Shown here piece by piece: positions 1 to 64,000 of a DNA stretch of 64,000 bases. Location of the stretch: assembly GCA_018666775.1 (NCBI GenBank), contig JABIXC010000007.1, positions 378,015-442,014 on the forward strand, read 5' to 3'. This DNA comes from Rhodospirillales bacterium (GTDB taxonomy: Bacteria; Pseudomonadota; Alphaproteobacteria; SMXQ01). Made by a program: the position numbers and the translations under genes. Numbering within the stretch: the first letter of the stretch is position 1; the number at the start of each line of letters is the position of its first letter. The notes below the pieces were generated by a model. That model saw only the letters and a list, made by a program, of their open reading frames with translations, ran no database searches and was not told where the DNA came from.

Positions 1-707
1 TCGGAAACCACATTGGCCCCGCCTTCCTGATTGGAACTGATCACCATCAAATGGGTCTTTGCAAATTCGCGCCGCACCCGCCACCCGCCAACCTCTCCCA
101 GCCAATGATAACGGGGGTTTATATCCATTTCTGACCGTGCTTGTTTGGCAAATTCAGGGGTGTGGGCCTTTCCCAAATGAATAACCCGAATCCTGGATGC
201 CTCAGGCAATAATCTTGCGGCCCGTGCCGTCCGGAAGGGGTCTTTTTCATCGCGCAAATGGCCGATAACACAAATATCAAAATGGCGTTTGGCAGGCGTT
301 CTGGCACCAGACAATGGCAAGGCCGATTGGCGAACCACATGAAGTTTGTGGCGCAGCCCTTTAGGTAATGCGTTGCCAATAAGATCATGAAGACAGATCA
401 ACGCATCAGCCAGTTTCATGGACCGAAGCGTTGGTTCGGGGTGGGTTTTCAGGAACGTATTCACATCCGTTCCCCCAAGCCCCACCACCAATGGGCCGTG
501 GGCATAGCGTTCGCGGTAGCGCAAAATCGCATCGGCACTGCGCCAGGCATGGATGGCAATCATGACATCCGCTACTTCACCCCTGTAATCAACATCGATG
601 CGCACCTGATGGCCCAGTTCACGCAACATCCGCGCCCAACGAACGGCCGTGGTTCTGTTGCCATTTTTGGACTGTTTTTCAGCCGGCGTGACTATGCTAA
701 TCTTCAT
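1..707 (-). CDS. senB: Selenosugar synthase SenB (TIGR04348-type glycosyltransferase), 3' end outside the window
   Basis: The visible 235 residues begin MKISIVTPAEK and match the TIGR04348 glycosyltransferase family, known as SenB. SenB joins selenophosphate and a UDP-sugar to give a selenosugar, the selenium donor for selenoneine. Visible features are the Rossmann-like N-terminus, a conserved GLGGTDVN segment near residue 75, and the start of the second GT-B domain with VIGHLRDEKDPFR near residue 145. The C-terminus, including the rest of the nucleotide-sugar site, is cut off by the window edge. The ATG at 705-707 is chosen because it faces the senA start only 29 bases away, so the two genes share a very short divergent promoter region. 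Assignment rests on recognised family similarity and on pairing with senA; the reaction itself is known from the family, not shown here. Confidence 0.85.
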   Translation of the reverse strand, partial: MKISIVTPAEKQSKNGNRTTAVRWARMLRELGHQVRIDVDYRGEVADVMIAIHAWRSADAILRYRERYAHGPLVVGLGGTDVNTFLKTHPEPTLRSMKLADALICLHDLIGNALPKGLRHKLHVVRQSALPLSGARTPAKRHFDICVIGHLRDEKDPFRTARAARLLPEASRIRVIHLGKAHTPEFAKQARSEMDINPRYHWLGEVGGWRVRREFAKTHLMVISSNQEGGANVVS

Positions 708-736
708 GAACGTCCCTAACCAATGGTGGAATTTCC

Positions 737-2050
737 GTGACAACGCCTGTTAGTACCGCACATTTGATCGCGAACATGCAAGACGCCCGGAACCGGACCC
801 TTGAACTGGTCGCTGACCTTGATGACCAACAATTGATGGGGCCTAAATTACCCACGGTTAATCCTTTGCGTTGGGAAATTGGCCATGTTGCCTTTTTCTA
901 TGAATATTTCATCCTCAACCAGCTTTACGGGCAGGCGTCCATCTTAGGCGATCGTGCAACGAAGCTCTATGATTCCATTGCCATTGCCCATGAATTGCGA
1001 TGGGATTTGCCACTGCTGAGTCGGGAAGAAACGCTCAATTATTTGCAAACGGTCTTTGATCTGCTGGCAGACCGTCTGGATCAGGGCATGGCCAGCGAAC
1101 AAGACAGCTTCATCTATCAATTCGCCATCTTCCACGAAGACATGCACACAGAAGCTTTTCTCTGGGCACGCCAAACCCTCGGGCTTGCCACGCCTAATCT
1201 CGCCATTGCCGCTGATGTTTCAGACGAACGCGCAGTGGGGCCGCATTCTGGTTTTGCTAAAATTCCCGGAGGCACCTTCCCGCTGGGTGCATCTAAAGAC
1301 GCGCCCTTCTTGTTTGATAATGAAAAATGGGCGCATTCGGTAAAAATAGAGCCCTTTGAAATTGCCAAGGCGCCGGTGACAAATCAGGAATTTCAGGCCT
1401 TCGTCGATGATGGCGGATATGACCGGGAATCTTTTTGGGATAAAGATGGCTGGAAATGGCGCACAGATACCAAAGCCAAACACCCCGTCTATTGGGTGCC
1501 CGATGGGCATCATAAATGGCAGGTCCGGCGTTTCGATCAAACCTTTGCCCTGCCCCCCCATGAACCCGTGATTCACGTCAACTGGTTTGAGGCCAATGCC
1601 TATTGCCGTTGGGCCGGGGTACGGCTGCCCCGAGAATCCGAATGGGAAGCAGCCGCCCTTGGCGAAGCCGGGCCTGATGGCACCTTGGCCGCATCCAAAC
1701 GACGCTATCCCTGGGGGGCGCTCATCCCCGATCCTGCACTTGCCAATCTCGATGGACGGGCATTGGGGCCAATCGACGTGTCGGCACTGGGGGCTGGCGA
1801 CAGTGCGTTCGGGTGCCGCCAGATGCTCGGCAATGTTTGGGAATGGACGGATGATACGTTCAATGGCTTCCCGGATTTTGAAGCGGATGCCTACAAAGAA
1901 TATTCGGCCATGTTATTTGGCGACACCAAGGTGCTGCGCGGGGGTGCCTGGACCACCCGGGGCCGCATGATCCACGGCACGTATCGAAATTACTTTGAGC
2001 CTCACCGCCGCGATGTCTTTTGTGGCTTTAGAACCTGCAAAATAAAATGA
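737..2050 (+). CDS. senA: Selenoneine synthase SenA (EgtB-like nonheme iron enzyme)
   Basis: A 437-residue EgtB-like protein: an N-terminal DinB_2 domain (about residues 10-150) followed by a formylglycine-generating-enzyme type sulfatase domain (about 170-437, with GGTFPLG, VNWFEANAYCRWAG, LRGGAW and CGFR segments). The putative iron ligands His50 (EIGHVAFF) and His133/His137 (HEDMH) sit where EgtB has its three-His facial triad. SenA joins a selenosugar to hercynine to make selenoneine, whereas EgtB makes the sulfur analogue ergothioneine. SenA rather than EgtB is inferred from the divergent SenB neighbour and the selenium context. The start is GTG at 737; the nearby ATG at 724 is closed by a stop after five codons. 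The stop overlaps the next gene's start (ATGA), suggesting translational coupling. No hercynine synthase egtD is in the window. Confidence 0.85.
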   Translation: MTTPVSTAHLIANMQDARNRTLELVADLDDQQLMGPKLPTVNPLRWEIGHVAFFYEYFILNQLYGQASILGDRATKLYDSIAIAHELRWDLPLLSREETLNYLQTVFDLLADRLDQGMASEQDSFIYQFAIFHEDMHTEAFLWARQTLGLATPNLAIAADVSDERAVGPHSGFAKIPGGTFPLGASKDAPFLFDNEKWAHSVKIEPFEIAKAPVTNQEFQAFVDDGGYDRESFWDKDGWKWRTDTKAKHPVYWVPDGHHKWQVRRFDQTFALPPHEPVIHVNWFEANAYCRWAGVRLPRESEWEAAALGEAGPDGTLAASKRRYPWGALIPDPALANLDGRALGPIDVSALGAGDSAFGCRQMLGNVWEWTDDTFNGFPDFEADAYKEYSAMLFGDTKVLRGGAWTTRGRMIHGTYRNYFEPHRRDVFCGFRTCKIK

Positions 2051-3570
2051 CCGCCAGAAATCACCTGTTCGATCAAATCTCAGCTGCCATCACGGACCCC
2101 AAAAAAGGCTTTTTGGAAACCGTTGATGGAAAAACGCTTAGCTATGAAGGGCTGGTTGCCCTGACCGGCCAATACGCCAATGCGTTGTCTGATCTGGGCC
2201 TGAAACCCGGCGACCGGGTTTGCGTACAAGCGGAAAAAAGCATCGCTGTGATGGTGCTGTATCTGGCGACCGTGCGCGCGGGCGGCGTGTTCCTGCCGCT
2301 TAATCCCGGCTACAGCCGGGCTGAAATTTCCTATTTCTTGGGCGATGCCACGCCCTTGATCTTTATCTGTGACCCGAAAAATCAGGCCCCCTACGCCGAT
2401 TTGGCGGACGATTCCGGGGTGGTCCATCTGGAAACCCTTGATCAAACCGGTACGGGCACCTTGTCTGCGCGCGCCAATGCCGCCCCCCCTGAATTTAGCA
2501 ATGTTGCACGCGGAGCAGATGATCTGGCCGCCATTCTTTACACATCGGGCACCACGGGGCGGTCTAAGGGGGCCATGCTCAGCCATGAAAATCTGGCCTC
2601 CAATGCCCGTGCATTGGCGGATTTCTGGCGCTTTACGCCCGATGATGTTTTGTTGCACGCCCTGCCAATTTTCCACACCCACGGGCTTTTTGTTGGCACC
2701 AATGTAACCCTGTTTTCAGGCGCTTCCATGGTCTTCATGGAGGGCTTTGATGCGGGTGAGATCATCCGATTGATGCCAAAGGCAACCGTATTGATGGGCG
2801 TGCCCACATTTTACAGCAGGCTTTTGGCCCGCGATGATTTCACCGATGACCTTACCCGCACGATGCGCCTGTTTATTTCCGGCTCTGCACCTTTATCGGC
2901 TGAGTTGCACAAGGATTTTTCCGCGCGCACCTCTCATGCCATTTTGGAACGCTATGGCATGACAGAAACCAACATGAACACATCCAATCCCTATGATGGC
3001 GATCGCCGTCCCGGCACCGTGGGCCAACCGCTGCCGGGCGTGGAAGCGCGGATTGCCGATATGGAAAGCGGCCACGTATTGGGGCGCAATGAAATTGGCG
3101 TGATCGAAGTTCGGGGTCCCAACGTGTTTCAGGGCTATTGGCAAATGCCAGAAAAGACCGCCTCAGAATTTCGCGAAGATGGCTTTTTCATCACCGGCGA
3201 CATGGGCGTGATTGATGATGATGGCTATGTGTCCATCGTTGGCCGCGACAAAGACCTGATCATCACCGGGGGCTTGAATGTCTATCCAGCCGAAGTGGAA
3301 GCCGCCCTTGATGCCATCGACGGGGTGGCTGAAGGTGCCATTATCGGCGCACCCCATTCAGATTTTGGCGAAGGGGTCATTGCCGTGGTGGCCCCAAAAC
3401 CCGGGGCCAGCCTGACAGAATCCGGTATTATCCAGTCGCTTTCTGATTGCCTTGCAAAGTTTAAACAGCCCAAAAAGGTCTTCTTCGTTGATGCCCTTCA
3501 GCGCAACACCATGGGCAAAATCGAAAAAGCCAAACTCCGCGAAACCTATAAAGGCGCGTTTGAAGGCTAG
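2047..3570 (+). CDS. matB: Malonyl-CoA synthetase-like acyl-CoA ligase (ANL superfamily)
   Basis: A 507-residue adenylate-forming ligase. The P-loop motif ILYTSGTTGRSKGA lies near residues 161-174, the adenine-binding segment ERYGMTETNMNTSNPY near 303-318, the hinge motif GRDKDLIITGG near 400, and the C-terminal catalytic lysine in NTMGKIEKAKLR near 490. The MTETNMNTSNP segment and overall length resemble alphaproteobacterial MatB, which makes malonyl-CoA from malonate, CoA and ATP in the cytoplasm. The substrate remains inference, because methylmalonate and other short dicarboxylates are also used in this family. Its start overlaps the senA stop by four bases, so it is probably coupled to selenoneine synthesis at least in expression. 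It converges on the deiodinase-like gene with a few bases of overlap. Confidence 0.8.
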   Translation: MTARNHLFDQISAAITDPKKGFLETVDGKTLSYEGLVALTGQYANALSDLGLKPGDRVCVQAEKSIAVMVLYLATVRAGGVFLPLNPGYSRAEISYFLGDATPLIFICDPKNQAPYADLADDSGVVHLETLDQTGTGTLSARANAAPPEFSNVARGADDLAAILYTSGTTGRSKGAMLSHENLASNARALADFWRFTPDDVLLHALPIFHTHGLFVGTNVTLFSGASMVFMEGFDAGEIIRLMPKATVLMGVPTFYSRLLARDDFTDDLTRTMRLFISGSAPLSAELHKDFSARTSHAILERYGMTETNMNTSNPYDGDRRPGTVGQPLPGVEARIADMESGHVLGRNEIGVIEVRGPNVFQGYWQMPEKTASEFREDGFFITGDMGVIDDDGYVSIVGRDKDLIITGGLNVYPAEVEAALDAIDGVAEGAIIGAPHSDFGEGVIAVVAPKPGASLTESGIIQSLSDCLAKFKQPKKVFFVDALQRNTMGKIEKAKLRETYKGAFEG

Positions 3571-4241
3571 GCAATTTCTTTCTTGATGGCTTCTTCCCAC
3601 GCATCGAGATCATAGCCGCGCGGCCCAATGGCACCGTTGAAGGTGATGATGCCTTCAGGGTTCACCACAAAGAGCCGGATCGGGGCGGAACGGTATTTGT
3701 CGACGACATCGTTATCAATGCTGTCCAATAACATTGGGATTTTCAGGTCTAAGCTGGTTTGACAGACCCCCGCCACTTCGGCACGTTCATCATCGGATGT
3801 GGGGGCATTGTGAATGATCTCTTCATACAAATTCTGGGGCGTCTGCCAGCCGTTAGCTGGGTGCGCCTCCTGAATGTAGGTGAGGTAAAATGCCAGCTTG
3901 TCTTTATGGGCTTCATATATTTCGTTCAGGCGCACGGCCTGCATACGGAAGGGGGGTCAGGTGTATGACCCAAAGGCCAGTGCCACCGATCGACCTTGCA
4001 GGGATGAAAGGGTCAGGCTTTCACCGGTGCGTTTGCGACCCGGGCCCAGAATTTCGGCGGTAAAATCCGGGGCGACATCGCCCACTTCTGGCGCGCCTTT
4101 TTGATGTTCCCGGAAACCATTGATGTAGGCGTCGAATTCTTCTTCTGACCAGGGGGTGATTTCCAGCCAGATGGCGCGCTTTTCTTCCATAGAAAGAGAG
4201 CCGCCGGAAAAATTTTTGAAGTGTTCGTAACGGGGATCCAT
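3567..4241 (-). CDS. Iodothyronine deiodinase-like selenoprotein with in-frame UGA (Sec95)
   Basis: Reading through TGA at complement(3957..3959) joins two open segments into one 224-residue protein. Around the UGA it reads FGSYTUPPFR, matching the SCTUPPF active site of animal iodothyronine deiodinases, with the Thr before Sec and the double Pro after it. Downstream, IQEAHPANGW (residues 123-132) matches the deiodinase EAHxxDGW motif that carries catalytically important Glu and His. The C-terminal RLFVVNPEGIITFNG is the thioredoxin-fold strand pair. There is no membrane anchor at the N-terminus. The start MDPRYEHF at 4241 fits the family better than in-frame codons further upstream, which give a low-complexity basic extension. 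Bacterial DI-like selenoproteins are known from selenoproteome surveys, but their substrate is not. Iodothyronines are not implied here; thiol redox or reductive dehalogenation are possibilities. tRNA-Sec, selB and selA lie within 5 kb. Confidence 0.9.
3921..3950 (-). promoter_or_regulatory. Candidate bacterial SECIS hairpin of the deiodinase-like gene
   Basis: Six bases after the UGA the mRNA can form a hairpin: an outer UUC/GAA helix and a GU/AC pair, then a perfect CAGGC/GCCUG stem (complement 3941-3937 with 3931-3927) closing a CGUGC loop. A GU in the apical loop and a stem about 20 bases downstream of UGA are what SelB recognises in bacterial SECIS elements. Hand-folded only; the structure was not computed. 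Confidence 0.6.
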
Positions 4242-4278
4242 CAGGGCCCACCCTTTCTTCGTGCATTGATCTGTTAAA

Positions 4279-4307
4279 AATCTAAAGCCCAAGAGATGCA
4301 ATTTCAA
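4279..4307 (-). promoter_or_regulatory. Candidate sigma-70 type promoter of the deiodinase-like gene
   Basis: On the minus strand TTGAAA (complement 4302-4307) and TAGATT (complement 4279-4284) are separated by 17 bases, about 38 bases upstream of the deiodinase-like start at 4241. Spacing and sequence fit a housekeeping promoter; transcription start is not known. Confidence 0.5.
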
Positions 4308-4339
4308 GTGCCGTTCACGGTTTTTTGATGGGGTTGGCC

Positions 4340-4355
4340 TTGCGCCGTGGCGCAA
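4340..4355. promoter_or_regulatory. 16-bp palindrome between two divergent selenoprotein genes
   Basis: TTGCGCC-GT-GGCGCAA is a perfect 7-bp inverted repeat with a two-base centre, 41 bases before the peroxiredoxin-like start and roughly 30 bases upstream of the deiodinase-like promoter. It has no following T-run, so it looks more like an operator than a terminator. No regulator is identified. The rest of the 155-base divergent region (4242-4396) holds only the promoter candidate and AAAGGGA before the ATG at 4397. Confidence 0.45.
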
Positions 4356-4396
4356 AACCCTGAAAGATACCAACATTATTTCAAAGGGAAAAAAAT

Positions 4397-4873
4397 ATGG
4401 CCGATAAACTATACGAAGGGGACAGCTTTCCAAGCATTGCCCTGAACCTGATCGGCGGTGGCACCATGACCATTCCCGATGACATGGATTCCAAATATCT
4501 GATCGCCCTGTTCTATCGCGGCCACTGGTGACCCTATTGCCGCCGGCAGTTGGTCGGCTTCGAGAATGAAAAAGAAGCCTTGAAAAAGCTTGATGCGAAA
4601 GTCATTGCCATCAGCGCAGATGACGAAGCAAACGCGCAAGAAGTGGCAAAGGATGTTTCCTTTCCCGTCACCCACAGCGCCACAAAACAAGATGCCTACG
4701 CCATGGGAGGCTGGGCAGGCGTTCATCGCGGCACTGATATCGTCCAGCCATCAGAATTTGTCATCGGTCCTGATGGCAAGGTGATGACGTCGAGCTATTC
4801 TGCTGGCCCCATCGGGCGCATGGATGCCGCCGATGTGGTCAAATGGCTGACGCGCCGCGATTCACTGGGATAA
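4397..4873 (+). CDS. Peroxiredoxin-like selenoprotein with in-frame UGA (Sec45, UPYC motif)
   Basis: From the ATG at 4397, preceded by AAAGGGA, the frame is open to 4873 apart from one TGA at 4529-4531. Read as Sec, the 158-residue protein contains FYRGHWUPYCRRQL, where the AhpC/TSA peroxiredoxin-like family normally has RGHWCPYCRREL. Sec45 therefore replaces the peroxidatic Cys, and Cys48 gives a UxxC redox pair. Later segments (KVIAISADD, VIGPDGKV) are standard thioredoxin-fold strands. The expected role is reduction of peroxides or disulfides in the cytoplasm with a thiol donor; the substrate is inferred. The gene is divergent from the deiodinase-like selenoprotein gene, followed by a strong terminator, and faces tRNA-Sec. 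Sequence continues with good family similarity on both sides of the UGA, which argues against a pseudogene. Confidence 0.92.
4539..4558 (+). promoter_or_regulatory. Candidate bacterial SECIS hairpin of the peroxiredoxin-like gene
   Basis: Seven bases after the UGA, GCCGCC (4539-4544) can pair with GG(U)CGGC (4552-4558), with one bulged U, around a GGCAGUU loop. A short stem with a bulged U and a G-containing apical loop resembles the E. coli fdhF element. Alternative pairings (TGCC/GGCA) exist in the same bases, so the fold is tentative. Confidence 0.5.
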
Positions 4874-4889
4874 AATCAAAAAACAGACA

Positions 4890-4926
4890 AAAAAGGGGAA
4901 CGGCAATCTTGGCGTTCCCCTTTTTT
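4890..4926 (+). terminator. Rho-independent terminator after the peroxiredoxin-like selenoprotein gene
   Basis: GGGGAACG (4895-4902) pairs with CGTTCCCC (4913-4920), followed by six T and preceded by an A-run, so it could also stop minus-strand transcription leaving tRNA-Sec. It begins 17 bases after the stop codon. Confidence 0.85.
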
Positions 4927-4929
4927 ATG

Positions 4930-5024
4930 TGGCGGAAAGGCGTGGGAGTCGAACCCACCAAGGACGTCTAACGCCCCTCACTGGATTTGAAATCCAGGCG
5001 CACCACCGGATACGATGCCCTTCC
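4930..5024 (-). tRNA. selC: tRNA-Sec (anticodon UCA)
   Basis: On the minus strand the 95-base sequence has an 8-bp acceptor stem (GGAAGGGC/GCCTTTCC), an anticodon arm CTGGA-TTTCAAA-TCCAG with anticodon TCA, a long variable arm, a TTCGA T-loop and an encoded 3' CCA. The extended acceptor stem, long extra arm and UCA anticodon identify selenocysteine tRNA. It lies 8 bases after the selB stop and is probably co-transcribed with selA-selB, ending at the terminator centred near 4908. Confidence 0.97.
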
Positions 5025-5032
5025 AAAATATA

Positions 5033-6943
5033 TCACCGCTTGCCCCGCCAATTTACATCAACCGCAGGCTTTCGGATATCGCGTTCATTGCCGCGACGAA
5101 CGGTAAAGCCAATCCGGTCAAAATATTCTGCAACCTCGATGATGGCGTTGCGGCCAATGCCCGATTGATCGCGAAATGCCTTGATGGTCAGGCTGCCATC
5201 GGCCTTGGCGATGGCCTCGGCCATCGCGCCCAGCTTTTCCAACGTGCCACACTGCAAAAAGCACTTGGCCGACACTTGGACAACCTTGCCGATGCGCGAT
5301 GCACGGATCAAAAACTGTTCCACGGCCTTAATATCTGCACCAGCTTCATCTGCCATATCCCCCAATGAAGGCGGGCGGGGATCACAGGCTTCGAAAATCG
5401 GTTCCAGTTTTTTCCAAAGCGCTTCATCTTTTGGTGCCAATTGCGCCCGGTGTTCCACCAACCGCACCATCGCATCCTTGACCAGCACTGTGCCATTTTC
5501 GGACAATTCACCGATCATTTGAACAAACGCATCTTTGGGAAGTGCCCGCCCGACCAATTTGTGTAGCCCTGCACTTGCAATCCCTTGGGCATCCTTGTTA
5601 TCGGTATGAAACGCCTTAAGGGCCGCGTTTATTTTTGCTACCCAACCCTTCCAGTGTTCGCCAGAAAACCCATAATTTCCGCCCTTTTTTGGCACAATTT
5701 GGTCTATGAGTGCCGTTGCATCTTTTGGCACCAAGTTCCAGGTGCGCACAAACCTGCTGATGTCCACGCCGCCTGAATTTTCCTGCAACAAAGACAATAG
5801 CGCCTTTTCGACCGGCTCACATTCCATGCAACGCAGGATGCTTAACCGTTCCGGGCGCGCCCTGCCCCGGGCCGGGGCAAAGGGGTCAATCACTGTCCCA
5901 CCGGCCATCGTGCGCCAAGCCGATTGATCGCGCAGGATAAACCGATCACCCCGCAGGGCGCCGATGTCGCGCTCTGTAACAATCTGCACCAGACCGTGAT
6001 CGCCGGGCGCGATTGAGCCGCCTTCTAAAACGGCCACCCGGGCCGGGATGTCTGCGGCCCCCAAATGCAAATGAACCGGGGTCCAATGTTTGATGGGGGC
6101 ATCTTCGCCCGGCAACACCCGAAGGCGCGCATCGATGCGGTTTGTCGGCGCATGAACCGGGGCCGCCAAAATCCAATCGCCGCGATTGATGTCTCCCCGT
6201 TCCAACTGTTGGCCTGTGATGTTCAGGGCACAGCGCTGGCCAAGCTGGGCCGTTTCTGATTGCTGGTTCTGGGCATGGATGCCCCGCACCCTGACGGGAA
6301 TGCCAGATGGTGACACCATCAATGGATCGCCAATTTTTACGGCACCGGAAAAAACAGCCCCTGTCACCACCACGCCGGCCCCGGGCACGGTGAAACTGCG
6401 GTCCACGGCAAGGCGAAAATTCCCAAATTCAGCGCCCATTGGCCGCATTGCTGCCCGATCAAGCGCATCGCGTAAATCCGGCACGCCATCACCGGTGGGG
6501 GCAGAGACTGGATAAATTTCTGCCCCTTCAAAACCCGATCCTGCAAGCAACTGTTCTATTTCTGCCCTGACCTCTGCCACCCGAGCACCCGCTACCCGGT
6601 CGATTTTGGTGATCGCCACCACCATGGAGGCAACCCCAAGCAGGCCCAAAATGGAAAGATGTTCTTCCGTTTGGGGCATGGGGCCATCATCGGCGGCCAC
6701 CACCAACAGCGCGCAATCAATGCCGGTCACCCCTGCGATCATATTGCGAACGAATTTTTCGTGGCCCGGCACATCGACAAACCCCAACACCGAACCATCC
6801 CGTGCGGGCGTGTAGGCAAAGCCCAAATCAATGGTCATCCCACGCTTTTTTTCTTCTGGCAACCGATCGGCATCAACACCGGTCAGCGCCTTCACTAACA
6901 GCGTTTTGCCATGATCAATATGCCCGGCCGTGGCAATGATCAC
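5033..6943 (-). CDS. selB: Selenocysteine-specific elongation factor SelB
   Basis: A 636-residue translational GTPase with GHIDHGKT (P-loop, about residue 8), RGMTIDLGF (switch I), DVPGHEKF (switch II) and TKID (guanine specificity), then EF-Tu-like beta-barrel domains and winged-helix repeats in the C-terminal third that bind the SECIS. SelB delivers Sec-tRNA to UGA codons marked by SECIS. The GTG at 6943 is chosen because the protein then begins VIIATAGHIDHGKT as in E. coli and overlaps the selA stop by four bases (GTGA); a TTG five codons upstream is the alternative. Length is close to the E. coli protein. The stop is itself TGA, immediately upstream of tRNA-Sec. Confidence 0.97.
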   Translation of the reverse strand: MIIATAGHIDHGKTLLVKALTGVDADRLPEEKKRGMTIDLGFAYTPARDGSVLGFVDVPGHEKFVRNMIAGVTGIDCALLVVAADDGPMPQTEEHLSILGLLGVASMVVAITKIDRVAGARVAEVRAEIEQLLAGSGFEGAEIYPVSAPTGDGVPDLRDALDRAAMRPMGAEFGNFRLAVDRSFTVPGAGVVVTGAVFSGAVKIGDPLMVSPSGIPVRVRGIHAQNQQSETAQLGQRCALNITGQQLERGDINRGDWILAAPVHAPTNRIDARLRVLPGEDAPIKHWTPVHLHLGAADIPARVAVLEGGSIAPGDHGLVQIVTERDIGALRGDRFILRDQSAWRTMAGGTVIDPFAPARGRARPERLSILRCMECEPVEKALLSLLQENSGGVDISRFVRTWNLVPKDATALIDQIVPKKGGNYGFSGEHWKGWVAKINAALKAFHTDNKDAQGIASAGLHKLVGRALPKDAFVQMIGELSENGTVLVKDAMVRLVEHRAQLAPKDEALWKKLEPIFEACDPRPPSLGDMADEAGADIKAVEQFLIRASRIGKVVQVSAKCFLQCGTLEKLGAMAEAIAKADGSLTIKAFRDQSGIGRNAIIEVAEYFDRIGFTVRRGNERDIRKPAVDVNWRGKR

Positions 6944-8367
6944 GGATTGGCATCCCAAACAAGCTGATCTAACTGGGCCAAAAAGCCCGCCTCATCCACC
7001 AAACAGCGGAGATCCAGAATAAAACTGTCATCTTGAATGCGGCCAATAACCGCCATTGGCAGCGCACGTAACGCCGCCGAAAGCGTGTTCAGGGCGCGGC
7101 CTGTGCCCCGCTTTTTTGGATCAGGGCACACCGCAAGGGCAAAACTTTCAAGGTTTTCCACCGGCAAGGACCCGCTGCCGATCTGGCTTTGACAGGGCAG
7201 CATTTTCACACGCATGCCATCCCCCAATTGGGCTTGCAACAAGGGGGCAAGGCGGGTCGCCTGGGCCTCAATATCCTGTGCAGGGCGGGACAATAACCCG
7301 ATCACCGGCACATGTTGGGCCAATCGGTCCGGGTCTTGGTAGAGGCGCAACACGGCCTCAAGGGCCGCCAAGGTCATCTTGTCACAGCGCAATGCGCGTT
7401 TCATGGGGTTGCGTTTAATTTTGGCGATCAGGTCTTTGCGCCCGGCAATGATCCCCGCCTGCGGCCCGCCCAGCAGTTTATCGCCGCTGAAGGTCACCAA
7501 ATCGGCCCCATTGGCCAATGTTTCCGCAACCGTTGGTTCGTGGGGCAATCCATATTGCGCCAAATCCACCAATGACCCCGCACCAAGATCGACCACAAAG
7601 GGCACATCATGGGCATGAGCAATTTCGGCCAGTTTCTTTTCAGGCACCGATGCGGTGAACCCCTCAACCACATAATTGCTGGTGTGCACCTTCATGATCA
7701 TGGCCGTTTTCGGCCCCATGGCCCCTTCAAAATCGGGGGCATGGGTGCGGTTGGTGGTCCCCACCTCTATCAATTTACAGCCCGCGCGCGCCATGATGTC
7801 TGGCATGCGGAACGCGCCGCCAATTTCAATTAATTCACCGCGCGATACCGGCACTTGCTTGCGCAGCGCCAAGGCATTCAACACCAACAAAACGGCTGCC
7901 GCATTGTTGTTCACCACGGTTGCCGCCTCACACCCTGCAAGCGTGCATACCAAATCTTCCAGATGGCTGTCGCGATCCCCGCGTTTGCCGGTTTCCAGAT
8001 CAAATTCCAGATTGGACGCGCCCATGGCAATTTCTGCCACGGCATCAATGGCTATTTGTGGCAACATGGCGCGGCCAAGGTTGGTGTGCAGCACCGTGCC
8101 CGTCAGATTAAAGACCGGGCGCAGGGATGGACGCGCTTCTGCCTCCACCATCAATGCGACCCGGCGGGAAATCGTCTTATCGGAAAGATCGGGTGGTGAA
8201 CCGGTATTATCACCAATAATTTCGCGCAATTGCGCCAATACCGCACGCACACCGGTTGTGACCACCGCGCGGCCATGGGCCTCTACCAACGCCACAATCG
8301 GCGCCAACCCAAGGATACGGTCAACAGACGGCAAGGATGCCTGAAGGGGGGGGTCGGACTTAGCCAT
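6940..8367 (-). CDS. selA: L-seryl-tRNA(Sec) selenium transferase SelA
   Basis: A 475-residue PLP enzyme that converts Ser-tRNA(Sec) to Sec-tRNA(Sec) using selenophosphate. The PLP-binding lysine is Lys297 in SGDKLLGGPQAG, close to Lys295 of E. coli; VVNNNAAAVLL (about 151-161) and DLGAGSLVD (about 260-268) are also conserved. The start is the ATG at 8367; a TTG two codons upstream is in frame. Codons 6-8 include a C8 run on the coding strand (G8 at 8346-8353). The gene is first in an apparent selA-selB-tRNA-Sec unit, with its stop overlapping the selB start. The 156 bases upstream contain a direct repeat noted separately and otherwise no gene. Confidence 0.97.
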   Translation of the reverse strand: MAKSDPPLQASLPSVDRILGLAPIVALVEAHGRAVVTTGVRAVLAQLREIIGDNTGSPPDLSDKTISRRVALMVEAEARPSLRPVFNLTGTVLHTNLGRAMLPQIAIDAVAEIAMGASNLEFDLETGKRGDRDSHLEDLVCTLAGCEAATVVNNNAAAVLLVLNALALRKQVPVSRGELIEIGGAFRMPDIMARAGCKLIEVGTTNRTHAPDFEGAMGPKTAMIMKVHTSNYVVEGFTASVPEKKLAEIAHAHDVPFVVDLGAGSLVDLAQYGLPHEPTVAETLANGADLVTFSGDKLLGGPQAGIIAGRKDLIAKIKRNPMKRALRCDKMTLAALEAVLRLYQDPDRLAQHVPVIGLLSRPAQDIEAQATRLAPLLQAQLGDGMRVKMLPCQSQIGSGSLPVENLESFALAVCPDPKKRGTGRALNTLSAALRALPMAVIGRIQDDSFILDLRCLVDEAGFLAQLDQLVWDANP

Positions 8368-8395
8368 ATTCAAATCCAGCTTTAAAAATACAGGG

Positions 8396-8419
8396 CATCA
8401 CGATAACGCCATCACGATA
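8396..8419. repeat. Direct repeat CATCACGATA x2 upstream of selA
   Basis: Two exact copies of CATCACGATA at 8396-8405 and 8410-8419 lie 29-52 bases upstream of the selA start, with a 14-base period. They could be operator half-sites or leader RNA elements; no known regulator consensus is recognised. Confidence 0.5.
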
Positions 8420-8523
8420 CCATAGTCACCTTCCCAAAATTTGCGGGAAATCAATTGGAATACTATCGGCCAGAGAAGAACCCGCATACACTGTTCCGCA
8501 AAAGAATTTAGGGAGAGACGGAA

Positions 8524-10239
8524 ATGGCTTTTGATCTGATTGTACGCGGCGGGACCATCGTGGATGGCTCCGGGTTGCCAGGCTTTGAAGGGGACATCGG
8601 GATCACCGATGGCATGATCACCGAAATCGGGGATCTTTCAGGACAAACAGCGGACGAGGTTATCGATGCAAGCGGGCATGTGGTATCGCCCGGCTTTATC
8701 GATGGGCATGCCCATTACGATGCCCAGATTTTCTGGGACGATATTGGCAGCAACATTTGCTGGCACGGTGTCACAACGGCGATCATGGGCAATTGCGGGT
8801 TCACGCTGGCACCGTGTGCGGAACAGAACAAACGGCTGGTCTTCAGCAATCTGGAGATGGCGGAGGAAATATCGCCCGAAGCCATGGAAGCAGGCATTGA
8901 TTGGTCGTGGGAAACGTTCCCGGAATTCATGGACCATGTGGATTCCATTCCCAAGGGCATCAATTACGCAACGTATGTCGGCCATTCGGCCATTCGAACC
9001 TATGTCATGGGCGAACGCGCATATAAAGACGTGGCAAATGCCGATGATCTGGCGGCCATGGAAGATCAGGTCGAAACCGCAATGCGGGCGGGCGCCGTTG
9101 GGTTCAGCACGACAATCTCTGCCAACCATCGGACGGCCGATGGTGGGCCGGTGGCCAGCCGCTATGCAGAATGGTCCGAGATAGAAGCGCTGGTCGGTGT
9201 CATGGGACGGTTGGGGAGCGGTGTCTTTGAGCTATCCCGGGGCGGGCTCAGGGCCGATCAGGAAGCCCGGGACGCAGACATTGCCCGCCTGAAAGCACTG
9301 GCGATCGACACAAAAGTGCCCATAACGTTTGGCGGTGCCTGGTCATCACGAGCAAATCCAGATACCTGGCGACAGCAATTTGCGATGATTGATGATGTGA
9401 CTGCCGCCGGTGGCAACATGTTGGTTCAGGCAACCGCCGCCTGGAATGGGTCGCTGCGATCATTTGAAACTTTCATGCCCTATGACAATGCCCCGGTCTG
9501 GAAAGAATTCCGGGCCCTCCCCCTCGACGAACAGGAAAAAGGCCTGCGTGATCCGGAAATGCGGGCGAAGCTGGTTGATGTGGCCAAAAATCATAAACGT
9601 GAAACGGACCCCGCTCTTAATAATGTCATGTTGCGAGATGTGGATTGGGACTGGATATTCCCGCTTTATAAAACCCTGCCGCCGTATCAATCGGTTGGAG
9701 ACATTGCCAGAGATCGCGGCGCGGACCCCATCGAGGTGATGATTGATCTGGCGCTGGAAAAAAACCTGAAGCTATTTTTTATCGCCCCGACCAATTGTGA
9801 AGATCAAGATTACGTCCTTGCCATGCTGCGCCATCCCAGCACTGCCGTGACGTTCGGCGATTCTGGCGCCCATGTGACCACCATCGTTAATCCGGTCCAG
9901 GCCGATCTTCTGGGCAATTGGGTGCGCCAACGCCAGGCCGTCACCATGGAGGCTGCGGTGCGAAAGATCACCTTCGATATTGCGTCATTCTGGGGGCTTG
10001 AAAAACGCGGTCTTCTCCGCGAAGGCTGGCACGCAGATATCACCATTTTTGATCCCGATGTGATCGCCCCGGATATTCCGGAACTGGCTCACGATCAACC
10101 GACGGGGGCTGCCCGAATTCTTCAAAAGGCCGTGGGCATCAAGGCCACCATCGTCAACGGCGATGTTTTTATGCGTGAAAACGTCCATAGCGGGGCATAT
10201 TCGGGGCATTTGCTGCGCGGGGCCATTGCCCGCAATTGA
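8524..10239 (+). CDS. D-aminoacylase-like amidohydrolase (amidohydrolase_3 family)
   Basis: A 571-residue cytoplasmic metal-dependent hydrolase beginning MAFDLIVRGGTIVDGSG, the standard opening of the N-acyl-D-amino-acid deacylase group. Metal-binding GHAHYDAQ lies near residue 60, the NCGF segment near 94, and the late catalytic-region segment FGDSGAH near 445; the C-terminal small beta domain (GWHADITIFDP near 500) closes the fold. Likely reaction is hydrolysis of an N-acyl bond in a D-amino acid or related amide, but this family also includes imide and lactone hydrolases. The start follows AGGGAGAGAC, a good ribosome site. It is divergent from selA with about 156 bases between. A link to selenium is not supported by its sequence. 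Confidence 0.85.
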   Translation: MAFDLIVRGGTIVDGSGLPGFEGDIGITDGMITEIGDLSGQTADEVIDASGHVVSPGFIDGHAHYDAQIFWDDIGSNICWHGVTTAIMGNCGFTLAPCAEQNKRLVFSNLEMAEEISPEAMEAGIDWSWETFPEFMDHVDSIPKGINYATYVGHSAIRTYVMGERAYKDVANADDLAAMEDQVETAMRAGAVGFSTTISANHRTADGGPVASRYAEWSEIEALVGVMGRLGSGVFELSRGGLRADQEARDADIARLKALAIDTKVPITFGGAWSSRANPDTWRQQFAMIDDVTAAGGNMLVQATAAWNGSLRSFETFMPYDNAPVWKEFRALPLDEQEKGLRDPEMRAKLVDVAKNHKRETDPALNNVMLRDVDWDWIFPLYKTLPPYQSVGDIARDRGADPIEVMIDLALEKNLKLFFIAPTNCEDQDYVLAMLRHPSTAVTFGDSGAHVTTIVNPVQADLLGNWVRQRQAVTMEAAVRKITFDIASFWGLEKRGLLREGWHADITIFDPDVIAPDIPELAHDQPTGAARILQKAVGIKATIVNGDVFMRENVHSGAYSGHLLRGAIARN

Positions 10240-10340
10240 CCAACACCCCCTAGTTGGGCCTATACTTTGTTTGAGGCAAATCATTCGCGCCTCAATGTAG
10301 CGTAACGGCGTAGCAAACAATCAGACCCCATATCCGAAAC

Positions 10341-10351
10341 GGGGGGGGGGG
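10341..10351 (+). repeat. G11 homopolymer in a promoter region
   Basis: An uninterrupted run of eleven G lies 50 bases upstream of the TctC-like gene start. Runs this long are prone to slippage and could vary promoter or leader spacing. The rest of the 161-base gap (10240-10400) shows no gene. Confidence 0.8.
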
Positions 10352-10400
10352 CAATAGTCCGGACACACCGGGCAACCGTTAATTCGCAGGGAGACAATTT

Positions 10401-11699
10401 ATGAAAATTATTCCAATCGCACTGGTGGCCGGGGTCGTTTCCCTGTTGCCTGCATTAATCGCAACTGAACAGGCCCAAGCTGCCGAGCCATTTTATAAAG
10501 GCAAGCGGGTAACCCATTTCATCACATCAGGCAGCGGTGGTTCGGTTGACCTGATGAACCGGCTGGGCGCACGCCATGTCGGACGCAACATCCCGGGCAA
10601 CCCCAGGGTGGTGGCTAAAAACAAGACCGGTGCCGGTGGCATTTTCGGGGCCAATTATATGTACATCCAGGCCCCCAAGGATGGCACCCAGACCGTCGGT
10701 TCTTTGATGTCGGTGCCGATGGCGCCCATGTTCTATGGCAAAAAAGGCCGCGGCAAAAACATCAAATTCGTACCAACGGAATTCAATTGGATCGGTGCAC
10801 CGGCGCGCTTCGTTGCCGTTGCCATGTCCTGGCACACCTCGCCCGTCAAAAAATGGCAAGACCTTTTGAAGACAGAACTCGTCGTCGGCTCATCGGGTAT
10901 GGGCAGTTCATCGACCGTCGATGCGATTTTCTTGAAAAACCTGCTTGGCTTTAAGTTCCGCGTGATCATCGGCTATCCCAGCGGCGGCGATATCGATCTC
11001 GCCATGGTCCGGGGTGAAACTCAGGGCCGCGCCATTAACGCGTGGGCAGGTGTCACCAGTCGCCATCCCGATTGGCTTCGCGATAAAAAGGTCAATATTT
11101 TGTATCAGCAGGGTCTCAAAGCTGATCCTAACGTACCGTCAAGCGTCCCACTTTTAATGGATCAAATCAAAGATCCCAGCATGCGGGAGCTTCTCAAGTT
11201 GAAAATGGCCCAGTACGAATTGGGCTATCCGGTCTATGCGCCCCCGGGCGTGCCCAAGGACCGCATCGCCATCCTGCGTAAGGCCTATGCCGACACCTAT
11301 AAGGACCCCAAATATTTGGCCGAGGCCAAAAAGGCCCGAGTGTTGGTTGCCCCCATATCAGGCGAAAAATTGACCAAGCTTATCAACAGCATCTATTCGG
11401 CATCGCCTGCATTACAGGCGGAACTGCGCAGAAATCTCAAAGCTGGCAAGTTACAGAAAGCCAAGACCATCAAGGTCTCATCAGCCATCACGCAGCGATT
11501 GAAGAAGGGCAAGGTCATCGTCTTCATGGCCAAGGGCAAAACTGCCCATGCAAAAATCGGCAAAAAGACCAAGGTCTACATTAACAAAAAACGGATCAAA
11601 AATAGGAAAGCCAAAGTCAAGGCGCTCAAAACGGGCATGAAATGCTCGATCGTTTATTATGGCGAAATGAGCCAGGCGAAATCCGTCAAATGTAAATAA
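10401..11699 (+). CDS. TctC/Bug-like periplasmic solute-binding protein with Lys-rich C-terminal extension
   Basis: A 432-residue exported protein: residues 1-28 form a signal peptide (MKIIPIALVAGVVSLLPAL, cleavage likely after AQAA). The body resembles the tripartite tricarboxylate transporter receptor family, with SGSGGSVDLMNRLGARH near 40-56 and NKTGAGGIFGANYMYIQAPKDG near 75-96, and with the lobe-2 segment PVYAPPGVPKDRI near 275. The family is normally about 320 residues; here about 75 extra residues follow (from around 355), very Lys-rich and predicted to form beta strands (KVYINKKRIK, GMKCSIVYYG). No TctA/TctB membrane genes are adjacent, so it is an orphan receptor like many Bug proteins. 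The ligand is unknown. A GGGAGA ribosome site precedes the ATG, and a terminator follows. Confidence 0.75.
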   Translation: MKIIPIALVAGVVSLLPALIATEQAQAAEPFYKGKRVTHFITSGSGGSVDLMNRLGARHVGRNIPGNPRVVAKNKTGAGGIFGANYMYIQAPKDGTQTVGSLMSVPMAPMFYGKKGRGKNIKFVPTEFNWIGAPARFVAVAMSWHTSPVKKWQDLLKTELVVGSSGMGSSSTVDAIFLKNLLGFKFRVIIGYPSGGDIDLAMVRGETQGRAINAWAGVTSRHPDWLRDKKVNILYQQGLKADPNVPSSVPLLMDQIKDPSMRELLKLKMAQYELGYPVYAPPGVPKDRIAILRKAYADTYKDPKYLAEAKKARVLVAPISGEKLTKLINSIYSASPALQAELRRNLKAGKLQKAKTIKVSSAITQRLKKGKVIVFMAKGKTAHAKIGKKTKVYINKKRIKNRKAKVKALKTGMKCSIVYYGEMSQAKSVKCK

Positions 11700-11723
11700 A
11701 GCGTCCCAAGACGCACCTATTAG

Positions 11724-11757
11724 CCGCCATCGGGATTATTCTCGATGGCGGTTTTTT
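11724..11757 (+). terminator. Rho-independent terminator after the TctC-like gene
   Basis: CCGCCATCG (11724-11732) pairs with CGATGGCGG (11743-11751), followed by TTTTTT. The T-run runs into the stop codon of the convergent amidohydrolase gene at 11756. Confidence 0.9.
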
Positions 11758-12745
11758 ATTCGGCTTTCAGCAACCGAAGCGCGTTCTTGAACAAAATATT
11801 GTCCCGCACTGCCGGCTCGAGCTCCAGCGCATCAATGGCTGACAAGCATTTATCGATGGGGCCATACGGTGCATCGGATGCAAATACCACGTGCCCATCG
11901 CCAAAAAAGCTCAGCCCCAACCGCAACGGATCAACCGCACCATGCATGGCGGTATCGCCGTAAAACATTTTTAAATAATCAATCAAATCCCGCGACAAGG
12001 CTTCCTTATAGGGGGCGTAATCTTCATCACTGGATCGTTTGCCCAGGTTCTTGAACGCCGTGGCCAGCCTTGCTTCGTGATAGGGAACAATGCCACCCAA
12101 ATGATGGGTGATAATCTCTAACCCGGGGTTGCGTTCCAACACGCCGGTCAGCGACAAGCGCAACATGGTCAGTGACGTTTCATACGGCCAGCCAAGCGAT
12201 ATCCACGCTTCAAACCGGCTGATGTCTTCGCTGGGGAAATCTCTGGTTTCAGGCGTGCGCGCCGGATGCAGCCAGATGGGGCGATCCAGCGTGGCCATGG
12301 CATCAAAGACCGGCGAAAATTCCGGATCATCCAATGGCCTGCCGCCAACATTGGTAAACAGCTGCACCCCTTTGGCACCAAGGTCTTTGCACGCCCGATT
12401 GGCCTCAATCACAGCCGCTTCGGGGTTGTGCAGGGCAAGGGCTGCGATAAAGCCCGCAAACCGGTCTGGATGGCGCGCCACCAGTTCGGCCAAGGCATCA
12501 TTGGCCGCCCGTGCCAGCTCAGCGCCAGCTTCGGGGTCTGTGAAATCTTCCAACGGCGGGTTGGGCAGGGCGATGACTTGGCGGTAATCACCAAATGGGT
12601 CCATCGATTGAAACCGCGCATCCATATCAAACAACAGCTTCATGGATCGGGTGCGTTTTCCAATCGGCCCAAGATCAAGGCCAAGAGCATCTATACGCTT
12701 GAATACAGAGCTCGGAAAAACATGGGTAAAAATATCAATGATCAT
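11756..12745 (-). CDS. ACMSD-type metal-dependent amidohydrolase (amidohydrolase_2)
   Basis: A 329-residue protein beginning MIIDIFTHVFP; the HxH metal motif of many relatives is replaced by TH at this position, as in some members of the family. HPARTPE near residue 170 and THHLGG near 218 hold further metal-ligand histidines, and FASDAPYGP near 285 holds the catalytic Asp. The family includes decarboxylases and hydrolases acting on carboxylated ring compounds; the substrate is not predicted. The start at 12745 is preferred because longer in-frame extensions lack family similarity. It is convergent with the TctC-like gene and divergent from the first MFS transporter. Confidence 0.8.
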   Translation of the reverse strand: MIIDIFTHVFPSSVFKRIDALGLDLGPIGKRTRSMKLLFDMDARFQSMDPFGDYRQVIALPNPPLEDFTDPEAGAELARAANDALAELVARHPDRFAGFIAALALHNPEAAVIEANRACKDLGAKGVQLFTNVGGRPLDDPEFSPVFDAMATLDRPIWLHPARTPETRDFPSEDISRFEAWISLGWPYETSLTMLRLSLTGVLERNPGLEIITHHLGGIVPYHEARLATAFKNLGKRSSDEDYAPYKEALSRDLIDYLKMFYGDTAMHGAVDPLRLGLSFFGDGHVVFASDAPYGPIDKCLSAIDALELEPAVRDNILFKNALRLLKAE

Positions 12746-12955
12746 GGGTGTCCCCCTGGAATATACAGGAAAAAGTTTTGCCAATTTAAGGACATAACAC
12801 AAGGCCCCATTCACAAATTCAGGGCCAACCCCGTTCAAATAAACTGCGCCTTGCCTTTTCGGACCTATGATTTATGACTACATGTCCCTTTTTCTAGGGT
12901 GCCCCTCACGCGGGTTTTGGTCGCCAATGATACAAAAAATCAGGGAGTCTCAAGG

Positions 12956-14185
12956 TTGGCAGAACCCATAAGCGCTCCTATAAGCGAACCCATCCCCTTG
13001 CAGACCCAATTTGCGGTCTATGCGTCCGGCTATCTTTCCACCAGCATGTCAAACATGGCGGGAATGATCATTCCCCTGTGGGTGGTGCTGACGATGGACC
13101 CTTCCGCATTTACCATCGGGGTCATCATGGGTTCGCGCCATTTCCTGCCCGCCATTCTGGCGATCCATGGCGGGGCGATGATGGACCATCTTGGGGCCAA
13201 ACGGGTGATGCTGGTCTTTGCCATCGTGGGCATGATCGTGCCCGTCCTGTATCCGGCAATCCCATGGATCGGGATGATCATTATCCTGCAGATGTTGGCC
13301 GGGCTGGCAACGACCATGTCGTGGATGGGGGCCCAAACCCTGATCGGCCAGGTAATGGGCGGAAACCCTGTCCATTCGGGCAGGCTGAGTTCTGCCGCAT
13401 TATTGGGGAACCTGACGGTGCCGCTGATTATTGGTGCCGCCTGGGATCATTTGGGCGTCTGGGGCGCATTTATGACCATGTCTTTATGGGGGGGCGGCAT
13501 GGTCGTTGCGGCCATCCTGTTGCCCGCACCGTCAAAAGAATTATCCCGGGGCACTGACAAAATCAATATCCGTGATTTCATCCCGAGGCTGTCTGGCTAT
13601 CTGGAAGCCTTCGCGCTGTTATCTGTGCCCGCCATTGCCGTGGTGGTGATGGTATCGGTCATGCGCAACACCACCTATGCCGTCCGCAGTTCGTTTTATG
13701 TTGTCTATCTTGACAGCATCCAGTTCAGCGGCACCGAAATCGGATTTTTAATGTCGGCTGCCGGCAGTCTTGGTGCCATATCGGCACTACTGGTCGGCCC
13801 GGTGACAAAGGTCATAAAGCCGGTCATTTTGCTGTTCATCACCGTTACGTGCGCCATCATCTTTATCTCCCTCACCCCCTTGATGGCCACGTTCTGGCAA
13901 TTAATGGTTATTGCCATGCTTTGGGGCGCATCGGTGGGCATGAGCATGCCCCTGATGTTTTCGATTATGGCACGCGCAGCGGATTCAAAATCCCAAGGCA
14001 AAAGCGTTGGCATTCGCCTGACCGCAAACCGTCTGGCCGCATCCGGCCTGCCGGTCCTGATGGGGGGCATTGCTGAAATTACCGGGATCGGCAACAGCTT
14101 CTTGGTCATTGGTGTTGTCATGCTGGCCAGTCTGGGGGGCGTTGCCCTTTATGCCCAACGGGTCATTGGGCCGCCAAAGGAATAA
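12956..14185 (+). CDS. MFS transporter (first of a convergent paralogous pair)
   Basis: About 409 residues with twelve hydrophobic segments. MDHLGAKRVML near residue 85 is the MFS loop 2-3 motif (D-x-x-G-x-(K/R)-x), and NPVHSGRLSSAALLGN is in the TM4-5 region. The TTG at 12956 is chosen because GGGAG sits eight bases upstream and the resulting length matches the 404-residue neighbour; an in-frame GTG at 12899 lacks a ribosome site. It shares long similar stretches with the convergent gene at 14187-15401 (for example IHGGAMMDHLG versus IHGGVLMDRLG and MGAQTLIGQV versus VGAQTLVGQV), indicating an ancient duplication. Substrate and direction of transport are unknown. Confidence 0.85.
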   Translation: MAEPISAPISEPIPLQTQFAVYASGYLSTSMSNMAGMIIPLWVVLTMDPSAFTIGVIMGSRHFLPAILAIHGGAMMDHLGAKRVMLVFAIVGMIVPVLYPAIPWIGMIIILQMLAGLATTMSWMGAQTLIGQVMGGNPVHSGRLSSAALLGNLTVPLIIGAAWDHLGVWGAFMTMSLWGGGMVVAAILLPAPSKELSRGTDKINIRDFIPRLSGYLEAFALLSVPAIAVVVMVSVMRNTTYAVRSSFYVVYLDSIQFSGTEIGFLMSAAGSLGAISALLVGPVTKVIKPVILLFITVTCAIIFISLTPLMATFWQLMVIAMLWGASVGMSMPLMFSIMARAADSKSQGKSVGIRLTANRLAASGLPVLMGGIAEITGIGNSFLVIGVVMLASLGGVALYAQRVIGPPKE

Positions 14186-14186
14186 A

Positions 14187-15401
14187 TCACCCGTGCAAGA
14201 AACTGGGTGGGCGAAAAATAATCCAGAGCCCACACCCGATGGCAACCATGGTGCCCCCAACCCAGTAAAAGCTGTGTTCCAGCCCAACCAGAGACACAAC
14301 CCCGCCCATCACGGGGGGCAAAATGGTCTGCATCAAACGATTCAGTGAAATGCGCAGGCCCACCACCGTGCCTTGAGAACCAGAGGGCACCAATTTCGAT
14401 GGAATCATAATCATCAACGGTTGGCTTATGCCCACGGAAAGCCCCCGCATGACCGTGACCAAAAGCAGGGACAAAAATACCCCCAACAACGGGGTGATGG
14501 TGATGGCGATAAGGGCCGCCAACACGGTCAGGTTCAAAAGCCGTACATCCCCGACGCGCCGTGCCAGAGGCGACACCGAAGCGGTGCCCACCAGCCCGGA
14601 AAAATTGAGACAAGCAAACACCACCCCGATTAATGTTCCGGTCAATCCCATCTCTTTCATATAAGCAATGAAGAAGGACGTCTGGATCGCCCCACCGGCA
14701 ATATTGAGCACAGACCCTGCAATGGCCACGCCCATCAACGGGATGGAGAGCATGGCAAAGGCCTTTGTGTAATCTTCCAGACGCGGCAGAAAATCACGCG
14801 CCCTGAAAGGATCAGGTGCTTTTTGGACAAGCGATTTTGAAGAATCCTTGCCCCGGGGCAGTATTGAAACAGCCGCCATAAACAGCACCGCCCAAACAAA
14901 GGTCACCCCAAAGCCACCCTTTGGGCCGAACAGGTCCCACATAACGCCTGCCAAAAGCGGGCAAACAAGATGGCCCAATCGATTGCAAAAGCTGACCTGC
15001 CAGGTAAGCGATGGATCATCGCGGACCACCTGGCCCACCAATGTCTGGGCACCAACCCAGTTCATGGTCGAAGAAAGCCCCAAAATCAGGTTCAAGAGGG
15101 CGGCCATCCAAATCCAGGGTAGCAGTGGAAACAGGATCGGAACGATCAAACCGATGGCGGCAAAAAACAGCATGACCTGGCGCACGCCAAGACGATCCAT
15201 CAAGACGCCGCCGTGAATGGACAGCATAAATGGCAACAGGGATCGGGCACCGATCACGATGCCAAAAACAAAAGGCGTTGGTTCCAGATATAGCGCCCAA
15301 AGCGGGATAACCACATTGGTTGCCCCATCGGAAAACAGGCCAGAGCCATACATGGCCAGCCGGGTACGCAGGGGAATTATCTTTGTCGTTGTCTCAGTCA
15401 T
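14187..15401 (-). CDS. MFS transporter (second of a convergent paralogous pair)
   Basis: A 404-residue inner-membrane protein with twelve probable helices and the MFS loop motif MDRLGVRQVML near residue 75. It is paralogous along its length to the MFS gene ending one base away on the opposite strand. It starts nine bases after the amidase gene, so amidase and transporter probably form one operon and may serve uptake and hydrolysis of an amide compound. That pairing is inference from spacing; no substrate signature is visible. Confidence 0.85.
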   Translation of the reverse strand: MTETTTKIIPLRTRLAMYGSGLFSDGATNVVIPLWALYLEPTPFVFGIVIGARSLLPFMLSIHGGVLMDRLGVRQVMLFFAAIGLIVPILFPLLPWIWMAALLNLILGLSSTMNWVGAQTLVGQVVRDDPSLTWQVSFCNRLGHLVCPLLAGVMWDLFGPKGGFGVTFVWAVLFMAAVSILPRGKDSSKSLVQKAPDPFRARDFLPRLEDYTKAFAMLSIPLMGVAIAGSVLNIAGGAIQTSFFIAYMKEMGLTGTLIGVVFACLNFSGLVGTASVSPLARRVGDVRLLNLTVLAALIAITITPLLGVFLSLLLVTVMRGLSVGISQPLMIMIPSKLVPSGSQGTVVGLRISLNRLMQTILPPVMGGVVSLVGLEHSFYWVGGTMVAIGCGLWIIFRPPSFLHG

Positions 15402-15410
15402 GAACTGTTT

Positions 15411-16754
15411 CTATGCCACGGATTCCGGGACTGGCCCCAAAGCATCGCCTAAGCGCGCATCGATCCAGTCCGCAAATGCCAGCGTTGCATCATCACTGTC
15501 TTTTGGCCCAATCACCTGAAAACAAACCGGCATGTCATTGGGACCTGTAAAGCGCGGCACGTTAACCGCCGGGGCATACATCTGGGTCCACAGCCTGGAG
15601 AAATTGGCCCCAATCGCACGGTCATGGCCAATTTGGGCCTCGCCTGCCAAGCTGGGCGTGATGAAAACATCATAATCAGAAAACAAATCATTCATTTCTG
15701 CGCGCGCACCATTCAGGGTCTTTCCCGCACGCTCATAATCCTCAACCTTGAGCCTACGCGCCTCTTCAATGCGTTTGCGATTGTGATCGTTAAAGGCATC
15801 CGGGTGATTTTTGATTTCATCGGCCAACGATATCATCGCTTCCCAGCCATTGATGACTGAAAATTCAGGGATAATATCGCTAAATTTCTGGGGCAAGGTC
15901 ACATCACTGACCGTTGCGCCCGCCTGGCCCAACACATTTGCGGCCCGTTCAATGGCGGCCTGCATGCAGGGTTCTGTCGTGTCCCAATCTGGCGTCCGCA
16001 CAACACCGATGCGCACCGTTCCGGATCGGTCTATTTTATCTTTGTCCTGGGGTATCGCGCCGCCAGTTTGCACTGCGCGCATCAAGATCAAATCATCAAC
16101 GCTGCGGGCAAACAGGCCAATGGTATCGATTGACGGCTTACAATGGCGAAAGCCTCCCCGATCAATGCCATCAAGGCTCGCTTTGTAGCCATAAACCCCA
16201 CAATTGGCCGATGGGCCAATGACGGAGCCCCCGGTCTGGGACCCAACCGCCAGCGGGACCATGAAATCTGCCACAGACGCACCAGAGCCACTGGATGAAA
16301 CCCCTGCGGTCCGGTCCGGATTATGAGGATTGCGCGTTTGGCGCGGCACCGGGCAGGCAAATTCGGTGGTCACGGTCTTGCCCATGATCACCATGCCAGC
16401 GGCCCGCAAGGCGGCAACGCAATTGGAATCCCGATCCGACCGTTCGCCCGCATAAGGGCCAAAGCCATGGGCCGTTGGCATATCAAGGGTGTCGAAAATA
16501 TCTTTGATGCCGACCGGCACACCATGCAACACGCTTTTGCGCGCCATCCCATCCAATGTTTTTGCCTGCGCGATGGCATAATCGGGATCGATATAATCCC
16601 ACGCATGAACCACCCCTTCACGGGCATCAATGCGGTCCAGACAATCGCGCACAATCGCCTCTGACGTAATATCCCCCGACGCCAGTTGGATCGCCGCATC
16701 CCTTGCCCCCAATGCATTGAGCCCCATGGGACCCATTTTCGCCAAATCAGCCAT
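15411..16754 (-). CDS. Amidase (amidase signature family)
   Basis: A 447-residue amidase-signature enzyme. The Ser-cisSer-Lys triad is visible as Lys in GVPVGIKDIFDT (near residue 83), the cis-Ser in the Gly/Ser-rich GVSSSGSGASVADFMV segment (near 155) and the nucleophile Ser in GSQTGGSVIGPS (near 180). The enzyme hydrolyses a C-N amide bond in the cytoplasm; it lacks GatB/GatC neighbours, so GatA is unlikely. The ATG at 16754 gives the expected length and follows an A/G-rich leader. It is the first gene of a likely amidase-MFS unit. The 189 bases to the cysteine-synthase-like gene contain both divergent promoter regions and no gene. Confidence 0.88.
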   Translation of the reverse strand: MADLAKMGPMGLNALGARDAAIQLASGDITSEAIVRDCLDRIDAREGVVHAWDYIDPDYAIAQAKTLDGMARKSVLHGVPVGIKDIFDTLDMPTAHGFGPYAGERSDRDSNCVAALRAAGMVIMGKTVTTEFACPVPRQTRNPHNPDRTAGVSSSGSGASVADFMVPLAVGSQTGGSVIGPSANCGVYGYKASLDGIDRGGFRHCKPSIDTIGLFARSVDDLILMRAVQTGGAIPQDKDKIDRSGTVRIGVVRTPDWDTTEPCMQAAIERAANVLGQAGATVSDVTLPQKFSDIIPEFSVINGWEAMISLADEIKNHPDAFNDHNRKRIEEARRLKVEDYERAGKTLNGARAEMNDLFSDYDVFITPSLAGEAQIGHDRAIGANFSRLWTQMYAPAVNVPRFTGPNDMPVCFQVIGPKDSDDATLAFADWIDARLGDALGPVPESVA

Positions 16755-16943
16755 TTTTTTCCTAACCCTTAATCGATTTCCCTATTTATGGAGAACTGCC
16801 GCCCATCTTGCAAAGGTTTCACGGTCTCCCATCCGGAGAATTGATTTATTGATACCCTGCCATGTGTTAAGCCATTATCTAAATCAAGCATGATCAACCG
16901 CATTCATGCGGTTTGGTTTGATAATAATATCAAGGGGAACACC

Positions 16944-18032
16944 ATGGCTTCAAAAGATACCGGCAGAACAACAGACGGTTTAGGGCGTCTGTATGACAGC
17001 GTTCTGGACACCATCGGCAACACGCCCTGTATCCGTATCAACAATCTGGCACCGGACCATGTCCGGCTTTACGTCAAAGCTGAATTTTTCAACCCCGCCG
17101 CTTCGGTCAAGGATCGTTTGGCCGTCAGCATCATCGAAGAAGCCGAACGCAGCGGTGCGCTTAAACCCGGCCAAACAGTGGTCGAGGCCACCAGCGGCAA
17201 TACAGGCATTGGCCTTGCCATGGTTTGTGCCGCCACCGGACACCCGCTTGTGGTCACCATGGCCGACAGTTTTTCCATAGAACGCAGAAAGCTGATGCGC
17301 TTCATGGGTGCCAAGGTGGTGTTGACGCCCCGTGCTGAAAAAGGTCTTGGGATGGTTATGAAGGCCAAGGAACTGGCCGATGCCAATGGCTGGTTTCTTG
17401 CCAGTCAATTTGAAACCGAGGCCAATGCAAAAATCCATCAAAATACCACAGGCCGTGAAATTCTTGCGGATTTCGACGGGGATCGGCTGGACTATTGGGT
17501 GACGGGTTATGGCACCGGCGGCACGTTAACCGGTGTTGCCCGCGCCCTTCGCGACAAACGCCCTGATACCAAAATCATTCTCAGCGAACCTGCCAATGCA
17601 TCATTGATCACCAGCGGTGTGCCCCAAGAACGCAATGAGGATGGTTCCCCTGCGGTCAGTCATTCCGCGTTCGAACCCCACCCCATTCAGGGCTGGACGC
17701 CTGATTTTATTCCGCTCGTCCTTCAAGAATCCATCGATCAATCTTTTTACGATGACATCATACCGATCCCGGGACCTGCTGGCATAGAATGGTCACAAAA
17801 GCTGGCACGACACGAAGGCATTGTGACGGGAATCTCTGGCGGGGCATCCTTTGCCGTGGCCATGCAGGTTGCCGTAAAAGCCGACCCTGATTCCGTCATC
17901 CTCTGCATGTTGCCCGATACCGGAGAGCGCTATATGTCAACGCCGCTGTTCGAAACAATAGAGCCGGAAATGACCGAGGATGAAAAGGCGCTGTCGGCTT
18001 CAACGCCGGGATACCAAATGCCCACAGATTGA
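16944..18032 (+). CDS. Cysteine synthase family PLP enzyme (CysK-like)
   Basis: A 362-residue fold-type II PLP enzyme. The PLP lysine is in NPAASVKDRLAV (near residue 56), the substrate loop is TSGNTGIGLA (near 86) and the phosphate-binding glycines are GTGGTLTGVAR (near 190). It resembles O-acetylserine sulfhydrylase, making cysteine from O-acetylserine and sulfide, but is about 50 residues longer than typical CysK, with insertions around the NEDGSPAVSHSA segment and a tail ending GYQMPTD. A different beta-replacement substrate is therefore possible. The ATG at 16944 follows AAGGGGAA; an ATG at 16890 is in frame but lacks such a site. No serine acetyltransferase is adjacent. Confidence 0.8.
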   Translation: MASKDTGRTTDGLGRLYDSVLDTIGNTPCIRINNLAPDHVRLYVKAEFFNPAASVKDRLAVSIIEEAERSGALKPGQTVVEATSGNTGIGLAMVCAATGHPLVVTMADSFSIERRKLMRFMGAKVVLTPRAEKGLGMVMKAKELADANGWFLASQFETEANAKIHQNTTGREILADFDGDRLDYWVTGYGTGGTLTGVARALRDKRPDTKIILSEPANASLITSGVPQERNEDGSPAVSHSAFEPHPIQGWTPDFIPLVLQESIDQSFYDDIIPIPGPAGIEWSQKLARHEGIVTGISGGASFAVAMQVAVKADPDSVILCMLPDTGERYMSTPLFETIEPEMTEDEKALSASTPGYQMPTD

Positions 18033-18056
18033 GCAGACGGTTAGAGCGGCGCCCGA

Positions 18057-19775
18057 TTATTTTGTTTCGGCCAAAATAGTTGCGGCGATCTTTTCGCCGA
18101 TCATCAGGGTTGGGATATTGGTGTTTGCACAAGGCACCATGGGCATGATGGAGGCATCACAGACCCGCAAACCTTCCACCCCATACACCCGCCCCGATGG
18201 ATCGGTCACGGCACCGGGGTCATCAACGGCCCCCATGCGATTGGTAGAACACGCATGCCAATGGCCCAGAACCGTGGAACGGATCCACTGTTCAATAACC
18301 AGATCATCGTCCATCAGGTCTTGCAGGCTTGGCCCATCGGCGATCATATTTTTAATGATCCAGCGCCTGAGCGGTGCGACCGCATCCATGGCCGTGGCCC
18401 CGGCCCAGGTCTGAAATGCATTCCAGCGGCTGTAAACTGCCAATTTTCGCGCATGATCGGAATAACTGATGGGGAACACCTGTTCCACCACATCCTGAAC
18501 CTCATGATGGGCCTGAAGCTTCAAGACAAGTTTGACCCCTGCCACCAATCGCTTCATATCCCGGTCATCGGAAACCATATCAAAATCCACAATGGGATGA
18601 TCATCCACATCCGCTGTCTTTAAACGAACTTCGCCGGTTGAAAATGATTTATTGACCCACACCATGATCACGCCAAGACGCGCCCCGATGGCATGCCAGG
18701 CCACCTTGTTTGTGGGGATGATATACATGTCCCCTGCCGGGCACCCCTCCAGCTTTGATGACCAGCGCAGCCCTGCGAACATCTGGCGGCGCAGGGTTTC
18801 TGGCAAGCGCGCATCGGGTTTCATGAAACAGCCCATATTGACGCCGGGATGTTCCATCAGGTGCTGGCCAACGCCCGCACGATCGGCCACAACATCAATG
18901 CCCAGTGCCGATAAATCTGCCGCCGGGCCAATGCCTGATCGCATCAACAAGGCAGGCGAATGAATGGCCCCCATGGACACAATCACTTCACGGGCACGAA
19001 TTTCAATCCGCGCGCCTTTATGGCGCGCGATAACCCCCACCACCTTGCGGCCTTCGAACAACAGGCGCTCAACGTGGGTTTCACCCTGAATGGTAAAATT
19101 CGGGCGCGCGCGCGCTTCACGGGTCAGATAGCCCATGGCCGCAGAAACCCTGCGTTCATCCAAATTGGCATAGGCGACGGGGAAATAACCGTCACCAAAG
19201 GCCGCATTTTGGTCTTCGATATTAGACCAACCGGAATCGTCAATTGCGTTAATCACGGCGCGGCTGAACCCCGGCCAGGTATCGGGCATAAACCGCCGAA
19301 GATGGATTGGCCCATCTGACCCATGAAGCGGGCCACTGAAATCATGATCGGTTTCAAGCTTTTTGAAATAGGGCAGCACGCCGTCCCAATCCCAGCCCTT
19401 GGCACCGCGCGCGGCCCAGTCTTCATAATCGCTGGGCAGGCCCCGGTTGGATGCCATGCCATTGACCGATGAACCGCCGCCAATCACCCGGCCCTGGGTA
19501 TACCGCCTGCGCGGGCGGCCATCGGGGGCATTGCCCGGGCGGGGCAGAAATGCCGCACTTAAACCCGTCCATGTAAAACGCGGGTTGCTGTGTGCCGTAC
19601 CGGCGAAGGTATCGAGAATTTCAGAGGGTTCATCGCCGGGGGAAAAATCTTCGCCCGCCTCTAACAAAACCACCTGATTGGAGGCCCGCTCACTTAGCCG
19701 TGCCGCCAGCACACAGCCTGCAGAGCCGCCGCCCACAATGAGGTAATCAATATCTTTGCGTATCTCTAAACTCAT
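18057..19775 (-). CDS. GMC family FAD-dependent oxidoreductase
   Basis: A 572-residue flavoprotein. The FAD dinucleotide motif is VGGGSAGCVLAARLSE (near residues 14-29), the GMC signature is GRVIGGGSSVNGM (near 90), and the active-site histidine is in LGHWHACSTNRMG (near 505) with a final Asn in CANTNIPTLMIGEK (near 550). The family oxidises alcohols (choline, long-chain or aromatic alcohols). Its start lies 14 bases after the TauD-like stop, so both are probably in one operon. No betaine aldehyde dehydrogenase is nearby, so choline oxidation is not specifically indicated. Confidence 0.88.
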   Translation of the reverse strand: MSLEIRKDIDYLIVGGGSAGCVLAARLSERASNQVVLLEAGEDFSPGDEPSEILDTFAGTAHSNPRFTWTGLSAAFLPRPGNAPDGRPRRRYTQGRVIGGGSSVNGMASNRGLPSDYEDWAARGAKGWDWDGVLPYFKKLETDHDFSGPLHGSDGPIHLRRFMPDTWPGFSRAVINAIDDSGWSNIEDQNAAFGDGYFPVAYANLDERRVSAAMGYLTREARARPNFTIQGETHVERLLFEGRKVVGVIARHKGARIEIRAREVIVSMGAIHSPALLMRSGIGPAADLSALGIDVVADRAGVGQHLMEHPGVNMGCFMKPDARLPETLRRQMFAGLRWSSKLEGCPAGDMYIIPTNKVAWHAIGARLGVIMVWVNKSFSTGEVRLKTADVDDHPIVDFDMVSDDRDMKRLVAGVKLVLKLQAHHEVQDVVEQVFPISYSDHARKLAVYSRWNAFQTWAGATAMDAVAPLRRWIIKNMIADGPSLQDLMDDDLVIEQWIRSTVLGHWHACSTNRMGAVDDPGAVTDPSGRVYGVEGLRVCDASIMPMVPCANTNIPTLMIGEKIAATILAETK

Positions 19776-19788
19776 CTGGATCAAACGG

Positions 19789-20862
19789 TCAGGCGGCCTC
19801 TACATCCAAAGGTGCAGATGCTGCAACCCCATCCAGTTCAACCCCGGCACCAAACAGGCCTTCACGCATGTAGCCCGGCAAGGTGCGGCCTTCTGGATCG
19901 CGCAGCCACAGGCGCATCAGGTGGCGCTTGCGTTCCGGTTCCGGGAAATCTTCAAAGGATCTGCGCGAATGCAACAAGACATGATTGTGAAGCAGTTGAA
20001 TATCACCAGCCTGAAACAATATATCGGTGGCGCATTCTTCTACGGTGGCACGATAGAGCTCGATGGCTTCTTTTTGGGCCGGGGTAAAATCAGGAACGCC
20101 CGGTAGGCCCTGGGCCTTGATGACATAAGAAGACAACCCACGGGCAGAGAAAACACCCTGTTCAAACATGAAAATAGGCTGCGTGAAATAGGGTAATTCA
20201 TCGGCTGAATTGGTTTGTTGATGTTTGGTCCAGTGCCAATCGTTGCACAATTCACGGACCAGATCGGGGCGTTGTTCAAGAATGCGATTATACAGCGTGA
20301 TTGAGCTGGCAACCCGGCTTTCGCCGCCGCTTTTGCCCTGTTTCAAGCAAAGCAACCCGACATAATCACTGTGATCGGCATGAAATTTCATTTCGGCCTT
20401 GGTCAGGTACCCTCGGGTATTGGGATCAGAATAATCCCCACCCAGATCCTTAACGTGACCCAACACATGGCCCTGTGCATTTTGGCGCAAGGGATGGCCA
20501 AGATGGGTGCCAATCCCGAAATAGGCCATGGCCGATGCCTCAACCCCCATGGCATCAACGGGCAATCCCCGCAGCATGACAAGGCCGCGCCCATCCAGCA
20601 ATTCATGGCGGATGTCTTTTAAAGTCTCGGCAAATGCGCCCGCTTGAAAATCGCCGTGCTTCATATCAACGATGCCTTTGCCGCCTGCGCGTATGGCTTC
20701 GACGCCTGCGGTCAGATCGCCAATATCCTGATCAGACAGATGGTAAATCCAGTCCTCGTTGCTGGTCAGGTCTTCGGGGTTCCAGCCCGCAGGATCGACA
20801 ATCGGTTCCCCGACCACTGCGGGTTCGCGGCGGGCGGTTTTAAACGTGCGGAAATCATTCAT
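19789..20862 (-). CDS. TauD/TfdA-family Fe(II)/2-oxoglutarate dioxygenase
   Basis: A 357-residue protein with iron-binding HAD in KFHADHSDYVG (near residue 170) and the distal His in LLHNHVLLHSR (near 295), followed by the 2-oxoglutarate-binding Arg in RHLMRLWLRD (near 325). Such enzymes hydroxylate small organic molecules, sometimes releasing sulfite or opening C-O bonds. The substrate is unknown; no taurine transporter is adjacent. It is the first gene of a probable two-gene unit with the GMC oxidoreductase, which could oxidise the product. Direct repeats lie just upstream of its start. Confidence 0.85.
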   Translation of the reverse strand: MNDFRTFKTARREPAVVGEPIVDPAGWNPEDLTSNEDWIYHLSDQDIGDLTAGVEAIRAGGKGIVDMKHGDFQAGAFAETLKDIRHELLDGRGLVMLRGLPVDAMGVEASAMAYFGIGTHLGHPLRQNAQGHVLGHVKDLGGDYSDPNTRGYLTKAEMKFHADHSDYVGLLCLKQGKSGGESRVASSITLYNRILEQRPDLVRELCNDWHWTKHQQTNSADELPYFTQPIFMFEQGVFSARGLSSYVIKAQGLPGVPDFTPAQKEAIELYRATVEECATDILFQAGDIQLLHNHVLLHSRRSFEDFPEPERKRHLMRLWLRDPEGRTLPGYMREGLFGAGVELDGVAASAPLDVEAA

Positions 20863-20887
20863 AATATGGCCTTCATCTAAAGAGCGG

Positions 20888-20916
20888 TGATTTCTGTGGT
20901 TTCGATGATTGCTGTG
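20888..20916. repeat. Imperfect direct repeat TGATTkCTGTG upstream of the TauD-like gene
   Basis: TGATTTCTGTG (20888-20898) and TGATTGCTGTG (20906-20916) differ at one base and lie 26-54 bases upstream of the TauD-like start. They are placed where an operator would be. The gap 20863-21139 otherwise contains the repeat at 20990-21010 and no gene. Confidence 0.4.
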
Positions 20917-20989
20917 ATTATAAGCTAACTAAGTAAATTCTGATAGGCCAACGGGCATTATCAACGCGAAAAAGGGTTCGCTGATCGCA

Positions 20990-21010
20990 AAAAATGCGCT
21001 AAAAATGCGC
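20990..21010. repeat. Tandem AAAAATGCGC copies
   Basis: AAAAATGCGC occurs at 20990-20999 and 21001-21010, an 11-base period close to one DNA turn. It sits between the divergent TauD-like and MFS genes and may be a protein-binding site or simple sequence. Confidence 0.4.
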
Positions 21011-21139
21011 AACTTTTTAAAAACCAGGGCGATATTCCCGCCTTTATTCATCCAATTCTCCTTATTTTCTGCCATTTTTCCCTGAATGTTCTGCTTGGGG
21101 GGCATATAAGGGGTGTTTATCTGGGACGATTTGAGACCG

Positions 21140-22333
21140 ATGCAAACTGATCATAAAAATGTCCTCGTTCTTGGCACCTGCCAGATGCTGGCCGGCACAG
21201 GCCGGGGCCTGTTTATGGTGACCTCCCCTGCTGTCGCACTGGGGATTGCCCCGCATTTGGCACTGGCCACCCTGCCCACTGCGCTGATCGTGATCGGCAC
21301 TGCCATTGGTGCCATGCCGGCATCGTTGTTCATGCGCCGGGTTGGTCGAAAAACCGGTTTCATCTGTGGCACCACAATTGCCACCCTCAGTGGTGCCGCA
21401 TGCGTCGCTGCCGTCATCTTGGAAAATTTCTATCTCTTGGCCCTTGGCGGTTTTCTGTATGGGATATTTGCCAGTTTTGCCCAACTCTATCGGTTCGCCG
21501 TGGCCGATGTGGCATCTGAACATTTCCGCGCCAAAGCCATTTCGCTGGTGCTGGCCGGTGGCGTGTTTGCCGGCCTTGCCGGACCTAATCTTGCGAATTG
21601 GGGAAAGGGGCTGATTGATAATCATCTGTTCGCCGGATCGTTCCTGTTCACCATTGTGGCCGGTCTGCTGGCAGCGGTTATCTTGCTGTTTCTCAGCATC
21701 CCTAACCTGACCAAGGCACAACGCGATGGCCCCCAGCGTCCCTTGATCGAAATTATGAAGCAGCCGGTGTTTATCACGGCTGCGGTTTCCGCAACGGTCG
21801 CCCAATGCGTGATGAACTTTCTGATGACGGCGACACCCATCGCCATGATTGCCCAATCGGGCCACAGCTTTGGGTCTGTCGCCTTCGTCATTTCTTCGCA
21901 TACCGTGGCCATGTACGCGCCCGGATTTTTCACAGGGTCGCTGGTCAAACGATTTGGCGAGATCAAGATGATTGCGGCTGGCCTGACCCTTGAGGCGGGC
22001 TGCATCGTTATTGCGCTGTCGGGCATTGCTGTTTTCGATTTCTGGCTCTCAATGGTTTTCCTTGGGCTTGGCTGGAATTTTACCTACACCGCCGCGACCA
22101 GCCTGATGACCACCGCCTATACCCCGGCCGAGCGCGCAAAAACCCAAGGCATGATGAACCAGATTGTCTACACCGTAGTGGCAATCGGTTCATTATCGTC
22201 CGGCGCGTTCATTCATTTCTTCGGCTGGAACTGGGTCAACATCGGCGCCATGCCCTTGCTTGTCATCGCCGCCATCGTGACAATTTGGTTTGATTCCACA
22301 AAACGGAAACCAGCGCTCGCCGGGGGGCAATGA
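21140..22333 (+). CDS. MFS transporter
   Basis: A 397-residue membrane protein with twelve hydrophobic segments and the loop 2-3 motif equivalent MRRVGRKTGF near residue 67. It is not closely similar to the paralogous MFS pair at 12956-15401. The ATG at 21140 is chosen; an in-frame GTG at 21113 would add nine residues. It is divergent from the TauD-like gene and may transport that pathway's substrate, but nothing in the sequence shows this. Confidence 0.85.
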   Translation: MQTDHKNVLVLGTCQMLAGTGRGLFMVTSPAVALGIAPHLALATLPTALIVIGTAIGAMPASLFMRRVGRKTGFICGTTIATLSGAACVAAVILENFYLLALGGFLYGIFASFAQLYRFAVADVASEHFRAKAISLVLAGGVFAGLAGPNLANWGKGLIDNHLFAGSFLFTIVAGLLAAVILLFLSIPNLTKAQRDGPQRPLIEIMKQPVFITAAVSATVAQCVMNFLMTATPIAMIAQSGHSFGSVAFVISSHTVAMYAPGFFTGSLVKRFGEIKMIAAGLTLEAGCIVIALSGIAVFDFWLSMVFLGLGWNFTYTAATSLMTTAYTPAERAKTQGMMNQIVYTVVAIGSLSSGAFIHFFGWNWVNIGAMPLLVIAAIVTIWFDSTKRKPALAGGQ

Positions 22334-22362
22334 TGGGCAAAATCCCTCTGCGCACCTGGTGT

Positions 22363-22582
22363 TTAAAACTTTAAAGCTTGAAGGCGGACTTTGTCCTTGG
22401 CCGCGCTACCGCTGTTTGGTGCCAAGGTTACAACTACTTTGTAATGAAGGTAGGCCTCTTTTATTTTCCCAAGCTGTGCCATAATCTCTGCCAGAAAAAT
22501 GAGCATTGGCATCTGAAGGGGCATGTTTCAAACCCTCTTTAAACTTGCTTGATGCAATTTTGTGCCCCATTTTGTAGCCCAT
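22363..22582 (-). pseudogene. Frameshifted TPR-protein remnant
   Basis: On the minus strand two frames join into a TPR-like peptide. From ATG at 22582 the first frame gives KFKEGLKHAPSDANAHF; after a T5 run (A5 on the plus strand at 22495-22499) the next frame continues LAEIMAQLGKIKEAYLHYK and LAPNSGSAAKDKVRLQALKF before a stop at 22363. Removing one T would restore a continuous TPR. Neither frame alone gives a sensible protein. It lies 52 bases downstream of tRNA-Ser and fills most of the 301-base gap 22334-22634. It could be a remnant, a recent frameshift or a sequencing error. Confidence 0.5.
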
Positions 22583-22634
22583 TATAAATATCCCACCAAA
22601 AACATAACGTTTTCAATGGGATATTTTATAATAA

Positions 22635-22724
22635 TGGCGGAGAGAGAGGGATTCGAACCCTCGAGACGGTTGCCCGCCTACACGCTTTCCAAGCGTGCGC
22701 CTTCAGCCACTCGGCCACCTCTCC
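22635..22724 (-). tRNA. tRNA-Ser (anticodon GGA)
   Basis: The 90-base minus-strand sequence has an acceptor GGAGAGG/TCTCTCC, an anticodon arm ACGCT-TGGAAAG-CGT with anticodon GGA, a long class II variable arm (GGCGGGCAACCGTC), a TTCGA T-loop and an encoded CCA. Confidence 0.95.
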
Positions 22725-22949
22725 GTTGCGGCAAACTTATAGCCCGGATGCTAACCAATTCCTACCATTCGTAGAAAAAAACCGCCAAAATCTGCAGATA
22801 AAGTGCGAATTGCGCTTAAGGATTCAATTTTTCTCAAAAACAGGGTGTTGCGATTAATTTACATACGGCGTTAAGGTTGCCCCCACGTACCGGCTTTTGG
22901 ACATTTACTGACTGACAAGCCCCAAGCTGGACGTGATCGGGGGGGGGAA

Positions 22950-23264
22950 ATGATCGGCCGAAGTATCGGAGCTTTGCTTCTGTTTGCAGCCCTTGGCGCT
23001 GCTGGATATGAGATTTTTATGTGGGTCGCCAGTGGCGCCCATGAGATCGTCTCTGCGGGCGGATTATGGTATTTGATCCACCGCTCCAGCCTGAATGCAG
23101 CCCAGGCCATCACCCAACGATACCTGTTTCCATGGCTGTGGGACCCGGCCATCGCCTGGGTCTTGGTGCAACCCGCATGGGCGGTGTTAGGCCTGCCCGG
23201 ATTGGCACTGGCGGCTATCTGTCGCCCGGCACGCAAGGTGCGCGGCATTTTCAGGAAACACTAA
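22950..23264 (+). CDS. Small conserved-type membrane protein of unknown function
   Basis: A 104-residue protein with two hydrophobic segments, GALLLFAALGAAGYEIFMWV (residues 7-26) and WVLVQPAWAVLGLPGLALAA (residues 70-89), and a basic tail ARKVRGIFRKH that should stay cytoplasmic. The ATG at 22950 follows a G9 run and AAA, a very strong ribosome site. It is convergent with lepA, whose stop is three bases away. No family was recognised. The 225-base gap to tRNA-Ser contains its promoter region and no gene. Confidence 0.7.
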   Translation: MIGRSIGALLLFAALGAAGYEIFMWVASGAHEIVSAGGLWYLIHRSSLNAAQAITQRYLFPWLWDPAIAWVLVQPAWAVLGLPGLALAAICRPARKVRGIFRKH

Positions 23265-23267
23265 ATA

Positions 23268-25070
23268 TCAGGTGTCACCAGATTTAAGGGCTGCAATAAA
23301 AGCGGTCTGAGGAATTTCTACATTGCCGATAGACCGCATGCGTTTCTTGCCCGCTTTTTGCTTGTCCAACAATTTGCGCTTGCGCGAAATATCGCCGCCA
23401 TAACATTTTGCGGTCACGTCCTTGCGCATGGCAGCCAGGGTTTCGCGCGCAATCACCTTGCCGCCAATGGCCGCCTGAAGGGCCACTTTGAACAACTGGC
23501 GCGGGATCAGGTCTTTCAGGCGCGAGCACAAATGCCGCCCCCGGCTTTCCGCCTGTGACCGATGCACCACCATGGACAGCGCATCCAACGGATCGCCATT
23601 GACCAGAATGGCAAGCTTCACCAGATCACTTTCCCGGTACCCATCCAACTGATAATCGAAACTGGCATAGCCCCGCGACACCGATTTCAGGCGGTCGTAA
23701 AAATCATAGACCACCTCATTTAAGGGCAAGAGATAAATCACCATGGCCCGGTCCCCGGCATAGGTCAGTTCCACCTGTTCGCCCCGGCGTTCCTGACACA
23801 AAGACAACACCGCCCCAAGGTAGTCATCGGGCACCAAAATGGTAGCCCGGATCCAGGGTTCATCCATGGATGCAATATGCACCGGGTCTGGCATGTCGGC
23901 GGGATTGTGCAGTTCTTTGGTGGTGCCGTTATTGTGGTGGACGGCATAAACCACGCTGGGTGCCGTGGTAATGAGATCGAGGTTAAATTCGCGCTCCAGC
24001 CTTTCCTGAATAATTTCCAGATGCAAAAGGCCCAAAAACCCGCAGCGAAATCCCAGCCCAAGGGCGGCTGAGGTTTCCGCCTGAAATTCAAAACTGGCGT
24101 CGTTCAAAGCCAGTTTACCCATGGATTCGCGCAGCTTTCCGAAATCATCGGCATCAACCGGGAACATCCCGCAGAACACCACCGGTTGGCTTGGCTTAAA
24201 GCCTGCAAGCGCCGTTTCACAGGGGCGGCGTTCTTCGGTGATGGTATCGCCCACCTGGCAATCTTGAATGGTTTTGATCGAAGCTGCGATATAGCCGACC
24301 GAGCCCGGCCCCAATTGATCTACCTTCAACGGTTTTGGCGTAAACACGCCGACCTCGTCAATTGTATGGAGGGCACCGGTGCCCAGCATCTCAATCTTCA
24401 TGCCCTTTGTGATCACGCCATCACGAACGCGCACCAGAACGACAACGCCCAGATATGAATCGTACCACGAATCCACCAGCATCGCCTTTAAGGGGGACGC
24501 CTCATCCCCCGTAGGTGCGGGCAAGCGGGAAACCATGGCTTCAAGCACTTCTTCGATGCCCTGTCCGGTTTTGGCAGACACCGAAATAGCATCTGAGGCA
24601 TCAAGGCCAATCACATCTTCAATTTCGGAACGGATGCGTTCGGGTTCTGCCGCTGGCAGGTCGATCTTGTTCAGCACAGGCACTATTTCATGACCCGCAT
24701 CAATGGCAAGATAGGCATTGGCAAGGGTCTGTGCCTCAACACCCTGGCTTGCATCGACCACCAAAAGCGACCCTTCGCATGCCGCCAATGACCGCGACAC
24801 TTCATAGGTGAAATCCACATGCCCCGGGGTATCCATGAGGTTCAGCTCATAGATTTCACCATTCTTTGCGGTGTACATCAGCCGAACGGTTTGGGCCTTG
24901 ATGGTGATGCCGCGTTCGCGTTCAATTTCCATTGAATCAAGGACTTGTTCCCGCTCTTCGCGCGCGGTTAATCCACCACAGGTGCCAATCAACCGATCCG
25001 CCAGGGTCGATTTGCCATGATCAATATGGGCAATGATCGCAAAATTGCGGATATGGGAAAGCTCAGTCAT
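23268..25070 (-). CDS. lepA: Elongation factor 4 (LepA)
   Basis: A 600-residue GTPase that acts on stalled or translocating ribosomes. The G motifs are [10 protein letters not shown] (near residue 14), RGITIKAQ (near 53), DTPGHVDF (near 79) and NKID (near 133), followed by EF-G-like domains and the LepA-specific C-terminal domain with [20 protein letters not shown] near 560. Length is that of typical LepA. It lies 48 bases after pheT on the same strand and may be read from the translation gene cluster upstream. Confidence 0.97.
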
Positions 25071-25118
25071 GAAAAATTCTGGCCTTCACGCCGGTTACTG
25101 GAAAATCATTCAAAAAAA

Positions 25119-27533
25119 TCATCCCCGAAGCGTCGCACCGGTGGCCTTTGCCACCGCGGCGACAATCTTTTTCGATACCGCATCAATGTCGGCATCGGTC
25201 AGGGTTGCCTTAACCGGCTGCAAGGTTACCTCGACTGCCAGCGATTGACTGCCTTCGGGAACGCCTTCACCGGTATAGACATCAAATATTCGTGCCCCTG
25301 AAATCAGGGCCTTATCAGCCGAGCGAACGGCCCGCAATACATCCTGGGCAGAAACATCCGTGCTGGTCAGAAAAGCAAAATCGCGTTTCACGGCCTGAAG
25401 GGATGACAGATCAAGGCGTCCACGCGCCTTTCCAGATTTAGACCGGCTTTCGGGAATGGCATTCAGCATCACTTCAAATCCGGCAACCGGGCCTGCGATA
25501 TCCATCGCTGCCAAAACGCCCGGATGGAGTTCCCCAAACGTTGCCAGAATATTTTTTGGCCCCATTTGAAGTGTCCCGGAACGGCCCGGATGATACCAAT
25601 CAGGCGCAATAGCCACCACCTGAAGGGCAGCAATGTTTACCCCACATTCGGCCAAAATTGCTTCTGCATCTGCCCGTGCATCAAACGCATCCACGGCGCG
25701 TGGTTGTCTTGCCCAATGACGCGGACCGGTTTGGCCGGCACGCACGCCGCCCGCAATCAAGGCCTGGCCTTCGGGCGTGGCATTGGCATAGGACGGGCCG
25801 ACTTCGAACAAACCAATGTCGCCAAAACCTCTGTCCGCATTGCGCCCAACTGCGGCCAAAAGGGCCGGCAGAATAGAAGGCCGCATATCGGTCAGTTCCG
25901 ATGATATGGGGTTTTGTAATTTTAATTCAGCCGATCCGCCGCCAAACAATTTGGCATGGTCTTCGGCAATAAAGGAATAGGTGACGGCCTCATTCATCCC
26001 GCGAGCAGCCAGGGCGCGGCGGGAAAAACCAGAGCGGCGCTGGGTCGGGGTTTCCAAAGACCGCGATAACGTCCCAAGCTTTGGCAACGCCACGGCGGGG
26101 ATGGTGTCATAGCCTTCGATGCGCAACACTTCTTCGACCAGATCGGCCGAACAGGTAACATCCGGCCGCCAGCTGGGGATTGTAATCTGCAATCCGCCCG
26201 TGGCTTTTTTGGCATCAAACCCAAGGGCGCTCAGAATTTCGCTGATGCGGGTTTCCGGCAATTCTATGCCGCCACGCCGATGCACTTCGGACGCTGCAAA
26301 AACCAGCGTTGAACTGGTATCTGCGGATTTTCCTGCCTCAACCACGTCGCCTGCTTCTCCACCGCAAAGATCAAGGATCAATTGCGTTGCAGCCTCAATG
26401 CCCGGAAGCGTCGATGCGGGATCAACGCCGCGTTCAAACCGGTACCTCGCATCGGATTCAATGCCCAACCTGCGCCCGGTCATTGCGGTTCGAATAGGAT
26501 CAAAGCTGGCCGCTTCCAAAACCACATTGGTGGTGGTCTCGGTACAACCAGTGGAAATGCCCCCCATGATCCCACCAAGGCTTAAAACACCATCATCATC
26601 GGCAATCACACAGGCACCGTCTTCCACGTCATAGGTTACCCCATCAAGGGCAGCCAATTTTTCACCTTTTTTGGACAAGCGCACGGTGAGGTTCCCGGCA
26701 ATGGTATCTTGATCAAACACATGCAGCGGCCGACCCCGGTCCATGGTGAAATAATTGGTGATATCCACCAACACCGATATCGGGCGAAGGCCGACCGCAA
26801 TCAATTTTTCCTTCAGCCAATCGGGGCTTTCCCCGTTTTTAACGCCCCGGATCACCCGCCCCACAAAATGCGGACAGGCGTTTGATGCATCATCTGGAAA
26901 ATCTATTGTAATCCCAATAATGTCTTTTACGGTGCCTTTTACGGTTGCTGGCATCATTGGTTTCAAGCTGCCCAACCCAGCGGCCGCCAGATCGCGGGCA
27001 ATCCCGTAGACGCCCAGACAATCGCCCCGGTTGGGGGTGATGGCAATTTCAATAACGGTGTCCGTCAGGCCAAGCGCCTCTGCCGCAGGTGCGCCAAGGA
27101 CGGCATCATCGGACAATTCGATAATGCCATCATGATCATCACTGAGCTCCAGCTCGGCGGCTGAACACATCATGCCGGTGGATTCGACCCCTCGGATTTT
27201 GACCTTTCGCAAGGTCATGTCAGAACCCGGCACATAAACGCCAACCCCCGCAAACACACCTTTCAGGCCGGCGCGGGCATTGGGTGCGCCACAAACCACC
27301 TGAACCAGCTCACCATCATCGGCACCGGTATTCACGGTGCAAACCTGAAGTTTATCGGCATCGGGATGGGGATCTGCGGTGACAATTTCGCCAACGGTGA
27401 AGTCGCTCAAATTTTCTGCGCGGTCGGTGATGCTCTCAACCTCAAGGCCAAGAGCGGTGAGGGCCACAGAAATTTCATCCAAACTTGCGGTAGTATCAAG
27501 ATGTTCTTTAAGCCAACCAACGGTGAACTTCAT
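25119..27533 (-). CDS. pheT: Phenylalanine-tRNA ligase beta subunit
   Basis: An 804-residue subunit of the alpha2-beta2 enzyme that charges tRNA-Phe. Visible modules are the N-terminal tRNA-binding domain (about residues 38-148, with DKLQVC and VCGAPNAR), the B3/B4 editing domain (about 210-390), the B5 domain (about 400-470) and the C-terminal anticodon-binding FDX-ACB domain (about 710-804, KRDFAFL). It overlaps the pheS stop by four bases, implying coupled translation of the two subunits. No truncation is seen. Confidence 0.97.
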
Positions 27534-28627
27534 CGTGCCAACCCCCTGACAAGACTGGGTTGGTCAAGAGATGCAAAACCAAAATGGCGCAGCCAGCGCA
27601 GATCAGATTCATAAAAGGTGCGCAGATCAGGGATGCCGTATTTCAACATGGCAATGCGTTCCACGCCCATACCAAAGGCAAAGCCCTGCCATTCATCGGC
27701 ATCCAGACCGCAATTTTTCAAGACATTGGGGTGGACCATGCCGGCCCCTAGAATTTCAAGCCAGTCGTCTCCGGCACCAATGCGCAATTCACCATTGGCG
27801 CGCGAACAGCCAATGTCCACTTCACAGCTGGGTTCGGTGAAGGGAAAATAACTGGGCCGAAAGCGAAGGGGCAAATCATCCACTTCGAAATAGGCGCGGC
27901 AGAAATCTTCCAGACACCCTTTCAGGTGCCCCATATGGGTGCGCTTATCAATGACCAGCCCTTCGATCTGGTGGAACATGGGCGTGTGGGTCATGTCAGA
28001 ATCACAGCGATAGGTCCTACCCATGGCAATGATGCGGTGCGGTGCGGGCGTGCGCATCATGGTGCGAATTTGCACCGGCGATGTATGGGTGCGCAAAACG
28101 CGTCCCGGGCCACCGGCATCAGCAGTGCCATCTTGTTCTGCTGGCGGCAAATAGAACGTGTCGTGCATTTGGCGTGCGGGATGATCTTCGGGAATGTTCA
28201 GGGCTGTGAAATTATGGAAATCGTCTTCCAGATCCGGGCCTTCTGCCACTGAAAAACCCATTTCCCCAAAAATGGCCATCAATTCATCCATGGTTTGGCT
28301 GACAGGATGGATGGTGCCCCGGCTTTCGGGGGCGGCACTTAACGTAACGTCGATGCGCTCTGCCTGCAGCCTTTGATCAAGGTCTTGAGCACTTAAGGCC
28401 GCTTTGCGATCTTCGACGGCATCGGCCACTTCTGTTTTCAGGGCATTGAGCGCCTGGCCTGCAGCTTTGCGGGCATCGCCATCAAGGGAGCCTAAGCCCT
28501 TCATGGCATCGGTGATGGAACCCTTGCGGCCAAGGGCGGCCACGCGCACGTCTTCAAGCGCATCCAAATCCTGGGCGTCACTAACGGCTTTAAGAATGTC
28601 CTGTTTCAGGCGGGCTTCATCGGCCAT
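27530..28627 (-). CDS. pheS: Phenylalanine-tRNA ligase alpha subunit
   Basis: A 365-residue catalytic subunit. It has an N-terminal coiled coil (about residues 1-85) and the class II aminoacyl-tRNA synthetase core with motif 2 around [19 protein letters not shown] (near 215) and motif 3 [18 protein letters not shown] (near 315). The ATG at 28627 follows GGAGG at a slightly long spacing; an in-frame GTG four codons upstream is the alternative. It is followed by pheT with a four-base overlap and preceded by a hairpin that separates it from rplT. Confidence 0.97.
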
Positions 28628-28686
28628 GGCTGGGAACACGCCTCCTTCGGCATTAACGGATTATGGCTTGCTCAGTTACATATAAC

Positions 28687-28714
28687 AAAAGGGGCTGTTC
28701 ACACAGCCCCTTTT
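28687..28714 (-). terminator. Intrinsic terminator or attenuator between rplT and pheS
   Basis: AAAAGGGGCTGT and ACAGCCCCTTTT form a 12-bp inverted repeat around TCAC. On the minus strand it follows rplT and ends in TTTT, 59 bases before the pheS start. It could end the infC-rpmI-rplT transcript or attenuate pheST. Confidence 0.8.
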
Positions 28715-28743
28715 GGATTTTCTGCCATCATTGGGGCGGTTCG

Positions 28744-29109
28744 TTACGCTGCCTTTGCAAGGGCGGCGCGAGCCTGATCAACGATGGTGGTAAAGGCTGC
28801 CGGGTCACGGGCCGCGATATCGGCCAGAACCTTACGATCAATCTCAATGCCAGCACGGCTGATGCCGTTCATAAGCTGGGAATAGGTCAGACCATTCAAA
28901 CGGGCACCTGCATTAATGCGGCGGATCCACAATGAACGGAATTCACGCTTGCGCGCTTTGCGGTCACGATAGGCATATTGCAGCCCTTTTTCGACACGCT
29001 GGATAGCTGTGCGAAAGCAATTATTGGCACGGCCACGATAACCAGCGGCCATATCCGTAATTTTTTTATGCCGAGCGTGCGTTGTCACGCCTCTCTTTAC
29101 ACGAGCCAT
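28744..29109 (-). CDS. rplT: 50S ribosomal protein L20
   Basis: A 121-residue basic ribosomal protein beginning [16 protein letters not shown], with [11 protein letters not shown] near residue 25 and the C-terminal globular part [20 protein letters not shown] near 77. It binds 23S rRNA early in large-subunit assembly, and in several bacteria represses its own operon. It follows rpmI by 24 bases. Confidence 0.98.
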
Positions 29110-29133
29110 TCTTTTAATCCTTAAATTCGGCCC

Positions 29134-29331
29134 CTACAGATAGGGCAAAAATTTCCTGACAATTACTGCATCAGACTTAGCCAGAACAAATGAACCGCGT
29201 GAGGTGCGCTTCATCTTCTGCGTCCGTTTGCGCAGGTTGTGCCGCTTGAAGGCAAAATGACCCATCACCTTACCGGTGCCGGTGACTTTAAAGCGCTTCT
29301 TGGCGCCGCTTTTTGACTTCAATTTAGGCAT
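29134..29331 (-). CDS. rpmI: 50S ribosomal protein L35
   Basis: A 65-residue protein, [20 protein letters not shown] onward, with the usual KRTQKMKR segment. The ATG at 29331 is the conserved family start; codons upstream are untranslated leader. It is followed by rplT, as in most bacteria. The 268-base leader to infC contains an inverted repeat, noted separately, and no gene. Confidence 0.98.
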
Positions 29332-29521
29332 ATCTTCAATTCCCTGCGTCACCCCAAGGGGGCAAATATACAACAAAGGGGCCGACAACACACCGACCCG
29401 AGCGCATGCTTATAAAGGGCTGCGCCATAGAATGCAAGCGGTTGGCACCGATTTTAGCAACATATTCACGGGCATTTTTGGAGACCTGTCTGCTGGCCAA
29501 AAAGCCTGATCCGGGCGCCCC

Positions 29522-29538
29522 CCCGTATTAAACACGGG
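29522..29538 (-). promoter_or_regulatory. Inverted repeat in the infC-rpmI spacer
   Basis: CCCGT and ACGGG around ATTAAAC form a short hairpin 62 bases after the infC stop and about 190 bases before rpmI. In other bacteria leader RNA here mediates L20 autoregulation; that role is only suggested by position. Confidence 0.3.
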
Positions 29539-29599
29539 TTTGGCTAAATTCCGGGATATTTTCGACAAAAATGCTGCAAAATGGGTGTCGAGGCCGGGA

Positions 29600-30136
29600 T
29601 TACCTGGCCGCAATCACCATGACCATCTGGCGGCCTTCCATTTTAGGCATGGATTCAACCTTGGCTTTTTCAGCCAAAGCTTCACGCACCCGGGTCAGGA
29701 CCTTGATGCCCAGATCTTGGTGCAGGAATTCACGCCCCCGGAAGCGAATGGTCACCTTGACCTTGTCGCCTTCGTCCAGAAACTTATTAATGGCCCGCAT
29801 TTTCACATCGTAATCATGCTGTTCAATGCCGGGACGCATCTTGATTTCTTTAACGTCAATGGTCTTTTGCTTTTTGCGTGCCTCGTTGGCCTTTTTCTGG
29901 GCCTGGTACTTGAACTTGCCATAATCGAGGATTTTGCAGACGGGCGGATCAGCGTTGGGGGAAATTTCCACCAGATCAAGGCCCACATCTGCGGCCCGGT
30001 CCAAGGCGTCATTGATGGCCATGACGCCAAGCATTTCGCCGTCTTCACCAACAACGCGCACGTTATCAGAAACAATATTTTCGTTTACACGGGGCCCGCC
30101 GCGTTGGGGGGGCCCTGAAAAGGATGGTCTGGCTAT
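29600..30136 (-). CDS. infC: Translation initiation factor IF-3, probable AUA start codon
   Basis: A 178-residue protein when started at ATA (complement 30134-30136). From there it reads ARPSFSGPPQRGGPRVNENI, the standard alphaproteobacterial IF-3 N-terminus ending in GPRVNxxI; GGAG lies eight bases upstream of the ATA. No ATG or TTG fits: the first GTG in frame (30061) would delete the conserved N-terminal segment. IF-3 is known to start on rare codons (AUU in E. coli) because IF-3 itself discriminates against them, giving autoregulation. The N-domain (VDLVEISPNADPPVCKI near residues 58-74) and C-domain (VTIRFRGRE near 130) are intact. It follows thrS, with 119 bases between. Confidence 0.93.
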   Translation of the reverse strand: MARPSFSGPPQRGGPRVNENIVSDNVRVVGEDGEMLGVMAINDALDRAADVGLDLVEISPNADPPVCKILDYGKFKYQAQKKANEARKKQKTIDVKEIKMRPGIEQHDYDVKMRAINKFLDEGDKVKVTIRFRGREFLHQDLGIKVLTRVREALAEKAKVESMPKMEGRQMVMVIAAR

Positions 30137-30255
30137 GGATCGTGCTCCAACAGTTGTTAATTACGTTAGGCTTGCGCCCACAAAAAGCCGCCTGAATTGC
30201 CGGTTTTATCAATTCCGACAATCCACAAGTTTCGTTTATAGATATGAACGGATGA

Positions 30256-32190
30256 TTACCTGCCAGCAGTTTCTATAACAGGGGCTTTGGCCTCGTCGCG
30301 CAGTGTATCGCGGGCGTCGTCAAGCGCAAGCACTTCTTGAGCCTTGGATCCCAGCCTGCGGACCGCCACAGTGCGGTTTTCGGCCTCTCGCTTCCCAATC
30401 GCAAGGATGACAGGTACCTTGGCATGGGAATGTTCCCGGACTTTGTAGCCAATTTTTTCATTGGAAACATCAAGAAAACAGCGCATGCCAGCCTTTGACA
30501 GCGTGTCAAAGACCTCTAGGGCATAGTCATCGCCATCCGATGTGATAGTGGCAATGGCCACTTGAACCGGTGCCAGCCACAACGGAAAGGCGCCTGCATG
30601 TTCTTCGATTAAAATGCCAATAAACCGCTCCAGAGAACCCAAAATGGCCCGATGCAGCATAACCGGGCGGTGACGCGCACCGTCTTCGCCCACATATGAC
30701 GCATCCAATCGTTCTGGCAACACGAAATCCACCTGCAAGGTGCCGCATTGCCAATCGCGGCCAATGGCATCGCGGAGCACAAATTCAAGCTTTGGTCCGT
30801 AAAAAGCACCCTCCCCTGCGTTCAGGGTCGTTTCAAGGCCTGCTGCATCCACCGCTTCGCGAAGGGCGCCTTCGGCCTTGTCCCAGACGGAATCTTCGCC
30901 GGCACGGACTTCGGGACGGTCTGAAAATTTCACCACCACGTCGGTGAAGCCAAAATCGCGATAAACGCTCAGCAGCAAATCACAGAAAGATTTGGTTTCC
31001 GATGTGATCTGATCTTCGGTACAAAAAATATGGGCATCATCCTGGGTAAAGGCACGCACCCGCATCAACCCGTGCAAGGCACCGGAGGGTTCATTGCGAT
31101 GACACGATCCAAATTCGGCCATGCGCAAGGGCAGGTCGCGATAGCTTTTGATGCCTTGGCGAAAAATCTGAACATGGCAGGGACAATTCATGGGCTTTAG
31201 GGCCAGAACACGTTCTTCAGATTCCGCCGTAAACATATGTTCGCGAAATTTTTCCCAATGCCCCGATGCTTCCCACAATCCCCGATCCACCAAGGTTGGG
31301 GTTTTAACCTCAACATAATTTTCGGCTTCAAGGCGTTCGCGAATATAGCTTTCCACGGTGCGATACAGTTGCCAACCTTTGGGGTGCCAGAAAATAGACC
31401 CCATGGCTTCTTCTTGCATGTGGAACAGGCCCATGGAACGGCCAAGGCGGCGGTGATCCCGGCGTTCTGCCTCTTCCAGACGATGCAGATAAGCATCCAG
31501 CGCTTTTTTATCGCCCCAGGCAGTGCCATAAATCCGTTGCAGCATTTCATTGTTCGAATCGCCGCGCCAATAGGCACCAGCCAGTTTCATCAGCTTGAAT
31601 GCCTGGCCCAGCTTACCCGTTGATGGCAGATGTGGCCCCCGGCAAAGATCGACAAAATCACCTTGGCGATAAAGGGTGACGTCTTCTTCTAGTGGCAGGC
31701 CCTCAATGATTTCTGCCTTGTAATGTTCGCCCGCATTCTTGAAAAACTCGATGGCTTCATTGCGGTCCATCACTTCGCGGGAAATCACCTCGTCGCGCTT
31801 GACGATATCGGCCATGCGCGCCTCTATCTTTTCCAGATCATCGGGTGTGAAAGGATCGGCGCGGGAAAAATCATAATAAAAGCCGTTTTCGATTGCAGGC
31901 CCGATGGTGACCTGAACATCGGGATACAGTTCCTTCACCGCTTCGGCCATCACATGGGCCGCATCGTGGCGCAGCAGGTCCAGGGCGTCATCGCTTTTTG
32001 CCGTGACAATTTCCACCGTGCAATCGCCATCAAAGGGTCTGGAAAGATCCCACAAGGCGCCATCCACCCGAACAGCCAAGGCCGCCTTGGCAAGGCCCGG
32101 TCCGATATCGGCGGCCAAAACCGCGCCCGATGATCCTTGTGCCAGATCCCTGGTCGATCCGTCTGGAAGTGTGATGGTGATGTCAGTCAT
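30256..32190 (-). CDS. thrS: Threonine-tRNA ligase
   Basis: A 644-residue class II synthetase. Modules in order: N-terminal TGS domain (about 1-62), editing domain with the [10 protein letters not shown] motif (His75 region) and a later [14 protein letters not shown] segment, catalytic core with zinc ligands in [10 protein letters not shown] (near 336) and motif 2 [21 protein letters not shown] (near 365), and the anticodon-binding domain (about 540-644). It charges tRNA-Thr in the cytoplasm. It heads the thrS-infC-rpmI-rplT-pheST order typical of bacteria. The 112 bases upstream hold its leader. Confidence 0.98.
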
Positions 32191-32302
32191 AGGGTCTCAT
32201 AATCCGTCTGGGTTATTTTCGGGCGAGAGTACTTTGGTTAACGGTTCTGTCAAGCATGACAAAATACTTACTTGTTTGTCGTCGTTCTCGGTTAAAGGCC
32301 CC

Positions 32303-33292
32303 TTAACGCAACACCATTGTGTCGCGGACCACATCCACCGATAGATCAGACAAAGGATCGGCACGAAGCGCGCTTACCGTTTCCCCTGGGCTTTCATTCC
32401 CCGGAATTCGGCCCGGCCCTTCATTGGGGCCTCTGGGCCGGTTCATTTCAGGGTTTGACGTGCCAGAATACAAAACCAAACACGGACAGCCCATTGGTGC
32501 GATCAGATGCATTGGGCCGGTATCATTGCCAACCGCCCCTGCCGCATCCCGGGCCAACGCCATAACCTCCATAATGGGGGAATCCCCACACAGGTTAAGG
32601 GCATTGTCACAAGCATTGGCAATTTCAGCGCAGGCGTCTGCTTCGTTCGACGTGCCAATCACCACAGGCCGGAAGCCATCGGCTTCCAGTTGCACCGCCA
32701 GCGCCGCGTAGTTACCGGCAGGCCAGCGCTTTTGCGGATGATCCTTTGATCCCCCCGGAACCAAAAGCACATAAGGCGTTTTGTTTTCAACAAGATGATG
32801 TCTGGAAACATCCGCCTTAACCCATGAAAAATCCAACGGGGGATAATCTTCGATGGGAATACCAGCGATTGCCAATTGATCCGCTTGGCGTTCCAGCGTG
32901 TGTTTTGTGGTGCGGTCCGCACGATCATGACGGTGGGAACACCCCCGCACAATGCCCGACCATTCAGGGCGGAGTCTTGCAAAAGGCCAGCCTAAAAGAC
33001 GGAAATAAAACCCGGTCCTATCCGCTGTCTGAAGATCATAAATGCGATCAAACTGCCCACCCAGAAGCCTTTTTTGAAGCGCGCGGAACTGAGAAACCTG
33101 AAAAATTCCGGGCCGGTCATCGCACCAGACATCATCGAACAAACCAAAAGCCTTGGCCATCGGTGCAAGTGAGGGGATGGTCAACACGCTCAGGTGCGCG
33201 TGCTTATGATGGGATCGGATCGCCGTCATGGCACGGTAGCTCAGGATAAAATCTCCGAGCGCCCCTAGCTTAATAATCAGTATCCGTTCCAT
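32303..33292 (-). CDS. Glycosyltransferase family 9 (heptosyltransferase-like)
   Basis: A 329-residue GT-B protein of the ADP-heptose:LPS heptosyltransferase group. The N-terminal MERILIIKLGALGDFILS is the typical first strand and loop; LLVPGGSKDHPQKRWP (near residue 175) is the second-domain nucleotide-sugar region and VGNDTGPMHLIAPMGCP (near 260) the conserved acceptor-side motif. It probably adds a sugar to LPS or another envelope glycan at the inner face of the inner membrane. Acceptor and donor are not determined. It starts eight bases after the GT4 gene stop, forming a two-gene unit. Confidence 0.88.
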   Translation of the reverse strand: MERILIIKLGALGDFILSYRAMTAIRSHHKHAHLSVLTIPSLAPMAKAFGLFDDVWCDDRPGIFQVSQFRALQKRLLGGQFDRIYDLQTADRTGFYFRLLGWPFARLRPEWSGIVRGCSHRHDRADRTTKHTLERQADQLAIAGIPIEDYPPLDFSWVKADVSRHHLVENKTPYVLLVPGGSKDHPQKRWPAGNYAALAVQLEADGFRPVVIGTSNEADACAEIANACDNALNLCGDSPIMEVMALARDAAGAVGNDTGPMHLIAPMGCPCLVLYSGTSNPEMNRPRGPNEGPGRIPGNESPGETVSALRADPLSDLSVDVVRDTMVLR

Positions 33293-33300
33293 AATTTTGC

Positions 33301-34536
33301 TCAGACAACCGTGCCTTCCGGGGCATCTTCATCCCATAGCAATTCGCTATAGACGCCCAGGGTCTGCGCACACATTCTATCGTTGGTAAAATTTTCCCGG
33401 ATTGTATTCATCGCTTCTGTGGCCAGACGATGGCGTGCGCCGGCATTCAATGAAAGGGCCGCATGCAGCGCACCTGCAAGGGCTTCGGAATTTCCCGGCG
33501 TGTACAGCCAGCCGGTTTTTTTGTCGTTCACAATTTCCAGCGCGCCCCCATGGGCCGGGCCAACCACGGGCCTGCCCATGGCAAGTGCCTCAGCCAGAAC
33601 ACGGCCAAACGCTTCGGGTTTCGATGCCGCCGACACCACAACATCGGACAACATATAAGCCGCAGGCAGATCACGGGAATAATCAACAAACCGCAACAGG
33701 TCTTCGACCCCATGGGCACGGGCCGAATTTTCCAGCGTCGCGGTATAATCCTTGCTGGCCGTATCAACCCCCACCATGACACACAGCACATCGCGTCTGC
33801 CAAGGCGGGCCAGTGCTTCGATCACAATTTCATGACCCTTCCAGCGGGCGAACCTTCCCGGCATCAAGATCACCTGGCGGTCATCTGGCAATTGCCAACG
33901 CGTGGAAAGCTGGATCATCCGTTCCTGGGTCACATTTTCAGGATTAAACAGGCCAACATCAACGCCGCGATGAATCATGCGGATATATTCACGGCCAAGC
34001 CGATAATGATCCTGAATGTGGCGGGCAATAAATTCTGAAATGGCAATGACCCGCTCTCCCCGGGTCATCACAGCATTGTACAACCGCTTTGCCACGCCAT
34101 TGGCACCATAGGTGCCGTGAAAGGTGGTGATAAAATGAATGCCCGCCTTTTTGGCAGCCAATTCCGCAGTCCAGGCCGGGGCGCGGGATCGGGCATGGAT
34201 GATATTGGCGCCATACTCTTTGATGACACGCTGCAACCGACCAATGTTTCTGAACATAACCATGGGGTTCTTGGAATGGACCGGCAAGGTAACATGGGGA
34301 ATATCGTGGCGTTCCAGCTCTCGCGCCATGGCACCGCCTGCCGATACAATCACCGCACCCCAGCCCGCTTTTTTCAATGCAATGGCAACATCAATGGTGC
34401 CGCGCTCTACCCCGCCCGCCTCCAGACGCGGGAGAACTTGCAGTACCACAGGCGCACGGGTTTCCGAGGCCGGTGTTTCGGTGCTAGATTCCGGACTGGA
34501 TGCCGGGGGTAGGTCTGTTTTTGTGGGTTTAGCCAT
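33301..34536 (-). CDS. Glycosyltransferase family 4
   Basis: A 411-residue GT-B glycosyltransferase: LQVLPRLEAGGVERG near residue 34 opens the N-terminal domain, PGRFARWKGHE near 235 is the donor-domain start, and PEAFGRVLAEALAMGRPVVG near 310 is the E-x7-E motif region that binds the nucleotide sugar. The first 30 residues are Pro/Ser/Thr-rich and poorly conserved. The ATG at 34536 follows GGGAC; a TTG further upstream is less likely. With the GT9 gene it probably builds a surface glycan or LPS core. It is divergent from the alpha/beta hydrolase, 33 bases away. Confidence 0.88.
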   Translation of the reverse strand: MAKPTKTDLPPASSPESSTETPASETRAPVVLQVLPRLEAGGVERGTIDVAIALKKAGWGAVIVSAGGAMARELERHDIPHVTLPVHSKNPMVMFRNIGRLQRVIKEYGANIIHARSRAPAWTAELAAKKAGIHFITTFHGTYGANGVAKRLYNAVMTRGERVIAISEFIARHIQDHYRLGREYIRMIHRGVDVGLFNPENVTQERMIQLSTRWQLPDDRQVILMPGRFARWKGHEIVIEALARLGRRDVLCVMVGVDTASKDYTATLENSARAHGVEDLLRFVDYSRDLPAAYMLSDVVVSAASKPEAFGRVLAEALAMGRPVVGPAHGGALEIVNDKKTGWLYTPGNSEALAGALHAALSLNAGARHRLATEAMNTIRENFTNDRMCAQTLGVYSELLWDEDAPEGTVV

Positions 34537-34569
34537 AGAGTCCCGGTTATCGCTGATGACAGGGTAGAA

Positions 34570-35391
34570 ATGCAAGAAAATCAAGAAAACATCAAGATAT
34601 TAGCACGCGAGCATGGGCCGTCCATCGCCTATGCACAAACCCCCGGTGCGACCGGGGCGACCGGAGCAAAAAGCACACAAGATGCACCGGGACTGGTGTT
34701 CCTTGGCGGCTTCATGTCGGACATGACCGGCACCAAGGCGATATGGCTTGAAAATTTTGCAAAATCCAAAGGCTTTGCCTTTTTGCGGTTTGACTATTCT
34801 GGCCACGGCCAGTCTGGGGGCAATTTTGAAGACGGCACCATTGGAAGCTGGCTGGAAGATGTTTTGCATGTTCTGGATCATCTGACATCCGGGCCACAAC
34901 TGTTAATCGGTTCTTCCATGGGCGGGTGGCTGGCACTGTTGGCAACCCTTCAACGCCCCGAACACATTTGCGGTCTGGTCGGGCTGGCCGCAGCACCGGA
35001 TTTCACCGAAGATCTGGTCCACAATGAATTAACCCCAAAGCAACGCGAAACCATGATGCGCGATGGCGTAGTCTATCAACCGTCTGATTATGGTGATCAA
35101 CCCTACGCTTTTACTCGCGATTTGGTTGAAGACGGCCGACGACACCTTCTTTTAACGGCCCCCATCAAACTTGAGTGTCCAGTGCACCTGCTTCATGGCT
35201 ACAACGATACCGATGTCCCATGGCAACGATCCCTGACGCTTTTAGCCCAACTTCAGGCGGGCCAGATGGCGCCAGCCGACATCAAGGCCACCTTGATCCC
35301 GGACGCAGACCATCGATTGGCCAGAGACGTTGATCTTGACCGGATTGGGGAAACGGTGATGGATGTCTTAAACGCCGTAAAGCCAGACTGA
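34570..35391 (+). CDS. Alpha/beta hydrolase
   Basis: A 273-residue cytoplasmic hydrolase. The nucleophile elbow is IGSSMGGWLAL (Ser near residue 117), FDYSGHGQSGG near 75 is the usual strand-loop before it, the acid Asp is in HGYNDTDVPW near 215 and the catalytic His is in PDADHRLARD near 246. The set matches small serine hydrolases of the ABHD10/thioesterase type. The substrate is unknown. It faces a small membrane protein gene, whose stop is seven bases away. Confidence 0.85.
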   Translation: MQENQENIKILAREHGPSIAYAQTPGATGATGAKSTQDAPGLVFLGGFMSDMTGTKAIWLENFAKSKGFAFLRFDYSGHGQSGGNFEDGTIGSWLEDVLHVLDHLTSGPQLLIGSSMGGWLALLATLQRPEHICGLVGLAAAPDFTEDLVHNELTPKQRETMMRDGVVYQPSDYGDQPYAFTRDLVEDGRRHLLLTAPIKLECPVHLLHGYNDTDVPWQRSLTLLAQLQAGQMAPADIKATLIPDADHRLARDVDLDRIGETVMDVLNAVKPD

Positions 35392-35398
35392 TTTTAGC

Positions 35399-35911
35399 TT
35401 AAGGGTGTTCGTTGTCTGGCCGGTTGAGATGTTCGCGGGCGAATGCCTCCCAATCCCCATCAGGGCTGTCACAGATTGCCACCTTATCGGCTTCTTCCAG
35501 ACTTTTGGGTGCGATGCGCATAGAAATGCCGCCGCCCCGCCATAAATCTCGCCAGCCCTGTTCAGAACCAAATGACATCTCCAGAACCCGAACACGCAGC
35601 TTTTTCAAAACCCATTTCGGCAGGATCAACAAACATGCGAACAAGCCCGCCGCCAACAATGAAAACCCTGCCGCCATGCCCGATGTCAGAATCGTGTACA
35701 AAGACAAAAACACCACCAGCCCTACTGGGCCCCAGTTTTCATAGGCATTAAACACCGGAGACCCCGGCCTGTTCAGGACGGCCAATTTGGTGCCGAAATG
35801 TACCCAGCCCAACAAATAGGCGCGATAGAGCAATTCGTGGGGGGTTTCATCCCCGGTGCGAGGCCCCAATTCGTCAAGAGGCAGGGGATCGGGATTGGTA
35901 TTTTTTTTCAT
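35399..35911 (-). CDS. Hypothetical membrane protein
   Basis: A 170-residue protein with two adjacent hydrophobic segments, VGLVVFLSLYTILTSGMAA (about 63-81) and GFSLLAAGLFACLLILP (about 82-98), a hydrophilic N-terminus and a C-terminal soluble part with GSEQGWRDLWRGGG near 114. No family was recognised. It starts 28 bases downstream of the GST gene on the same strand and is convergent with the alpha/beta hydrolase gene. Confidence 0.65.
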   Translation of the reverse strand: MKKNTNPDPLPLDELGPRTGDETPHELLYRAYLLGWVHFGTKLAVLNRPGSPVFNAYENWGPVGLVVFLSLYTILTSGMAAGFSLLAAGLFACLLILPKWVLKKLRVRVLEMSFGSEQGWRDLWRGGGISMRIAPKSLEEADKVAICDSPDGDWEAFAREHLNRPDNEHP

Positions 35912-35939
35912 GGTGATGGGAAATCCGTAGCTAAGTTAC

Positions 35940-36608
35940 TCAAAAATCAAGGTTGGCATAATGCTTTGGCGGTGGCATGCCGGGAATATGGTCGGCCAAT
36001 AAAGACCGAAAGGATGGCCGGGATTTTATTCGCGCATACCAGTCTTTCGCCGGTCCATATTGATCCCATGGCACATCGCCGATGTAATCAAGCGTCGAAA
36101 GATGAACGGCAGCGCATATATCTGCAAGGGAAAAGAAATCCCCCGCCAGCCAGTTGTGGCGATCCGTCAGCCAGGCAATATAATCAAGGTGCACCGGCAA
36201 ATTGGCCTTTCCTGCCCGGATCGCTTCGGCCTGGGGGGCACCCAGACCCAAAAACCGCTTCATGACCTTTTCCCCGACCAGGTTTTGGCCAACTTCACGG
36301 TAAAATTTCATATCGAACCACGCCACAAGACGCCTGATTTCAGCGCGCCCATGGGCATCGGGGCCAAGCAAGGCAGGGTCGGGATAGCATTCTTCCAGAT
36401 ATTCGGTGATGACGCTGGAATCAGCCAGAACCGTTCCATCTTCTTCCACCAAAACCGGCACTTCGCCCGCCGGGTTAAGAGCCAGAAAATCTTTTCGACG
36501 TTCCCATATTTTTTCGGAGCACATTTCAAATTCAAGGCCCTTTTCGGCAAGCACAACCCGTACTTTGCGCGAAAATGGAGACAAAGGAAGATGATAAAGA
36601 AGCCGCAT
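35940..36608 (-). CDS. Glutathione S-transferase family protein
   Basis: A 222-residue protein with an N-terminal thioredoxin-like domain (MRLLYHLPLSPFSRKVRV, with Ser11/Ser13 where other classes have Tyr or Cys) and the glutathione-contact segment DSSVITEYLEECYP near residues 63-76, then an all-helical C-terminal domain with LAGDFFSLADICAAVHLS near 165. It probably conjugates or reduces small electrophiles using glutathione. The cluster position after gltB shows no pathway link. The 81-base gap to the gltB stop holds no gene. Confidence 0.9.
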   Translation of the reverse strand: MRLLYHLPLSPFSRKVRVVLAEKGLEFEMCSEKIWERRKDFLALNPAGEVPVLVEEDGTVLADSSVITEYLEECYPDPALLGPDAHGRAEIRRLVAWFDMKFYREVGQNLVGEKVMKRFLGLGAPQAEAIRAGKANLPVHLDYIAWLTDRHNWLAGDFFSLADICAAVHLSTLDYIGDVPWDQYGPAKDWYARIKSRPSFRSLLADHIPGMPPPKHYANLDF

Positions 36609-36689
36609 GGGTACAATTTAGAGCAAACGATGGCGTAAGCAAACAGGGTGAAACAGAAATCAGCCTGCAAGCCCCGAAAGCCCCAAAGC

Positions 36690-39600
36690 TTAAGCTCGCT
36701 CGGACCCTGTATCTTCTGATTCTTCCCTAACGGGATATTCCAGATGGTCCAGCATTTCACGAGGCACCACCTGCCAGAATTTAGACAGTTCACGGCCCCA
36801 GGCGTTGATCAACCGTTCGGCAAACCGCGACTGGGTATTGGCCACATGCATCTGGACCAACCGCTTCAAGCGTTTTTCCCAATAGGCCGTTTCCACCCGC
36901 TGCCAAACAAGGCTTTCGGGGTTCAGTTTTTGTTCAAACGACCCGTCGGCATCATAAACAAACGCCATACCCCCGGTCATGCCGGCACCAAAATTATCGC
37001 CGACAGAACCCAATATGACCGCCATGCCGCCGGTCATATATTCACAGCCATTGGACCCACACCCTTCAACCACCGCTTCGGCACCGGAATTGCGAACGCA
37101 GAACCGTTCCCCAGCTTGGCCGGCCGCAAACAAATAGCCCGCTGTGGCGCCATACAAAACGGTATTGCCAATAATGGTATTTTCATTGGATGTGATTGGA
37201 CTGGATGCCAAAGGCCGCACAACAATGGTGCCGCCTGACAGGCCCTTTCCGGTGTAATCATTGGCATCACCAAAGACTTCCAGCTTCAACCCCTGAACTG
37301 CAAATGCGCCCAAGGACTGGCCCGCCGTTCCGCGCAGACGCACCGTCACCTGTCCGGGCTCCAACCCGTCCATGCCAAAGCGGCGTGTGATGGCCGAAGA
37401 AAGCTTGGCCCCAATGGCGCGCTGGGTATTGCGCACGTTATAGGCAAGCTGCATCTTTTCACCGCCATCGAGTGCGGGGGCTGCATCTTCGATCATTTCC
37501 GCATCCAGGGTTTCTGGAACCTCGTTGCGTTCATCACTGGCACAATAGCGCGGCAGATCGCCCGCATCGGCCTGAACCAAAAGCGGGTTAAGATCAAGAT
37601 CGTCCAGATGTTCAGAACCCCGGCTGACCTGAGTCAAAAGATCGGTGCGGCCAATCACTTCTTGTAAGGATCGCACCCCAAGTGACGCCAGAATTTCACG
37701 CACTTCTTCGGCGATGAAGCTCATCAGGTTGACCACTTTTTCCGGGCTGCCTGTAAATTTATCGCGCAATTTCGGATTTTGGGTACAAACCCCCACAGGA
37801 CATGTATTGGATTGGCATTGACGCACCATGATGCAGCCCATGGCCACAAGGGCCAATGTCCCAATGCCATATTCTTCGGCACCTAACATCGCGGCAATCA
37901 CCACATCGCGGCCGGTTTTAAGCCCGCCATCGGTGCGCAGCTTTACCCGGTGGCGCAATTGATTAAGCGTCAAAACCTGGTTCACTTCGGCCAGCCCCAT
38001 TTCCCAGGGCAGGCCAACATACTTGATAGAACTTTGCGGGCTAGCCCCGGTACCACCAGAATGACCAGAGACCAAAATGACATCGGCCTTGGCCTTGGCA
38101 ACACCGGCTGCAATCGTGCCGATGCCCGATTGGGCCACCAGCTTGACGCAAACCTTGGCATCAGGATTGATCTGTTTCAGATCGTAAATAAGCTGGGCCA
38201 GATCTTCGATCGAATAAATATCGTGATGGGGCGGCGGTGAGATCAAGGTGATCCCCGGTGTCGAATGGCGTAGTCGCGCGATCATTTCTGATACTTTAAT
38301 GCCGGGTAATTGTCCGCCTTCGCCGGGCTTTGCCCCTTGGGCAATCTTGATTTCCAGTTCACGGCAATTGTTCAGATATTCCGCTGTCACCCCAAACCGG
38401 CCCGATGCCACCTGTTTGATGGCACTGGAGGCGTTGTCGCCATTGGCCCGGGGTTTGTAGCGCGATGCATCTTCGCCGCCCTCACCGGAATCCGATTTGG
38501 CGCCAATCCGGTTCATGGCGATTGAAAGCGTTTCATGGGCTTCTGGGCTAAGCGCGCCAAGGGAAATTCCAGGGGCCACCAAACGCTTGCGAATATCTGT
38601 GATGGATTCCACTTCTTCCAGACTGATCGGTTTGCGATCATCCTTGAACCCCAAAAGGTCCCGAAGCGATACCGGCGCGCCGGAATGACAGCCATCGGAA
38701 AACCGTCGATAAATGGTGTAGGAATCTGTGCTCACAGCCGTCTGCAACGTATGGATCAGCTCGCCATGCAGGGCGTGGGCTTCACCGCTCTGGCGGAAAC
38801 TGTAAAAGCCCCCGACGGGCAAAACCGGCGCAAATTCATTGTAGGCTGTGGCATGAAGGGTCACGACCTTGCGTTCTATCCCCGCAAGGCCAATGCCCGA
38901 TATGCGCGATGTCATCCCGGGGAAAAATTCAGCAACCAATGCCCGTGAAAGCCCCACCGCTTCGAAATTGGCCCCGCCGCGATAACTGGACAACACAGAA
39001 ATGCCCATTTTGGACATCACTTTTAAAATGCCTTGATTAACGGCCTGCTTGTATTGCGCGATACAATCTTCGGCTGCCAAATCGGGGAAAAGATTGTGGT
39101 CATGGCGCGCACGCAAACTTTCTTCGGCCAAATACGCATTGATGGTGGTCGCACCAACACCAATTAAAACGGCAAAATAATGAACATCCAGACATTCGCC
39201 ACTGCGCACGTTCAGGGATGTAAAGGTTCGCAATTTTTGGCGCACCAAATGTGAATGCACAGCCCCCGTGGCCAAGATCATCGGAATGGCCACACGATCC
39301 GCACTGACGCCAATATCCGTCAGAACGACATGAATGGCCCCTTCGCGGACCCCGTTTTCGGCCTCTAGCTGGATGCGATCAAGGGCTTCGCGCAAGGCGC
39401 CATCCCCGCCACCGGCATCAAAGGTGCAATCGATTTCAACCGCGTCACCCCCCATATGCGTCCGCATGGCACTGAATTCAGCATTGCTTAAAACCGGGCT
39501 TTCAAGCTGCAAAAGCCGCGTTTGGGATTCATTTTCGTCCAAAATATTGCCAAGATTGCCAAGCCGGGTTTTCAGGCTCATCTGATAATTTTCACGCAGG

Positions 39601-41255
39601 CTATCGATGGGCGGATTGGTTACTTGAGAAAAGTTCTGGCGGAAGAAATGATGCAGCCCACGATAATGTTCCGACAAAACAGCCAGTGGCGTATCATCCC
39701 CCATTGAACCCAATGCTTCTTTTGAATCTTCGGCCATGGGCTGGAGGACCATTTCAAGGTCTTCCATGGTATAGCCAAAAGCACATTGATGACGGCGCAG
39801 TTCTTCGCGGTCATACATGGGAGAGGCAAGTTTCTGTTCCTTAAACAGGGAATTCAATTCAACAATATTTTTTGACCATTCTTCAAACGGCTGGCGCGAA
39901 GAAAGCATGTCCTTGATTTCATCATCGCGATAAAGCCGCCCTTCGACCAGATCAACGCCGATCATTTGACCCGGGCCGATGCGGCCTTTTTCAATCACAT
40001 CGGTCTCAGGGATCATCACCATGCCGGCTTCAGAACCCACCACCAAAAGATTGTCGCGCGTCAGGGTATAACGCATGGGCCGAAGGCCATTGCGATCCAT
40101 GCCCGCAATCACCCATTTGCCATCGGTGGCCGCCACGGCGGCAGGGCCATCCCAAGGTTCCATGACGCAATTACAATAGGAATAGAAGGCCTTATGCGCT
40201 TCATCCATGGTCTCTTTTTTGGACCATGAATCGGGAATCAAAAGGGATTTGGCCATGGGGGCAGTGCGCCCGCCCTGAACCATTAATTCGAACACCGCAT
40301 CCAAGGCAGCTGAGTCTGAACTGTCGGGCTGAATGACCGGTTTGATATCGCTGACATGGTCCCCCAGAACATCTGACCTGATCCGGGTTTCATGGCTTTT
40401 CATCCAATTGACATTGCCCCGAAGCGTATTGATTTCGCCGTTATGGGCCAGCGTTCGGAACGGTTGTGCCAAACGCCAGTTTGGATAAGTGTTGGTAGAA
40501 TAGCGCTGGTGGATAATGGCATAAGATGAAACAAACCGTTCATCCAGAAGATCGGGATAGAACTGATCCACCTGTTCGGCCAGAAACAATCCCTTGTAGA
40601 TGATTGAACGGCACGAAAAAGAGCAAATATAAAAATCATTGATGTTTTCTGCCAGCACATGTTTTTCAATGCGTCGGCGAATAATATAGAGATCACTTTC
40701 AAATTGTTCCGCACTGGTGCCCGGTTTGGACGCAATCATGATCTGTTCAATTTCGGGCCGGGTGGCATTGGCTTTTTCACCGATAACCCCGACATTTACG
40801 GGGACCTGGCGCCATCCATAAATGGTGTAACCAAAATTCAGAATTTCACTTTCAACAATGGACCGGCACCGGTCCAGAAGATTGAAATCTGTGCGCGGCA
40901 AAAAAACCATGCCAACGCCAAGTCGGCTTGAACGCGGCTCATGGCCCGTGCGCGCAATATGTTCTTTGAAAAAGTCCTGCGCAATTTCCACATGAATACC
41001 AGCACCATCACCGGTCTTGCCGTCTGCATCCACCGCACCGCGATGCCATAACGCCTTCAGGGCGGCAATGCCGGCCTCTACGACTTCGCGCCGGGGCTTG
41101 CCATCAATGGCCGCGATAAGGCCAACGCCACAGGCATCGTGTTCTGATGCCGGATCATAGGCGTGGGCCTTTTCCAGCATGGCAGCGTTTTCACGCCACA
41201 ACGAAACATTGGCTTCACCTGAATTCTGGGTCTGGTCTTTGTCATTTTTTTTCAT
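36690..41255 (-). CDS. gltB: Glutamate synthase (NADPH) large subunit
   Basis: A 1521-residue enzyme that makes two glutamates from glutamine and 2-oxoglutarate. The order is a short propeptide, the N-terminal nucleophile Cys in DACGVGLIAAIDG (near residue 42), the class II amidotransferase domain (about 42-460), a central domain (about 480-780), the FMN domain with SGHSGGTGASPQSSIKY (near 1075), the 3Fe-4S cysteines in RQCQSNTCPVGVCTQNP (near 1145) and the C-terminal GXGXG beta-helix domain (about 1270-1480). Its start follows gltD by five bases. It is the second gene of the usual pair. Confidence 0.98.
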   Translation of the reverse strand: MKKNDKDQTQNSGEANVSLWRENAAMLEKAHAYDPASEHDACGVGLIAAIDGKPRREVVEAGIAALKALWHRGAVDADGKTGDGAGIHVEIAQDFFKEHIARTGHEPRSSRLGVGMVFLPRTDFNLLDRCRSIVESEILNFGYTIYGWRQVPVNVGVIGEKANATRPEIEQIMIASKPGTSAEQFESDLYIIRRRIEKHVLAENINDFYICSFSCRSIIYKGLFLAEQVDQFYPDLLDERFVSSYAIIHQRYSTNTYPNWRLAQPFRTLAHNGEINTLRGNVNWMKSHETRIRSDVLGDHVSDIKPVIQPDSSDSAALDAVFELMVQGGRTAPMAKSLLIPDSWSKKETMDEAHKAFYSYCNCVMEPWDGPAAVAATDGKWVIAGMDRNGLRPMRYTLTRDNLLVVGSEAGMVMIPETDVIEKGRIGPGQMIGVDLVEGRLYRDDEIKDMLSSRQPFEEWSKNIVELNSLFKEQKLASPMYDREELRRHQCAFGYTMEDLEMVLQPMAEDSKEALGSMGDDTPLAVLSEHYRGLHHFFRQNFSQVTNPPIDSLRENYQMSLKTRLGNLGNILDENESQTRLLQLESPVLSNAEFSAMRTHMGGDAVEIDCTFDAGGGDGALREALDRIQLEAENGVREGAIHVVLTDIGVSADRVAIPMILATGAVHSHLVRQKLRTFTSLNVRSGECLDVHYFAVLIGVGATTINAYLAEESLRARHDHNLFPDLAAEDCIAQYKQAVNQGILKVMSKMGISVLSSYRGGANFEAVGLSRALVAEFFPGMTSRISGIGLAGIERKVVTLHATAYNEFAPVLPVGGFYSFRQSGEAHALHGELIHTLQTAVSTDSYTIYRRFSDGCHSGAPVSLRDLLGFKDDRKPISLEEVESITDIRKRLVAPGISLGALSPEAHETLSIAMNRIGAKSDSGEGGEDASRYKPRANGDNASSAIKQVASGRFGVTAEYLNNCRELEIKIAQGAKPGEGGQLPGIKVSEMIARLRHSTPGITLISPPPHHDIYSIEDLAQLIYDLKQINPDAKVCVKLVAQSGIGTIAAGVAKAKADVILVSGHSGGTGASPQSSIKYVGLPWEMGLAEVNQVLTLNQLRHRVKLRTDGGLKTGRDVVIAAMLGAEEYGIGTLALVAMGCIMVRQCQSNTCPVGVCTQNPKLRDKFTGSPEKVVNLMSFIAEEVREILASLGVRSLQEVIGRTDLLTQVSRGSEHLDDLDLNPLLVQADAGDLPRYCASDERNEVPETLDAEMIEDAAPALDGGEKMQLAYNVRNTQRAIGAKLSSAITRRFGMDGLEPGQVTVRLRGTAGQSLGAFAVQGLKLEVFGDANDYTGKGLSGGTIVVRPLASSPITSNENTIIGNTVLYGATAGYLFAAGQAGERFCVRNSGAEAVVEGCGSNGCEYMTGGMAVILGSVGDNFGAGMTGGMAFVYDADGSFEQKLNPESLVWQRVETAYWEKRLKRLVQMHVANTQSRFAERLINAWGRELSKFWQVVPREMLDHLEYPVREESEDTGSERA

Positions 41256-41260
41256 GGTCT

Positions 41261-42700
41261 TTACTCCGCCGCAACGCTGCTCAGCGCTTTTTCTTCAATC
41301 CAGTTATGCATGGCTTCGGCTGCCAGGCGGCCATCATGAATGGCCCAGACAACAAGGGATGCGCCGCGCACAATATCGCCTGCGGCAAACACGCCATCGA
41401 CCTCCGACATCAGGGTATGAGGATTAATTTTGATGGTGCCCCATTTGTTCACCGTCAATGCCGGTTCGCCAAACATGGCGGGCAGGTCTTCTGGATCAAA
41501 CCCCAAAGCCTTGATCACCAATGAACCATCAACATTGAAACTGGACCCTTCTATGGGTTCCGGTGTTTGACGCCCCGTTGCATCGGACACGCCAAGATGA
41601 ATGCGCTGACAGCGCACGGCATCAACCGTCCCGTCACCGACAAAGGCTTCGGGGGCTGCAAGCCAGACAAATTCAACACCTTCTTCTTCTGCATGAGTCA
41701 CTTCACTGCGCGAACCCGGCATGTTTTCACGGTCGCGACGATAAATGCACCGCACTGATTTTGCGCCCTGGCGCACCGCCGTGCGCACACAATCCATGGC
41801 CGTGTCACCACCGCCGATGACCACAACCCCACGCCCGGCCGCATCCAGCGTACCATCTTCAAAGGCAGGGACTGTATCGCCCAGGCCCTTTCGGTTCGAT
41901 GCCGTCAGATAATCCATGGCTGAAAAAATGCCTTCCAATCCAGCACCCGGCATCTTGATATCGCGGGCCTTGTAAACGCCCGTTGCGATCAAGACCGCAT
42001 CATGGCGTTCGCGCAGCTCTGCCATGGTGGCATCCTTGCCTACTTCAAAATTCAGATGAAATTCAACGCCGCCTTGGGCCAGAAGTTCTGCGCGACGGGT
42101 TACGATATCTTTTTCCAACTTGAAGCTAGGGATGCCGTAAATCAAAAGCCCCCCCACCCTGTCATAACGATCATAGACATGGGTTTCATAGCCACGACGG
42201 CGCAATTGTTCGGCGGCAGCAATGCCCGCAGGACCAGCGCCAATGATGCCGACAGAACGGCCCAGTTCGCGTTTCGGCGTGGGCGGCTTGACCCAACCCC
42301 GCTCCCAGGCGGTGTCGGTAATGTAGCGTTCAACCGCACCGATGGTCACCGATCCATGGCCCGATTGTTCCAGAACACAATTGCCTTCGCACAGACGATC
42401 CTGTGGACAGATGCGCCCACAAACTTCTGGCAGGTTATTAGTTGCTGATGAAATTTCGTATGCTTCTTCCAGCCGGTCTTCCGCCGTCAATTTCAACCAA
42501 TCGGGAATGTTATTAGAGACCGGGCAATGGACCTGGCAAAAAGGAATGCCGCATTGAGAACAGCGCGATGCTTGATCCACCGCACCACCATCGGAATAAC
42601 GCCCATAAATTTCATTGAAATCTGTCCGACGTGCCTCTGCTTTACGCTTGTCAGGCATTTGATTATCAATGGCGGTGAATTTGAGCATTTTTTGTGACAT
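41261..42700 (-). CDS. gltD: Glutamate synthase small subunit
   Basis: A 479-residue FAD- and NADPH-binding subunit that passes electrons to GltB. Cys-rich segments near the N-terminus (CSQCGIPFCQVHCPV near residue 46 and CGRICPQDRLCEGNCV near 93) bind two 4Fe-4S clusters. The FAD motif is GIIGAGPAGIAAAEQLR near 145 and the NADPH motif VVIGGGDTAMDCVR near 285. The ATG at 42700 follows AAGG; in-frame ATG at 42688 is the alternative. It is promoter-proximal in a gltD-gltB unit. Confidence 0.97.
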   Translation of the reverse strand: MSQKMLKFTAIDNQMPDKRKAEARRTDFNEIYGRYSDGGAVDQASRCSQCGIPFCQVHCPVSNNIPDWLKLTAEDRLEEAYEISSATNNLPEVCGRICPQDRLCEGNCVLEQSGHGSVTIGAVERYITDTAWERGWVKPPTPKRELGRSVGIIGAGPAGIAAAEQLRRRGYETHVYDRYDRVGGLLIYGIPSFKLEKDIVTRRAELLAQGGVEFHLNFEVGKDATMAELRERHDAVLIATGVYKARDIKMPGAGLEGIFSAMDYLTASNRKGLGDTVPAFEDGTLDAAGRGVVVIGGGDTAMDCVRTAVRQGAKSVRCIYRRDRENMPGSRSEVTHAEEEGVEFVWLAAPEAFVGDGTVDAVRCQRIHLGVSDATGRQTPEPIEGSSFNVDGSLVIKALGFDPEDLPAMFGEPALTVNKWGTIKINPHTLMSEVDGVFAAGDIVRGASLVVWAIHDGRLAAEAMHNWIEEKALSSVAAE

Positions 42701-42904
42701 GGCCTTAAGCAATCCTGATCTTCAATATCTGCGAATTTTTGGTCTTCGACGTATGCTTTAACGAAACCTGTGGTCCGACAGTTGGTAAACCGGGCCGAAA
42801 CAACCCTGAACCAACTTTCATTCCGTAAGAAAATTTACCAAACCGGGACCGATCTGGCCGTCCAGCCACCAGGCCGTTAAGCGTGCGTTCAAATCCCTGC
42901 ATAT

Positions 42905-42924
42905 GAATTCATTAATGTGAATTC
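42905..42924. promoter_or_regulatory. 20-bp inverted repeat in the gltD-uppP divergent region
   Basis: GAATTCA-TTAATG-TGAATTC is a perfect 7-bp inverted repeat with a six-base centre, about 205 bases upstream of gltD. It could be an operator; no consensus was recognised. The 553-base gap (42701-43253) holds no convincing gene; short open frames there have no plausible start or composition. Confidence 0.45.
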
Positions 42925-43253
42925 GTTTGTTCTGGCCCCGGTATACGAAAGAAAATCCAGGCTGGCGAGCAAAATCGTACATTTAAGGCAGTGATACTGA
43001 CTTAATAAATTGATTTAGTGGCTTTTATAGGAAAACCGGGCTTTAAAAAGGGATTGGGCGCGGGCAGATTCTTCCAATTTAGTCCCATTACGGAACTAAA
43101 TAATCAATATGTTGTGGTGATAAACGCCCGCTTTAACCAAAATAGCCCCATGCAATAAGGCCATATGTTATAGGTTAAGTGGTGGCGGGGGCCTTCAATG
43201 CTGTGCATATGCCCTGATGTCAAAATTTCAAGCCAAGTGTTAAGGGGGCATCG

Positions 43254-44090
43254 GTGACGTTTATCCAAATTCTGACCATCGCCATCGTTCAAGGCATAAC
43301 CGAATTTCTACCCATTTCTTCTCAAGCCCACCTGATCCTCGTGCCCCGTTTTACTGGCTGGTGTGATCAGGGCTTGTTAATGGACATTGCCGTCCACGTC
43401 GGAACCTTGGGGGCCGTCATGGTTTATTTCTGGCGCGAATGTTTTTCTATGGGCAAGGGCGCGCTCGATATTGCGCGGGCCAGAAAAACAAAAGAAGGCA
43501 CGTTGCTTCTGTGCATCGTTCTGGCAACCCTGCCGGTGATTGCCGGGGGCTATACCATGAAAGAATATCTGGGGTGGGACCTGCGCAGCTTAACCGTCAT
43601 TGGTTGGGCCACGCTGGGGTTTGGTGTTTTGTTATGGATGGCCGACCGTTGGGGGCTTCGGGTTCGTCGCGTTGAACACATGACCTTCGGGACCGCCTTC
43701 ATCATTGGCTGCGCCCAGGTTTTGGCACTGATCCCCGGCACATCGCGTTCCGGCATCACCATGACGGCGGCGCGCATGTTTGGGTTTGAACGCTCTGATG
43801 CCGCCCGGTTTTCCATGTTGATGGCAATCCCGGTGATCCTTGCTGCTGGCACGCTGACCGGACTGGATTTGGCCAAAGCTGGCAATATACAGCTGACCCG
43901 AGATGCCATCATGGCGGGCGGGTTGGCCTTTATAACAGCGCTGGTTGCGATCGCTGCCCTGATGGGATGGTTGCGCAAATCAAGCTTTGCCCCCTTTGTG
44001 ATTTACCGCATCCTGTTAGGGGTTGGTCTTTTGGTCGCAGCCTACGGCTTTGGGTTCGACCACCTGTCTGCCACACAGGCGTGCAATTAA
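43254..44090 (+). CDS. uppP: Undecaprenyl-diphosphatase (BacA/UppP family)
   Basis: A 278-residue inner-membrane enzyme that recycles the undecaprenyl pyrophosphate carrier to the monophosphate for peptidoglycan and O-antigen synthesis. QGITEFLPISSQAHLIL (residues 14-30) is the (E/Q)GxTEFLPISS-type motif and LIPGTSRSGITMTAA (near 160) the PGTSRS motif that carries catalytic residues. Seven to eight hydrophobic segments are present. The start is GTG at 43254, preceded by AAGGGGG. It is divergent from gltD and convergent with the NDUFA9-like gene, 16 bases away. Confidence 0.97.
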   Translation: MTFIQILTIAIVQGITEFLPISSQAHLILVPRFTGWCDQGLLMDIAVHVGTLGAVMVYFWRECFSMGKGALDIARARKTKEGTLLLCIVLATLPVIAGGYTMKEYLGWDLRSLTVIGWATLGFGVLLWMADRWGLRVRRVEHMTFGTAFIIGCAQVLALIPGTSRSGITMTAARMFGFERSDAARFSMLMAIPVILAAGTLTGLDLAKAGNIQLTRDAIMAGGLAFITALVAIAALMGWLRKSSFAPFVIYRILLGVGLLVAAYGFGFDHLSATQACN

Positions 44091-44106
44091 CAGCATCCCC
44101 GCACCC

Positions 44107-45066
44107 TTATGACCAGACGCGGCCCGATACCCTGAACCGGTCCATATAGGTTGGCAAAATAATTTCCAGTGGCGTTGGGTTGATGCCCAACACATCAAAT
44201 CCGGGTGCGGATGCATCGACCACATTGTCCACACGCAAGCTTTTTGCCTGATCCCGGGTGATAGGCGGGGTGATGCCAAATTTGAGCGCCATATCCCCGA
44301 AGAACCCGGCAACATCGGCCGCCATCATGGGCAACGGCACAAGAAGCCGTTGCCGGCCTGTGGCGTTCAAGATGGCCGCCATCAATTCAGAGAAACTGTA
44401 CACGTTTGGCCCACCCAGCTGAATCGGGCCACTGGCTGGATTATCCTGATTCAAAGCCTGGCATATGGCATCGGCCACATCACAAACATAGACCGGCTGG
44501 AAACGCGTATGCCCGCCGCCAAACAACGGCAAGGCCGGAAACAATCGGGCCAGCCCCGCGAACCGATTGAAAAAATCATCGTCCGGGCCAAACATAATGC
44601 CGGGGCGCAAGATCACAGCTTCTGGACAAGCATCCATCACTGCATGCTCTCCCAATGCCTTGGAACGACCATAGTCAGACGGCGCCCCATCATCGGCACC
44701 AAGAGCAGACACATGGATAAAGCGACCAACGCCCCCGTCCTTGACTGCTTGGCCAATCATGGCGGGCAAGGCAACATGCAGGTCATCAAACAACCCACGT
44801 CTGGTTTCATTCAGCCCCCCCACAAGATTAATGACCCCGTCTGCCCCATCAATCAATTCCGCCACTGAGGCTTCATGGGTCACATCGCAAAAACGGGGCA
44901 CCACCTGGCCAACATCGCCAGAAACTTTCAGAAATGCCGCACGCTCCGGGGACCGGGTCGCAACGATGACACGGTTCCCACTGGCTGCCAGCCTGCGAAC
45001 AAGGTGCCGCCCGACAAAACCTGCGCCCCCAAAAACCGTCACCAATTTCGGCGTGTTTGATCCCAT
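44107..45066 (-). CDS. NDUFA9-like NAD(P)-binding protein
   Basis: A 319-residue extended short-chain dehydrogenase-like protein. The Rossmann motif is VTVFGGAGFVGRHLVRRL near residues 9-26; FIHVSALGADDGAPSDYGRSKALGE near 115 is the active-site Ser-Tyr-Lys region; RFQPVYVCDVADAI near 187 is typical of the complex I NDUFA9 subfamily. In alphaproteobacteria such a protein is thought to accompany NADH dehydrogenase, but its enzymatic role is unclear. It is not next to nuo genes. It is convergent with uppP. Confidence 0.85.
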   Translation of the reverse strand: MGSNTPKLVTVFGGAGFVGRHLVRRLAASGNRVIVATRSPERAAFLKVSGDVGQVVPRFCDVTHEASVAELIDGADGVINLVGGLNETRRGLFDDLHVALPAMIGQAVKDGGVGRFIHVSALGADDGAPSDYGRSKALGEHAVMDACPEAVILRPGIMFGPDDDFFNRFAGLARLFPALPLFGGGHTRFQPVYVCDVADAICQALNQDNPASGPIQLGGPNVYSFSELMAAILNATGRQRLLVPLPMMAADVAGFFGDMALKFGITPPITRDQAKSLRVDNVVDASAPGFDVLGINPTPLEIILPTYMDRFRVSGRVWS

Positions 45067-45242
45067 GAATCGTCTCCCTGTTAATCCCTTAATTGCTTAC
45101 CTAAACAGGTAAAAGACCCGCGCGCGCCCGTCAAGGATGATGGCACCCCTATGATCAAGCCGTCCCCTCACGCCCCAACCCTTGACTTTCCATAGGCCCC
45201 CGTATATCCAGACCGGCCTGCAGAGGCTTTGTACTCAATGTC

Positions 45243-45258
45243 TATAATGGTCTATATT
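45243..45258 (+). promoter_or_regulatory. Candidate promoter region of tRNA-Leu
   Basis: TATAAT (45243-45248) and TATATT (45253-45258) lie 30-45 bases upstream of tRNA-Leu; TTGTAC at 45229-45234 is 18 bases before TATATT. The true -10 cannot be decided. The remaining 45067-45286 gap shows no gene. Confidence 0.4.
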
Positions 45259-45286
45259 CATAATATGAGTTCACAGTTCTCTATGT

Positions 45287-45373
<87 letters not shown>

Positions 45374-45387
45374 AATTTACCGATAAT

Positions 45388-45415
45388 GGCGCGTCCGCAA
45401 GGAGGCGCCTTTTTT
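45388..45415 (+). terminator. Terminator of tRNA-Leu
   Basis: GGCGC (45388-45392) pairs with GCGCC (45405-45409) and is followed by six T, fifteen bases after the tRNA 3' end. Confidence 0.7.
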
Positions 45416-45484
45416 GGAGGGCCAAATTTTGGGGGCCCAGAATTAAAAGAGCCAAAACCAAAAAACGAAATAGAAAGCAACGCC

Positions 45485-46102
45485 ATGACCATTCATTTTC
45501 ATGAAAATGACCTGCCTGAAGGCATCGACCTTGGGCCGTCAATCGCCATCGACACCGAAACCATGGGTCTGAAAACCGCGCGCGATCGTCTCTGTCTGAT
45601 CCAGCTTTCATCGGGGGACGGCGACGCCCATCTGGTTCGCATGCCCCAGGCCGACCGGCCCTACAAGGCCCCCAACTTGACCGCCCAATTAACAGACCCG
45701 GCGCGCATCAAGCTGTTTCATTTCGCCCGCTTTGATATTGCCGCTCTGAAATACTGGATGGGGATCGATTGTGCGCCGGTGTACTGCACCAAAATCGCAT
45801 CCCGGTTGATCCGCACCTATACCGATCGTCATGGATTGGCCGATCTTACCCGCGAATTGCTGGGGGTTGAGCTTTCAAAACAGCAGCAATCCTCAGACTG
45901 GGGCGCAGATAGCCTGACAGATGCCCAAAAGGGCTATGCCGCCAATGATGTTCTGTATCTTCATGCCATGAAAGAACGCCTGGACGACATGCTGGAACGC
46001 GAAGGCCGAATGGCACTGGCCCAGGCCTGTTTTGATTTTCTGCCCCACCGGGTTGCCCTTGATCTTGCCGGTTGGAGCGAACAAGACATCTTTACCCACT
46101 GA
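45485..46102 (+). CDS. rnd: Ribonuclease D-type 3'-5' exonuclease (short form)
   Basis: A 205-residue DEDD exonuclease domain: Asp-Glu in AIDTETMGL (near residue 21), Asp in HFARFDIAAL (near 83) and the final Tyr/Asp in GYAANDVLYLH (near 158). It lacks the HRDC domains of longer E. coli RNase D, as is common in alphaproteobacteria. The likely role is 3' trimming of tRNA and small RNA. The ATG at 45485 is chosen; an open frame from 45293 would run through tRNA-Leu and its terminator. It is on the same strand as tRNA-Leu and kdsD. Confidence 0.9.
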   Translation: MTIHFHENDLPEGIDLGPSIAIDTETMGLKTARDRLCLIQLSSGDGDAHLVRMPQADRPYKAPNLTAQLTDPARIKLFHFARFDIAALKYWMGIDCAPVYCTKIASRLIRTYTDRHGLADLTRELLGVELSKQQQSSDWGADSLTDAQKGYAANDVLYLHAMKERLDDMLEREGRMALAQACFDFLPHRVALDLAGWSEQDIFTH

Positions 46103-46176
46103 TTCATTTTCTACACCTGTGTTCCATGGGACAAATCTGATACAATTTTTTCACCCTAAAAAACCAAAGCGTGTTG

Positions 46177-47205
46177 ATGACTGCAAAACCTGAAAATTCA
46201 CAGCCCAAAACAGCACCCAAAACAGCGCCCGATTCCCAAACAGAAGAATCCCGGGCAAAGATGTTATCTGTGGCACGGCGTGTTTTTGAAATCGAAGCCC
46301 GGGGCCTGACCGAAGCCGCTCAGGGGCTGGACGACACCTTTCTTGATGCCGTTGACAAAATTCTGAACATTACGGGCCGCCTGATCGTATCGGGCATGGG
46401 GAAAAGCGGCCATATCGCCCACAAAATTGCGGCGACCCTGGCGTCCACTGGCACGCCTTCGTTTTTTGTCCACCCAGCCGAAGCCAGCCACGGCGATCTT
46501 GGCATGATCACCCGTGATGATGCGGTATTGGCCATTTCAAATTCTGGGGATACGGCCGAACTGTCCGATTTGATTGCCTATGCCAAACGATTTTCCATCC
46601 CCCTGATTGGCATTACCACCAATCCCAAAAGCGCACTGGCCGATGGTGCCGATGTCCTTTTGGCGCTCCCCAATGCCGATGAAGCCTGCCCCATGGGATT
46701 GGCACCGACAACCTCAACCACCATGACACTGGCCTTGGGCGATGCCCTTGCCATTGCATTGTTGGAGCACCGTGGCTTCACACCAGACCAGTTTCAACTG
46801 CTTCATCCGGGCGGTCAGCTTGGGCGCGAATTGCTCAAAATTTCTGATATCATGCATGCCGACGATGAAATCCCCAAGGTTGCCCCTGACACCACCATGT
46901 CAGAAGTATTGATCACCATGACCACAAAACATTTTGGGTGTGCCGGTGTCCTTGGTGTGAACAATCAGCTTTTAGGGATCATCACCGATGGCGATCTCAG
47001 GCGGAATATGGCATCGGGTTTGTTGGACGTCAGTGCCGAAACTGTCATGACTGCAAACCCCGTTACCATTGCCTCATCGGCGCTTGCCATTGAGGCGCTT
47101 GCCATTATGAATGACAAGACCATCACGTCCCTGTTTGTGGTTGACGAAAATGAAGTGGTCGGGATCATCCATGTCCACGATCTTCTGCATTTCGGTATAG
47201 CCTGA
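46177..47205 (+). CDS. kdsD: D-arabinose 5-phosphate isomerase (KdsD/KpsF family)
   Basis: A 342-residue enzyme that interconverts ribulose 5-phosphate and arabinose 5-phosphate, the first step to Kdo of LPS. The SIS domain has GMGKSGHIAHKIAATLASTGTP (near 70-91) and ISNSGDTAEL (near 117); two CBS domains follow (about 225-335). The start chosen is ATG at 46177; GTG and TTG codons directly upstream are in frame. It is followed by lptC after 25 bases, so Kdo precursor supply and LPS export genes form one cluster. Confidence 0.96.
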   Translation: MTAKPENSQPKTAPKTAPDSQTEESRAKMLSVARRVFEIEARGLTEAAQGLDDTFLDAVDKILNITGRLIVSGMGKSGHIAHKIAATLASTGTPSFFVHPAEASHGDLGMITRDDAVLAISNSGDTAELSDLIAYAKRFSIPLIGITTNPKSALADGADVLLALPNADEACPMGLAPTTSTTMTLALGDALAIALLEHRGFTPDQFQLLHPGGQLGRELLKISDIMHADDEIPKVAPDTTMSEVLITMTTKHFGCAGVLGVNNQLLGIITDGDLRRNMASGLLDVSAETVMTANPVTIASSALAIEALAIMNDKTITSLFVVDENEVVGIIHVHDLLHFGIA

Positions 47206-47230
47206 AGCCAGATCGGATAAAGGCGCCCAC

Positions 47231-47995
47231 GTGACCGACGCAACCCCGCCAAATTCCCCCAACACCACCAAATCCGGGCAGGACCCCCGGCACACGCCGG
47301 GCACCGAAGGCGGAACCCCGGGGGTGGCAAATCCCGATGGCGCGGGCCAGCGCTGGCGCCGCAAAGTGTGGCTTATGAAAGTAATTTTTCCCGTCATCGC
47401 CGTGTCTCTGATAGCCCTTGTTGGTATCTGGTCACAATGGCAGGAAGGCAGCGGTGGATTTAAAGTTGGCTTTTCCCTGCTCCAGCAAGACGAAGCCAAA
47501 ACCCTGCGCATGGTCAATGCCCGTTTTGCCGGAACCAACAAAAATGCAGAGCCCTACCTTCTGACCGCAGATGAGGCCATTCAAGATGCCCCCGGTGCGG
47601 ACACCATTCGCCTTAAAAACCCCAAAGGGGACATCACAACCCACAAAGGGATCTGGGTCGCACTGACGGCCCCCCAGGGCAAATACAGCCAAAGTCGGGA
47701 AATTCTTGATCTTTCGGGTGGCGTCACGCTGTTCCATGATTCCGGCATGGAATTCACCAGTGCTACCGCCCAGGTTAATCTCAAAGCAGGCACCGCAGAA
47801 GGGTTCGACCCAGTCGCTGGTCAAGGGCCATCCATTGATATCAGCGGCGAAGGATTTAAGGTTTTAGATCAAGGCATGCGCATCATTTTCACAGGCAAAT
47901 CAAAGGCCATGCTATATCCTAAAGACAAACGCCAGCGACAGATGCCTGACCGACTGGCCCCGGCCCACACGTCTGGCCCAAAAGGAAACAAGTGA
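47231..47995 (+). CDS. lptC: LPS export protein LptC
   Basis: A 254-residue protein with a Gly/Pro-rich cytoplasmic N-terminus, one membrane segment VIFPVIAVSLIALVGIW (about 51-67) and a periplasmic beta-jellyroll domain with LVTAxxA-type strands such as YLLTADEAIQDAP near 103. It anchors LptA to LptB2FG at the inner membrane. The GTG at 47231 is the start. The stop is one base before lptA. Confidence 0.9.
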   Translation: MTDATPPNSPNTTKSGQDPRHTPGTEGGTPGVANPDGAGQRWRRKVWLMKVIFPVIAVSLIALVGIWSQWQEGSGGFKVGFSLLQQDEAKTLRMVNARFAGTNKNAEPYLLTADEAIQDAPGADTIRLKNPKGDITTHKGIWVALTAPQGKYSQSREILDLSGGVTLFHDSGMEFTSATAQVNLKAGTAEGFDPVAGQGPSIDISGEGFKVLDQGMRIIFTGKSKAMLYPKDKRQRQMPDRLAPAHTSGPKGNK

Positions 47996-47996
47996 C

Positions 47997-48926
47997 ATGA
48001 ACACCCGGTCTTTATTTTCTTCGATCGCCCTTGCAGTCACCTTTGCCGCCGGTCTGGCACACCCCGATTTGGCCGCTGCCCAAGGACTGGGCTTAGGGGC
48101 CAAAAGCGGCAAACCCATCGAGGTTTTTGCCGACAAGGGGATTGAGTGGCTTAAGGCTGATCGGCGCTATATTGCCCGAGGCAATGCCAAGGCCATCCAG
48201 GGAACAACCACGGTCTATGGGGACACCCTGATCGCCTATTACAGCGAAACCAAGGGCAAGGATTCAGAAATTTACCGGATTGATGCCATCGGCAACGTCA
48301 AAATCACCTCGCCAACCGAAACTGCCTATGGCGAAACCGGGGTCTACGACATCATCAACGGCGTGCTTGTTCTGAAGGGAAATAATCTCAAGCTGCTCAC
48401 CCGTGAAGACATCATCACGGCCAGAGACAGTCTTGAATATTATGAAACCAAAAACCTTGCCATCGCCCGGGGCCAAGCAAAAGCCCGGCCCACAAAAAAA
48501 TTAAATGCCGCCGACAATCGCTTGGTCAAGGCCGATGTCTTGACGGCATTGTTCACGAATGCCCCAAAGAAAACCGCAAAAAAATTGCCCAGGAAAAAGA
48601 CATCTAAACAAGACCCCAACACCGGAACAATCAGACGCATAGATGCCTATGGCAATGTTGTCATCATCCGGCCTGGCGAAATTGCATTGGGCGACCGTGG
48701 AACGTATTTCCCACAAACCGGGATCGCCAATTTGTGGGGGAAGGTCAAAATTACCCGAGGTGACAGCCAAATGAATGGGGATCGGGCCATCGTTAATATG
48801 AAAACCGGAATCAGCCACATCATTTCCGATAACAAATCCAAGGGCACACCCCCGGTCAGGATGCTGCTGGCCCCAAAGAAAAACGCTGACCCAAAAGAAA
48901 AACAAAGCAAAAGTCGTGCCAAATAA
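47997..48926 (+). CDS. lptA: LPS transport periplasmic protein LptA (OstA-like)
   Basis: A 309-residue exported protein; residues 1-28 are a signal peptide (SSIALAVTFAAGLA, cleavage after AAA). The OstA domain covers about 38-165 (GNAKAIQGTTTVYGDTLIAYY) and a second beta-repeat part covers about 200-275. A Lys-rich linker (about 180-205) and Lys-rich tail separate and end the folded parts; LptA is usually shorter, about 180-200 residues, so this is a long variant. It bridges LptC to the outer-membrane LptD. The ATG starts one base after the lptC stop. Confidence 0.92.
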   Translation: MNTRSLFSSIALAVTFAAGLAHPDLAAAQGLGLGAKSGKPIEVFADKGIEWLKADRRYIARGNAKAIQGTTTVYGDTLIAYYSETKGKDSEIYRIDAIGNVKITSPTETAYGETGVYDIINGVLVLKGNNLKLLTREDIITARDSLEYYETKNLAIARGQAKARPTKKLNAADNRLVKADVLTALFTNAPKKTAKKLPRKKTSKQDPNTGTIRRIDAYGNVVIIRPGEIALGDRGTYFPQTGIANLWGKVKITRGDSQMNGDRAIVNMKTGISHIISDNKSKGTPPVRMLLAPKKNADPKEKQSKSRAK

Positions 48927-48975
48927 GAAAAATTCACCAAAAATCAATAAATAAGTCCATACTTACAGTCCTAAG

Positions 48976-49821
48976 ATGGAAAAAACGCCAAATCATACCG
49001 CGCCCAACGCGAATGGGACGCCCAAATCCGGGGCAAAATCCGGGGCAAATTCAGACCAATCTGCCGGTCCGGCCGATGGTCCGGAGTTGGTCGCCGTGAA
49101 TTCCGGGTTAGAAGCGATTAACCTTGGGAAACGCTTCAAAAAACGCCCCGTGCTGCGCGAAATCAGCCTTTCCGTGCAACGCGGTGAAGTTGTCGGACTG
49201 TTGGGTCCAAATGGTGCCGGCAAAACCACCTGTTTTTATATCATGTGCGGATTGATCACCCCCGATTACGGTGGGGTGCGCCTTGATGGTGAAGATGTCA
49301 CCAACCTGCCCATGTATCGACGTGCCCGGCTTGGCATTGGCTACCTTCCCCAGGAAGCATCCATTTTCAGGGGGCTGAACGTCGCCGATAACATCCGCGC
49401 TGTCTTGGAGGTGGTTGAACCGGTCCGGGAAAAACGCGAATCCCAACTGGAAGACCTGTTGGCTGAGTTTTCAATCTCTCATTTGCAACGCACCCCGGCG
49501 CTTGCACTTTCAGGCGGTGAACGCCGCCGCGTTGAAATTGCCCGGGCGCTTGCGGCGTCTCCACAATTTATGCTGCTGGACGAACCCCTGGCCGGGATTG
49601 ATCCGGTGGCGCTCGGCGATATTCGTGATCTTGTCCTGCACCTGAAAGATCGCGGCATCGGCGTCCTGATCACCGATCACAATGTTCGCGAAACCCTTGA
49701 TATTGTTGACCGCGCCTACATCATCCATGACGGCTTGGTCCTCATGGAAGGAACCCCGGATGAAATTCTGGCCCATGAAGATGTTCGCAGGGTCTATCTG
49801 GGGGAACGGTTTAGTCTGTAG
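48976..49821 (+). CDS. lptB: LPS export ABC transporter ATP-binding protein LptB
   Basis: A 281-residue ATPase. Walker A is GPNGAGKTT (near residue 76), the Q-loop follows near [10 protein letters not shown], the signature motif is [15 protein letters not shown] (near 175) and Walker B is [12 protein letters not shown] (near 195), with the H-loop His in ITDHNVRE. The first 40 residues are Ala/Pro/Gly-rich and not part of the ABC fold. LptB powers LPS extraction with LptFG, which are not in the window. The gene sits between lptA and rpoN. Confidence 0.97.
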
Positions 49822-49830
49822 GTGTAAGTG

Positions 49831-51462
49831 ATGGCGTTATCCCCAAAATTGGCGCTTCGCCAAACCACGTCTCTGGTCATGACACCTCAGTTGCAACAGG
49901 CGATCAAGCTGCTGCAACTTTCCAATCAGGACTTGTCTGAATTCGTCGAAACCGAAATTGCAGAAAACCCGCTTCTAGAACGTGAAACCGGCGACGGTGG
50001 ATTAGAGCAAAATGAAGCGGGATCAGAATCCCAAGACACCCCGGAATCATTTGACCCACCCAGTGACGCACCTAGTGGTGACACCCCCGGTGATGGTAAC
50101 GATGTCCCCACAGATATCACAGACGCCCCCGGTGACGACATTGATGGGCCGCTTTCGCCTGATACGAGCACTTTGGCGACGGCTGAAAACCCACCTGATG
50201 CAAGCGATGCCCCCCTTGATACGGATTTCGAAAATGTCTGGACCAACGATGACCGAACAGACATCAACGATTCCCCCCCGCCACAATTTGAAGACTGGGG
50301 CGGCGGCGGCGGCAGTTTCGAGGGCGAGGGCTACAATCTGGAAGAAATCATTTCAGAAGAATCCAGCCTGCGAGACCATCTGAACAGTCAGGTCAATGTG
50401 GCCATCAATGACCCAGGCGAGCGCCTGATTGCCTTCGCCCTGATCGATGCCCTGGACGAGACGGGCTATCTGGAGCTGGAAATATCTGACATTGCAGAAC
50501 GGCTTGGCACCGACATTGAACAGGTCGAAGCCGTCCTGGAAACAACCCAGACCTTTGATCCCGCCGGAATTTTTGCCCGGAACCTTGGCGAATGTCTGGC
50601 ACTGCAGCTGCGCGAACGCGATCGCCTTGATCCTGCAATGGTGGCCTTCACAGAGAATCTTGAACTTCTGGCGCGCCGCGATATGGCTGCGCTGAAACGG
50701 ATTTGCGGCGTTGACGAAGAAGACCTGATGGACATGGTTGCTGAAATTCGTACCCTTGATCCCAAACCAGGGCTTTCCCATAACACTGAAGTTGCACAAA
50801 CCGTCATCCCCGATGTTCTGGTTCGGGCCAAGCCCCCCAGCACCCATGATCCTGATGGCGGCTGGCATATTGAACTGAATGCCGAAACCCTCCCCCGGGT
50901 GCTGGTCAACCAGTCCTACGTTGCCGAGGTCAAAAAAGTTGTGCGCGCGAAGAAAGACCGTGAATACTTGAGCGAACGATTGGCATCGGCCAATTGGCTG
51001 ATCAAAGCCCTGCACCAACGGGCAACAACCATCCTCAAGGTATCAACGGAAATCGTTCGAACCCAGGATGCCTTCCTTAACAAGGGTGTCAAATATCTCC
51101 GTCCCCTTACCCTTCGTGAAATTGCCGATGCCATCGAAATGCATGAAAGTACGGTAAGCCGGGTGACAACGAATAAATTCATTTCAACGCCCAGGGGCGT
51201 TTTCGAATTGAAATATTTTTTCACCGCAGCAATCATGTCCACCAAAGGCGGGGACGCCCATTCGGCCGAAGCGGTGCGCTACCGTATCAAGGAACTGATT
51301 GGCGGTGAAAAACCGAAATCAATTCTTTCCGATGACAAAATTGTTAACATCCTTTCTGCCGAAGGCGTGGACATTGCGCGGCGAACCGTCGCCAAATATC
51401 GCGAGACCCTACATATCCCATCATCGGTTCAGCGACGCCGCGAAAAATCCCTAACCATCTGA
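49831..51462 (+). CDS. rpoN: RNA polymerase sigma-54 factor RpoN
   Basis: A 543-residue sigma-54. Region I is Gln/Leu-rich (TPQLQQAIKLLQLSNQDL, about 17-34), region II is acidic and Asp/Pro-rich (about 50-165), and region III holds the core-binding part and the RpoN box ARRTVAKYRE near residue 520, preceded by the helix-turn-helix STVSRVTTNKFI near 440. It directs transcription of nitrogen and other regulons with enhancer-binding activators. The ATG at 49831 is chosen (a GTG immediately upstream is also in frame). It follows lptB closely, the usual order. Confidence 0.97.
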   Translation: MALSPKLALRQTTSLVMTPQLQQAIKLLQLSNQDLSEFVETEIAENPLLERETGDGGLEQNEAGSESQDTPESFDPPSDAPSGDTPGDGNDVPTDITDAPGDDIDGPLSPDTSTLATAENPPDASDAPLDTDFENVWTNDDRTDINDSPPPQFEDWGGGGGSFEGEGYNLEEIISEESSLRDHLNSQVNVAINDPGERLIAFALIDALDETGYLELEISDIAERLGTDIEQVEAVLETTQTFDPAGIFARNLGECLALQLRERDRLDPAMVAFTENLELLARRDMAALKRICGVDEEDLMDMVAEIRTLDPKPGLSHNTEVAQTVIPDVLVRAKPPSTHDPDGGWHIELNAETLPRVLVNQSYVAEVKKVVRAKKDREYLSERLASANWLIKALHQRATTILKVSTEIVRTQDAFLNKGVKYLRPLTLREIADAIEMHESTVSRVTTNKFISTPRGVFELKYFFTAAIMSTKGGDAHSAEAVRYRIKELIGGEKPKSILSDDKIVNILSAEGVDIARRTVAKYRETLHIPSSVQRRREKSLTI

Positions 51463-51486
51463 AATTACACAATAAATATAGGGCCC

Positions 51487-51515
51487 TTGACTCCCGCAGG
51501 TGCGGAAACTAATTT
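51487..51515 (+). promoter_or_regulatory. Candidate sigma-70 promoter of ptsN
   Basis: TTGACT (51487-51492) and TAATTT (51510-51515) are spaced 17 bases, about 116 bases before ptsN. This suggests ptsN has its own promoter in the 168-base gap after rpoN, where no gene is present. Confidence 0.5.
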
Positions 51516-51630
51516 GCGCCGAACTCAGCTTGCAACCAGCGGGTTATAAACCTCTAAACAGACAAACACGCTGACCGGCAGCCGTCACACGAGACCTGCT
51601 CAAGCAAAATACAGCAACAAGGATGCAACA

Positions 51631-52095
51631 GTGGATATTGCAGACCTGATTACAGCCCAAGCCGTGATCCCCAATCTTAAAGTAACCAGCAAGAAGCAGG
51701 CCCTTCAGGAACTCTCTCGCATCGCTGCAGAGATCACGGGCATGGGTGAAAAAAGAATCTTTGAGATTCTGATTGAACGCGAACGCCTTGGGACCACGGG
51801 TGTTGGTTCTGGTGTCGCCATTCCCCACGGCAAGCTGGCTGATCTGCCTCAATTGTATGGCGTGTTCGCCCGCCTGGATCAAAGTGTGGATTACGACTCG
51901 GTTGATGAACAACCCGTCGACCTGATTTTTCTTCTTTTGGCCCCGGAATCTGCAGGCGCTGATCATCTGAAGGCTTTGGCCCGGGTTTCCCGACAGCTCC
52001 GCGATCGCGCCACATGCGATAAACTGCGCGGCTCTGAATCGACCGATGCCCTTTATCTGCTGTTAACAGAGCCCGTAGCCAGCAACGCGGCTTAA
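51631..52095 (+). CDS. ptsN: PTS IIA-like nitrogen regulatory protein PtsN
   Basis: A 154-residue EIIA-Ntr protein. The phosphorylated His is in VAIPHGKLADLPQL near residue 68, and the fold is the EIIA-mannitol type with the RERLGTTGVGSG segment just before it. It accepts phosphate from NPr and regulates potassium, nitrogen and envelope functions. The start is GTG at 51631. In many proteobacteria hpf lies between rpoN and ptsN; here it does not. Confidence 0.96.
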   Translation: MDIADLITAQAVIPNLKVTSKKQALQELSRIAAEITGMGEKRIFEILIERERLGTTGVGSGVAIPHGKLADLPQLYGVFARLDQSVDYDSVDEQPVDLIFLLLAPESAGADHLKALARVSRQLRDRATCDKLRGSESTDALYLLLTEPVASNAA

Positions 52096-52171
52096 TCCGT
52101 AAGCCCAAATCCAAGTTTATTTTTTTAAGATTTTAGAAGATCATGCCCACAAGCAGGCATTCATGTCGGTC

Positions 52172-52393
52172 TTAATTGACGCAAACGGCTTCCATGTCAT
52201 GGTCGCGTATGGTCGAAAATGCCACATCCCGATCGCCCAAAATGGCTATTTCGGTGCCATCTGCGGCATGGACTGAAAATGCAGACACGCCCTGGATCGT
52301 GACGGATTTCACATAAGCCACATTTTGCAGCCCTAAAATCGCAAGGTCCTGATCAGACATCAGTCTGGAATTATCGAGGATCGCCATGGTCAT
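52172..52393 (-). CDS. DUF1150 family protein
   Basis: A 73-residue protein with LAILGLQNVAYVKSVTIQG (residues 17-35) and FSVHAADGTEIAILGDRDVA (39-58), the pattern of the small alphaproteobacterial DUF1150 family. Function is unknown. The start is ATG at 52393; a second ATG two codons later is possible. It converges on ptsN. The region 52394-52646 contains no gene. Confidence 0.8.
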   Translation of the reverse strand: MTMAILDNSRLMSDQDLAILGLQNVAYVKSVTIQGVSAFSVHAADGTEIAILGDRDVAFSTIRDHDMEAVCVN

Positions 52394-52646
52394 TGCCTAA
52401 AGTCCGATCTTATTTTCACTGATTTTCTATACCCCCAAGCCTAATTGGGCTTCGCTAAGAAACCCTTTAGATGACACAAAAAAACGACCCCGGACAAAAT
52501 AAAATATTGTTTATTTTCAATTGATTATGGATTTTCAACAAACAAATTCACCCAAAAGATGAATAAAATTGACCCACGGGTTCCGTCACTGAAATGGTGG
52601 GTGCATCTGCGGGAAGAATGGCTCTGAAAACGCCCTGCAAAACAAC

Positions 52647-52673
52647 AAAGGCCCGGCTTTTGCCGGGCCTTTC
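52647..52673 (-). terminator. Terminator after tRNA-Ala
   Basis: AAAGGCCCGGC and GCCGGGCCTTT form an 11-bp inverted repeat around TTTT-type loop, seven bases beyond the tRNA 3' end on the minus strand. It ends in TTTGTTGTTTT on that strand. Confidence 0.8.
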
Positions 52674-52679
52674 CTGATA

Positions 52680-52755
52680 TGGTGGAGCCGAGGGGAATCG
52701 AACCCCTGACCTCGTGAATGCCATTCACGCGCTCTCCCAACTGAGCTACGGCCCC
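52680..52755 (-). tRNA. tRNA-Ala (anticodon GGC)
   Basis: The 76-base minus-strand sequence has acceptor GGGGCCG/CGGCTCC, a D arm AGCTCAGTTGGGAGAGC, an anticodon arm CGTGA-ATGGCAT-TCACG with anticodon GGC, a TTCGA T-loop and an encoded ACCA. Confidence 0.97.
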
Positions 52756-52904
52756 GAATTTCGGGCTCCGCACAAGCATAACGCTTGCGGAAGTGCCCCA
52801 TAAACCTTCTGCAGATTTATGGCGGATGGGAAAATAGGATTACGTTGGTGATTTAGGCAAGTAAAAAATCTTGGGGGCCAATGCTGGCAACAGCGCCAAT
52901 CTTA

Positions 52905-53303
52905 TTAATCATCGGTGCTGGCACCCTTTTTCTCAACCACTTCAGCAACATCATCTTCGTCGTCTCCAAAATCAGATGTGTCGCCAATGATGTCCCCATC
53001 ATCATCATCATCTTCTTCTTCATCGTCGTCGTCACTGATGCCAATATCGCCAAGCGCTTCATCGATTTTTTTATCCGGATTTTCGTCCTGATCCGAATCC
53101 TCATCATCCCCGCCTTGTGCCTTTGGCGGGGCTTCCACAACTGCCACCACCTCTGCTTCGGCTTTTGCGCGCCTGGGCTTTGGCTTTACAGGAACAAACA
53201 CAGCCTCACATTTGGGACAGATTATTTCTTCCCGACACATGTCATAAAATTTTGCGTCACATTCCTGGCAAGTACGCTTGACGCCCCACTCTGGTTTTGC
53301 CAC
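52905..53303 (-). CDS. TIGR02300 family protein (zinc-ribbon head, acidic tail)
   Basis: A 132-residue protein: residues 1-45 hold two CxxC pairs (CQEC and CPKC, with CDAKFYDM between), a zinc-ribbon-like head; a basic Lys/Arg stretch follows (about 42-52), and residues 65-120 are almost all Asp/Glu with long Asp runs. This is the FYDLN-acid family, typical of alphaproteobacteria and often near aroA; function unknown. The GTG at 53303 is chosen because GGAGG lies five bases upstream; it gives the usual start VAKPEWG. It is divergent from aroA. Confidence 0.88.
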   Translation of the reverse strand: MAKPEWGVKRTCQECDAKFYDMCREEIICPKCEAVFVPVKPKPRRAKAEAEVVAVVEAPPKAQGGDDEDSDQDENPDKKIDEALGDIGISDDDDEEEDDDDDGDIIGDTSDFGDDEDDVAEVVEKKGASTDD

Positions 53304-53473
53304 GAGTTCCTCCAACTTTTAAAATCCCCTCCGGAGATACCCGGAGCGTCAACCAATTAACCATCAACCGAGGGTGTTATAAAAAATATCTCTTAAGCCA
53401 ATTGCCATGATCCCTCTCGCCTGTCAAAACTAATTTAATCATTCCCTCAATCATTTTGATTGCACCAAAACCT

Positions 53474-53497
53474 CCCAACCAAGACAGGGCGGTTGGG
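53474..53497. repeat. Inverted repeat between the TIGR02300 gene and aroA
   Basis: CCCAACC (53474-53480) and GGTTGGG (53491-53497) flank a 10-base centre, about 130 bases before aroA. There is no T-run, so an operator is likelier than a terminator. The 322-base gap 53304-53625 contains no gene. Confidence 0.4.
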
Positions 53498-53625
53498 TTA
53501 TGCTAAAGCAGGCACAGCCTTGGCCGTAAGAATCCAGTATTTACAGGGGCCTGATGCCTAAAGCACGACCAAAGATGCATTCATAAAATAACCTTTTGAA
53601 CACAACAAAGCCACAAGAGCCAAAA

Positions 53626-54978
53626 ATGACGCAGACCAGTGCCCAGCCCCTGACCTCCTCACCCGTCTCTGCCCTTAAAGGCGATATCGGTGTTCCTGGT
53701 GATAAATCCATTTCGCACCGTGCATTGATGATCGGTGCCATCAGTGTTGGCCATACCCGCATCACCGGACTTTTAGAAGGGGGCGACGTCATGGCAACGG
53801 CATCCGTCCTTCGGGCCCTTGGGGTTAAGGTCGTGCGTGAAAATGCAGCAATTTATACCGTTGATGGTGTCGGCCTTGGGGGCTTGGCTGATCCATCAAC
53901 CACTCTCGACTTTGGCAATTCCGGAACTGGTGCCCGACTTCTCATGGGCATCCTTGGGACCCACCCCATCACTGCCCAGATCACCGGCGACCATTCTCTG
54001 GTGGAACGGCCGATGTCGCGAATCATAGAACCGCTTTCCCAAATGGGTGCAGAATTTACAGCACGCAGTGGCGGGCGTCTGCCGCTCACGTTACAAGGCT
54101 CGCGCATGCCGGTGCCAATCACCTACAGGCTTCCTGTTCCCTCAGCGCAGGTTAAGTCTGCCATCCTCCTTGCCGGTCTAAACACGCCGGGGCGAACGAC
54201 CGTGATTGAACCTGAGGCCACCAGGGACCACACCGAATTGATGCTGTCCTATTTTGGCGCAAAATGTGACGCCAAAACAGATGCCCATGGCGCAAAACAC
54301 ATCACCATTGATGGCCAGCCGGAACTGACCGCCAAGCCTGTTTCTGTCCCCGGCGATCCATCATCGGCTGCCTTTATTGCCGTCGCCGCCCTGATTTGTC
54401 CGGGTTCTGATGTTTTGATTCGCAATGTTGGCATTAATCCTTTGCGCATCGGGCTGTACCAGAGCCTCATGGAAATGGGCGCAGACATCGAATTTCAAAA
54501 CACCCGCGAAAGTGCCGGCGAGCCGGTCTGTGACATTGCCGTTCGGGCGTCCTCCCTCAAGGGGATCGAAATTCCGGCCGACCGCGCACCTTCCATGATC
54601 GATGAATATCCCATCATGGCGGTCGCTGCAGCCTTTGCCGAAGGACCAACAATCATGCAAGGCATCGGGGAATTACGGGTTAAGGAAAGCGACCGGATCG
54701 CAGCCATCATCGCTGGCCTGAATGCCATCGGCATTGACCCGGTTGAGGGCGATGACAGTTTGACCATTCCGGGATCCGGCAACCCGCCCAAGGGGGGCGG
54801 CGCCGTCACCAGCCATTTTGATCACCGCATCGCCATGTCATTTCTGGTGGCCGGCATGGCGTGTGAAACGCCCGTCACCGTGGATGATGGCCGCGCCATC
54901 ACCACCAGTTTCCCAGACTTTGATCGATTAATGAATGGGCTGGGTGCCAATATCCAACCGCTCACCCCCCCATCATGA
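53626..54978 (+). CDS. aroA: 3-phosphoshikimate 1-carboxyvinyltransferase (EPSP synthase, class II-like)
   Basis: A 450-residue shikimate-pathway enzyme that transfers enolpyruvate from PEP to shikimate 3-phosphate. GDKSISHRALM (near residue 25) binds PEP and the shikimate phosphate; GNSGTGARLLMG near 105, RPMSRI near 138 and SAQVKSAILLAG near 182 resemble the class II enzymes of Agrobacterium rather than E. coli class I. DEYPIMAVAAA near 330 holds the catalytic Asp and RVKESDR near 358 is conserved. The ATG at 53626 gives the usual length; an in-frame TTG lies upstream. It is followed by cmk after ten bases. Confidence 0.97.
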   Translation: MTQTSAQPLTSSPVSALKGDIGVPGDKSISHRALMIGAISVGHTRITGLLEGGDVMATASVLRALGVKVVRENAAIYTVDGVGLGGLADPSTTLDFGNSGTGARLLMGILGTHPITAQITGDHSLVERPMSRIIEPLSQMGAEFTARSGGRLPLTLQGSRMPVPITYRLPVPSAQVKSAILLAGLNTPGRTTVIEPEATRDHTELMLSYFGAKCDAKTDAHGAKHITIDGQPELTAKPVSVPGDPSSAAFIAVAALICPGSDVLIRNVGINPLRIGLYQSLMEMGADIEFQNTRESAGEPVCDIAVRASSLKGIEIPADRAPSMIDEYPIMAVAAAFAEGPTIMQGIGELRVKESDRIAAIIAGLNAIGIDPVEGDDSLTIPGSGNPPKGGGAVTSHFDHRIAMSFLVAGMACETPVTVDDGRAITTSFPDFDRLMNGLGANIQPLTPPS

Positions 54979-54988
54979 GCCGCCTGAA

Positions 54989-55660
54989 ATGATCATCATC
55001 GCCATAGACGGCCCTGCCGCCGGGGGCAAAGGCACTCTGTCAGCACGGATCGCCACCCATTTAGGGTATGGCCGTCTGGATTCTGGAAAATTGTATCGAG
55101 CAACGGCCGCCTATCTGATGGAAAATGGCCAAAACCCTGACGATGTTGAAGCGGCAACCCATGGGGCAAGACAGATTTCGGCCAAAGACCTTGAAAACCC
55201 GGCGCTGGTTGAAGACCCGGTCGCTTTGGTCGCCGCCAAAATTGCCGCATATGGCCCGGTTCGGGCCGAATTGCTGAAATTTCAACAAGATTTTGCCAAA
55301 AACCCCGAAATATCCGGGTCCCCTGCCCCAGGGGCGGTCATTGATGGCCGCGATATCGGCACCGTTGTCTGCCCAGAGGCCGATGTTAAATTATTTGTCA
55401 CCGCAGATCTGGAGGTCCGTGCAGCGCGGCGGCTTAAAGAGTTGCGGGATAGGGGTGAGGGCAGTATAAAGGCCGACGTTTTGCAGGATATGCGTGTGCG
55501 TGATGCGCGCGACATGGAGCGATCCGAATCACCGTTGAGACAGGCGGCGGATGCTCACTTGCTGGACACTACGGGACTGAACGCGGATCAGGCCTTCGAA
55601 GCCGCCCTTAAGATCATCACATCGATCATTGGGGTTGGCGGCAGAAAGTCAGACGCGTAA
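54989..55660 (+). CDS. cmk: Cytidylate kinase
   Basis: A 223-residue NMP kinase: P-loop IDGPAAGGKGTL (residues 5-16), YGRLDSGKLYRA near 30 in the NMP-binding part, IDGRDIGTVVCP near 116 and the LID region RDARDMERSESPL near 178. It phosphorylates CMP and dCMP. The ATG at 54989 fits the family start; there is an earlier ATG at 54975 closed by a stop. It sits between aroA and rpsA, a common bacterial order. Confidence 0.96.
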   Translation: MIIIAIDGPAAGGKGTLSARIATHLGYGRLDSGKLYRATAAYLMENGQNPDDVEAATHGARQISAKDLENPALVEDPVALVAAKIAAYGPVRAELLKFQQDFAKNPEISGSPAPGAVIDGRDIGTVVCPEADVKLFVTADLEVRAARRLKELRDRGEGSIKADVLQDMRVRDARDMERSESPLRQAADAHLLDTTGLNADQAFEAALKIITSIIGVGGRKSDA

Positions 55661-55699
55661 AGCCCTTGCGGACACAATCAAGAACCGCGATTTGCGTAC

Positions 55700-55715
55700 C
55701 CTCCCTTGCGGGAGG
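55700..55715 (+). promoter_or_regulatory. Hairpin in the rpsA leader
   Basis: CCTCCC-TTGC-GGGAGG is a perfect 6-bp stem with a tetraloop, about 97 bases upstream of rpsA. S1 represses its own synthesis in E. coli through leader RNA structure; a similar role here is only suggested. The gap 55661-55811 holds no gene. Confidence 0.35.
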
Positions 55716-55811
55716 TTCCTTGCTTTGCAGGGAAACAGGCCGCCCCCTCCAAATTGGGAAGCGCCATTGGGGCGCGGGGCCGCCGCGAAAAGGAAAAAAG
55801 GTAGAGAACAT

Positions 55812-57647
55812 ATGTCAGATCAAAGCGCCGGACAGGCAGAAGCCTATTCGACTGGCGAAAACTTTTCAGAATTATTGGAAGAATCCCTCATCAATGGTGG
55901 CCCCGCCGAAGGCAATGTCCTTAAGGGCAACGTCATCGCCGTGGAAAACGACATGGCAATTATCGATGTCGGCCTTAAATCTGCAGGCAGGGTTCCGCTT
56001 AAGGAATTTGCAGCGCCCGGTCAAAAGTCCGAGCTCAAGCCCGGAGATGAAGTAGAAGTCCTTCTGGAACGATACGAAGACCGCAACGGAGAAGCCGTTC
56101 TCAGCCGGGAAAAAGCCCGTCGCGAAGAATCGTGGATCTTGCTGGAAAAAGCACATCTGGATAGCGAACGGGTTCAGGGAACCATCTTTGGCCGGGTCAA
56201 AGGCGGATTTACCGTCGACCTTTCTGGTGCCATCGCCTTCCTGCCTGGCTCCCAAGTTGATATCCGGCCCATCCGCGATATCAGCCACCTTATGGGCACC
56301 CCCCAGGAATTTCAGATTCTCAAGATGGATCGTTCACGCGGCAACATTGTCGTGTCGCGACGTGCCGTGTTGGAAGAATCCCGCGCCGAAGCCCGCACAG
56401 AACTGATTGCCAACCTCAAGGAAGGCCAGGTTCTCGAAGGCATGGTCAAGAACATCACCGATTACGGTGCGTTCATTGATCTGGGCGGTGTTGATGGCTT
56501 GCTTCACATCACCGATATTTCATGGCGTCGTGTCAATCACCCGTCTGAAGTTCTGACTGTTGGCGATACCATCAAGGTTCAGATTATCCGTTTCAATCCT
56601 GAAAACCAGCGCATCAGCCTCGGCATGAAGCAACTGGAAACTGATCCATGGGAAGGCATCGAGCAGAAATATCCCGTGGGCACCAAGTTTACAGGCCGGA
56701 TCACCAACATTACCGATTACGGCGCCTTCGTCGAACTGGAACCAGGCGTCGAAGCGCTTATCCATGTTTCGGAAATGAGCTGGACCAAGAAAAATGTCCA
56801 TCCGGGCAAGATCGTCTCCACCTCTCAGGAAGTGGAAGTTATGGTTTTGGATGTCGACCCGCAAAAGCGTCGCATCTCTCTCGGTCTCAAGCAATGTTCA
56901 GAAAATCCATGGCAGGACTTTTCCGAACAGTTCAAGCCTGGCCTTGAACTTGAGGGTGAAATTAAAAATATCACCGAATTTGGCCTGTTCGTTGGCCTGC
57001 CCGGTGATATTGACGGCATGATCCATTTGTCTGACGTTGACTGGAACCGCTCTGGCGAAGAAGTGCTCGCCGATTTCAACAAGGGCGATATCATTAAGGT
57101 CAAGGTTCTGGATATTGACATCGAAAAGGAACGGATCAGTCTTGGCATCAAGCAGCTGACCGAAGATCCCTTTGAAGGCCGTGCCGATGAACTGAAAAAA
57201 GGCGCTGTCGTCACGTGTACGGTCAAGGCCGTCACTGACAATGGTCTGGAAGTTGATGTGGATGGTACCCAGGGCTTTATTCGCCGAGGCGATTTGGCAA
57301 GGGACCGTTCCGAACAACGCCCTGATCGTTTTGCCGTTGGTGAAAAAGTCGATGCGCAGATTTCCAATGTTGATCGCTCAACGCGGAAACTGACCCTATC
57401 CATCAAAGTTCGTGAAGTCAGGGAAGAAAAAGAAGCCATGGCCCAGTTCGGATCTTCAGATTCCGGTGCCAGCCTTGGCGACATCCTTGGTGCCGCAATC
57501 AGCAAAGCGAACGAAGCCCGCGGCGACGCAGGGGATGATGAAACTGCAGATGACGTTGTGGAAGAAGCTGTCGAAGAAGTTGTCGAAGCTGAACCCGCAA
57601 AAGCAGATGCAGAAGCAGAAGCAGATAAGCCCGGGAAAGAAGACTAA
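55812..57647 (+). CDS. rpsA: 30S ribosomal protein S1
   Basis: A 611-residue protein with six S1 (OB-fold) repeats, visible as repeated VKNITDYGAFIDLGG-like and ITNITDYGAFVELEPG-like segments between about residues 35 and 550, and an acidic, Ala/Glu/Asp-rich tail. S1 binds mRNA leaders on the 30S subunit and is needed to start translation of structured or SD-poor messages. The ATG at 55812 is the family start; the open frame extends upstream into the cmk end but has no similarity. The Shine-Dalgarno is weak (GTAGAGAA), as often in rpsA. Confidence 0.97.
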   Translation: MSDQSAGQAEAYSTGENFSELLEESLINGGPAEGNVLKGNVIAVENDMAIIDVGLKSAGRVPLKEFAAPGQKSELKPGDEVEVLLERYEDRNGEAVLSREKARREESWILLEKAHLDSERVQGTIFGRVKGGFTVDLSGAIAFLPGSQVDIRPIRDISHLMGTPQEFQILKMDRSRGNIVVSRRAVLEESRAEARTELIANLKEGQVLEGMVKNITDYGAFIDLGGVDGLLHITDISWRRVNHPSEVLTVGDTIKVQIIRFNPENQRISLGMKQLETDPWEGIEQKYPVGTKFTGRITNITDYGAFVELEPGVEALIHVSEMSWTKKNVHPGKIVSTSQEVEVMVLDVDPQKRRISLGLKQCSENPWQDFSEQFKPGLELEGEIKNITEFGLFVGLPGDIDGMIHLSDVDWNRSGEEVLADFNKGDIIKVKVLDIDIEKERISLGIKQLTEDPFEGRADELKKGAVVTCTVKAVTDNGLEVDVDGTQGFIRRGDLARDRSEQRPDRFAVGEKVDAQISNVDRSTRKLTLSIKVREVREEKEAMAQFGSSDSGASLGDILGAAISKANEARGDAGDDETADDVVEEAVEEVVEAEPAKADAEAEADKPGKED

Positions 57648-57692
57648 TTCCCTGAGCGGAGTCACCTTATGAAAGAGGACGATTAAAAACCC

Positions 57693-58598
57693 ATGTCCTT
57701 CGATTCCGATATCGCGATTGATCGCAGGCGGACCAGGCGTCACCTTAAATGGTGGCGTCTGGTTTCCGTTATCGCCATCACCGCACTTTTAATTGTCGCT
57801 TTTGCTGAAAACAGCAACGTGTTTACCCGCAGCCATATTGCCCGAATTTCCGTTTCCGGGATCATTGTCGAAAGCCAGTTCCGGGCACGGACGTTGCGCC
57901 GGATCGCGGCCAATAAAAAAATTAAAGCATTGATTGTCCATATCAACAGTCCCGGCGGGACTGTGGTTGGCGGGGAATCGCTGTATCTAGATCTGCGTGC
58001 AGTGGCCGCCAAAAAACCTGTGATCGCCGTCATGGGGACCCTTGCCGCATCGGGGGGCTACATGGCAGCCCTTGGGGCCGATCATATCCTTGCCCGTGAA
58101 GGAACCGTCACCGGCTCTATCGGCGTGATCTTGCAAAGCACCGACGTCACGGGGCTGCTTGGCAAACTGGGCATCAAGGCAGAAGCCATCAAATCTGCCC
58201 CCCTTAAAGCTGTCCCATCCCCGTTTGAGCCTCTGACCCAAAAAGGCCGTATTGCCGCGCGCACCGTCGTGATGGACATGTATGGTCAATTTGTGGGCAT
58301 GGTGGCAAAAAGGCGCGACATGAGCCTGGTAAAGGCCCGAAAACTTGCTGATGGGCGTATTTTCACTGGTCGCCAAGCCTTAAAACTGGGCCTGATCGAT
58401 GGCATTGGGGGTGAAACCCAAGCCCGGATTTGGCTGACAAAATCCCGTGATTTGGCCGCGAAACTTCCACTTAAAGATGTTAGAACGACGCGAGAAAGTG
58501 ATGGGCCCTTCGATTTCTTCCGGCAAATGATGGGAAAAACATTGTTTTCTGAAAGACTTACACTTGACGGGCTGATTTCACTTTGGCAACCTGAGTGA
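57693..58598 (+). CDS. sppA: Signal peptide peptidase SppA (short form)
   Basis: A 301-residue membrane-anchored serine protease. One N-terminal membrane segment, LVSVIAITALLIVAFA (about 23-38), precedes the protease domain. The nucleophile is Ser in GTLAASGGYMAA (near residue 113) and the general base is Lys in SAPLKAVPSP (near 170). It degrades signal peptides left in the inner membrane. Members of the E. coli type are twice as long (two tandem domains); this is the short single-domain form usual in many bacteria. It lies 45 bases after rpsA. Confidence 0.93.
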   Translation: MSFDSDIAIDRRRTRRHLKWWRLVSVIAITALLIVAFAENSNVFTRSHIARISVSGIIVESQFRARTLRRIAANKKIKALIVHINSPGGTVVGGESLYLDLRAVAAKKPVIAVMGTLAASGGYMAALGADHILAREGTVTGSIGVILQSTDVTGLLGKLGIKAEAIKSAPLKAVPSPFEPLTQKGRIAARTVVMDMYGQFVGMVAKRRDMSLVKARKLADGRIFTGRQALKLGLIDGIGGETQARIWLTKSRDLAAKLPLKDVRTTRESDGPFDFFRQMMGKTLFSERLTLDGLISLWQPE

Positions 58599-58665
58599 TA
58601 TACATTCTATTAAATCACGAATTTCTGAAAATTTTGGCCAAAGGCCATAAGGCAGAGAGAATGCC

Positions 58666-58947
58666 ATGACCAAATCTGAACTTATCCTGCGTCTCGCTGA
58701 GAAAAATCCGCACCTCTACCACAGAGATGTGGAACGTATTGTCACGGCTATTTTTGATGAAATCAGCACGGCCCTTTCGCGTGGCGATCGGGTGGAGCTT
58801 CGTGGCTTCGGGGCATTTTCGGTCAAAAATCGTGATGCCCGTACCGGTCGCAACCCCAGGACGGGTGAATCGGTTCAGGTCGCAGAAAAGCATGTTCCGT
58901 TCTTTAAAACCGGAAAGCTTCTTCGCGAGCGCCTGAACGCGCGCTAA
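58666..58947 (+). CDS. ihfB: Integration host factor subunit beta
   Basis: A 93-residue DNA-bending protein beginning [17 protein letters not shown], with the HU/IHF signature [22 protein letters not shown] at about 46-67, in which the Pro in RNPRTGE intercalates into DNA. It pairs with IhfA, which is elsewhere. It follows sppA after 67 bases. IHF commonly assists sigma-54 promoters, whose factor rpoN is also in the window. Confidence 0.97.
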
Positions 58948-59020
58948 CGCCTGACCTGACAGTTTCGCGCTCTGGCAACCTGCTATTCATCTCTTGGACA
59001 ATCAAGGTGAGGATTAAACC

Positions 59021-59410
59021 GTGCGCCTCTTGTTCTGGCTTCTTGCCATTCCCTGCCTTGCCCTTGGGGGGGCTTTTGCCGCCGTTAACGTGGCACCCCT
59101 GACCTTGCGCATATGGCCGCTGCCCTTTGAGGTGACGGTGCCTATCTATGGCGCTGTTCTTGGTGCTTTTTTCTCAGGATGCGCCATTACGGCACTTTAT
59201 TACTGGATTTCCGGGGTTCCGGGGTGGTTTGCCCGCAGGCGCGGCCAAAAACGCGAGCGTGAACTGGAAGCAGAAACCCAACGGTTACAAACCCGTTTGA
59301 GCGAAATTGAACAAACGGGCCATGGCCACCCGGTGGGCATGGGCAATGAATTTAGCCCCACACCCCAACCAGGCCGCATCCGTCGTCTGCTTGCGTCAGG
59401 GAACGAATAA
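59021..59410 (+). CDS. LapA-domain (DUF1049) membrane protein
   Basis: A 129-residue protein with two membrane segments (FWLLAIPCLALGGAFAAV at about 5-22 and VPIYGAVLGAFFSGCAITALYYWI at about 40-63) and a cytoplasmic coiled-coil tail (about 75-100, KRERELEAETQRLQTRL). This is the LapA-type architecture; E. coli LapA works with LapB in LPS assembly control. No lapB is adjacent. The start is GTG at 59021, preceded by AAGGTGAGG. Confidence 0.8.
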   Translation: MRLLFWLLAIPCLALGGAFAAVNVAPLTLRIWPLPFEVTVPIYGAVLGAFFSGCAITALYYWISGVPGWFARRRGQKRERELEAETQRLQTRLSEIEQTGHGHPVGMGNEFSPTPQPGRIRRLLASGNE

Positions 59411-59518
59411 CCCACAAATAGCCCACCAATATTCTAAATGTCGGGTTTTGGTTGTCTTAACCCCGTATAAGGCTATAAATCGGCCCCAATTTTACTGATT
59501 TGATTCCAGGCTTGAGCC

Positions 59519-60289
59519 ATGACCCAAAACCCATCCCATACCGTGCGCCCCGGTTCCATCAGGGACCGTATCTTCTGTGCCATTGATACCCCGGATATCG
59601 ATCGCGCGCGCGCGATGGCAAAATCGCTCTCTGGTGCCATCGGGGGCATCAAACTGGGGCTGGAATTTTTCACAGCCAACGGCCCCGATGGCGTGCGCCG
59701 GGTGATGGATGAAGCGCCAGATGCCGCGCTGTTTCTGGACCTGAAATTTCATGACATTCCCAACACCGTGGCCGCTGCCATGCGATCCGCCGCAGTGCTT
59801 GGGCCAGCGATTATCAATGTCCATGGCTTTGGTGGCCGGGCCATGCTGGAAGCCGCATACAAGGGTGCCGAAGAAGGTGCTGCCGATGCCGGCCACCCAC
59901 GACCAAAGGTGATTGCCGTCACCGTCCTGACATCGCTGGACCAAACCGACCTTGAAGCCATGAACATTGCAGGCACGGTCGAAGATCAGGTGGAGGCTCT
60001 GGCACGAACCATTGCTGCGTGCGGATTGGACGGCGTGGTGTGTTCGGCACTGGAAATTGCCAGTTTACGTGCAGCCCTTGGGCCTGATTTTATTCTGGTC
60101 ACCCCGGGCATCCGCCCAAAAGGCGCAGATATAGGGGATCAAAAACGCATCATGACACCGACAGACGCCATCAAAGCCGGTTCTGATTATCTGGTGATTG
60201 GCCGCCCCATTACCGCGGCCCCAGATCCCGCCGCAGCCGCCCAAAAAATTGTCGAAGACATTGAAAATGGAGATCACGCCCAATCATGA
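59519..60289 (+). CDS. pyrF: Orotidine 5'-phosphate decarboxylase
   Basis: A 256-residue enzyme of pyrimidine synthesis that converts OMP to UMP. FCAIDTPD near residue 20 and GIKLGLEFF near 43 form the phosphate and substrate strands, and LDLKFHDIPNTV near 75 holds the Asp-Lys-Asp catalytic set. VTPGIRP near 194 and YLVIGRPIT near 222 bind phosphate. It overlaps the trpF start by four bases, a common pairing with the trp genes in alphaproteobacteria. Confidence 0.97.
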   Translation: MTQNPSHTVRPGSIRDRIFCAIDTPDIDRARAMAKSLSGAIGGIKLGLEFFTANGPDGVRRVMDEAPDAALFLDLKFHDIPNTVAAAMRSAAVLGPAIINVHGFGGRAMLEAAYKGAEEGAADAGHPRPKVIAVTVLTSLDQTDLEAMNIAGTVEDQVEALARTIAACGLDGVVCSALEIASLRAALGPDFILVTPGIRPKGADIGDQKRIMTPTDAIKAGSDYLVIGRPITAAPDPAAAAQKIVEDIENGDHAQS

Positions 60290-60933
60290 CCATTGCTGTC
60301 AAAATTTGCGGAGTTAATTCGAAGGTCGCCATGACGGCGGCAATTTATGGGGGTGCTGCCCTGGTTGGGTTAATGTTTTACCCGCCATCACCCCGGTTTC
60401 TTTCCCTGGAACTAGCCGCCGAACTTTCTGCCATGGTCCCGAAAGGCACATGGCGGGTTGGCGTCTTTGTCGATGCCGATGATGACACCATTGCCAAAAC
60501 CCTGAAAGCAGCCCCCTTTGATATGTTGCAATTTCATGGTGATGAAAGCCCTGAACGGGTAGCCGAGGCAAAAGCGCGGTTTGGCCTTCCTGTCATCAAG
60601 GCCATTAAAATTGCCACTTCTGACGACATTGCATCGGCAAAAGCATTCGATGCGGTTGCTGATTATCTTTTGTTCGATGCCTTGGCCCCCGCAGAAGACA
60701 AAGATGCCTTACCCGGCGGCAATGCCCTGAAATTTGACTGGCGCCTTTTAAAAGGGACCACCTGGAACCATCCATGGATGTTGTCGGGGGGTCTGGATGC
60801 CAATAATCTGGCCCAGGCCATTGAAACCGCCGGGGCGCTGGCCGTTGATGTATCATCTGGTGTCGAAACCGGGCCCGGACAGAAAGATCCCGTATTGATC
60901 CAGTCTTTTCTGGAAGCCGCATCACAATTGTAA
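60286..60933 (+). CDS. trpF: Phosphoribosylanthranilate isomerase
   Basis: A 215-residue TIM-barrel enzyme of tryptophan synthesis. KICGVNS near residue 5 holds the catalytic Cys, VGVFVDAD near 58 leads to the barrel core, LLFDA near 125 holds the catalytic Asp, and LSGGLDANN near 161 and DVSSGVETGPGQKD near 188 bind phosphate. The ATG is coupled to the pyrF stop by a four-base overlap. It is followed by trpB after 27 bases. Confidence 0.97.
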   Translation: MTIAVKICGVNSKVAMTAAIYGGAALVGLMFYPPSPRFLSLELAAELSAMVPKGTWRVGVFVDADDDTIAKTLKAAPFDMLQFHGDESPERVAEAKARFGLPVIKAIKIATSDDIASAKAFDAVADYLLFDALAPAEDKDALPGGNALKFDWRLLKGTTWNHPWMLSGGLDANNLAQAIETAGALAVDVSSGVETGPGQKDPVLIQSFLEAASQL

Positions 60934-60960
60934 TGGGCATCAAACACCCAATACCCTAAA

Positions 60961-62184
60961 ATGAGCCCGATTATGAACACCACAAATATCTATGGTTCCG
61001 GCCCCGATGAAGCGGGCCATTTTGATAGTTTTGGCGGCCGGTTTGTCGCTGAAACCCTGATGCCGCTTATCCTTGATCTGGAAAAGGCATGGATTGAGTC
61101 AAAAAATGATCCTGCCTTCGCTGTGGAACTCGATGATTTCCTCAACAATTATGCCGGCCGGCCATCGCCGCTTTATTTTGCCGAACGCCTGACCAAGCAT
61201 TTGGGCGGGGCAAAGATTTATTTTAAGCGCGATGAGCTTAACCACACCGGGTCTCATAAGATCAACAATTGTTTGGGCCAAATTCTTTTGGCCCGGCGCA
61301 TGGGCAAAACCCGCATCATTGCCGAAACTGGTGCCGGTCAGCATGGCGTGGCCACGGCCACGGTCTGTGCCCGGTTTGGCCTGAGCTGCACCATTTATAT
61401 GGGCGAAACCGATATCAAACGCCAACAACCTAATGTCTTTCGCATGAAACTGTTGGGTGCCGAAGTGATCCCGGTGACGTCGGGTTCCCAAACCCTTAAA
61501 GATGCCATGAACGAAGCGCTGCGCGATTGGGTCGCCAATGTCGAAAACACCTATTACCTGATCGGTACCGCCGCCGGGCCGCACCCCTATCCGGCCATGG
61601 TCCGGGATTTCCAATCCATCATCGGGCGCGAAACCCGCATCCAGATGCAAGCCGCCGAAGGCCGCCTGCCCGATTCTCTGGTCGCGTGCATCGGTGGCGG
61701 ATCAAACGCCATCGGCCTGTTCCACACGTTTCTGGACACCCCCGAAATTGACATGTTTGCCGTTGAAGCCGCAGGCAATGGCATTGAAACCGGCAAGCAT
61801 GCCGCCTCTATCAGTGCCGGATCGCCGGGGGTTCTCCATGGCAACCGCACTTATCTTTTGCAAGATGATGATGGCCAGATCACAGAGGCACACTCTATTT
61901 CTGCAGGGCTCGATTACCCCGGCATTGGCCCGGAACACGCATGGCTGCACGATCAGGGGCGGGTCAATTATGTGTCCGCCACCGATAAGGAAGCCCTGGC
62001 TGCGTTCAAACTATGCTCGCAGTTGGAAGGCATTATTCCGGCCCTTGAGCCCGCCCATGCACTCGCCCACGTCATCCGCATGGCGCCATCGCTTCCATCT
62101 GATCATCTTTTGGTCATGAACCTGTGTGGGCGCGGCGACAAGGATGTGTTTACCGTCTCTGACCTTCTTGAGGAATCACTGTGA
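60961..62184 (+). CDS. trpB: Tryptophan synthase beta chain
   Basis: A 407-residue PLP subunit that makes tryptophan from indole and serine. The PLP lysine is in [15 protein letters not shown] (near residue 98), [16 protein letters not shown] near 121 is the substrate loop and [12 protein letters not shown] near 243 the phosphate-binding loop. Alternative in-frame ATG at 60973 has GAG upstream and would remove four residues. The stop overlaps the trpA start by four bases, coupling the two subunits. Confidence 0.97.
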
Positions 62185-63029
62185 GCGCACCAATGAAGGA
62201 CCGGATTGGTCAGCGGTTTAAAGCCTTGGCCGAAGAAGGCCGCGCGGGCCTTGTGACCTTCATCACGGCAGGGGATCCAGATATGGAAACCTCAAACGCA
62301 CTCTTGTCTGGGCTATCTGAGGCTGGGGCCGACCTGATCGAGCTGGGCATGCCCTTTTCTGATCCCATGGCCGATGGCCCCGAGATTCAAGCCGCCAGTT
62401 TGCGCGCGCTAAAGGCTGGCCACAACATGATCAAGACCCTTGAAATGGTTCGCACGTTTCGCAAATCCGATGATGAAACGCCGATCATTCTTATGGGCTA
62501 TTACAACCCTATCTATATTTACGGCAATGATCGCTTTTTAACCGATGCATTGGCTGCTGGCGTGGATGGGCTGATCATTGTTGATCTGCCACCAGAAGAA
62601 GACGAAGAACTTTGCCTGCCATCCCTTAAAGCCAACATGCACTTCATCCGGCTGGCAACCCCCACCACCGATGAAAAGCGTATGACCCAGGTTTTGAAAA
62701 ACACGTCAGGGTTCATCTATTATGTCTCTATCACCGGCATTACCGGCACCCGGATGGCCAATGCGGACGATGCGTGCGCGCGCGTTGAACAGCTGCGCAC
62801 CGCCACCGATCTTCCCATTGCCATTGGTTTCGGCATCAAAACACCAGAACAAGCGGCCGCCATGGCCCGCATCGCTGATGCGACCGTGGTTGGCAGCGCC
62901 GTGGTAACCTGCATACGTGAAGGGCTTGACGATGAAGGGTCTGCAAAGCCAGAATTGATTGATAATACCCATGCTTTTGTATCAAAATTGGCGGACGGTG
63001 TTCGCAATGCCCGTGATAAACAGAAATAA
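62181..63029 (+). CDS. trpA: Tryptophan synthase alpha chain
   Basis: A 282-residue TIM-barrel subunit that releases indole from indole-3-glycerol phosphate. The catalytic Glu is in [19 protein letters not shown] (near residue 53-71) and the catalytic Asp is in the same segment (DP). [12 protein letters not shown] near 177 and GFGIKTPEQ near 215 bind phosphate. It starts at GTG 62181, overlapping the trpB stop (GTGA); ATG at 62193 is an alternative. Confidence 0.97.
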
Positions 63030-63043
63030 TCCGGATCATTAAT

Positions 63044-63976
63044 ATGAATTGGCTTACAAATTTCGTCCGACCCAAAATCCGCGCGCTGGTTCGCAAGGAA
63101 AACGTGCCTGATAATCTCTGGCACAAATGTCCTTCTTGCGAACAAATGATCTTTCATCGCGAGCTGGCTTCCAGTCTTCATGTTTGTTCCCATTGCGGCC
63201 ACCATATGCGGGTGACGGCGAAAGAACGCCTCGATATGGTGTTCGATCCCGACAGCTATCAAATCATCGAGCTTCAGAAAACCATTGATGACCCCCTGAA
63301 ATTCAAGGACCAAAAACGGTATTCTGATCGGTTGAAAGAAAGCCGCAACAAGACCCAAGGCGACGATTCTATCTATGTTGCCCACGGCAAAATCGGCGGC
63401 ATGGGCGCGGTGGTTGCCGCATTCGATTTCCCATTTATGGGCGGCTCCATGGGGGTTGCCGTTGGCGAAGGTTTGATCGCCGCTGCCAGACTTGCCGTGC
63501 TGCAAGAAGCACCGCTGATTGTGTTTCCGGCATCCGGTGGGGCGCGTATGCAAGAAGGCATTTTATCGCTGATGCAAATGCCCAGAACCACCGTGGCCGT
63601 AGAAGAAGTTCGCGAGGCGGGCCTGCCCTATATTGTTGTCCTGACAGACCCCACTACTGGCGGGGTTTCCGCAAGCTTTGCCATGTTAGGTGACATTTCC
63701 ATTGCAGAACCCGGGGCCATCATTGGCTTTGCCGGATCGCGCGTGATCGAAAGCACCATCCGCGAAACCCTGCCCGAAGGATTCCAGCGCGCAGAATATC
63801 TTTTGGAACATGGCATGATCGATATGGTGGTTCACCGCCAGGACATGCATGACACCCTGGCCAGAATCATCGATCTTTTATGCAACCGCACACCTGCGGG
63901 TGATGTGGTGACCATGCCCGGCGCACCCGGAGGCAGGGATCGGCGTTCAAGCGGGAATGCTGTTCCTGGAAAATAG
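63044..63976 (+). CDS. accD: Acetyl-CoA carboxylase carboxyltransferase subunit beta
   Basis: A 310-residue subunit of the carboxyltransferase that makes malonyl-CoA. The zinc-binding head has CPSC near residue 26 and CSHCG near 47; the crotonase-like fold follows with SGGARMQEG near 165 and TDPTTGGVSASFAMLGD near 202. AccA is elsewhere. It follows trpA by 14 bases. The last 24 bases of the window contain no further gene start. Confidence 0.97.
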   Translation: MNWLTNFVRPKIRALVRKENVPDNLWHKCPSCEQMIFHRELASSLHVCSHCGHHMRVTAKERLDMVFDPDSYQIIELQKTIDDPLKFKDQKRYSDRLKESRNKTQGDDSIYVAHGKIGGMGAVVAAFDFPFMGGSMGVAVGEGLIAAARLAVLQEAPLIVFPASGGARMQEGILSLMQMPRTTVAVEEVREAGLPYIVVLTDPTTGGVSASFAMLGDISIAEPGAIIGFAGSRVIESTIRETLPEGFQRAEYLLEHGMIDMVVHRQDMHDTLARIIDLLCNRTPAGDVVTMPGAPGGRDRRSSGNAVPGK

Positions 63977-64000
63977 CGCCCTCCTCAAGCGGCTGAGAAA

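Follow-up and report, generated by a model that had tools for sequence, protein, structure and literature searches.

A deiodinase-like selenoprotein with a conserved second cysteine, encoded beside a peroxiredoxin-like selenoprotein in a bacterial selenium gene island

A minus-strand gene within 64,000 nucleotides of Rhodospirillales bacterium DNA (this whole stretch is hereafter called the window) was found to encode what the evidence supports as a bacterial deiodinase-like (Dio-like) selenoprotein, with selenocysteine (Sec) predicted at residue 95. The first-pass annotation, made from the letters alone, had proposed that two adjacent minus-strand segments form one protein of this type, and this proposal was borne out by a UGA column that is conserved among relatives, a covarying SECIS element and selective constraint on the sequence before and after the UGA. 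The gene lies within a continuous run of selenium-related genes and is divergent from a gene for a second predicted selenoprotein, which is peroxiredoxin (Prx)-like. The coordinates of these features are listed in Table 1.

Table 1. Features of the window discussed in the text, with strand and basis of assignment.
Feature	Position	Strand	Basis
SenB, selenosugar synthase	3..707	-	runs off window edge; TIGR04348 399.6 bits (cut-off 300), full gene in L035
SenA, selenoneine synthase	737..2050	+	NF041186 473 bits, cut-off 420
Malonyl-CoA synthetase (MatB-like)	2047..3570	+	788 bits, cut-off 558
Deiodinase-like selenoprotein, 224 aa, Sec95	3567..4241	-	one frame read through UGA; PF00837 match
Codon of Cys160, proposed resolving Cys	3762..3764	-	invariant in aligned UPPF-type Sec proteins
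Bacterial SECIS hairpin (predicted)	3923..3947	-	fold z -2.2; apical stem 100% paired with compensatory changes
In-frame UGA, Sec95 (TUPPF)	3957..3959	-	UGA at same column in 18 aligned sequences
Prx-like selenoprotein (GHWUPYCR), 158 aa	4397..4873	+	AhpC-TSA 63 bits; Sec in 7/7 cassettes
In-frame UGA of Prx-like selenoprotein	4529..4531	+	hairpin follows, fold z -3.6
tRNA-Sec (selC)	4930..5024	-	ARAGORN; RF01852 75.4 bits
SelB, selenocysteine-specific elongation factor	5033..6958	-	profile match
SelA, L-seryl-tRNA(Sec) selenium transferase	6940..8373	-	538 bits

When the minus strand was read from 4241 to 3567, a single TGA was the sole interruption of the frame, and the translation included FGSYTUPPFR, YIQEAHPANGW and VCQT. 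The ATG at 4241 was taken as the start, in agreement with relatives that likewise open with MDPR(Y/F)E. The HMM search that had been proposed as a check placed the protein in Pfam PF00837 (T4_deiodinase) at 72.6 bits (E = 3.8e-20, cut-off 27); AhpC-TSA was the second Pfam match (34.8 bits, cut-off 26), and the NCBIfam deiodinase family protein model NF038285 gave 141.2 bits, below its cut-off of 250. Mouse Dio3 and Dio2 were the best PDB relatives by sequence. Structure prediction of the monomer with Cys in place of Sec, likewise proposed earlier, returned a model of high confidence (pLDDT 91.1, pTM 0.87) that ranked closest to Dio2 and Dio3 (PDB 9h48, TM(target) 0.82, and 4tr3, 0.74), followed by ResA, AhpE-like and other thioredoxin (Trx)/Prx proteins. 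By sequence and predicted structure, the protein thus combines a Trx/Prx fold and the deiodinase insertion EAHPxDGW. The absence of a membrane anchor, which the first-pass annotation had contrasted with the animal enzymes, was upheld by a hydropathy scan, because no 19-residue window exceeded a Kyte-Doolittle mean of 1.01 and the highest mean for windows starting before residue 45 was -0.03. The count of one further Cys (VCQT) was also correct, Sec95 and Cys160 being the sole Cys/Sec positions of the protein.

Recoding of the UGA was examined by alignment, RNA structure and gene co-occurrence. The UGA occupied one column in the 18 aligned sequences (the window protein and its relatives), and was followed by a hairpin with an apical stem CAGGC/GCCUG (3941-3927) and a CGUGC loop. 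This 5-bp stem was paired in 17/17 distinct Sec homologues and included 13 two-sided changes (C-G/G-C/A-U and G-C/U-A). Neither the number of paired cells nor the covariation score was reached in any of 500 shuffles, a test inflated by the kinship of the sequences, and slid registers, which are equally related, all scored far lower. The lower helix was weaker (72% paired) and is less certain than the apical stem. Comparison to the closest relative (G005) revealed purifying selection upstream as well as downstream of the UGA, with changes mostly silent and third codon positions dominating. True tRNA-Sec, counted as RF01852 matches of at least 66 bits only (those of about 55 bits and below being chance matches to other tRNAs), was detected in 9/9 sampled genomes of the class with the UPPF type vs 54/385 overall (P = 1e-8, an optimistic value since the species are related). 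In the window, tRNA-Sec, selB and selA lie 0.7-4 kb from the Dio-like gene. Taken together, these results strongly support the prediction that UGA95 is decoded as Sec by the products of the adjacent selA, selB and selC genes, as directed by the downstream SECIS. Standard gene calling would split the frame into two ORFs, as though the UGA were a real stop and the halves were separate or decayed genes; this reading was rejected as scarcely credible, being contradicted by the UGA column shared across related genomes, the SECIS covariation, the constraint on both halves and the adjoining Sec machinery. Matches to Rfam sraL, STnc40 and Collinsella-1 fell below the gathering score and were dismissed.

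Homologues with Cys at the UGA position, whose absence the first-pass annotation had named as refuting its proposal, were found at 15 loci belonging to Opitutia, Planctomycetes, Myxococcota, and Gamma- and Zetaproteobacteria, four phyla in all (Pseudomonadota, Myxococcota, Verrucomicrobiota and Planctomycetota). A single-protein scan of the genome contigs recovered no relative, as expected since Cys codons and not UGA were back-translated, and for the same reason the alignment scan gave only Cys forms. In the tree, the UPPF Sec proteins formed one supported region that also held the long-branched Cys sequences L008 and L009, and by these data a single origin of the UPPF Sec proteins is likely. 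The two mouse enzymes were across the midpoint root from this region, their exact place being unsure because of long branches. A separate subfamily of Dio-like selenoproteins of UPYC type (L022, L023) was also observed, which groups with Cys proteins of CSMY and CPMY type.

The gene order of the island was found to be putative selenate ABC transporter, NDH-SelD, SenB, SenA, MatB, Dio-like, Prx-like, selC, selB and selA, with the MatB-like gene convergent with the Dio-like gene and overlapping it by 4 bases. Beyond the upstream edge of the window, the remainder of SenB is encoded together with an NDH-SelD fusion, PhnC- and PhnE-like subunits and the putative selenate ABC transporter, which matched TIGR04553 at 364.6 bits against a cut-off of 250. 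The transporter gene and its PhnC-/PhnE-like companions are on the same strand directly upstream of the NDH-SelD fusion, and this segment (L035:6279-11770, on contig C7 of the window genome) is a candidate for a dedicated selenium uptake operon. According to a 2026 review, a specific high-affinity transport system for selenium has yet to be identified in any prokaryote (PMC13188914). SenB and SenA are head to head (window 3-2050) and EgtD is encoded elsewhere in the genome, so selenoneine synthesis looks complete. Neither a Sec formate dehydrogenase (TIGR01553 matches were below cut-off and had no in-frame stop) nor SelW was found in the genome search. A peroxiredoxin gene with an in-frame TGA (FGRGUTNEAQ; L084, G000:C11:7393-7758) probably encodes a third selenoprotein of this genome.

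The divergent Dio-like/Prx-like pair was found to adjoin selC or selAB in seven genomes, which represent two families, each from a different order (G000, G005, G006 and G008; G219, G308 and G385). This cassette consists of the pair and tRNA-Sec, plus selB and selA on contigs long enough to include them; the G005 and G006 cassettes are on 5-kb contigs, which show part of it. By tree, the cassette Dio-like gene of G006 and G008 is from another subclade, so that conservation applies more to the slot than to the particular paralogue that fills it. The Prx-like gene was present in 8/9 sampled UPPF genomes compared to 11/45 other genomes with tRNA-Sec (Fisher P 0.0005, kinship ignored). The intergenic regions of the pair align poorly across the two families, and no shared operator is claimed for them. 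No description of the Dio-like/Prx-like/sel cassette was recognised in the open-licence literature searched. Rather than a single pathway, the gene neighbourhood may mirror how selenium genes are regulated.

The active site was compared to that of the animal deiodinases using published residue numbering and roles (PMC11592359, PMC9141512). The proton-relay residues are kept (Ser92, Thr94, Tyr122, Glu125 and His127, the last equivalent to deiodinase His202), and Trp132 likewise matches deiodinases in the alignments. His144 aligns with Dio3 His219, a column that is Tyr or Phe in most close relatives. By contrast, the basic substrate clamp (Arg275 of Dio3, Lys241 of Dio2) is missing, with Ile205 at this position and variable residues in relatives, and the deiodinase proximal Cys (Cys124 of Dio1, Cys168 of Dio3; Ala in Dio2) is replaced by Tyr93. 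Deiodinase Phe258, present in both mouse enzymes, is replaced by Pro187, which is invariant in the aligned bacterial homologues. By its position, Pro187 corresponds to the cis-proline of thioredoxins. Every aligned UPPF Sec protein has Cys160, as do several CPPF Cys homologues, and its column was without Cys in the CPHH/CPHF group (Pseudomonadota, Myxococcota) and in both mouse enzymes. In the predicted structure, Cys160 is in the helix that follows the deiodinase-type insertion by order of secondary structure, the helix in which atypical 2-Cys Tpx enzymes have their resolving Cys. Because of the missing clamp and proximal Cys and the presence of Pro187, actual deiodinase activity is unsupported, and by sequence comparison these differences argue for a thiol-redox (Prx-like) cycle over iodothyronine deiodination.

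The explanation that we favor, with moderate confidence, is that the protein is a cytosolic, Sec-dependent oxidoreductase of the deiodinase-like branch of the Trx/Prx fold. The Sec95 selenolate, held by Ser92, Thr94, Tyr122, Glu125 and His127, would attack an electrophilic atom of the substrate, after which Cys160 would resolve the oxidised selenium to a selenenyl-sulfide, to be reduced by a cellular thiol such as glutathione/glutaredoxin or thioredoxin. A peroxide or disulfide is the more probable substrate compared to an organohalide, and the Dio-like protein and the divergent Prx-like selenoprotein would probably be paired in a selenium-dependent redox module. The Sec95-Cys160 cycle is proposed because of the conservation of Cys160 and its place in the helix after the insertion. 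The cycle would not be family-wide, since Cys160 is absent from the CPHH/CPHF Cys homologues, and Cys160 may instead be structural.

Two other explanations were weighed against this oxidoreductase. A true reductive dehalogenase, in which Sec95 strips a halogenated aromatic of iodine or bromine and the selenenyl halide is reduced by Cys160 and thiols as in animal deiodinases, is consistent with the retained TUPPF, EAHPxDGW and Thr, Tyr, Glu and His relay residues and with the match of His144 to His219, a column that is mostly Tyr or Phe in close relatives. Further Dio-like copies bear on this reading. In two genomes of one genus (G219, G385), a paralogue is in a same-strand run of VOC, Dio-like, PhyH and glutaredoxin genes (L080:7853-10490 and L076:9026-11677) that adjoins genes for a ring-hydroxylating dioxygenase and a 2-keto-4-pentenoate-hydratase-like protein, which makes aromatic substrates, perhaps halogenated ones, plausible for this subclade and suggests glutaredoxin as a reductant. 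Next to the window copy, however, no gene related to halogens was found, and with Ile205, Tyr93 and Pro187 at the clamp, proximal Cys and Phe258 positions, we consider dehalogenation unlikely for the window protein. Still less probable is a thiol-disulfide oxidoreductase or selenium handler of the island, one that would for example protect or deliver selenium compounds for SelD, SenB or Sec synthesis and have no peroxide or halide substrate. Placement of the gene within the continuous island, its adjacency to selABC or selC in the seven genomes, the ranking of ResA and other thioredoxin-like proteins as next best folds and the proline at the thioredoxin cis-Pro position are all consistent with such a role, but other Dio-like copies are far from selenium genes, and genomes with Cys homologues include some that have no true tRNA-Sec (G163, G302). 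In a separate genome (G004, L063), two Dio-like copies were observed to flank a PhnCDE-like ABC transporter, one of them apparently without the Sec region. A broader scheme, which we advance only tentatively and regard as doubtful, is that the Dio-like and Prx-like proteins form a conserved two-protein module around selABC in which Sec95/Cys160 represents an ancestral Prx-type cycle, to which animal deiodination may later have owed its origin, or that in some lineages the protein is a Sec-dependent aromatic dehalogenase.

Being soluble, with a conserved second Cys and a defined cassette that includes Sec machinery, the window protein lends itself to being expressed and assayed. Such an assay would show whether halogen or thiol-peroxide chemistry is the older in the family to which the enzymes that activate thyroid hormone belong. 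The island also unites a putative selenate transporter, selenophosphate and selenoneine synthesis, and Sec decoding, and thus bears on how selenium is allocated within a cell.

Compared to the mouse enzymes Dio2 and Dio3, the window protein has in common the TUPPF motif, the EAHPxDGW insertion and the Thr/Tyr/Glu/His relay but lacks the anchor and the basic clamp, has Tyr and Pro in place of the proximal Cys and Phe258, respectively, and carries its second Cys elsewhere. Atypical 2-Cys peroxiredoxins and ResA-type proteins are alike in the AhpC-TSA match above cut-off and in the presence of ResA and AhpE among the next folds, but are without the deiodinase insertion. The NF038285 family shares the same domain, the score of the window protein being under its cut-off. 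The CPHH/CPHF deiodinase-family proteins of zeta- and gammaproteobacteria (L058 and relatives, about 360 aa; L058 itself 369 aa) have N-terminal hydrophobic segments and no Cys160, unlike the window protein. Deiodinase-like bacterial selenoproteins were reported from the Sargasso Sea in 2005, in Sec and Cys forms with a guessed redox role (PMC1088965), and were counted in the GOS data in 2008 (PMC2398784). The 2026 review describes the family as functionally unknown with the motif UxxC, compared to UPPF in the window protein, and its section on operons does not mention the Dio-like/Prx-like cassette (PMC13188914). The family is thus already known, a record that was beyond the first-pass annotation, as were the adjoining Sec machinery and second selenoprotein and the conservation of the extra Cys. 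The 2005 and 2008 proteins share with the window protein the PF00837 match, Sec with a bacterial SECIS, the occurrence of Sec and Cys forms and a proposed redox function; those members are metagenome sequences named by family, to which are added here the genome context, with its Prx-like partner and selenium island, the conserved Cys160 and a testable mechanism.
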